NCBI GenBank assembly: GCA_903834195.1
Contig: CAILIB010000038.1
Coordinates: 1 to 37,830, forward strand
DNA length: 37,830 nucleotides
Origin: an uncultured Candidatus Berkelbacteria bacterium
GTDB taxonomy: Bacteria > Patescibacteriota > UBA1384 > CAILIB01
Direction: 5' to 3'
This document shows positions 1 through 37,830 of this stretch, in pieces. Under the pieces are notes generated by a model that ran no database searches, was not told the DNA's origin, and saw nothing but the letters and a program-made list of their open reading frames with translations. The position numbers were made by a program, and so were the translations under genes. Each line of letters starts with the position of its first letter. The stretch's first letter is position 1.

Positions 1-2
1 AT

Positions 3-743
3 ATGGTAACGGCAGTCATTACCACCTCAACCACCGTGGCAGGAAATAATCAGGCCGTGCTGTACGAAGATGGTGCCTATCTTGGTACTTCTGGTTCCGC
101 AGGGGCCTACACGTACTCCGCTCCTGCAAATCCACTTTCTGTTGCGGCACGATATTCAGGTGCCTATTCACATGGATTTTTCCAGGCAAATATTGATGAT
201 ATTCGTATCTATAGCGCCGCGCTCACGCCAGCCTCAATTGCCACTATGTACAATGGTGGTCGCGGCTGGAATGGTGGCAAGGATGCAAATCTAGTGGCTG
301 GTTATAACTTCAATGAAGGTTCTGGTCAGATAATTAACGATTACTCCGGTAATGGCTACAGTGGCACGCTGGGTGCCAACAGCTCCGCCGCATCTGACGA
401 CCCAACCTGGGCCACCGGCAGTGCTGTCCGTGACCAGCCCATGCTCTGGCTCGGCACTAATGATGCTGTTTCCACTGGCGCCGTAACTGCCGTTTCCCTG
501 ACCTCAGGGCGCCAAATCAAATCATACAACACCTCAAATTCTGTACTACCTGGGTATGCGGTAAGCTCCTTGTCGGTTGGCTCAGGAGGACTAGCTCTGG
601 TAGGTACTGGTGGATACGGCGCTTGGTCGCCTGGATCCAGTGGCATTGTCGTGGAAGATCCACTGACGTTAGCAGGTCTGCCGCTCACTGATGTTCGACT
701 CAAAGGTGGTACAAGACTTAAGGCAGGGGTAAATCTAAAGTAG
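3..743 (+). CDS. LamG/concanavalin A-like surface protein, C-terminal part (5' end outside window)
   Basis: The frame is open at the left edge, so this is the C-terminal 246 residues of a larger protein and the ATG at base 3 is probably internal. The motif IDDIRIYSAALTPASIATMY near residues 65-84 is the characteristic end of a LamG jelly-roll domain. A second LamG start follows (AGYNFNEGSGQIINDYSGNG, about residues 98-117), but that repeat breaks off after the GTLGAN stretch. The remainder is Gly/Ser/Thr-rich with no anchor visible. LamG proteins are usually secreted or surface-exposed and bind glycans or other ligands; that role is inferred from the family. A small anchored protein follows 77 bp downstream. 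Confidence 0.75.
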   Translation: MVTAVITTSTTVAGNNQAVLYEDGAYLGTSGSAGAYTYSAPANPLSVAARYSGAYSHGFFQANIDDIRIYSAALTPASIATMYNGGRGWNGGKDANLVAGYNFNEGSGQIINDYSGNGYSGTLGANSSAASDDPTWATGSAVRDQPMLWLGTNDAVSTGAVTAVSLTSGRQIKSYNTSNSVLPGYAVSSLSVGSGGLALVGTGGYGAWSPGSSGIVVEDPLTLAGLPLTDVRLKGGTRLKAGVNLK

Positions 744-820
744 TTACATCAGTTGGAAATCAATTGACAGGACGGTGCCCCTTGGTCATAATAATTTGGA
801 AACTAATAAGCAAATCACTC

Positions 821-1261
821 ATGAATAAGCGGGCTCGAAATCTTCTCACACTTGTTGTTGCACTTATCATCGTTCTCGGTGGCGGATACTGGGTACTTCG
901 AAATAACAACGTTCTTCCAGGTAGTATTGTAAAAGACTCTGGTTCAAATATTTCTGACTATAGCGCCGTATTCTTGACCAATGGTCAGGTATACTTCGGC
1001 AAAATCTACTCAGTAGGTGACTCTGTTGATCTTCGCAATATTTACTACCTCCAGGTAAATAGTAGCACCAGCAATCTACAGTCAGGTACTGCAGCAACTC
1101 CTTCAGCAAGTCCAGACATTTCACTGGTTAAGCTTGGAAACGAACTTCACGGACCAAACGACCGTATGTTGATCAATCATCAGCAGGTTCTCTTCACAGA
1201 ATCTTTGAAGAGTGACTCAAAGGTTGTAACAGCGATCAATAACTACACTGCCGGAAAGTAA
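821..1261 (+). CDS. Small membrane-anchored protein of unknown function
   Basis: 146 residues from the ATG at 821. The frame extends upstream to 764, but the 821 start puts a positively charged N-terminus (MNKRARN) directly before one membrane helix (about residues 8-25, LLTLVVALIIVLGGGYWVL), so I prefer it. The rest is predicted extracytoplasmic and contains YSAVFLTNGQVYFGKIYSVG, a beta-rich motif I associate with CPR hypothetical proteins. No catalytic motif is visible and the Shine-Dalgarno is weak. It follows the LamG gene in the same direction and ends 20 bp before a strong terminator, so the two may be cotranscribed. Function unknown. Confidence 0.7.
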   Translation: MNKRARNLLTLVVALIIVLGGGYWVLRNNNVLPGSIVKDSGSNISDYSAVFLTNGQVYFGKIYSVGDSVDLRNIYYLQVNSSTSNLQSGTAATPSASPDISLVKLGNELHGPNDRMLINHQQVLFTESLKSDSKVVTAINNYTAGK

Positions 1262-1281
1262 CATTCCCGAGCGTAGGCGAA

Positions 1282-1310
1282 AAGCTCACCCGAAAGGGTG
1301 GGCTTTTTTT
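1282..1310 (+). terminator. Rho-independent terminator after the surface-protein genes
   Basis: A 10-bp stem (AAGCTCACCC / GGGTGGGCTT) closed by a GAAA loop is followed by a T-tract. It separates the LamG/anchored-protein unit from the kinase gene. Confidence 0.9.
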
Positions 1311-1334
1311 GTCACAGATTGTACAATGAATTAT

Positions 1335-2675
1335 ATGCCAAAAGAATCCTACGAATCATTGACCGCCCATATCCAAGAACAGGAGCTTGCGCTAGAGGAC
1401 GCCCGTCGTGCTACCCGTGCTGCCGAACATCAGCTAAAAGGTGTACAAGCGGTTGCCGATAAGCGTCTGATTCACGTCAAGACAATGCAAACCCTTAATT
1501 TGGGTATTTTTAGTGGTCTTGATGATGCCGATATTTATAAACTTGCTACACAAAGTGCGGTCATGCAGCTCAAATGGGATTCGGCCTTCGTACTCTCGTT
1601 TCAAGGAAGTCGGGGAGAACTAAAAGCTGCCTATCAAGCTACTGAACTTCAGGTTCAGCACATTAAAGATTACCTCGATTCTAATGAGGTGATACGCGGT
1701 GCCTATGGTCAGCATATTGCCCTTAATACGTATAATTCTACAGATTCGGCTGCACTCAATTTAAGGTCGTTTTTCCACACTGATGAAGTAGTGGCGATGC
1801 CAATTCTGTTTGGTGATCAATTCTACGGATACATTGTGGTGTGCGCGCATACCAAGCGAAATGATGCCCGTGGCCCGGAAGATGTTGAGTTTGTAGCTAC
1901 CCTAGCTAGTCAGGTTGCGCACGCGGTTCAAAATACAACTAGTTTTAGTACGCTTGAACAGCAAAATGCTAAACTGCGTCAGCTCGATGAGTTGAAAAAC
2001 TCGTTTATCTCAATTACGTCTCACCAACTACGCACGCCACTTTCAATTATTAAGTGGATTCTTTCAATCTTGCAGGGTGATGAAAAGATTAAGGATATGC
2101 CTGAACAGTATAAGCTTATTGAGCAGGCATATGTGAGTAACGAACGGCTCATTCACGTGGTTAACGATTTATTAAATGTGTCGCGTATTCAAGAAGGAAA
2201 ACTGCCACACAATCCTCAACTTACTGACATTCACATTATCTTACGTGACCTTATTAGTGGGGCAGAGCGCTTAGCTGAGAGTAAACAGGTGACGATCATG
2301 GCGCATATCGATGCTCCACTCCCGAACTTGCAACTTGACCCGATTCTCTTCAAAGAGGCGCTTCAAAACGTGATTGATAACGGCATCGATTACAATCGAG
2401 AAAATGGCTGGGTTCGCATTGAACTTTCACAGGAAAATGAATCTGTGGTGGTCAAAATTACTAATACTGGTGAGGGTATCGCTGCCGAGGAAATTAGTAG
2501 TATTTTCAACCAATTCTTCCGCTCCCAATCTGCTGTAAAATTGCACCCAAATGGGAATGGTCTGGGACTATACCTTACAAAGGCAATTATTCAGCAACAT
2601 AAGGGTGAAATAACCTGTCAGAGTGAGCTGGGTAAAGACACTACATTTACGATTACGTTACCAATTACTGTATGA
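1335..2675 (+). CDS. GAF-domain sensor histidine kinase
   Basis: Cytoplasmic histidine kinase of about 446 residues. There is an N-terminal coiled coil (about residues 5-45), a GAF-like sensor domain (about 45-200), a HisKA dimerisation domain with the H-box SITSHQLRTPLS (phosphoacceptor His near residue 230), and an ATPase domain with N-box (NVIDNGIDYN), G1 (GEGIAAEEI) and G2 (NGNGLGLYLTKAI) motifs. No transmembrane helix is visible, so it probably senses a soluble signal. An in-frame ATG also lies at 1326, but TACAAT at 1322-1327 looks like a -10 box, which favours 1335 and an almost leaderless mRNA. The stop overlaps the next start (ATGA), coupling it to its cognate receiver. Confidence 0.9.
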   Translation: MPKESYESLTAHIQEQELALEDARRATRAAEHQLKGVQAVADKRLIHVKTMQTLNLGIFSGLDDADIYKLATQSAVMQLKWDSAFVLSFQGSRGELKAAYQATELQVQHIKDYLDSNEVIRGAYGQHIALNTYNSTDSAALNLRSFFHTDEVVAMPILFGDQFYGYIVVCAHTKRNDARGPEDVEFVATLASQVAHAVQNTTSFSTLEQQNAKLRQLDELKNSFISITSHQLRTPLSIIKWILSILQGDEKIKDMPEQYKLIEQAYVSNERLIHVVNDLLNVSRIQEGKLPHNPQLTDIHIILRDLISGAERLAESKQVTIMAHIDAPLPNLQLDPILFKEALQNVIDNGIDYNRENGWVRIELSQENESVVVKITNTGEGIAAEEISSIFNQFFRSQSAVKLHPNGNGLGLYLTKAIIQQHKGEITCQSELGKDTTFTITLPITV

Positions 2676-3058
2676 GTACCATTTTAATCATTGAAGATGA
2701 AGAGGTTCTACGTCAACTCATTATGCAGGAGCTCATTTCGCATGGGTATGATGTAGTTGGGGCTGAGGATGGTCAGCAGGGGTGGAATAAAGCACAAGAA
2801 ATTCATCCAGATTTAATCTTACTTGATCTGTTAATGCCAGTAATGACTGGGTACGACGTGTTACGTCATTTGCGAGCTGACGAAGGCTTGAAAAACACTC
2901 CATGTATTGTCATCTCTAACTCTGGACAAATCGATGATCTCAACCGGGCATTTGATTGTGGTGCAAATGATGTTTTAATTAAAGCAGAGTTCAATCCTGA
3001 TCAGCTTGTTGTGAAGGTGTCAGAGCTACTAAGTAAACAATCATCTAATTTGGTTTAA
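2672..3058 (+). CDS. Single-domain response regulator (receiver only)
   Basis: 128 residues, a complete CheY-like receiver with no output domain. The acidic pocket is IEDEE (residues 7-11), the phosphorylation site is Asp52 in LLDLLMP, the Thr/Ser switch lies in VISNSG, and the conserved Lys is in VLIKAEF near residue 104. It overlaps the histidine kinase stop by 4 nt, so the two are translationally coupled and almost certainly form a phosphorelay pair. With no DNA-binding domain, its output must be through protein contact; the helical proteins encoded next are candidates, but this is only positional inference. Confidence 0.92.
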   Translation: MSTILIIEDEEVLRQLIMQELISHGYDVVGAEDGQQGWNKAQEIHPDLILLDLLMPVMTGYDVLRHLRADEGLKNTPCIVISNSGQIDDLNRAFDCGANDVLIKAEFNPDQLVVKVSELLSKQSSNLV

Positions 3059-3069
3059 AAAGTACTACT

Positions 3070-4089
3070 ATGAAAATGGAAGCTCCTGCAGGTGGTTCTA
3101 CCTCCGCAATTGAAGATCAACTCAAACAAGCATTTGAAGGGGATGTTGATGCTCCTGTTGAAGGTGAGGCCAGTACTACTCCTGAATTAAATTCAGCAGA
3201 TCATACACATGTGCCTGCATCAGAAGTTCCTGCGGGTACTGTGGGGGCTATAGATAATGGTGACGGTACGTTTGACATGACTAGCGCTGCAGTGCGTACT
3301 ACAGTCGATATTACTCCACCTCCAATTGTTACTGAAAACGCGACTTCATCCTCTCCTGAAGCTGAATCGCAGACAGTTCAACCTGACATGGAGCAGCAAC
3401 TGCTAGAATCATTCTACGGTGGAGCAGAAAACATTCCAGCTCCAGAAAAAGCCTCAGAATCTCGTTGGACAAAAGTCAAAAAAGGTTTTTTGAAAGGTGT
3501 AGAGAGTGTTGCGAATTTCGGTACTCGCGTGATGGCAGACATCAATGCTGGTGTTGCTGATCAGCGTGCAGCTATGGAAACGGTGAATCAGCTTGCTGCT
3601 GAAAAAGCTGCTCAGAAGAAAGAAGTGCGTACAGCTTGGCTTGAGCGTCAAAAAGCAGGGGCAATTAATGGGCTTGCAGCTGCAGGAAAGTGGGGAAGTG
3701 AGAAGATGAGTGCTGCAGGAGCAGCTTTAGAAAAGGGTGTCGTTACTGCTGATACCAAGCTTCAAGCGGTTCAAGATAGCATCGCTAAGGGTGCAGGTGA
3801 CATGGTGTATGGAGCTCGCATCGAGAAGTATCAAACAACTGTTGATAGTACAAATGACAATGGTCGTCTAGATGAGCTATTGGCGCAAGAAGTTGCTAAT
3901 TATTCTCGTGCTCTAGACTCAAAAGACAATAAAGAAATTAATAAGGCGTATCGTTTTTTGAGTATTGCACACTCAAATCGTGACCAAGCGCTTAAGATTC
4001 GAAATCAAGCACAAGCACAGTTGGACAAGAATAAAGCTCGTCAAGCACAACTTCAGGCTCGATTTGGTCTCTCACAGCAGGCAGCGTAA
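3070..4089 (+). CDS. Ala/Glu-rich helical protein, unknown function
   Basis: 339 residues, not recognised. The first 130 or so residues are low-complexity, Pro/Thr/Glu-rich and probably disordered. The remainder (about 135-335) is Ala/Lys/Gln-rich with strong helical and coiled-coil character, including repeated small-residue stretches such as AAGKWGSEKMSAAGAALEKG. No signal peptide or membrane helix is seen. A second ATG (residue 3) follows the first closely, and neither has a Shine-Dalgarno. It lies 11 bp after the receiver gene and 12 bp before the next, so it is probably part of the kinase/receiver operon and may be a scaffold or output partner. Codon choice differs slightly from its neighbours. 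Confidence 0.7.
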   Translation: MKMEAPAGGSTSAIEDQLKQAFEGDVDAPVEGEASTTPELNSADHTHVPASEVPAGTVGAIDNGDGTFDMTSAAVRTTVDITPPPIVTENATSSSPEAESQTVQPDMEQQLLESFYGGAENIPAPEKASESRWTKVKKGFLKGVESVANFGTRVMADINAGVADQRAAMETVNQLAAEKAAQKKEVRTAWLERQKAGAINGLAAAGKWGSEKMSAAGAALEKGVVTADTKLQAVQDSIAKGAGDMVYGARIEKYQTTVDSTNDNGRLDELLAQEVANYSRALDSKDNKEINKAYRFLSIAHSNRDQALKIRNQAQAQLDKNKARQAQLQARFGLSQQAA

Positions 4090-4101
4090 CATACACTTAC
4101 T

Positions 4102-4380
4102 ATGGACACATCTACAACAACTCCAGCTCTGCCATTAACAGAAGATGAACTCGCCGAATTAAAGGCGCTTGATCTCCTGGTTCCGGCTCAAGAAGAATAT
4201 ATAGCTGATATTACATCTGCACTTTCTGATTATTACGTACAAGAAGAAGAAATCACCAACGAAATGGACGCCCGTACAACCCAGATTTCTGATGCGGTAG
4301 ATACAGCTGCAAACGCTGCAGTAGAGCAGATTCAGGCAGAAAATTTGGATGACGCGCGCACTGTCATTTCTGCTGCCTAA
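4102..4380 (+). CDS. Small acidic helical protein, unknown function
   Basis: 92 residues, strongly acidic (many Glu/Asp, very few Lys/Arg), predicted helical throughout with a coiled-coil-like pattern. No motif is recognised. It lies 12 bp after the Ala-rich protein gene and 17 bp before the P-loop protein gene on the same strand, which supports expression as part of one operon. The overall acidic, helix-only design resembles small adaptor or chaperone-like proteins, but no function can be assigned. Confidence 0.65.
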   Translation: MDTSTTTPALPLTEDELAELKALDLLVPAQEEYIADITSALSDYYVQEEEITNEMDARTTQISDAVDTAANAAVEQIQAENLDDARTVISAA

Positions 4381-4397
4381 AAAGCTACAACGTTAGT

Positions 4398-4907
4398 ATG
4401 GAAAAGCCCTACTGCATTCTATTTGCCGGAGTTGTAGGGAGCTCAAAAACACCCATTGCACACGTATTATCGTGTGCTTTTGGATTACCAATCTTGAATA
4501 AAGACGCAATCCGAACCGAAGTCGTTGAAGATTTGCGCGGCGAAAGTGAAGCTGAAGCCGCTCGTCGTGTTGAGCGTCGATTGCACAAAATGCTTGCTAC
4601 GCAGCAAAGTTTTATCCTTGATGCGAGTGTAGATCGTACCTGGAACCAGGTTTCAGTTGAACTTACCGAGGCGGGGTATGCTTGGTTTGTGATATCGCTT
4701 GATTGGAGTATAGAGCTATTAAGTGAATTACTGATTAAAAAAGGCTATAACGAAACCTATAATCGGTTAAATGATTTACAAGCTGAGCATCAACGCTTTC
4801 TTAATGAGCATGGGGGAATAGTTGGTGTTCATTTAACTGATCCTGACTTTTCAGAGCGACTTGTGAATACTGAAACTGCAGTTTCACGTTGGTTAAAAAA
4901 TAATTAA
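4398..4907 (+). CDS. P-loop kinase-like protein (AAA_33/zeta-like fold)
   Basis: 169 residues. The N-terminus FAGVVGSSKTPIAHVLSCAF followed by LPILNKDAIRTEV has the layout of small P-loop kinases (GxxGSGKS, then a strand ending in Asp that binds substrate and an 'iR' motif). The Walker A is degenerate: Ser replaces the second Gly (GSSKT for GSGKS/T). FILDASVD (about residues 73-80) matches the Walker-B-like strand. Families of this type phosphorylate small molecules, RNA ends or, for zeta toxins, UDP-sugars; substrate cannot be told here. The start has no Shine-Dalgarno. It ends 1 bp before the broken CYTH gene, which suggests a former nucleotide/phosphate-related pair. Confidence 0.7.
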   Translation: MEKPYCILFAGVVGSSKTPIAHVLSCAFGLPILNKDAIRTEVVEDLRGESEAEAARRVERRLHKMLATQQSFILDASVDRTWNQVSVELTEAGYAWFVISLDWSIELLSELLIKKGYNETYNRLNDLQAEHQRFLNEHGGIVGVHLTDPDFSERLVNTETAVSRWLKNN

Positions 4908-4908
4908 C

Positions 4909-5383
4909 ATGGAACAAGAGGTAAAAGTACTCGATGTTCAGGTTGAAGCACTCTGTGATTCGCACAATCACACATTATGACACTCTAGATGGCAGACTGG
5001 CTGCAGAAAATCGTCGCTGTAAAATTACTGAGGAAGAATTTACAAAAGTATCGATGAGTCGTCTATTTCCAGATGGGCAACAAAAAGAGTTAAAAACACG
5101 TGTGAGTAATAAGGATGCTACTGTAGGAATTTTAGAACAGCTTGGGTACTTCCCAATTGCTGAGGTAAAGGCTGAACGTATTTCATTTGAATTTAATGAC
5201 ATTGATGTAGATATTGATATCTTTCCACACATCCCTCCGTTTTTAGAAATTGACGCACCTGATGATATGGTGGCAAATGTACTATCTTCGCTGGCACTAG
5301 AACATTTAGAGCAGTTTATTGGTGGAACTCCAGAGATTTATTCTCGGTACGGACTTGAGTACTTTGTTGAAAATAAATATTGA
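4909..5383 (+). pseudogene. Frameshifted CYTH-domain (triphosphate tunnel) protein gene
   Basis: The ATG at 4909 encodes MEQEVKVLDVQVEAL, which carries the ExExK signature (EQEVK) that opens CYTH domains, but this frame stops at 4980. The rest of the domain is in the next frame, from about RTITHYDTLDGRLAAENRR to the stop at 5383, and includes the family-like strands VDIDIFPHIPPFLEID. CYTH proteins normally have about 15-20 more residues between the ExExK strand and the THYDT segment, so the simplest reading is a short deletion that removed this linker and shifted the frame. The downstream frame could start at 4934 to give 149 residues but would lack the metal/triphosphate-binding ExExK. A sequencing error would not by itself explain the missing residues. 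Confidence 0.6.
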
Positions 5384-5445
5384 ATTAGTGGCCAGCCTTT
5401 TTGTTATAGTCGTTTTAGGCTAAGATACCACTATAGAAATTGGTT

Positions 5446-5520
5446 ATGTATACACGCGAAGACGCTTGGAAACTACTCACAGAATGGACCGAAGGTTCGA
5501 GCTTGCGCCGTCATCTGTAA
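5446..5520 (+). pseudogene. 24-codon stub resembling the N-terminus of an HD-domain hydrolase
   Basis: The frame reads MYTREDAWKLLTEWTEGSSLRRHL then TAA. This matches the N-terminal pattern of bacterial HD phosphohydrolases (MTREDA..LL.EYT...SLRKH..AVE), cut just where the first metal-binding helix would begin. No continuation is seen in any frame downstream; the next bases form a hairpin and then an opposite-strand gene. I read it as the remnant of a gene whose body was deleted. A genuine 24-residue peptide cannot be excluded. Confidence 0.5.
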
Positions 5521-5528
5521 GCCTAAAA

Positions 5529-5563
5529 AAGTACCCCTCCATGCGCTGGCATGAAGGGGTTAA
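5529..5563 (-). terminator. Terminator hairpin for the minus-strand unit 5.6-7.7 kb
   Basis: On the minus strand, CCCCTT-CATGC pairs with GCATG-GAGGGG and is followed by ACTTTTTT. It lies just past the minus-strand stop at 5577 and just after the HD-gene stub on the other strand. Confidence 0.7.
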
Positions 5564-5576
5564 ATAGTCGGTGTTA

Positions 5577-6008
5577 TTAGGAGATTGATTCAATCGTGCT
5601 CAACCTGGCCAATAATACACGTTCTCGAATAATGAACATGATTTCCTCAGGTGAAAACGACGCAAAGTAGTCACTCAATGTAAATCGGTAATGGTTGATA
5701 AGGAGTTCTCTGCACTCCTCTGGCGTAGCAACTCGGAACGAGTCAATATGCCAAGTACTACACTGTCGGTCAGATGAGTGTTCGTAATGTCCTTCAGGTC
5801 GCATGCACCTGCAGTATAAATGAACATGTGCTTCATCTGCACCGAACCAGTTTACAAAGATTCCAAATGAATCAGGTTTCGGTGTGATCGGATCTACTGG
5901 AAATCCAATAGTGGCCTTTGGGTCAAGTATGAGAATGTCCCCATACGAAATCGTAGCTCTTCTTCTGATGTTGTTTCCTCCAAATGAGATGCTGGCAGAA
6001 TAGCAGAT
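5577..6008 (-). CDS. Hypothetical protein frame without a normal start, possibly truncated
   Basis: This minus frame is open from a stop at about 6009 down to the TAA at 5577. The only in-frame ATG (5804) gives 75 residues, yet the frame upstream of it reads like protein: SYGDILILDPKATIGFPV and FGIFVNWFGADEAHVHLYC. No ATG, GTG or TTG opens that longer part. Either the gene has lost its N-terminus, uses a rare start such as ATT, or is continued from another frame by a frameshift. The C-terminus (FASFSPEEIMFIIRERVLLA) is helical. Family not recognised. It sits beside two other broken genes on the plus strand. Confidence 0.45.
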   Translation of the reverse strand: MCYSASISFGGNNIRRRATISYGDILILDPKATIGFPVDPITPKPDSFGIFVNWFGADEAHVHLYCRCMRPEGHYEHSSDRQCSTWHIDSFRVATPEECRELLINHYRFTLSDYFASFSPEEIMFIIRERVLLARLSTIESIS

Positions 6009-6026
6009 TCAAGCAACTTGTTCAAC

Positions 6027-6245
6027 TCAAGGTATTTGGATAATTTTTTCTCGTGAGGTTTTTCCAAAAACAATCGACAAACTACTCACAGGAACATCTA
6101 AAAAGTCTGCCAAAAGCTGGAGAATTTTTGCGTTTGCCTTACCTTTTTCAGGTGTTGCAGTTGTGTATACTTTGTAACTATCCTCGCCAGTTTTTTCTAC
6201 CAGGTTGATGCCTGCATTCGTTTTTACCGTAACTGTTATTTTCAT
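6027..6245 (-). CDS. DUF167 (YggU) family protein
   Basis: 72 residues, full length for the DUF167/YggU family. The signature is clear: MKITVTVKTNAG at the start, then TATPEKGKANAKILQLLADFLDV (the 'P..GkAN..l...La..l.v' motif) and IVFGKTSREKIIQI (the 'G..sr.K...i' motif). The fold is a small alpha/beta domain; the biochemical function remains unknown across bacteria. It lies 29 bp downstream of the Pro-rich membrane protein gene in the same direction and may share its transcript. Confidence 0.9.
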   Translation of the reverse strand: MKITVTVKTNAGINLVEKTGEDSYKVYTTATPEKGKANAKILQLLADFLDVPVSSLSIVFGKTSREKIIQIP

Positions 6246-6274
6246 ACGGTATTACATATTTTTGAAAACTGTAC

Positions 6275-7669
6275 CTATGACTTTTTTGTTGCAGCTGAGT
6301 TACTGAAATCAGCTGAAGTATTTGTTTTTTGCTTAGTATCTAAACTGCTTTGGCCAAAATTTTTCCAAGTGCCGTCAGCTTGCTTATACTCGAAGTCGTA
6401 TGAATTTCCATCAACAGAGGAGTACTTTAGGTAATTGTTGTCTGCGTATTTAAGTGAAAGCTTTGCCTTGAGTGCATCCAGCGAACTTGCAATTGGGTAG
6501 CCTGTATTGGTTTCAGAGTACTTGAGAATGCTTTGATTTACATACCCTGCAACTTCTCGATTGAGGTCAAACGTTGCATTAACACTCTGTAAGTCTGTAA
6601 TGTAACTATCAATTGAATCAATCTCGCCTTGATAGGCAGCTTCAGGCACTGTAATGAACTTACTAATATCTACGCCAAGAGCTGTAAACTCATCGGGTAG
6701 GGCTTTAGCGATTGTGTCGATGAGAGCAAGTGCAGTGGTAGAATCACCAGAGGAAACTGCTTGAGAAAAATGGTATACGTCAGCTAGTGTTGCCTTTGCG
6801 TTGGTTGTAGCAGTGCTAATTGAAGGATCTGTTTTCAGGAGTTCACTTTCCCCTGGAAGGGTGTAGGTAGTCTGTTCGTACTTAGCAAGTGGAGCCGCAA
6901 GTGCGACTATTTCTGCATCATCTGAAGTATTGCCGATTTTTGCAGCTTGTTGGAGGTCGAGACAGAGTAATAAGTACGCTCCCATCACGTTTTCAGCAGT
7001 TGAATCTGAAGCACTCACTTTGGTCACAGCTTGACTATGCTGTGTAAGTGCAGCTTGAAGTTTGCTTGTGGCATCCTTATATTTGCCATATTGCATAGTT
7101 GGAGCAAAAGTAGCTTCTTGTTGAGCTAATTGTTGAATCTGACCATCTTTTGCAAGGGCAGATTGAAATGCTGCGGTAATGGTGTTAATCGCAGTGTTTC
7201 TGGCATCGTACGTCAGTGTGTCATCACCGTATGTTATAAGTGCAGGATCAATTCCATTAAGAATTGCAGCCTGGGCAACTTCTAGGTCAATTTCTTGAGC
7301 TCGATCGGATTCTACTGTAGTAACTGATTTTTGAAAATTGTGTTTTGAGAGAGCTGGGGCACCGAATACTCCTCCGGCACCGATGAGAACTAGGACGATA
7401 ACAACTGATAAGATCGGAATAAGAGGTGACTTTCGAGAAGTCTGAGGGGTGATCGGTGACATGCTCACTACTGGTTGTTGAACCTGTATTTCTGGTGTGA
7501 CCGGAGGTTCGGGAATGACTGGGGAACTTTCAACAACGATTGGAGCTGGTTGTTCCTGAGGAATTGCAGGAGGAACTTCAGCTGGAGTATTTTCAGGTAC
7601 GACAGGAGTTGGTTGTTCTTCAATGACCGGAGAAGATGTGTTGTTTTCAACAGGAGTAACTTCGTCCAT
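6275..7669 (-). CDS. Pro-rich, single-pass membrane-anchored extracytoplasmic protein
   Basis: 464 residues. The N-terminal 75 or so are a disordered cytoplasmic tail dominated by Pro/Glu/Val repeats (PVIEEQPTPVVPE type). One strong membrane helix follows (about residues 84-106, SPLIPILSVVIVLVLIGAGG), then a large helical extracytoplasmic region and a C-terminal segment with aromatic-rich motifs (YLKYSSVDGNSYDFEYKQADGTWKNFG). That ending resembles a small beta domain that could contact the envelope. No enzymatic motif is visible. The architecture is that of a cell-surface scaffold or pilus-associated protein, but no function can be assigned. Confidence 0.75.
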   Translation of the reverse strand: MDEVTPVENNTSSPVIEEQPTPVVPENTPAEVPPAIPQEQPAPIVVESSPVIPEPPVTPEIQVQQPVVSMSPITPQTSRKSPLIPILSVVIVLVLIGAGGVFGAPALSKHNFQKSVTTVESDRAQEIDLEVAQAAILNGIDPALITYGDDTLTYDARNTAINTITAAFQSALAKDGQIQQLAQQEATFAPTMQYGKYKDATSKLQAALTQHSQAVTKVSASDSTAENVMGAYLLLCLDLQQAAKIGNTSDDAEIVALAAPLAKYEQTTYTLPGESELLKTDPSISTATTNAKATLADVYHFSQAVSSGDSTTALALIDTIAKALPDEFTALGVDISKFITVPEAAYQGEIDSIDSYITDLQSVNATFDLNREVAGYVNQSILKYSETNTGYPIASSLDALKAKLSLKYADNNYLKYSSVDGNSYDFEYKQADGTWKNFGQSSLDTKQKTNTSADFSNSAATKKS

Positions 7670-7763
7670 ATGTGTACATGCTTAAAATCAAATTTTATTA
7701 CATATATATAGTATCTGAATAGGGTATAGTTGCACAAATTTGGTACTTAATTTTCTTAAGGAA

Positions 7764-7796
7764 ATAAAAGAGCCGCCGGGTTTCCCCGGCGGCGGC
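7764..7796 (-). terminator. Terminator of the kamA transcript
   Basis: On the minus strand a GC-rich 9-bp stem (GCCGCCGGG / CCCGGCGGC) with a GAAA-type loop is followed by TCTTTTATTT. It lies 17 bp past the KamA stop. Confidence 0.9.
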
Positions 7797-7812
7797 AATA
7801 GCAGATGATTGT

Positions 7813-9120
7813 TTAATCGCTGTCCAAATCATCCATGTAGACTTCCCATCCTTTCCACCCTTTAAAAACAACGATAGGAATTTCCTTGTAGGTTGTGTAG
7901 ATGAACTCTGGTGTACCCTGCACTTTATAAAAGCCAGAATCTCCAGGCACCAGCGCATCCTGCAAGACAGTTGTGAGCTGTATTTGGGTGTCTTCCAAGG
8001 TCCAGACAAGAGCATTTTCGATATCCTCCCGATTGATGTACAGGGTACTCCGCTCCAGCGGAACCTGCATTTTGCCACCCCGTGCTACGATAACGTACTC
8101 GGGGAAGGCGACGTTCGACAAATGACGCTTCAGCGCAGAAAGCAGCTTCACACCTGTATGTACGGGTGTTCGAAAGCGATCTGCCGAGATTGTCCAGGGC
8201 ATGCCATGTGTAAGATAGTATCCCTTCAGCTTGTGCTGTTCAGAAATCTCGAGAAGTTTTTTAAGTGTCTCAAGATTGTCGTTGACTCCACGCATAAGTG
8301 GAATTTGTACAAGTCTGAGCACTCCAGTTTCATCAAGTCGATGAATACTTTCGATCGCCTCTTCGGTGAACTGTCGCGGATGAACCACGTGAACGCCGAT
8401 CTCGGTGACATTGTAACGCTTAAACAGTTCTACCAAACGCGGAGTAATCCGCATCGGTGAATGCATAAAAAATGCACTGTTAAACCGTATTGTTTCGATG
8501 TGGGGTATCGATCGTACGTCGGCGAGCATTTCCTCAAGCCGATCGTCGGTTTGCATGAGCGGGTCGCCGCCACTGAACAGGAATTCCCTGATCTGTGGAT
8601 GCTCCCTAAGCCAATCCATACCAAGTTCCCAGTCGCCTTTCACAGCTGTGCGAATCGTATTCCGATCCACTGTGCGGTGTGCTTGGAAGCAATATGTGCA
8701 GATCGACATACAGCCCTTGCTGCGATAGCAGATTCGGTCAGTGTATTTCCATTGCCAGAGTTGTGACCCTGGAACGCAAATTTCCGACTCCATCTCCCAG
8801 TTGATCTTCTTGGTGGCTTCGTACACGTCTGCGCGAACGTTAAATGGTTCGAACGGTGGAAAGAAGAGATACGTGAACGGGTCATCAAGATCAATTGTTC
8901 CGTCACTGTTGACGAGAGTTTTCAGTAAGTATGGAGTAAGTGAGAATTGATATTCGTCACCATGTCTCGCAATACCTTCAGATATGTCAGGTGGTAGTTC
9001 AACATATGAACCGAGAGCTGCAAGGCTCCCTGCCCGATGTCGAATTTGCCACATTGGATCGTTCCAAGACTGGTCGTAGAAAAGCCGAATAAGTTCAGGC
9101 TTAAGATTCAGAGTTGTCAA
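7813..9120 (-). CDS. kamA: Lysine 2,3-aminomutase family radical SAM protein
   Basis: 435 residues. The radical SAM cluster motif is present as CMSICTYC (CxxxCxxC), followed by FSGGDPLM (the GGD/E SAM-binding motif) and, further on, VQIPLMRGVND, a typical KamA/EpmB strand. The YYLTHGMPWTISADRFRTPVHTG segment corresponds to the family's PLP- and substrate-binding region. Members convert L-lysine to beta-lysine with PLP and S-adenosylmethionine. It starts with TTG, supported by a strong Shine-Dalgarno (AGGAGGG) 7 nt upstream. It stands alone with its own terminator. Lysine substrate versus a protein-bound lysine, as in EpmB, cannot be told from sequence. Confidence 0.85.
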   Translation of the reverse strand: MTTLNLKPELIRLFYDQSWNDPMWQIRHRAGSLAALGSYVELPPDISEGIARHGDEYQFSLTPYLLKTLVNSDGTIDLDDPFTYLFFPPFEPFNVRADVYEATKKINWEMESEICVPGSQLWQWKYTDRICYRSKGCMSICTYCFQAHRTVDRNTIRTAVKGDWELGMDWLREHPQIREFLFSGGDPLMQTDDRLEEMLADVRSIPHIETIRFNSAFFMHSPMRITPRLVELFKRYNVTEIGVHVVHPRQFTEEAIESIHRLDETGVLRLVQIPLMRGVNDNLETLKKLLEISEQHKLKGYYLTHGMPWTISADRFRTPVHTGVKLLSALKRHLSNVAFPEYVIVARGGKMQVPLERSTLYINREDIENALVWTLEDTQIQLTTVLQDALVPGDSGFYKVQGTPEFIYTTYKEIPIVVFKGWKGWEVYMDDLDSD

Positions 9121-9351
9121 AGTATTTCCCTCCTAGGAAACCGAATAGCAACGAGTCGTTCTCGCTGCTTATGTAGGTATAGATGGTTTCCTGCATATTT
9201 CTATATATTTTATAAAATATGTGCGATCTATCTCTTTAACGTCTATATCCAAACCTATTAATTGGTACATAAGGCGCGGTGTTCTTAAAATATCTAAAAC
9301 TGTAGAATATTTTCTACAACTATTTTAAAACTAGAACAATGTACATAAAAG

Positions 9352-9381
9352 AAAAAGCTGTCACATTGGACAGCTGTTTTT
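9352..9381 (-). terminator. Bidirectional hairpin terminator
   Basis: AAAAAGCTGTC / GACAGCTGTTTTT form a symmetric A/T-flanked stem. It lies 40 bp after the stop of a 39-residue minus-strand ORF. A second small hairpin (TGTAGA / TCTACA) lies at 9301-9318. The rest of 9121-9420 shows no gene. Confidence 0.75.
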
Positions 9382-9421
9382 GAGACCTAGAATGTACGTT
9401 TTCGGAAGAAATTCTTCGGTG

Positions 9422-9541
9422 CTACTGCAGAAAGTATTGCCGCAGCCCGCAGAAAAATAGAGTTAAAAATGTTGCAATACTCAAAAGTATGAGAAATCGC
9501 GGGTAGTACCGTGTCTTGATGTCTGAATTCGGAAGTTCCAC
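9422..9541 (-). CDS. Small membrane protein (39 aa), GTG start
   Basis: The GTG at 9541 opens a 39-residue frame beginning ELPNSDIKTRYYPRF after the initiator, followed by one membrane helix (LILLSIATFLTLFFCGL). It is preceded by an AAGAGGTG Shine-Dalgarno-like sequence and followed by a terminator hairpin, which is the main reason to accept it. Function unknown; similar one-helix peptides are common as membrane-complex accessories or toxins. Confidence 0.5.
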   Translation of the reverse strand: MELPNSDIKTRYYPRFLILLSIATFLTLFFCGLRQYFLQ

Positions 9542-9631
9542 ATTGCACCTCTTGCTATTTTATATATCAAAAAATACATGCTGCATCCAGTATGTATATC
9601 TTAGATACACAATTAATGTTGATGATTTGCA

Positions 9632-9662
9632 AAAAATTAGTCCCAGCACAATTGCCGGGACT
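9632..9662 (-). terminator. Terminator of tRNA-Pro
   Basis: On the minus strand AGTCCC...GGGACT (extended by GGC/GC(T) pairs) is followed by AATTTTTTG. It begins 10 bp after the tRNA 3' end. Confidence 0.85.
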
Positions 9663-9671
9663 GTAAATTGA

Positions 9672-9745
9672 TCGAGTTGACTGGATTCGAGCCAGTGACG
9701 TTTGGGGCCCAACCCCAGTGCTCTGCCAGGCTGAGCTACAACTCG
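9672..9745 (-). tRNA. tRNA-Pro(UGG)
   Basis: Cloverleaf: acceptor CGAGTTG/CAACTCG, D-arm GCTC/GAGC, anticodon loop GTTGGGC with anticodon TGG, T-arm ACTGG-CTCGAAT-CCAGT, discriminator A. CCA is not encoded. Two oddities are a C27-A43 mismatch at the base of the anticodon stem and a G at position 32. Confidence 0.93.
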
Positions 9746-9779
9746 GATACCGATAGATTAGCTATTGAGTCTATAGGAG

Positions 9780-10004
9780 TCAAGAACAATCATCCGGCTC
9801 CTTTGCTTCTTTCGAAGCACGGTTGAAGAAGTTGTGTGAGAATATGAGCAGGGTAGTGGAACAAACATACCCAGTAAGGGTCATGAACATCTGATGTATT
9901 TCAGTGTCACTTGAAACAAATCCACGTCCAGAAATCGTATACGTCATGGATAAAATACCGAAAAAAAGTGCTGCAATACCACAGCCTGTGTATGTTTTCT
10001 TCAA
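9780..10004 (-). CDS. Small two-helix membrane protein
   Basis: 74 residues from a TTG at 10004. The sequence AGAGGTG lies 6 nt upstream and fits as a ribosome binding site, which makes this TTG more likely than the GTG at 10013 that would sit inside it. Two membrane helices are predicted (GCGIAALFFGILSMTYTI and MFMTLTGYVCSTTLLIFS), with a charged cytoplasmic tail (FNRASKEAKEPDD). It lies just upstream of tRNA-Pro on the same strand. Function unknown. Confidence 0.55.
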   Translation of the reverse strand: MKKTYTGCGIAALFFGILSMTYTISGRGFVSSDTEIHQMFMTLTGYVCSTTLLIFSHNFFNRASKEAKEPDDCS

Positions 10005-10062
10005 ATAAAACACCTCTGCATACGAATGTATCAGAAATGACTACAATTAATAGTTTTGTGAA

Positions 10063-10105
10063 ATAAAAAAGTCGGCCTTCTGCAATATGTTGCATCCGGC
10101 CGAAC
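10063..10105 (-). terminator. Terminator of the secreted-protein gene
   Basis: On the minus strand TCGGCC...GGCCGA, with an inner ATGCAA/TTGCA pairing, is followed by CTTTTTTATTT. It lies 12 bp past the stop at 10117. Confidence 0.85.
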
Positions 10106-10116
10106 GAGAAGTTCGA

Positions 10117-10638
10117 TCAGTTGGAATTTCGTGCCCTTACTCGAACAGTGCCGAGTTGTGTGGTCATTGGTGAGCGTATGTTTTCCCTGGTGTCAAACCT
10201 TGCAGGCCACCCTGAAGCTGAAAAATTGAAGCCAATGAAGTATTCGACTTTGTCGACACTGTAGACTGGCCATCCTACATGACCTATGCTTCCGTCAGAC
10301 CTGAAGGTTAACTGAAGTAGTTTGTGGTGTGTTTTCTCTTCGAAGTAATCCAGTTCAGGGTCCTTCGTGATGTATTCCTTTACTACAATTACACCGCCGC
10401 ATTTCCAAAACGCAGCTGGTTTGTATGTTGAAATCCAGGAAGGTATTTCCCAAACAGGAAGTTGCTTGGTGATAGAAGTTCTCCAGGAATCCGGAAAGTT
10501 CAAATCCATTCCGTCAGAAGGCGAACCTGAGTTTGAAACCTTAAGAACGGTTTGGTCGGATGTTTGGATCCAATATCGCGACGACGAATTTTGAAATGTG
10601 CCAAAAAGGCACAGTACCAAGATAGTGAAAATGTTCAT
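10117..10638 (-). CDS. Predicted secreted protein, unknown function
   Basis: 173 residues from the ATG at 10638; the frame stays open to 10704. I prefer the inner start because it places a signal-peptide-like stretch (MNIFTILVLCLFGTFQNSSS) at the N-terminus. The mature part is aromatic-rich and beta-like (RYWIQTSDQTVLKVSN, GHVGWPVYSVDKVEYFIGFN) with a single Cys besides the signal region. No domain is recognised. It is transcribed divergently from the transglutaminase-like gene, 109 bp away, and has its own terminator. Confidence 0.6.
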   Translation of the reverse strand: MNIFTILVLCLFGTFQNSSSRYWIQTSDQTVLKVSNSGSPSDGMDLNFPDSWRTSITKQLPVWEIPSWISTYKPAAFWKCGGVIVVKEYITKDPELDYFEEKTHHKLLQLTFRSDGSIGHVGWPVYSVDKVEYFIGFNFSASGWPARFDTRENIRSPMTTQLGTVRVRARNSN

Positions 10639-10747
10639 GATCTTAGGGCGAACTATATCAGGAAATGAGTATTTTGTCGAGTAGTTTAGGTCCATACAAT
10701 ACATGGCAAATTTGCTACTATTACTGTATGGAAAGTGAAATTATTGC

Positions 10748-12535
10748 ATGACATCTCCAGATACAACTGAGCCAACACAACAGGAGGCGCCAAAAACTGG
10801 TCTTTCTGCATTATATGAAACGCGTGAAACTGAATCAGGTGCATTTGAAGTAATTCTTCCGGGGTTTACAGATTTGCGTGGCAATATCATGGGAACTTGT
10901 ACCGAAACGTATTTCACAGCAGAAGATGCTGCTCAAGCTGCTTGGCAAGCAAAAATTGATCAGCGACAGATGAGTGAAATCTGGAGTGGTGAAGGGACTC
11001 TGGCAGAAAAGAAGAAATTAGGGAAGGAATTATATGACCGGAAGGCGTTAGCCAAAACGTACACTAACGATTTTTGGATACGACGTACCGAGGATGGTTT
11101 GTTTCGTGTTTTTGAACCTGGAACTGGAAAAGAAGGTACTCCGTTTAATACTTGGGAAGAAGCAAAAACCTACTATTTGGATGTGAGAGCAACTTTTGAG
11201 GATAAAACCAGTCATGAAACTCTTCTTAAACTTCCGCTCGATTCAACCACTTCTGTGTCTTTTGTGGATTTTAATGGGTATGACCCGAAACCATCACCTA
11301 CTAATGAGAGTTATGGTATTTCAGCAAAAGTGGCTGATTCTCTCTTTCGTGATGGTTTTGGTGCTGGCTCATCAAGTTATGAATTTACACTGAATAATTT
11401 AGGTACGTACGCTGAAACGGTGAATAAAGAGGGGTGGGAACTTAGTATTTTTGATTTTGTATCTGAATATCTCGAGAAAGAGGACCCTGAGCTGGCACGA
11501 AAAATCGGTATTACGAATCTGCATGAGCTTAGCCCTCGTCAAGCTTCTCAATTGGCTACCGAAATAGTTGTGCGTAATACAAAGTACAATTATGGCTATA
11601 TTTCTGAAAAGTATAAATCAGAACCGGGCACATTTCCTGAACCAACCCCTGCCGACAAAAGTTCGGTTATGCAGATTCTGGAAGAAGGCCTGCAGAATAA
11701 AGATAATCCTGAATGGGCGGGTAATGGAGTATGTCGAAACTTTGCAATATCAGTGTTATGTGTTTTTGAGGCGCTCAAAAAGTATCAACTTGAACTTAGT
11801 CAGATCAAAAATACGTACTGTAAATACGAATCTGGCAAAGAGTATGCTCCAGGTAAAAAATTTGAAAAAGGAGAAGCGGGCCACGCTTGGAATTCATTTC
11901 TCACAATAGGTAAAGATGGATCGGGAGAAGCTACGATAGTTGATGCAACTTGGGCTAAACAAGATCTGGAAACCAAGGAAGTTATGGGTCTTGATTATAC
12001 GTTAACGCGCATGGAGAGGATGGTGAAGCAAATAGTTGAGGACCCAAGACGTGAAACTGACTCGGAAACAATGCAGTCAGTATTACACTATTATTTAACG
12101 AGAATTCAGCTTGCTTCTTCAAAAAATAGTGCCGGCTACAGTACTCCGCAGGAGCAACGCTCTCATTTTGCTCAGAATGCACTTCATATCATTATAAGTA
12201 ATGGTGAGTCTGAAGGTATTCCAGATGGTCTTATTCAGTATCTTTCTAAGGCAATAGAGACCTTAGAACCAAGTTCTGGAAAAGATGTTAAAACACTCCA
12301 AAATCTTAGTGTGCGTTATCCTGAATTGAATATTCAATTACCAGATCTGCTGAAGCGAATGTATCGAGAAAAAGATTTCAATTCTTTACCGTTTAGTAGT
12401 TTAATTTTCGACGACGATGCATTGCAGATTATAGCGATTGATTGTTTGAAAAGTAATCCGGAGCTATTTAAGGATGCGTGTGAAAATCAGCGTTTTCAGC
12501 AGCGGTTGGCTGAGGTTGCGGGTAGTTTGAATTAA
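10748..12535 (+). CDS. Large protein with a transglutaminase-like cysteine peptidase domain
   Basis: 595 residues, no signal peptide or membrane helix. A transglutaminase-like core lies at about residues 300-405: GNGVCRNFAISVLC gives the nucleophile Cys329, GEAGHAWNSF gives His379, and TIVDATWAKQD gives Asp399, the Cys-His-Asp order and spacing of this superfamily. The N-terminal 150 residues hold two similar blocks (TESGAFEVILPGFTDLRG; TEDGLFRVFEPGTGKEG), each followed by an 'A/EEAKxYY/AAQAAW' helix. They look like a small duplicated recognition domain. The C-terminal 180 residues are helical. Members can be proteases, amidases or crosslinkers. It converges on the caspase-like gene across a shared terminator. 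Confidence 0.72.
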   Translation: MTSPDTTEPTQQEAPKTGLSALYETRETESGAFEVILPGFTDLRGNIMGTCTETYFTAEDAAQAAWQAKIDQRQMSEIWSGEGTLAEKKKLGKELYDRKALAKTYTNDFWIRRTEDGLFRVFEPGTGKEGTPFNTWEEAKTYYLDVRATFEDKTSHETLLKLPLDSTTSVSFVDFNGYDPKPSPTNESYGISAKVADSLFRDGFGAGSSSYEFTLNNLGTYAETVNKEGWELSIFDFVSEYLEKEDPELARKIGITNLHELSPRQASQLATEIVVRNTKYNYGYISEKYKSEPGTFPEPTPADKSSVMQILEEGLQNKDNPEWAGNGVCRNFAISVLCVFEALKKYQLELSQIKNTYCKYESGKEYAPGKKFEKGEAGHAWNSFLTIGKDGSGEATIVDATWAKQDLETKEVMGLDYTLTRMERMVKQIVEDPRRETDSETMQSVLHYYLTRIQLASSKNSAGYSTPQEQRSHFAQNALHIIISNGESEGIPDGLIQYLSKAIETLEPSSGKDVKTLQNLSVRYPELNIQLPDLLKRMYREKDFNSLPFSSLIFDDDALQIIAIDCLKSNPELFKDACENQRFQQRLAEVAGSLN

Positions 12536-12571
12536 CATAAATAGACCAAATAAATCTGGTCTTTTTATGTT
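12534..12571 (+). terminator. Bidirectional terminator between the convergent peptidase genes
   Basis: AACATAAATAGACCA pairs with TGGTCTTTTTATGTT around an 8-nt loop. It overlaps the stop codon of the transglutaminase-like gene and, read from the other side, can also stop transcripts of the caspase-like gene. Confidence 0.85.
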
Positions 12572-12721
12572 GTAGACCTATGAGGAGAACGTGGAACTTC
12601 TTCTCTGTATTTACGTGCGTATAGGCACACTTTCCAAGAATACCCTATAAAGAACTGGTTATTAGTATGAGCCATCTGATGAGAATTTCTCAGTGAGTAG
12701 TCTGTAGAAATTTAGTGTCTA

Positions 12722-14206
12722 CTACTTATCTAACTGGTCTAATTCAGAAGTGTGCACATGAGCTGGTGTAGGTAGATGAATTTTTCCGTTAGCCTCATTC
12801 CGGTCATAGGTAGCCTTCAATTCTATTCCGCTGGGAGTTACGTTGTTTATTAGGATCGAAGATGTTGTAAAAGATATTACCGCTCCTGAGCTTGGTCGAC
12901 TAAGGGTGGTACGTGCCGCATCGGCAATGCCACCTATCCCACCTGCATCACATGAATCAAATACCACACTGGCGTTAGGGGCGAGCAGTCCCTCGAGGCG
13001 GCTGCTGCCGGGACGGTCAAAGTCTTCTATCGTAACACGTCCGTGTACTTCTTTAGAGAGAGTGAATCCATTGTTACTACCGTGCGCTGCTACAATCAGG
13101 AATTGGAGCGGCTGCTGGGTAGATCCTGGATCTGGAGTTGAATCCAGTAGGCGTGAAACGAGCTCGCGCAAGGAAGTGCATTCAGCAATGAATAGTTTGA
13201 CTCCTGGCGCCTGTGATTGTAGTTGTAGTGGTAGAGTGTAAAGATACTGACGAGCCTCCTTGAGTGCGCCATTCCAGTCATCTTGGCAGTACACGGCAAG
13301 TCCGTAGCGATCCGGGCGTTCAATTCCTATTGCCTGCCCCAGAAGGAGTTGTTGTGGATAGCGGGCGAATTGATTAATGCCGAACTTTTTCTGGAGGTAT
13401 GCACTGCTACCTTCCTTGGAGAATTCCAGAAATCTGATAGCTTCAAGGTTATTTGCTAAATAATGGTTGTCGTACTCCCAGTCCTTTTCTCCTGTTTCTG
13501 ATTCGAAGAATTGACCGGAGCCGGCGTAGATGGATTTCCCAAGTTGCTCAGCATTAATCTTCCAGCCAGTTTTATCGCAAGTAGCTTGCAGATATTCAAT
13601 GAGATATTTTGGAGTACTAGTAAATGTGATCAGCATTTTGTCAAGAAAATCTGCATCATGTCCCCATCCATCTACTCGCGCCAACTCCTGCCAGAGAAGA
13701 ATTCTTTTTTCTGAGTTAAGGAACCTAATATAGTGACAGTCTCCCGCGTGTCCTCCGCGGGTAAGCTTTACTAACTTTTCGAGTGGAATTTTAGAGAGTG
13801 CGTACTCTGTGAGGTCCCATACTGTCTCGTCTGCCTCAAATGCAGGGGTAATGCCCTGTAAGAAATTTGGCTCAAAGAAGGAGTCTCCTGTTTCAAAGGC
13901 TTTTCCCAGAACAGCACCTATTCGAGTTAACTCGTCTCCTTGGAGATTGTTAGGTGATTTTAGCATCTTTGCTACCCACATTTGGCAGGTCTGTGTCTGC
14001 TTAAACGCCGTTAGGAAAAGAGATAGATCCTCAGTGAGTAACATTAGGAAATCGTCAGAAGACCAAGATTCATCAATGATAATCTTCCCGTCTTTGTTGC
14101 GATGAAGATCAAGAAGGGCTTGCAGATCACTTTTTTGTTTTTGAGTTTCTGTCTCCACTTCCATGGAGGGTAGTTCTGGACCGAGATGAGGCAATTCGTG
14201 AGACAT
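12722..14206 (-). CDS. Caspase-fold (CHAT/C14-like) peptidase with helical N-terminal region
   Basis: 494 residues. The C-terminal third has the caspase-fold dyad: QFLIVAAHGSNNGF supplies His375 and SVVFDSCDAGG supplies Cys419, 44 residues apart as is usual for clan CD. A preceding strand/helix unit (YGLAVYCQDDWNGALKEA; KLFIAECTSLRELVSRLL) fits the start of a CHAT-type domain. The N-terminal 290 residues are helical, without recognised repeats, and could act as sensor or inhibitor. On the minus strand TACACT lies 6 nt upstream of the ATG, so the mRNA may be leaderless. In bacteria such peptidases often act in immunity or programmed death by cleaving partner proteins; that role is inference here. 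Confidence 0.75.
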   Translation of the reverse strand: MSHELPHLGPELPSMEVETETQKQKSDLQALLDLHRNKDGKIIIDESWSSDDFLMLLTEDLSLFLTAFKQTQTCQMWVAKMLKSPNNLQGDELTRIGAVLGKAFETGDSFFEPNFLQGITPAFEADETVWDLTEYALSKIPLEKLVKLTRGGHAGDCHYIRFLNSEKRILLWQELARVDGWGHDADFLDKMLITFTSTPKYLIEYLQATCDKTGWKINAEQLGKSIYAGSGQFFESETGEKDWEYDNHYLANNLEAIRFLEFSKEGSSAYLQKKFGINQFARYPQQLLLGQAIGIERPDRYGLAVYCQDDWNGALKEARQYLYTLPLQLQSQAPGVKLFIAECTSLRELVSRLLDSTPDPGSTQQPLQFLIVAAHGSNNGFTLSKEVHGRVTIEDFDRPGSSRLEGLLAPNASVVFDSCDAGGIGGIADAARTTLSRPSSGAVISFTTSSILINNVTPSGIELKATYDRNEANGKIHLPTPAHVHTSELDQLDK

Positions 14207-14334
14207 GTCTAAAGTGTATCATAATTGACTGTCTACAACTCACGGGCGTGTGATTTTTTGGTTCTAGTAAGATCTTTTTATATTACCTTTTAAATGTGAG
14301 TGATGTACTCTATCAACCCTTTCCCTTTTTTAAC

Positions 14335-14399
14335 ACCCTAACCTGTCCACCAACGAAAAAGACCCACCTTTCGGTGAGTTATTTATGTTGGTGGAAGAC
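14335..14399. other. Nested hairpin in the gap between the caspase-like gene and the 313-aa gene
   Basis: CCACCAAC (about 14338) pairs with GTTGGTGG (about 14385), enclosing CACC-TTTC-GGTG. A-rich and T-rich tracts flank the inner stem, so it may be a terminator. The rest of the 14207-14429 gap is AT-rich and shows no ORF. Confidence 0.5.
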
Positions 14400-14429
14400 C
14401 AGCCAAAAAGTTTACACCTAATACTCGTA

Positions 14430-14518
14430 GAGCTTACTCGTTGGAAGCAGATCTTAATGCCGGAATATCAGAGGTGGAAGCTTGCAGGTTAAAACTCCTC
14501 CCACACATTAGTTACACT
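14430..14518 (+). repeat. 89-bp direct repeat, left copy
   Basis: Begins GAGCTTACTCGTTGGAAG and ends TTAGTTACACT. It aligns without gaps to 15558-15646, with about 15 differences in 89 positions (roughly 83% identity). The two copies bracket the 313-aa gene in the same orientation. Confidence 0.9.
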
Positions 14519-14590
14519 ATATATCTATAGGAGCGTTATCTTGGGTGCTAAGAATTATTATGAGATGCAACTGGATGTTTAGTAGCGTAA

Positions 14591-14596
14591 TATACT
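14591..14596 (+). promoter_or_regulatory. -10-like box next to the start codon of the 313-aa gene
   Basis: TATACT ends 3 bp before the ATG at 14600. There is no Shine-Dalgarno, so the message is probably leaderless or nearly so. No convincing -35 is seen. Confidence 0.45.
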
Positions 14597-14599
14597 AGT

Positions 14600-15541
14600 A
14601 TGCCAACTAAAACGGAAGTAATTTACAAATTGAATGGGATTAACGCCGAAGAAGGTGTTGATATCTTTCAGATTGCTCCTATTTTGATGAGTTTTGGAGA
14701 GCTTATCCGCTCAGCAAATGATACGTTAGGTTTTGAGGAAAAAATTGATGTCAAGGTTAAGCCTTTCAGAGAAGGATCGTGGATAACAGAGTTTGTTTTT
14801 CATAGCCAAGTTGCCACAACTCTCTTTAATCATCTCGATACACCTAATGGTCAAAACCTTGTAACAATCTTAAGTTTGCTTGGCTTGAACGCTAAAGAAG
14901 GTATTTCTGGCGTGTTAAATATTATTAGATTTACAAAAGGAAAAGTCAGCAACTTTAGAAAAAATACTGATGAAAAGACAGTTGTATATGAGAATGAAAA
15001 TGGTGAAAAAATTACAGTTACATTACCTGAACATAGACTGATTCAGTCTCCGATTGTACAGATCAATTATTACAACTCCGTTGTTACTCCATTAGAGAAC
15101 TTTCCCTCGGCCGAATCTGTTGCGATAAAGATCAATTCTGGAAATAGTACTGAAGAGGTATTCACCGAAGAGGATAAGCAGTATTTTGAGGAATATGCTC
15201 GTACAGAGTTATTGGAGGATGTTGAGGAAAGCATCAGCACAATGACTGGTGTATTTATTAAGCCTAAGAGAGGTTCATATTCTGGGGAAGAAAAAGCTTA
15301 CTCTTTTGTTATGGGTGACGCACCTATTTATCCGGTAACGCTTGAAGATCAGGAATTCGTCCGAAAGTTACAGGCGGGAGAGGTTAGGTTGTATTTTGAA
15401 GATGTCCTGAGGGTTAACCTAGAAATACGTCAAAAGAAAGACAGGAATAACAAAATTAACACTCGTTATTCAATAGTGCATGTTGAAGAATATTCGCCGT
15501 ATGAGAAACCGCAGCAATTGACTCTAGATAGCCATGACTAG
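14600..15541 (+). CDS. Hypothetical protein (313 aa) in a repeat-bracketed cassette
   Basis: 313 residues, no signal or membrane segment. It opens with an alpha/beta unit (TEVIYKLNGINAEEGVDIFQ, IAPILMSFGELIRSAND) followed by a strand-rich part (KIDVKVKPFREGSWITEFVF), a hydrophobic helical stretch near residues 85-115, and a beta-rich C-terminal half (SYSGEEKAYSFVMGDAPIYPV; EVRLYFEDVLRVNLEIRQ). I do not recognise a characterised family, although this general layout is familiar from hypothetical proteins on mobile DNA. It is flanked at 82 bp upstream and 17 bp downstream by 89-bp direct repeats, suggesting acquisition or movement as a single-gene cassette. TATACT abuts the start. Confidence 0.75.
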   Translation: MPTKTEVIYKLNGINAEEGVDIFQIAPILMSFGELIRSANDTLGFEEKIDVKVKPFREGSWITEFVFHSQVATTLFNHLDTPNGQNLVTILSLLGLNAKEGISGVLNIIRFTKGKVSNFRKNTDEKTVVYENENGEKITVTLPEHRLIQSPIVQINYYNSVVTPLENFPSAESVAIKINSGNSTEEVFTEEDKQYFEEYARTELLEDVEESISTMTGVFIKPKRGSYSGEEKAYSFVMGDAPIYPVTLEDQEFVRKLQAGEVRLYFEDVLRVNLEIRQKKDRNNKINTRYSIVHVEEYSPYEKPQQLTLDSHD

Positions 15542-15557
15542 CTCAAGCATACTGTCA

Positions 15558-15646
15558 GAGCTTGCTCGTTGGAAGTAGATCTTAATGCCTGAGTATTAGA
15601 GGTTGAGGCTTACAGATAAAGCCTCCTTCCACTCATCAGTTACACT
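15558..15646 (+). repeat. 89-bp direct repeat, right copy
   Basis: Begins GAGCTTGCTCGTTGGAAG and ends TCAGTTACACT, the partner of 14430-14518. It contains a 7-bp hairpin (GAGGCTT / AAGCCTC) that the left copy does not conserve, so a shared RNA fold is not strongly supported. It lies between two converging genes. Confidence 0.9.
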
Positions 15647-15734
15647 CAATTAAACATCGTAAACTTACAGACAGAGACTTTGTGCGGGTGTAACAATTAG
15701 TATTGACTGGGTACGTATAATATTTTGGGTGAAG

Positions 15735-18700
15735 CTACTTTTTGTAGAAGCTTATAAATTCGTGGTGGTTAGCACTGAACATCTCAGATGCAATTAAATT
15801 GATATTTACCTGCATATTTTCTGAGATCGAATGGTTTACAGCTCTCTCAAGGAGTTGGTAGACGTCATTTACATGCCAAGCACCGGAATCCTCCTTCATC
15901 ATTGTCGGAGTAATTAATGATAAAAGCTCAATCGTTTTTTCTGGAAAATTATCAACAAGCTTTTCTAGACCATTTAAAATGAGTGAAAAGTGTTCTAGTT
16001 TTCCTCCTGTAATCTTGGCGGCGGCGAGAATTAGATCTAGCTTAAGCTCTTCATCAAATGCAATCCTCACGAACCAATCTCCAAGCGCTACCATTGAAGG
16101 ACTCTTTGGGTACTCGTTTAGTAATAATTCATGAATGTGTCGGAGTTTATCGATCTGTCCACTCGCAAAGTTATAATCTTTGAACATCATGCCAATTTGC
16201 ACGATGATTTCTTTCCTTTCCGCCTCAGTAGACTTACTAAAAAGCTCCATGAACCATTCAAGTGGGCTGAGGTTTAGCATAAACCCTAATACTAAGAACT
16301 CTGCGTGTCTAACTACAATCCCAACATTAAACCCATGAACACCTGTTACATCTCGAAGGTCTTCTGGGTGCTGTGAGTAAAATAGAAAATGTTGTTCAAG
16401 GCTTGGATAGAGTGATTGATCTAACCTGCCCTGTCGCAAATAAGAAGCCCAAGCTTCAGCTCTTTCCTTGCTGGTGCCAGATAGAGGGAAGATATACTCT
16501 AAATTTTGAGTATACCAAGTGGGGTCTATATAATTTAGGTGTGGTAGGTGAGAAGCGATTACTGATCTAGTTAATGCTGTAGCAGAAGGGCTTGATGCAA
16601 GGCTTTTTAACTGCAAACCAATTTCGGGTCTAATTGTAACAAGGAGGGATTCTTTATAATCCTTACCCAGATGGTTTTTTAACTGAAGGGCGTAATTTAC
16701 GGCTCCATAAGCAGCTTTACCAACTACGCTGTTCAGGGCTAGAAAGTCAAAATCGTTATTTGAGCTTCCTTCTTCGATTTCTCGTATGTGGACTTCTTCT
16801 GGATCTGCGGAGGCTAGTATCTTCGTAATTAATTCCCACAACTTTTTCCTGCTACTTTCTCCTAATGTTTCAAACATTCCTAGTGCTGCTTCCATCAAAT
16901 CAATGACTTTATAGAGAATTGCAGATGTAATACGATCCTCTTTACCCGTGATTTCGTCAGTCAGTTGAAGGAGCCAATTAAGTGTATTTTCTACTACTTC
17001 ATCACCAAACTTTTGTGTGTTTTCTTTTAAGCCAGTAAGAATTGCTGGGTAGTGGCCAGTGGGTAGATTTTTAATGAATCCTGAAGCCAGGTAGTGTGTA
17101 GGATTATCTCGGAAAAGCCTCGTTAAACCTTCGCTTAACTCATCGGTATGAAAACCAAAGGGATCGTTGCTGGCCTCTGTTGTGGCTAAATATTTTGCCA
17201 GTTCCTCGGGCGTGTATGAATCCAAATCCATCGGTTTTGGTTTTTTCGGCGTAAACTCAGCTCCTCCATTACCCATAATGATGGCTTCTTGGGCATGTTT
17301 TTCGCCATATTTATTTAGTAGCTCATTGTAGAGATTCTTTGAGAGTATTAATTTATCTGCAAAAGTTCTTAATCGAGTGAGAATGTAGTTTTGTTGGTGA
17401 GGTTCATATTCATCTAAAGTTTTGAGTCCTCCTACCGCATCAATAATCGCCTTTTCGTATAGCTTAACAAATTGATCTGTAATTAAATTTGCATGTTTTT
17501 CCTTAAAGGCATCAAATTCGATTCCGATACCATGTCCGTTGATCAATGATGGATCATTAAAAATCTTTTCTAAAATAAGATTGTTATTGAAAGAATAATC
17601 CAGGTTAGTAAGCAAGAACATTGCCAATCTTTTAAAAATTAGCCACCTTTCTCTTAGGAGTATGTCAAGTAAGCCCTCTGCTTGACGTTGGTTTGCTTTA
17701 ACTGCGTGGATAAGCTCCACTAAGCTATTTATCAACAGGTCATTTACGTTATGATCTCTCTCACTATCATTAATGCGAACTCTAGAGATGCTGGAAAAAT
17801 CTTCCCATGTCTCAAGATCTTCAGGGTGAGCGCCACGCTTTTTGGCATCCATAAATTCACGGAGCCTCTTGATAAGCACAGTTCCTGCCATCAGTGGTCG
17901 TGCTTGCATGAATGGTTTAAAGTTGCCCTCTAAGTATTCTTGATACTGCCAATCTCCTATTGCTGGCTTTGCCTCTAATTTGAAGTAGTACTCAATGTTT
18001 TCAGGATCATAGTCCGGTGGGGTTGGTGGTGTGTTAAGCCTTAATATATTACTAACAATTGCTTGAGCTTCACGATAAGATCGCTTTTCAGTGAATCTTA
18101 TAACGAGTAGTCCAGCTTTTTCTACTAACAATCTGTAGTGTGCAAAATCTGACCTCACCCACTTGCTGACTAACTGAGCGATATCTCTATTCAAGTACTG
18201 TGGTGGGAGTTTTTGAATGCAATCTAGCAAGTCTCCCATAACCCTCGGGTTGTCGGTGTTACGAATAGGTGAGGTTATGACAGAATTCAATTCTTCCCCA
18301 GAGAGTTGATCGGCAATTTTTATTACGTAGGTCAGGGGTAGGTGTGCTGGGGTTATGATTCCTTCAGCGGTACTTATTAAGGGTGAAGTGCTATTAAAAA
18401 GCCCCTGAGCGATAAGAAACGGGAACCATCTTGGATTTCGTAAATTTTTAAAAAAGAGCTCAAAATGTTGGGGTCGACGCAAAAGTGCCTTGAATTTATC
18501 TTGCTGAGAACTGTTAGGAGGGGTAAAGGGATCTTTATTAGCGGCTTTGACTAATTCCTCAAGTGAATCTGCACTATCGATCGGTGGGAATAGAAGGCCA
18601 TATAAAGCATCTTCTAAGAGTTCCCATTTCTTAATGCACTCTTGCCAGTCTTCAGGTTGATAGGAGGGGAGGTCAGTAACATGCGCCCTTATTACAAACC

Positions 18701-19145
18701 ATTGAGTTAGCTCGTCCCAATTTTCGGTTGCTGTATTTACTGCGTCAGTTGCGGGAATCAGTACAGTATCGTCCGTTAGGACATGGTGTAAGGTGCTTGA
18801 GTTTGAGGGTCTAGCTTGATAGTCTTTATATTTTTGAATTAAAGTCGCAAGACTTTCTTTGCCCTTTTCATTTAATGTTTCTGCCTGACCATCCCATGCT
18901 CCTACGAGTGTTTTTAAATCCTCATCAGCTTGAAATGCTCTCTTGACGTCCTTTCCGGCAGCTTGTGCAACTTGTCGGGCAAAGGTATTAGCAAACTCTC
19001 TTACACCATGAGCAAAGAAATGTACTTCAACGCTTACTCCTGTTCCCTCCGATAATTTAATTACATGCAAATAGAGGTCAGCTAATTGGCTAGATCTAAG
19101 TCGCAATGCCTCTTCATTTTTTATTCTCTGCTCCACTTTATTCAT
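15735..19145 (-). CDS. Very large helical protein (1136 aa), unknown function
   Basis: 1136 residues, soluble, almost entirely predicted alpha-helical and resembling HEAT/TPR-type solenoids. No Walker motifs, nuclease, TIR, Sir2 or peptidase signature is visible. The segment FELFFKNLRNPRWFPFLIAQGLF (about residues 233-255) resembles a motif I associate with the helical arrays of large bacterial defence-type proteins; that link is memory-based and tentative. The N-terminus (VSVEVHFFAHGVREFANTF) is the most strand-like part. The start at 19145 lacks a clear ribosome binding site. It stands alone on the minus strand between the repeat-bracketed gene and the recombinase module, so it is an accessory gene. 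Confidence 0.75.
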   Translation of the reverse strand: MNKVEQRIKNEEALRLRSSQLADLYLHVIKLSEGTGVSVEVHFFAHGVREFANTFARQVAQAAGKDVKRAFQADEDLKTLVGAWDGQAETLNEKGKESLATLIQKYKDYQARPSNSSTLHHVLTDDTVLIPATDAVNTATENWDELTQWFVIRAHVTDLPSYQPEDWQECIKKWELLEDALYGLLFPPIDSADSLEELVKAANKDPFTPPNSSQQDKFKALLRRPQHFELFFKNLRNPRWFPFLIAQGLFNSTSPLISTAEGIITPAHLPLTYVIKIADQLSGEELNSVITSPIRNTDNPRVMGDLLDCIQKLPPQYLNRDIAQLVSKWVRSDFAHYRLLVEKAGLLVIRFTEKRSYREAQAIVSNILRLNTPPTPPDYDPENIEYYFKLEAKPAIGDWQYQEYLEGNFKPFMQARPLMAGTVLIKRLREFMDAKKRGAHPEDLETWEDFSSISRVRINDSERDHNVNDLLINSLVELIHAVKANQRQAEGLLDILLRERWLIFKRLAMFLLTNLDYSFNNNLILEKIFNDPSLINGHGIGIEFDAFKEKHANLITDQFVKLYEKAIIDAVGGLKTLDEYEPHQQNYILTRLRTFADKLILSKNLYNELLNKYGEKHAQEAIIMGNGGAEFTPKKPKPMDLDSYTPEELAKYLATTEASNDPFGFHTDELSEGLTRLFRDNPTHYLASGFIKNLPTGHYPAILTGLKENTQKFGDEVVENTLNWLLQLTDEITGKEDRITSAILYKVIDLMEAALGMFETLGESSRKKLWELITKILASADPEEVHIREIEEGSSNNDFDFLALNSVVGKAAYGAVNYALQLKNHLGKDYKESLLVTIRPEIGLQLKSLASSPSATALTRSVIASHLPHLNYIDPTWYTQNLEYIFPLSGTSKERAEAWASYLRQGRLDQSLYPSLEQHFLFYSQHPEDLRDVTGVHGFNVGIVVRHAEFLVLGFMLNLSPLEWFMELFSKSTEAERKEIIVQIGMMFKDYNFASGQIDKLRHIHELLLNEYPKSPSMVALGDWFVRIAFDEELKLDLILAAAKITGGKLEHFSLILNGLEKLVDNFPEKTIELLSLITPTMMKEDSGAWHVNDVYQLLERAVNHSISENMQVNINLIASEMFSANHHEFISFYKK

Positions 19146-19287
19146 TTTTGGAGTTCAAGCTTTTTATAAGGAGTGAGTTAGTAGCGGGAGAGATAAAGCT
19201 ATGCTAGCAAAAAATTCTTAAACAAACATTAAACAAATCTGAATATAGTTTTTTGCTAGAAATTCTGAAAGCAGCTATTATCAGTAA

Positions 19288-19422
19288 GTCTAGACCAATC
19301 AGTATACAAGGGGCTTCTGTATCCCAGTCGCCTGTACCCAAAAATCGGCAGTCGTCCGAATACTTGGGTACACATCGTGTATTCTGGTTGGCCTAGACAG
19401 CTCAGGACGGCTGTCGTTTTTT
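19288..19422 (+). ncRNA. Structured RNA element with overlapping terminator (attenuator or sRNA)
   Basis: GTCTAGACCAATCAG (19288-19302) pairs with CTGGTTGGCCTAGAC (19384-19398), 14 of 15 positions including one G-U. Inside it TGTACCCAA (about 19333) pairs with TTGGGTACA (about 19364). Directly after, GACAGC (19396-19401) pairs with GCTGTC (19410-19415) followed by GTTTTTT, an intrinsic terminator. The GAC at 19396-19398 belongs to both the outer stem and the terminator, so the two folds compete. It ends 15 bp before the ATG at 19437. It could be a switch controlling that gene or a free small RNA. No known riboswitch class is recognised. Confidence 0.6.
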
Positions 19423-19436
19423 ATTAGCACGAATAT

Positions 19437-19796
19437 ATGGCAAAATCACAACTCAACGTTGAACGTCTAAAGAAGGTGATAATTGTTGTTGTGCATCTGA
19501 TAGTTGCAATCTCTTTCCTTGCAGCCTTAAACGCTAATCGAGAATTCAATAAGCAAGTAAACGCTTGGGCAACCTGCTTCACAAGTCAACCAAATCACTG
19601 GATGCAAAGCCAAGAAGACAAGGCATTTAATGCTTGCGAGTCCTATGCTCACGATGAGGATCAGGCAAAAAACCAGAGGCAAGCTTACCTCTTTATAGGA
19701 TCAGGAATACTCATCCTCTACTGGATAGGTAAACCAATTGCTGAAAATACATACCGATATATCTACAGTGGAGAGAGCGAAACTTCAAAGCCCTAG
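19437..19796 (+). CDS. Small two-helix membrane protein
   Basis: 119 residues. Two membrane helices (about 13-32, KKVIIVVVHLIVAISFLAAL; about 84-99, LFIGSGILILYWIG) flank a polar loop with two cysteines (TCFTSQ and NACESY) that may form a disulfide outside the cell. Both termini are predicted cytoplasmic. No family is recognised. It lies immediately after the structured RNA with competing terminator, and 140 bp before the terminase-like gene, so it is the first gene of the presumed mobile module. Confidence 0.65.
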   Translation: MAKSQLNVERLKKVIIVVVHLIVAISFLAALNANREFNKQVNAWATCFTSQPNHWMQSQEDKAFNACESYAHDEDQAKNQRQAYLFIGSGILILYWIGKPIAENTYRYIYSGESETSKP

Positions 19797-19935
19797 ATAG
19801 CCCCTGCCAGTGGGGTATCACCCCAATCCCGCCACTTTAAGAGTCATGCTGAATCACCTGTAATACGCACACCAAATTTTTTGATACCCCCTCCCAAAGT
19901 GATAGAGTAGGGTCGAACCAAAAATAAATACAAAT

Positions 19936-20352
19936 ATGCTAAATACTAAGCTCACTCAGAAGCAGCTCTCTTTTGTGGAGAACTATCTGTTAAATGGTGG
20001 AAATGGTACACAAGCTGTTTTAGGGTCATATAAGACCAGAAATCGTAAATCAGCCAGTGTCATTGCTTCTCGTAACCTTCAGAATCCTCGAATAGCCCAA
20101 GCCCTGAGAGGTTCGCCGGAAACAGAGAGAGTTATCCTGGATTCTATTGCAAGAACTATCAAGGAAGGATTAGAGGCAACAATAGACGGAAAGGTGCCCG
20201 ACTATGTAATTAGACATATGTTTGTGACTACTTGTATAGAGTTAATGAACCTCAATCCAAGGCCAGAAAAACAAGTTACAAAATCAGGAGTTTTAACACA
20301 AGAAGCGATAGATCGTATACGAACACGAGACGCAATCAGAAAGCGCAGTTAG
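19936..20352 (+). CDS. Terminase small-subunit-like DNA-binding protein
   Basis: 138 residues. The N-terminal 60 follow the terminase small-subunit (Terminase_2) pattern: LTQKQLSFVENYLLNGGNGT, then 'QAVLGSYKTRNRKSASVIASR' and NLQNPRIAQAL, i.e. the HTH that normally binds phage packaging sites. The remaining part is helical and basic. No large terminase, portal or capsid gene is nearby, so it is not evidence of a prophage; in CPR-type genomes such domains occur alone beside recombinases and may act as DNA-binding regulators. It has no Shine-Dalgarno. A gene-free stretch of about 316 bp follows (20353-20668), holding only a weak hairpin near 20612 followed by a T-tract. Confidence 0.7.
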   Translation: MLNTKLTQKQLSFVENYLLNGGNGTQAVLGSYKTRNRKSASVIASRNLQNPRIAQALRGSPETERVILDSIARTIKEGLEATIDGKVPDYVIRHMFVTTCIELMNLNPRPEKQVTKSGVLTQEAIDRIRTRDAIRKRS

Positions 20353-20668
20353 TACTAGTTATCCTTTTGGACATAAGAAGGCCTTAAATCGCACTAGGTG
20401 AGGTTATAGGGCATGATCGAGCGTGTGACTTCATGGTGATTAGGGGCTCTGGAATCTTATACTTGAGCTTATCGTGCACTTGCAAAAGTATGCAAACGAT
20501 CTTATCATTGATGCGTACATTCAAAACACAAACAAATATCTCTCAATCGATACAACTAAGCGCTAGCAGGCGTTTAGAGCTGTATATCTGACCAAGAAAA
20601 ATAGCTGCTCCAGAGTTTACCTCCTGGTGTTTTTTGCTTTGTGCGCATTGAGCCACAAATACAAAAAG

Positions 20669-20818
20669 ATGGAACAGTCAAATACGGTTGAGGTTGATCC
20701 GCTTACCCCTAAAGAGAAGGTGGAAATAAGGAAGAAGATAAAAAGCGATTCTAAGGAACTTGCTGCTTTTCTGTATAGTATTTATCGTAAGAAGAAGCTC
20801 CAAGAGCTTGAGGTGTAA
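20669..20818 (+). CDS. Small highly charged helical protein upstream of the recombinase
   Basis: 49 residues from the ATG at 20669 (MEQSNTVEVDPLTPKEKVEI...). The frame extends to 20627, but that part overlaps a T-tract and hairpin and reads poorly. The protein is one long Lys/Glu helix, ending KKKLQELEV. It stops 22 bp before the recombinase start on the same strand, suggesting cotranscription and a possible role as recombinase accessory or directionality factor; that is positional inference only. Confidence 0.5.
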   Translation: MEQSNTVEVDPLTPKEKVEIRKKIKSDSKELAAFLYSIYRKKKLQELEV

Positions 20819-20840
20819 GATAGAATAAATAGACAACCCT

Positions 20841-22445
20841 ATGACCAAGACCATCAGATCAATCGCATTGTGTCGTGTTTCTACCCCAGAGCAAGCACTT
20901 ACTGGGCATAGTTTGGAACGCCAAAATGAAAATGTGTACAGAGGAGCAGATGAGTTAGGGGCACCAATAAAAGAAAGGTGGTCACTAGATCAATCTAGTC
21001 GTGCTGGTAAGAATTTCAAGAGAAAGGATCTCAATGAGATGATTGCCTACTGTAAGGCAAATCCAGATGTGAAATATCTCATTGTTGATGAAGTGGATCG
21101 CTTCATGCGGGATATTAAATACTTTTACTATTTTGAGGCTGTATTCGAGCAGTTGGGAGTTAAAGTCTGGTACGCATCTCAACCTGAATTGAACGGTGAC
21201 AACATGATGGCAAAGCTGAATAAGCTATTCCTAATCTTCAGGGCAGAGGCAAGTAATGATGAGAGGATAGGTAAGACTACAAATGGTTTAAGAGAACGAG
21301 TAAGGCTTGGCTATTATCCTTTTCCAACTCCACAGGGATATAAACGGACTATAACGCCCGGTTTATTTGAGCCTGATGATGTTCGGTTCAACCTTCTCCA
21401 GAAAGCATTTCGTAAAGTTCTCCTTGGCAGTAATTACAAGGAAACGACTGCTTGGTTAACTCAGCAGGGGTATTTAACTCCACAGGGCAAGTTATTAAGT
21501 CCAAATCGCTTTCGTGAGATGTTGAAGTGTCCATATTATGCGGGAGTTATTCGTATTACCGGTTGGGATTTTACCAATGAACATCCTTTGCATAAAAAGA
21601 TGGTTACTCTAGAGGAGTTTGATCTTATACAGGAAAGAATTGATAAGAAAAAATATAAAATTCCTCATAGAAATCATAATCCTGAGTATAAGCTCTCAAA
21701 CCTTATGGAGTGCGCTGAATGTGGTGGAAGACTGGTAGGGTTTCCTCATAGGAACGGTAAGGGTTGGGTAGGGCACAAGTACAGATGTCGTGGTTGTAAA
21801 AAGAAAATGTATCAGCGTGTAGATGTACATGGGGCATTAGATGATCTATTGGTTCATGCCCATTTAGTTAATGAGAATAAGGGTCAATTCATTGCTGATC
21901 TCAAAGAAACCTGGAAAGAAGGTCGATCTGAGGCCTTTGGTCACATCCAGATTCTTGAGGCAAGGAGAGCTACTCTAGATGAGGAAAAGAAAAAATACCT
22001 TACGGCCTTAGCAATGTATCCAGCGTTAAAGGATGACTACTTACAGCAGATAAGCGATGTTGTAGAGAAGATAAAAGCAGTGGATGAGGAGATGGTAACT
22101 GCTAAAAAGGTGGATGATGATCTCATAGAATTTACCAAGTTTGCATTGGATTATGTGGATGGCCTTAAGGACAATTGGTGGGACTTGAGTTTTGCTGACA
22201 TGAAAAAGTGTAAACAACTTCTATTTCCAAGCGGTTTTTCAATAAATTATTTAGGAAAAGTTTACACCCCTGAAATTAGCCCACTTTTCAGGTTGGAAGG
22301 GTACGAAAAAGAGCCCTTTAGGGGCTCAAATCTCGGTATGGTGGAGGTGGCGGGGGTTGAACCCGCGTCCATCATGGGTATTTCTGGGATTCTCCATGCT
22401 CAGTCTGTCCATATACGTACGCACACGGGACAGACAAGTGCGTGA
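20841..22445 (+). CDS. Large serine recombinase whose 3' end overlaps ssrA antisense
   Basis: 534 residues. The resolvase catalytic domain (1-150) has Ser14 in LCRVSTPEQ and the typical ERQ...Y helix. The recombinase domain (about 165-260) and a zinc ribbon with CAEC...CRGC near residues 294-320 follow, then a coiled coil, the layout of large serine integrases. The expected family-like ending is YTPEISPLFRL at about residue 480. After it the frame runs on through the ssrA terminator (KEPFRGSNLG) and antisense through the tmRNA 3' domain (VEVAGVEPAS), stopping at 22445. The last 50 or so residues therefore come from host DNA and show that the element abuts ssrA. It probably integrates or excises the neighbouring module at this site. 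Confidence 0.88.
   Translation: MTKTIRSIALCRVSTPEQALTGHSLERQNENVYRGADELGAPIKERWSLDQSSRAGKNFKRKDLNEMIAYCKANPDVKYLIVDEVDRFMRDIKYFYYFEAVFEQLGVKVWYASQPELNGDNMMAKLNKLFLIFRAEASNDERIGKTTNGLRERVRLGYYPFPTPQGYKRTITPGLFEPDDVRFNLLQKAFRKVLLGSNYKETTAWLTQQGYLTPQGKLLSPNRFREMLKCPYYAGVIRITGWDFTNEHPLHKKMVTLEEFDLIQERIDKKKYKIPHRNHNPEYKLSNLMECAECGGRLVGFPHRNGKGWVGHKYRCRGCKKKMYQRVDVHGALDDLLVHAHLVNENKGQFIADLKETWKEGRSEAFGHIQILEARRATLDEEKKKYLTALAMYPALKDDYLQQISDVVEKIKAVDEEMVTAKKVDDDLIEFTKFALDYVDGLKDNWWDLSFADMKKCKQLLFPSGFSINYLGKVYTPEISPLFRLEGYEKEPFRGSNLGMVEVAGVEPASIMGISGILHAQSVHIRTHTGQTSA
22304..22330 (-). terminator. Intrinsic terminator of ssrA, inside the recombinase gene
   Basis: On the minus strand GAGCCC-CTAAA-GGGCTC is followed by TTTTTCG. 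It begins 9 bp past the tmRNA 3' CCA and codes for part of the recombinase C-terminus on the other strand. Confidence 0.88.
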
Positions 22446-22725
22446 GTACGTCGTTCCGTAATCTTAGCTGTGGGTACGGTACCTATCCACAGAGCGACCA
22501 ATCTATATTATGCCGCTCTCCCGCCAGTTGGCGAAACGGGTGCGACAGCCTAATTAGATTAGGCGAATGCAGGTACAGCAACAGGAGCGAAAACGCTCTT
22601 GAAGGCAGTAGCTACACGTGCAAAGGTGTTTGCACTTGGGTTTTGTGTACGGATTTACGAGGAAGCACACAACCTCGGCATGCTGGTCCAGAAGGGACCA
22701 CACGGTGTCGAATTAATACACCCCC
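22339..22725 (-). ncRNA. ssrA: Transfer-messenger RNA (tmRNA)
   Basis: 387 nt on the minus strand. The 5' end GGGGGTG pairs with CACCTCC before an encoded ACCA, and the T-arm (GCGGG-TTCAACC-CCCGC) is canonical. The 5' end continues with the conserved TTCGAC. The resume codon GCA (22633-22631) opens a 24-codon tag that begins ANTF, ends PAFA and stops at TAA (22561-22559). tmRNA, with SmpB, rescues stalled ribosomes and marks the products for degradation. The tag is hydrophobic with Arg and Lys inside and ends in AFA rather than the common LAA. The 3' third is overlapped antisense by the serine recombinase frame. Confidence 0.95.
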
Positions 22726-22748
22726 ATGTTGTTCAGGTTCACCAAGTG

Positions 22749-22757
22749 ATTATACCA
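22749..22757 (-). promoter_or_regulatory. Extended -10 promoter of ssrA
   Basis: On the minus strand TGGTATAAT (TGn plus perfect TATAAT) lies about 24 bp upstream of the mature tmRNA 5' end. A TGGAAA 16 bp further upstream may serve as a poor -35. RNase P would trim the leader. Confidence 0.75.
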
Positions 22758-22833
22758 GAAAATACGATTTTTTCCAGACTTGACCATATACAATTATAAG
22801 TAGAAACTAGGAGTGTCTTGAACAAGGAGTGTC

Positions 22834-22971
22834 ATGATGATTGAGTTTACGCAACATTCACTGTTTGGTGGTATAACCACTGTTCGATATTTTATCGAAT
22901 CCCCGGACAACACGGACGTCTCGATGTACCAAGAAGTAGACGATCAGCCTACTTTGGATAACCTATCTTAA
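22834..22971 (+). CDS. Small acidic protein (45 aa), unknown function
   Basis: The reading frame MMIEFTQHSLFGGITTVRYF continues to ...PTLDNLS and TAA. It has a good Shine-Dalgarno, AAGGAG at 22824-22829; spacing is better for the second ATG at 22837, so the product may be 44 residues. A terminator follows 20 bp downstream. Acidic, no membrane helix, no recognised family. Upstream, AGGAGTGTC occurs twice (about 22810 and 22826). Confidence 0.55.
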   Translation: MMIEFTQHSLFGGITTVRYFIESPDNTDVSMYQEVDDQPTLDNLS

Positions 22972-22991
22972 TAGTCCAACTTGGACTTCGC

Positions 22992-23016
22992 CCGGGGGCA
23001 CGGCCCCCATTTTTTA
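22992..23016 (+). terminator. Terminator of the 45-aa gene
   Basis: GGGGGC-ACG-GCCCCC followed by ATTTTTTAT. It ends just 4 bp before the -35 of the next promoter. Confidence 0.88.
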
Positions 23017-23019
23017 TAC

Positions 23020-23049
23020 TTGACAGCAGAACAAAATGTAAAGTATACT
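23020..23049 (+). promoter_or_regulatory. Strong sigma-70-type promoter of the XRE-Hsp20 gene
   Basis: TTGACA (23020-23025) and TATACT (23044-23049) are separated by 18 bp, the best consensus promoter in the window. The leader is only about 18 nt and contains the Shine-Dalgarno AAGGGG (23059-23064). No obvious operator palindrome for the encoded HTH was seen. Confidence 0.85.
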
Positions 23050-23073
23050 TTCCATCAGAAGGGGATTGTTCAT

Positions 23074-23784
23074 ATGAACGACAACAAGAACGTTATCCAC
23101 ATTCGAATCCGAGACTTGCGACGTGAGAAATCACTCACGCAAGAAGAGCTTGCAGAAGCTCTTGGAGTATCGCGACAGTCGATCAACGCCATGGAAGCGG
23201 GTCGCTGTTTACCGAGTTTACCGGTGGCACTTCAAATTGCCTCGTTTTTTTCGGTGCCAATTACACTCTTGTTCGGCCTCGAAGAAGAAATGCAACAAGC
23301 TGTACAACAAATTCAACAGATTCAACCAGTTGGAAATCAACGGAAGGAGAATATGTCTCAATTAGTACCATGGTCACCACTTCGCGAAATGCGCGAAATG
23401 CTTGACGAAATGATGGATGAAACAATGAACTATGCACCAGCTACTGGTGTTACGGTTCCTGCAGTCAATATTTCACAAACTGAGCAAGAAGTTCACATCG
23501 ATCTTCGTTTGCCTGGGTTTAAGAAAGAAGATCTCACTATCGAAGTTGGTGAGGACTTTCTCGCTGTTTCAGGTGAAGCTAAGCATGATCATGCAGAAGG
23601 AAATAAGCAATACTTCCGCCGAGAATTCGTTTCACAGAACTTCTCACGAACAGTTTCACTTCCAGCAATTGTGCAAACTACAGGTGCTGAAGCCGAAATG
23701 AAGCATGGAGTGCTCAATATTCGACTCAAGAAAGCGGTTGAGGAAAAGCCAAAAACCAATCGGATCGAAATTAAAGCTGACTAA
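23074..23784 (+). CDS. XRE-family HTH regulator fused in frame to an Hsp20 small heat-shock chaperone
   Basis: 236 residues from the ATG at 23074 (AAGGGG 9 nt upstream; the frame is open further up but that part overlaps the promoter). Residues 8-62 are an XRE/Cro helix-turn-helix (IRDLRREKSLTQEELAEALG, then VSRQSINAMEAGRCLPS). A Gln/Ile linker follows (QQAVQQIQQIQPVG). From about residue 94, MSQLVPWSPLREM is the usual N-terminus of a bacterial Hsp20, then an alpha-crystallin domain (VNISQTEQEVHIDLRLPGFK ... FLAVSGEAK ... FSRTVSLPA ... GVLNIRLKK). An internal AAGGAG plus ATG at 23353 could also give a free 143-aa Hsp20. A chaperone-sensing repressor is a natural idea, but it is inference. Confidence 0.88.
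   Translation: MNDNKNVIHIRIRDLRREKSLTQEELAEALGVSRQSINAMEAGRCLPSLPVALQIASFFSVPITLLFGLEEEMQQAVQQIQQIQPVGNQRKENMSQLVPWSPLREMREMLDEMMDETMNYAPATGVTVPAVNISQTEQEVHIDLRLPGFKKEDLTIEVGEDFLAVSGEAKHDHAEGNKQYFRREFVSQNFSRTVSLPAIVQTTGAEAEMKHGVLNIRLKKAVEEKPKTNRIEIKAD
23344..23355 (+). promoter_or_regulatory. Internal ribosome binding site and ATG for a free Hsp20
   Basis: AAGGAG at 23344-23349 lies 3 nt before an in-frame ATG at 23353 that starts MSQLVPWSPLREM, a normal Hsp20 N-terminus. Spacing is short but workable. Confidence 0.5.
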
Positions 23785-23794
23785 GCTAATAAAA

Positions 23795-30768: not shown

Positions 30769-31428
30769 ATGAGAATTCAAGAACTACCAAATCATCGTCG
30801 ACCACGTGAGCGCATTATTTCCTCAGGGGTTGATGCGCTTGAAATTCAGGAACTTATTGCAGTTGTATTGGGAAGTGGAAACGCAAAGCGCTCAGTTATA
30901 GAATTAAGTCTTGATGTTGAGCGGGTAATTACTACCACAGGTGTATCGATACCACGGTTAGCAGAACTGCCAGGTATCGGTCAATCAAAAGCTGCGTTAC
31001 TCTGTGCTGCTGTTGAGTTAGGAAGAAGGTTGGCTCAGTCAGATGTTCGTAGTATATTTGCTGCTCCCGAAGATATTTTTCGTGCCTGCGGAGATATTAT
31101 ACGATTACCTCAGGAACACCTTTTAGTATTCTATTTAAATATACGAAATCAGACGTTAGAGCGGGAAACAATCTCAGTTGGAACTGTTTCTTCAAGTATG
31201 ATTCACCCTCGGGAGGTCTTTCGTTCGGCAATATCTCACAGTGCGTCTAGTATTATTCTTGCGCATAATCATCCATCGGGCAGTATTGAGCCAAGTGAAG
31301 CTGACCGTGAGGCGACAATTCGTATTGCTCGAGCCGGAAAAGAGCTTGGAATACCGCTTTTAGACCATGTAATATGCTCAAATCGGGGGTTTACCTCGTT
31401 AAAGAACCGATTTCCAGAGATTTTCTAG
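30769..31428 (+). CDS. radC: RadC family JAMM protein
   Basis: 219 residues. N-terminal UPF0758 part with a helix-hairpin-helix (LAELPGIGQSKAALLCAAVE) that can bind DNA, then an MPN/JAMM domain with the zinc motif HNHPSGSIEPSEAD (HxHx10D) and an upstream ISVGTVSSSMIHPREVF strand. Despite the name, its role in DNA repair is not established; the JAMM residues imply metallopeptidase-type chemistry. The start has no Shine-Dalgarno. It is followed by folD after 32 bp but probably has a separate promoter. Confidence 0.93.
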   Translation: MRIQELPNHRRPRERIISSGVDALEIQELIAVVLGSGNAKRSVIELSLDVERVITTTGVSIPRLAELPGIGQSKAALLCAAVELGRRLAQSDVRSIFAAPEDIFRACGDIIRLPQEHLLVFYLNIRNQTLERETISVGTVSSSMIHPREVFRSAISHSASSIILAHNHPSGSIEPSEADREATIRIARAGKELGIPLLDHVICSNRGFTSLKNRFPEIF

Positions 31429-31448
31429 ATTATAGGACAGGTTTTTGC

Positions 31449-31454
31449 TAGAGT
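31449..31454 (+). promoter_or_regulatory. -10-like box of folD
   Basis: TAGAGT ends 6 bp before the folD ATG at 31461, so transcription would begin at the start codon and the mRNA would be leaderless. No -35 is convincing. Confidence 0.45.
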
Positions 31455-31460
31455 AGCACT

Positions 31461-32309
31461 ATGCAATCTCTGACTTCAAAACAGCTGCTCCGCAAGCTTA
31501 AATTCGACCTCAAAAACCAGGTGGCAAGCCTCATCGATTCTGGTACAGATCCGCATTTAGCGGCTGTGCTTGTTGGTGACGACGAAAGTAGTTTAAATTA
31601 CATCGATATAAAGACTAGAGTTGGAAAAGAAGTTGGTGTAATAGTTTCCCTATACCACATCGAAGAATCAGCATCTCTAGATGAAATTAAGGAAACTATC
31701 GCGTTTTTATCTCAAGATGATGAGATTCATGGAATTATCCTGCAACTACCTCTGCCAGAAAAGTTTTCTCAAGAAAATGTTGATGAGTTGATTGCTAAAA
31801 TTCCTGCCTCTAAAGATGTTGATGGCTTGCGCGGTGATTGGAAAAAGCTTACCTATACTTCGTATTCGACTGAAAGTTTACTCGGTAATCAGCCGTACGC
31901 ACTTCCTCCAATGGTGGGTTCAGTCACAAGCCTTCTCAATGAGTACGATATTTCCTTGGATTCAAAGCGAGTAGTATTGGTTGGAAATGGCCGATTAGTC
32001 GGGCAACCACTTTCAGAGTTCTATGGTTCACTTGGAATAAATGTCCAGGCAGTTGATGAGACAACACCAAACATCTTTGCGATAACCTCCGAAGCAGATA
32101 TCCTAGTTACAGGAACTGGTGTGCCAAACCTTGTAACCTATCAATGGGTCAAACCTGGTGCAACTGTAATTGATTGTTCAGGTGATGTACACGAAGATTC
32201 GGTTTCGCAGGTTGCGGAAGCACTTTCACCGGCCATTGGAGGAGTTGGTCCGCTTACTGTTTTCTGGCTTCTCCATAATACGTATCAAGCAGCACGTAAT
32301 CTCACGTAA
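31461..32309 (+). CDS. folD: Methylenetetrahydrofolate dehydrogenase/cyclohydrolase
   Basis: 282 residues. It interconverts 5,10-methylene- and 10-formyl-tetrahydrofolate using NAD(P). The catalytic Tyr47-x3-Lys51 pair is in SSLNYIDIKT, QLPLP and KDVDG (Asp121) are present, and GGVGPLTVFWLLHNT closes the domain. Two substitutions are worth noting: the usual PCTP loop reads LPPMVGSVTSLL, and the dinucleotide loop reads VLVGNGRLVGQPL rather than the common VVGRSxIVGxP. The gene is followed 9 bp later by glyA, which makes its substrate, so they form a one-carbon operon. Confidence 0.93.
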   Translation: MQSLTSKQLLRKLKFDLKNQVASLIDSGTDPHLAAVLVGDDESSLNYIDIKTRVGKEVGVIVSLYHIEESASLDEIKETIAFLSQDDEIHGIILQLPLPEKFSQENVDELIAKIPASKDVDGLRGDWKKLTYTSYSTESLLGNQPYALPPMVGSVTSLLNEYDISLDSKRVVLVGNGRLVGQPLSEFYGSLGINVQAVDETTPNIFAITSEADILVTGTGVPNLVTYQWVKPGATVIDCSGDVHEDSVSQVAEALSPAIGGVGPLTVFWLLHNTYQAARNLT

Positions 32310-32318
32310 TCCATCCTC

Positions 32319-33530
32319 ATGAATTCACTCACACCTCTCATTCAAGCGGAATACGATCGTCAGCAGCAAGAGCTGTGTTTAATTGCGTCAGAAAATTACG
32401 TTTCAAAAGATATTCTTACAGCAAACGGTTCAGTGCTTACGAATAAATACGCCGAAGGCTACCCAGGAAAGCGCTACTATGCAGGTAATAATGTAGTTGA
32501 TCAAATCGAGAACCGAGCAATTGAGCTTGCACAACAGCTCTTTGAAACTGATTATCACGTAAATGTACAACCGTACTCAGGTTCAAATGCAAATTTGGCC
32601 GCATATGCTTCTATTCTTGAGCCAGGGGATACCATTTTGGCACTGTCACTTGCTCATGGTGGGCATTTAACACACGGTCACCCAGTTAGTCTAACTGGGA
32701 AGGTGTATAACTTTGTTCACTATGGTGTGAATAAGGAAACTGAAATGATCGACTACGATGAGGTGTTGGCACTTGCCAAAGAACATCGCCCAAAGCTAAT
32801 TGTTACTGGCGGTTCGGCGTATTCAATGTTTATTGATTTTGCCCGCTTCTCACGGATCGCTCGTGAAGTTGGTGCTTGGTTCATGGTGGACATGGCACAT
32901 ATTGCAGGGCTTGTTGCAGGTAAAGTTCATCCAACACCATTTGGTCACGCCGATATCATTACAAGTACAACCCATAAGACATTACGAGGGCCACGAAGTG
33001 GAATAATTTTCTGCCGTCCTGAGTTTAAAAAAGGTGTGGATCGAGCAATTTTTCCCGGTACACAAGGCGGGCCTCATGTGCATACGATTGCAGCTAAGGC
33101 TATTGCGTTTGAAGAAGCAATGCAGCCAAGTTTTCAGCAGTATGCTCAACAAATCGTTAAGAATTCAAAAGCGCTGGCGTTTCGCTTGCAGCAAAATGGG
33201 TTTCGAATTGTTGCAGATGGAACCGAAAATCACTTATTCTTACTTGATCTTCGGCCAAGTCCGGTTCGTGGTAAGGAAGCTCAGCTACTTCTTGAGCAAG
33301 CTGGAATTATTATTAATATGAATAGTATTCCGTTTGATGAACAGTCACCAACAAACCCATCAGGGTTACGTTTTGGTACTCCAGCTGTTACAACTCGGGG
33401 CATGAAAGAAAAGGAAATGGAGCAAATTGCTGACTGTGTAACTACAGTTTTGCGGGACCATACTAGTGTGCCGGCTGTTGCTGAAACTGTTGCGCAGCTG
33501 GCGAAAAAGTTCCGTATCCCTGGCTACTAA
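32319..33530 (+). CDS. glyA: Serine hydroxymethyltransferase
   Basis: 403 residues, full length for bacterial SHMT. It converts serine and tetrahydrofolate to glycine and 5,10-methylene-THF with PLP. The PLP lysine is in TSTTHKTLRGPRSG, the substrate loop is in ENYVSKD and YAEGYPGKRYY, and QPYSGSNAN and DMAHIAGLVA are intact. Located 9 bp downstream of folD, whose product consumes the one-carbon unit, which supports functional coupling. No Shine-Dalgarno precedes the start. Confidence 0.96.
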   Translation: MNSLTPLIQAEYDRQQQELCLIASENYVSKDILTANGSVLTNKYAEGYPGKRYYAGNNVVDQIENRAIELAQQLFETDYHVNVQPYSGSNANLAAYASILEPGDTILALSLAHGGHLTHGHPVSLTGKVYNFVHYGVNKETEMIDYDEVLALAKEHRPKLIVTGGSAYSMFIDFARFSRIAREVGAWFMVDMAHIAGLVAGKVHPTPFGHADIITSTTHKTLRGPRSGIIFCRPEFKKGVDRAIFPGTQGGPHVHTIAAKAIAFEEAMQPSFQQYAQQIVKNSKALAFRLQQNGFRIVADGTENHLFLLDLRPSPVRGKEAQLLLEQAGIIINMNSIPFDEQSPTNPSGLRFGTPAVTTRGMKEKEMEQIADCVTTVLRDHTSVPAVAETVAQLAKKFRIPGY

Positions 33531-33603
33531 TCGGGACTAGTCTGGTTGAAGTATTTCTCTCTTGAAGTCCTTTCAAACACATACGTCCCCATAATCTTCC
33601 TAT

Positions 33604-35367
33604 ATGTCTATTGAACCTGATCAGTTATATAAAATTCGCCACTCACTCGCCCACGTGCTCGCAATGGCAGTACTTGAGGTATTTCCTGAAGCAAAATTAG
33701 CAATTGGCCCTCCTGTTGATAATGGTTTCTATTACGATTTAGATTTGCCGCGTGCCCTTTCCCCTGAAGATCTTCCAGATATTCAGAGTCGAATGGAGAA
33801 AATTGTCGCTCAGAAGCTCGATTTCACTGTAAGTGAACACTCGATTGAAGAGGCGCTCAAAGATTTTGCGGATCAACCGTATAAAAAAGAGTTGATCGAA
33901 GATCTGGCGGCTAAAGGCGAAAAGACTGTAACATATTATACTTCTGGTACGTTTTTTGACCTCTGTAAGGGGCCTCATTTAGCAAATACGAGTGAAGTTC
34001 CAAAAGCATGTTTTGAGCTTTCTCACGCTGCTGGTGCTTATTGGCGTGGTGATGAGAAGCGCCCAATGCTTCAACGTATTTATGGTATTTGTTTTGAATC
34101 GCGTGACGCGGTAAAGACATACAAAGCCCAGGTTGAAGAAGCTAAGAAACGTGATCACCGTAAGTTAGGTGTTGAGCTAGATTTGTTCACTTTCTCAGAT
34201 TTAGTTGGCTCTGGGCTGCCACTTTGGACTCCAAAAGGAAATATCCTTCGCTTACTTCTCGATGAGTATGTCTGGAATTTACGTCGTGGCTATGGCTATG
34301 AACGAGTTGAAATTCCTCATATAACCAAGAAAGATCTCTACGAGAAAAGTGGTCACTGGGAAAAATTCCAAGACGAGCTTTTCCACATCACAACTCGTGA
34401 AGGTCATGAGTTTGTCATGAAGCCGATGAATTGTCCGCACCATACGCAGATTTTTGCGCGACGAAAGTGGAGCTATCGTGAGATGCCACAGCGGTATTCG
34501 AATACAACCATGTGTTATCGTGATGAGCAATCTGGTGAATTAACTGGGTTATCACGGTTACGTTCGTTTACGCAGGATGATGCACACGTGTTCTGTCGGT
34601 ATGATCAGGCGCAATCTGAGATTCTCAATGTATTAAACATCATTGAGCAATTTTACGGTCGATTTGGCTTTACCCTAAAGGCTCGTTTGTCATTTCATGA
34701 CCCTGAAAATATGGGAGCGTACCTTGGAGATGCTGCAACTTGGGAAAAGTCTGAGAGTGAACTTAAGGCTCTTGTAGAACAGAAAGGCTTAGATTACTTT
34801 GTTGGAATCGGTGAGGCTGCATTCTACGGTCCTAAAATCGACTTCATGGCAAGTGATTCTCTTGGTCGTCCACACCAGGTTGCCACAGTGCAGCTCGATA
34901 TGTTGATGCCAGGACGTTTTGGCCTAACCTATACAGGGGAATCAGGTCAAGAAGAACCTGTACTCATGATTCACGTAGCAATTATGGGTTCAATTGAGCG
35001 CTTCCTCTCAGTGCTTATTGAACACTTGGCAGGTAATTTCCCGTACTGGTTAGCACCAACTCAAATTGCAGTATTAGCTGTGAGTGATCAGTTTAATGGT
35101 GCGGCTGAAGAACTGGCACAGAAACTGCGCACAGATGGGTTACGAGTTGTTGTTGATACTTCAGCTGAGAGTGTTGGTAAGAAAATCCGCACTGCCTCGC
35201 TTCAGAAAATTCCTGGGAAAATTGTAGTTGGTCAACAAGAAGTTGATTCAGCAAAAGATGCTGAAATGACCTTTAAAGTGAATTGGCGCACTGACCTTGC
35301 AGAAAAGTATTCCGAAGGCCCGTATACGGCTCAGAACCTTATACAAGACGTGCCAAGCGCTGTCTAA
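33604..35367 (+). CDS. thrS: Threonyl-tRNA synthetase lacking the TGS domain
   Basis: 587 residues. The usual N-terminal TGS domain (about 60 residues) is absent: the protein opens directly in the editing domain with HSLAHVLAMAVLE (HxxxH) and later DLCKGPHLANT. Class II catalytic motifs follow, including MKPMNCPHHTQIF (zinc Cys), YRDEQSGELTGLSRLRSFTQDD, and IMGSIERFLSVLIE, then an anticodon-binding domain (IAVLAVSDQ ... IPGKIVVGQQE). It charges tRNA-Thr and should retain serine editing. Loss of TGS is known in some bacteria; here it may reflect genome reduction. A terminator lies 8 bp downstream. Confidence 0.96.
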   Translation: MSIEPDQLYKIRHSLAHVLAMAVLEVFPEAKLAIGPPVDNGFYYDLDLPRALSPEDLPDIQSRMEKIVAQKLDFTVSEHSIEEALKDFADQPYKKELIEDLAAKGEKTVTYYTSGTFFDLCKGPHLANTSEVPKACFELSHAAGAYWRGDEKRPMLQRIYGICFESRDAVKTYKAQVEEAKKRDHRKLGVELDLFTFSDLVGSGLPLWTPKGNILRLLLDEYVWNLRRGYGYERVEIPHITKKDLYEKSGHWEKFQDELFHITTREGHEFVMKPMNCPHHTQIFARRKWSYREMPQRYSNTTMCYRDEQSGELTGLSRLRSFTQDDAHVFCRYDQAQSEILNVLNIIEQFYGRFGFTLKARLSFHDPENMGAYLGDAATWEKSESELKALVEQKGLDYFVGIGEAAFYGPKIDFMASDSLGRPHQVATVQLDMLMPGRFGLTYTGESGQEEPVLMIHVAIMGSIERFLSVLIEHLAGNFPYWLAPTQIAVLAVSDQFNGAAEELAQKLRTDGLRVVVDTSAESVGKKIRTASLQKIPGKIVVGQQEVDSAKDAEMTFKVNWRTDLAEKYSEGPYTAQNLIQDVPSAV

Positions 35368-35374
35368 TATACAA

Positions 35375-35411
35375 ACAAAGAACCCTCCGTTTCCGGAGGG
35401 TTCTTTGTTAT
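35375..35411 (+). terminator. Terminator of thrS
   Basis: ACAAAGAACCCTCCG pairs with CGGAGGGTTCTTTGT (15 bp) around a TTTC loop, ending in the T-rich strand. Confidence 0.9.
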
Positions 35412-35534
35412 TGAGATCTCTGTGCGGCATCAAGAGAGATGATCGCGGAATGGCACCCTTTCGGGCAGCTCAATGATTATATGTAATTTCGACGACTTTT
35501 GCAACCCTAGAACAAAACATTAAATCGTGGTTAA

Positions 35535-35562
35535 GAAAAACGCCCCATAGTGGGGCGTTTTC
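35535..35562 (-). terminator. Terminator of the uvrB-orf-rplY unit
   Basis: On the minus strand AAAACGCCCC...GGGGCGTTTTTC forms a stem of 10 bp with a T-tract, 19 bp after the rplY stop. The interval 35412-35534 shows no gene. Confidence 0.88.
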
Positions 35563-35580
35563 GCTTTTGATCTGTTGGAC

Positions 35581-36267
35581 CTACTTTTTGTCGGCGTTTT
35601 CACCTTCAGGAGCAGCTTCAACACGGTTGTCCTCAGTCTCGAATTCTGTTGTAGGAGTTGTATCAACTTCAGCGTCAAGATCAGCGAGTTCTTCGTCGGA
35701 ACGAGGTTCGGCAACTGACACAAGAATTTGAGTTTCTTCTGTAAGAATAGTAATTCCTGCTGGAGCTTCGATATCAGAAACGTGAATGGTATCTTCAAAG
35801 GTTTTCAAGATTGAAAGGTCAACATTGATTTCCTGTACCAGGTCATCTGGAAGACATTCGATTTCAATGCTGTCTTTTACAGTGATGAGTGTTCCGCCAA
35901 GGATTTCAACTGCATCAGCAACACCAGTGAAGTTCAAAGGAATTTCAGTTGTGAGCTTCTCTTTGAGGTTAACCAGATAGAGGTCTGCGTGAGTTGCAGT
36001 GTTCTTCAAAGTATTGGTCTGTACTGCATGAATCAGTACTTTACCAAGCTTCTTGCCATCAACTACAAGCTGAACAAGAGTGGTGTTACCAAATTGAACG
36101 TACAACTTTTCAAATGTACGCTGATTGAGGGTGATGCTAGTTGTTTCCTGGTTGTGTCCGTAAAGAACGGCAGGAATAAGGCCCTGTGTGCGGAGTTGTT
36201 TGACCTGCTTACCAATTACGGTGCGGCTGGTTGCCTCCAGGGTTGGAGTGGCAGATTGTGCAGACAT
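35581..36267 (-). CDS. rplY: Ribosomal protein L25 (Ctc type)
   Basis: 228 residues. The N-terminal L25 domain (GKQVKQLRTQGLIPAVLYGH, TLVQLVVDGK, VLIHAVQ, HADLYLV) binds 5S rRNA, and the C-terminal TL5/Ctc domain (IPLNFTGVADAVEILGGTLI; LPDDLVQEINVDLS; IHVSDIEAP) is complete. An acidic tail of 45 residues (DEELADLDAEVDTTPTTE...) follows, typical of long Ctc forms. It starts 2 bp after the stop of the preceding small gene. Confidence 0.95.
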   Translation of the reverse strand: MSAQSATPTLEATSRTVIGKQVKQLRTQGLIPAVLYGHNQETTSITLNQRTFEKLYVQFGNTTLVQLVVDGKKLGKVLIHAVQTNTLKNTATHADLYLVNLKEKLTTEIPLNFTGVADAVEILGGTLITVKDSIEIECLPDDLVQEINVDLSILKTFEDTIHVSDIEAPAGITILTEETQILVSVAEPRSDEELADLDAEVDTTPTTEFETEDNRVEAAPEGENADKK

Positions 36268-36269
36268 TA

Positions 36270-36542
36270 CTATTTTTGTTTACTAAACGCGTTTATGAAA
36301 TTACCGTCAAAGGCTTTGAGTGCTTCATGGAATTCGATGATATCATCGGTGCCAATGGGCGATTCTACAGATTGGAGTGCCTGATTTATCTTGTTTCCCG
36401 CATAGTGCACGAGAACAGAGATGCTAAGCGGGATTTCTCCTGCAGCATTAACGAGCTGAAAGTGGTGAAACTCACCATTTGGCTGCTCTAAAGGCTCCTT
36501 ATGTTCTTCCATTGGGTGAAGAGTTACGGATACAGGTTTCAT
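36270..36542 (-). CDS. Hypothetical protein (90 aa) between uvrB and rplY
   Basis: 90 residues, soluble. The opening MKPVSVTLHPMEEHKEPLEQ is followed by HHFQLVNAAGEIPLSISVLV, then helices ending in DDIIEFHEALKAFDGNFINA. No family is recognised. It lies 42 bp after uvrB and its stop is 2 bp before the rplY start, so it shares their transcript. Confidence 0.7.
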   Translation of the reverse strand: MKPVSVTLHPMEEHKEPLEQPNGEFHHFQLVNAAGEIPLSISVLVHYAGNKINQALQSVESPIGTDDIIEFHEALKAFDGNFINAFSKQK

Positions 36543-36584
36543 ACTATCGAAAACCTGGGAAAAGTCAATTTCTAGCGGGGAGAA

Positions 36585-37830
36585 TTAGTCATCTTGTAAG
36601 ACCTTCATACGATCGCGTAGTGTGGCAGCGGTTTCAAAGTCGAGATTAAGCACTGCTTGCTGCATTTTCTCTTTAAGTTCTTCGAGGTGAAAGGCTTTTT
36701 CTTTACCACTCATCTTACTATAATGGCTCTTTTCTTCAGCTACGGTTTCTTCCTCGGTGGTTGGTAGGATTATATTGATCGGTTTCTCCATGATTTGTGG
36801 AATGATGCCGTGCTCAACATTGTAGGCAACCTGCTTTTCACGTCGACGGTCGGTCTCGTTAATAGCCTGTTCCATGGAGCCAGTAATTCGATCAGCATAC
36901 ATAATTACCCGTCCTTGTGGATGACGAGCAGCTCGCCCAATCGTTTGCACCAGGGAAGTTGCAGAGCGGAGAAATCCTTCTTTATCTGCATCGAGAATAG
37001 CAACAAGGCTGACCTCAGGCAGGTCTAAGCCTTCTCGAAGCAGGTTAATACCGATTAGAACGTCGTACACACCAAGTCTAAGGTCTTGCAGAATTTGGGA
37101 CCGTTCGATGGTTTGAATATCAGAGTGGAGATAGTTCACTTTGATACCCTTATCTAAAAAGTACTCAGAAACATCTTCAGCCATTCTCTTAGTGAGAGTT
37201 GTAACTAGGGTTCGTTGGCCAAGTTCAGTTCGCTTTTTAACTTCACTTAAGAGGTTGTCAATTTGCCCGCTTACTGGTCGAACTTCAATTTCAGGGTCGG
37301 GAATACCAGTTGGGCGGATTAATTGTTCGGCAATAAGTGAAGTAGTTTTACCTGTTTTTATACGGGTCTCTTGCTCGCTAATTTTGATACGCTCCAATTC
37401 AAATTTTCCAGGAGTTGCGGAGACGTACAGGGTTTGGCCGCGACGGGCGTCAAATTCTTCAAATGTGAGCGGGCGATTATCTCGCGCAGCCTGAAGACGG
37501 AAACCATAATCGATAAGAGTATTTTTGCGGGCTTGATCACCTTTATACATGCCCCCGATTTGGGAAACACTAATGTGCGACTCATCTACCATTAAGAGGT
37601 AATCTTTTGGAAAGTAGTCGAGGAGAACAGATGGAGCAGTACCTGGAGGACGTTGGTCAAAGTAACGCGAGTAGTTCTCGATGCCATTTACTGAACCAGT
37701 TTCGCGAATCATGTCGAGGTCGTAACTGGTCCGTTGTTTAAGCCGTTGTGCTTCGACGATTTTCCCCGCAGCTTGTAGAGCGGCAACTTCACGATTCATG
37801 TCTTCTTCCATGAGTTTCAAAATATCACCG
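36585..37830 (-). CDS. uvrB: UvrABC system protein B, C-terminal part (5' end outside window)
   Basis: About 415 C-terminal residues; the frame is open through the right edge. The helicase C-terminal region is intact: [83 protein letters not shown]. The UvrA/UvrC-binding UVR motif closes the protein ([25 protein letters not shown]). UvrB loads onto damaged DNA with UvrA and recruits UvrC in nucleotide excision repair. The upstream ATP-binding domain is expected just beyond the window. Confidence 0.96.

Follow-up and report, generated by a model that had tools for sequence, protein, structure and literature searches.

The HrcA/CIRCE system combines one repressor, an inverted-repeat operator at the groESL and dnaK promoters and feedback from the GroE chaperone; HspR represses chaperone genes with DnaK as its co-repressor; and in Streptomyces albus hsp18 is repressed by the thermosensor RheA, with RheA, CtsR and some HrcA proteins described as direct thermosensors (all PMC8533110). 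The joining of a regulatory or signaling domain to a chaperone is reported for the PilZ-DnaK chaperones of Myxococcus xanthus (PMC10313047). Full-text searches of the open-access literature on the fusion examined here, on HrcA or heat shock in Patescibacteria, on CIRCE in CPR bacteria and on heat shock in Berkelbacteria turned up no prior account of such a system among the papers listed, judged by title and start of abstract. To our knowledge, no heat-shock regulon is known for Berkelbacteria.

The window analyzed here is an entire contig of 37,830 nucleotides (CAILIB010000038.1, our C38) from an uncultured Candidatus Berkelbacteria bacterium, whose genome (G000; 1.13 Mb in 46 contigs) is an estimated 76% complete. 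On the forward strand, positions 23074–23784 hold a stop-free open reading frame of 236 amino acids in which an XRE helix-turn-helix and an Hsp20 chaperone share one uninterrupted frame, as an earlier note on this DNA had proposed, with both Pfam domains above their cut-offs. HTH_3 spans residues 12–66 (23107–23271, recognition helix SRQSINAME; E 3.6e-14, 53 bits against a cut-off of 23), and the alpha-crystallin domain with its IEI tail spans residues 133–234 (23470–23775; HSP20, E 4e-18, 65.8 bits against a cut-off of 20.8); the alignment of relatives and an AlphaFold2 model support both. HrcA (PF01628), CtsR (PF05848) and MerR models are all absent from the Pfam matches of the protein. The Gln/Ile-rich linker that the same note described is indeed there (residues 83–93, 23320–23352). 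The AlphaFold2 model, built on 21 sequences, has a helical DNA-binding head, a disordered linker (pLDDT <50 at residues 84–97), a helix at residues 102–117 that forms the N-terminal arm of the Hsp20 portion (23377–23424; modest confidence, with mean pLDDT of 68 and 58 per ten-residue block) and a beta-sandwich at residues 131–220, for which the best Foldseek matches among solved structures are small heat-shock proteins (1gme, 3w1z). Mean pLDDT is 78 and pTM is 0.42, so the model does not fix where the two domains lie relative to each other. The gene is followed by an inverted repeat that is probably its terminator (23795–23880, forward strand; arms 23795–23821 and 23854–23880, 26 of 27 positions paired as read by eye).

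The gene adjoins a segment (20841–22725) with the appearance of an element inserted into ssrA: the tmRNA gene (22339–22725, reverse strand) shares 107 bases with the gene of a large serine recombinase (20841–22445, forward strand), and a Terminase_2-like gene (19936–20352) lies upstream of the recombinase gene. Elsewhere in the window, 7813–9120 encodes a divergent radical SAM protein similar to KamA/lysine 2,3-aminomutase that falls under all NCBIfam cut-offs shown, and 12722–14206 encodes a 494-aa protein with no Pfam or NCBIfam match, whose AAHGSNNG and FDSCDAGG stretches we take to be reminiscent of caspase-like His/Cys motifs.

The earlier note suggested seeking the same domain pair in other CPR genomes, and 40 of the 55 Berkelbacteria-class genomes have it in a single frame; many of the 55 are drafts less than 95% complete, so that absence here means "not found." No two-gene homologues with a separate XRE protein and Hsp20 were seen in the class, where the pair is one fused gene, and the frame between the domains is open in the window and in its full-length relatives. 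The 40 extracted genes, all of which were aligned, encode 189–261 aa from first starts picked by script (the one picked for G054 lies ahead of the operator and has surely been set too far upstream), and all 40 proteins retain the alpha-crystallin motif (A..G.L) together with a loose I-x-I-like tail, scored as I/V/L-x-I/V/L in the last 28 residues with its chance frequency uncontrolled. Among the matches listed, the closest full-length relative is 63% identical to the window protein and most fused relatives are 31–43% identical. A search of 146 related genomes listed no full-length relatives outside the class; likewise, a profile search of 379 genomes of the phylum listed full-length matches solely in the class, the matches listed elsewhere being to the Hsp20 part. 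A scan of named genomes with one HTH peptide pattern, which fusions with other HTH sequences would escape, recovered 21 records with the fusion or a shortened form, labeled Berkelbacteria (14), "Patescibacteria group" (4), candidate division WS2 (1) or "bacterium" (2) and including the complete genome GW2011_GWE1_39_12; the remaining 17 loci, from other phyla, match in the HTH alone, and viral contigs yielded one HTH-only relative. Full-length relatives in many other genomes rule out chance or an assembly artifact as the source of the fusion. Two genomes carry fusions with a shortened alpha-crystallin domain (G009, 151 aa, L149 2292–2747; G025, 142 aa, L151 3250–3678), possibly repressors that have lost chaperone function, and in G023 a contig end falls inside the HTH of the fusion gene.

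A strong promoter precedes the fusion gene in the window, with a −35 box TTGACA (23020–23025) and, after an 18-bp spacer, a −10 box TATACT (23044–23049), both on the forward strand. Comparison with the promoters of relatives places the −10 box within a predicted autoregulatory operator, TGTAAAGTATACTTTCCA (23037–23054, forward strand), which differs by one mismatch from the palindrome TGTAAAG-N4-CTTTACA. Of the 40 fused-gene promoters, 39 carry this palindrome, 32 of them exactly and 7 with a single mismatch, the exception being G002, in whose own promoter no site was found at up to three mismatches within 160 nt. In the shared layout, TTGACA, approximately 17 bp and TACAWT, the palindrome fills the spacer between −35 and −10 and overlaps the −10; 31 of the 39 operator-bearing relatives have TTGACA (at most one mismatch) 16–18 bp before a TACANN −10, and the window copy stands outside those 31, its −35 and −10 being placed differently relative to the operator. 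A palindrome conserved in this way is a candidate operator of the HTH_3 head. The chosen ATG lies 1–10 nt after the predicted −10 in 17 of 39 genes, with five further starts inside or before the −10, which is only suggestive of a leaderless first start.

Across the 55 class genomes, we identified 180 operator sites with at most one mismatch, in 49 of the genomes, as against 9 sites for a reversed control pattern. In a sample of the phylum, 6 of 9 class members have the exact operator versus 2 of 136 others, with one site each, which is near background, and two strict patterns found none in approximately 400 nt upstream of the 17 HTH-only loci of other phyla. The sites of the window's genome illustrate the predicted regulon: seven in number, they precede clpP, an ABC-2 transporter gene, groES-groEL, the gene of a ClpB-type Clp ATPase, ftsH, grpE-dnaK and the fusion gene itself. 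Setting the 39 own-promoter sites aside, 141 sites were judged, some at contig ends without a readable gene and two of them probable own promoters of the variants G009 (labeled XRE-Hsp20) and G023 (counted as without a target). Targets were identified by BLAST matches, from −70 to +500 nt of each site, to reference proteins taken from G000, G005, G007 and G017, and ten of the reference proteins were checked with Pfam. By this measure, 105 of the 141 sites lie at most 500 nt upstream of dnaK (36), groES (27), clpP (13), dnaJ (12), clpC/B (7), ftsH (5) or grpE (5), the rest being assigned to an ABC-2 ATPase (5), another Hsp20 or XRE-Hsp20 (2) or no reference gene (29); among exact sites, the corresponding figure is 78 of 93. 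At 70 of the 110 chaperone, protease and transporter sites, TTGACA stands 16–18 bp before TACANN in the direction of the target, against 2 sites where it does so facing the other way, which indicates that the operator sits where a repressor site would. This placement makes unlikely a further candidate, a nucleoid-targeted chaperone with no regulatory role.

The set of operator-bearing heat-shock targets, as read from predicted sites, is variable between genomes, and in G008 no operator site is listed besides that of its own promoter. Several additional genes recur behind operators. In G025, G038, G033 and G012 (L153, L178, L231, L234; three of the sites with one mismatch), it is a gene that we take to be nusA-like and that may be a regulon member; in G000, G030, G049, G036 and G051 (L084, L106, L212, L216, L219), an ABC-2 transporter ATPase gene; and in G041 (two copies), G047 and G051 (L119, L121, L217), presumably a metallophosphoesterase-like gene.

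Every one of the 43 genomes that hold the fusion, counting the variant or cut cases G009, G025 and G023, has operators, versus 6 of the 12 without, for which Fisher's test gives 3e-5, a value that is too strong because the genomes share ancestry. None of the 55 class genomes yielded the usual repressor HrcA (PF01628), which turned up in 122 of 136 other genomes of the phylum sample; CIRCE, searched at up to two mismatches, was seen in none of the 55 and in at least 68 of 90 other genomes of the phylum; and CtsR (PF05848) was likewise found in 0 of 55. The fusion seems to take the place of HrcA in the class. Neither fusion nor operator was detected in G006, G010, G011, G024, G028 and G032, where HrcA, CIRCE and CtsR were likewise not found. 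Operators without a detected fusion are present in G019, G022, G031, G046, G052 and G053, four of which are 71–86% complete, with G019 at 95% and G022 at 92%. G019, a single contig, has operators at clpP and clpC alone (L165, L210) and may be a lineage losing the system, and G022 has six operator-like sites (L159–L163, L226), none at a reference gene and three identical, possibly belonging to a repeat element.

The earlier note also pointed to an internal AAGGAG and ATG that would start a normal-length Hsp20. Both are present in the window, on the forward strand: the Shine-Dalgarno motif at 23344–23349 is followed, after a spacing of merely 3 nt, by the in-frame ATG at 23353 (Met94), from which a free Hsp20 of 143 aa (23353–23784) is predicted. 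An ATG aligns with Met94, within four columns, in 32 of 40 fused genes, a count that includes G020 and leaves out the unaligned internal Met of G013, which follows GGGAGGTG. A match to at least five bases of AAGGAGGTG, 3–12 nt before the ATG, is found at 28 of these 32 aligned ATGs (at least four bases, 31 of 32), compared with only 8 of the 173 remaining ATGs inside these genes (p 4e-23, too strong as the genomes are related). By the same five-base measure, the genes of DnaK, GroEL, GroES and ClpC carry the motif at 58 of their 80 true starts but at only 52 of the 799 ATGs in their interior, and the fused genes carry it at 3 of 40 of their chosen first starts. In 16 genes the GGAG starts on the third base of a codon (Lys-Glu, AAG GAG, the window type) and in 12 on the first (Lys-Gly-Gly, AAA GGA GGT); since the signal occurs in two codon frames, it is the DNA motif that is conserved, which rules out peptide conservation as the origin of the internal AAGGAGG. 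Many of the Hsp20 matches listed from the rest of the phylum begin near the internal Met. The spacing in the window, below that of most relatives, suggests that initiation there may be weaker. Eight of the 40 genes have no aligned internal Met. The signal is missing from the short forms (G002, G004, G005, G016, G020, G041 and G051), which lack most of the N-terminal arm (G020 has an aligned Met but no Shine-Dalgarno motif), and from G003, a long form and near relative of the window, the Met and signal are missing as well. The internal start probably also yields the chaperone on its own.

The genome of the window encodes a second, separate Hsp20 (on C29), and the 21 separate Hsp20s of the class group apart from the 40 fused alpha-crystallin domains with support of 100/99. 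None of the 21 genes checked has an operator (at most one mismatch) within 150 nt, so that in most genomes the operator-controlled Hsp20 would be the one encoded within the repressor gene itself. G001 departs from this in having, unlike those 21, a further separate Hsp20 with an operator in front (C50, L090), and the internal product is therefore not everywhere the sole Hsp20 under the operator. In other classes, among the matches listed, 8 of 19 Hsp20s whose match begins at query residue 100 or earlier lie within 3 kb of hrcA, as do 0 of 35 of the remaining Hsp20s (four rows of this comparison had no HrcA). This suggests that the fusion arose at a former hrcA-hsp20 neighborhood, an XRE protein replacing HrcA, although the history itself is inference.

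Because the predicted operator is found at core heat-shock genes and the 55 class genomes yielded no HrcA, CtsR or CIRCE, we consider the XRE-Hsp20 fusion to be very probably the main heat-shock repressor of the class. We hypothesize that its XRE head binds TGTAAAG-N4-CTTTACA between and over the −35 and −10 and, when bound, would block the promoter of its own gene as well as the promoters of groESL, grpE/dnaK/dnaJ, clpP, clpC/B and ftsH. The attached small heat-shock domain would be the likely sensor, binding accumulated unfolded proteins or altering its assembly, upon which the head would quit the operators and the regulon would be derepressed. Translation of the same mRNA from the conserved internal Shine-Dalgarno motif and ATG would yield a free, heat-inducible Hsp20 that soaks up clients, and repression would return. 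Genome comparison shows the fused architecture, the operator and its place in the fusion's own promoter, the set of genes behind it, the internal start signal and a class in which HrcA and CIRCE were not detected; operator binding by the fusion protein, repression, Hsp20 sensing and feedback are the steps that we infer, and we hold this account as a whole to be likely. The one-protein heat-shock switch imagined in the earlier note fits the data insofar as core heat-shock genes carry the predicted operator in their promoters; the part in which the chaperone domain senses unfolded protein is plausible, and the Hsp20 domain is a candidate for that role.

The main rival for the sensing step is that the repressor senses heat directly, the Hsp20 part being a temperature-labile assembly module that dissociates without binding unfolded protein. 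Small heat-shock proteins change assembly with temperature, and the shortened Hsp20 domains of G009 and G025, where dnaK retains its operator, indicate that the chaperone domain need not be intact in every case; RheA, CtsR and some HrcA proteins also provide precedents for direct thermosensing (PMC8533110). However, the alpha-crystallin motif and loose I-x-I-like tail kept in 40 of 40 proteins go beyond what a mere assembly tag might need, and we regard direct sensing as possible, though the less probable course. We are equally doubtful that the free Hsp20 is a partner of the regulator, co-assembling with the full-length protein to tune its DNA binding in the manner of an in-frame antagonist: the two products would share a domain and an mRNA, and the internal signal is conserved in most long forms, but the seven short forms that lack it keep the operator in their own promoters, G002 excepted. 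That the internal ATG and Shine-Dalgarno motif are unused relics of an ancestral separate hsp20 gene would agree with the similarity of the Hsp20 part to Hsp20s from other classes, in alignments that, among the matches listed, start close to this Met; it is nonetheless improbable, the motif having been retained in different reading frames among proteins that are mostly 31–43% identical to that of the window. Least probable of all, and in our judgment very improbable, is that the palindrome is bound by a different XRE protein, for which the fusion gene would be no more than one target among others. Small XRE proteins do exist in these genomes (for example, on C15 of G000), but it is the fusion that tracks the operator (43 of 43 versus 6 of 12 genomes), and none of the seven G000 sites is on the contig of the small XRE gene.

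HrcA and HspR each need a separate chaperone, GroE and DnaK, respectively, to report damage, whereas here the reporter and the repressor appear to be one molecule. We lean, by a narrow margin, toward regarding the fusion as a new family of master regulators in which sensor chaperone and repressor form one polypeptide, an internal start adds a free chaperone that resets the system, and HrcA/CIRCE has been replaced in most of the class. If true, the sensing of unfolded protein could be tested with one protein and one 18-bp DNA, the heat-shock regulon of Berkelbacteria would be defined, and the class would show how a bacterial lineage of this rank may have swapped its heat-shock regulator; it would also provide a conserved bacterial gene with two in-frame starts that yields both regulator and effector.

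Each of the known systems resembles the fusion in part. The fusion protein shares the alpha-crystallin fold, the A..G.L motif and the I-x-I-like tail with ordinary Hsp20 proteins, but has an XRE head in front, and the start codon of the Hsp20 survives inside its gene. The PilZ-DnaK chaperones differ in the domains on both sides and have no XRE head, and we know of no operator regulon for them. CtsR is a bacterial heat-shock repressor controlling clp genes, and no CtsR domain was found in 55 of 55 class genomes. RheA is likewise a repressor linked to a small heat-shock protein; however, it is a separate protein controlling hsp18, whereas the fusion carries both in one chain and has a wide predicted regulon. 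As proposed for the fusion, HspR represses chaperone genes and relies on a chaperone for sensing, but it is MerR-type, while the fusion is XRE-type and its chaperone is a fused small heat-shock protein. In HrcA/CIRCE, a single repressor similarly serves an inverted-repeat operator at groESL and dnaK; the fusion has no HrcA domain, has a different operator and contains the chaperone within the repressor chain. In our account, the fusion thus works like HrcA or HspR and is a member of neither family.
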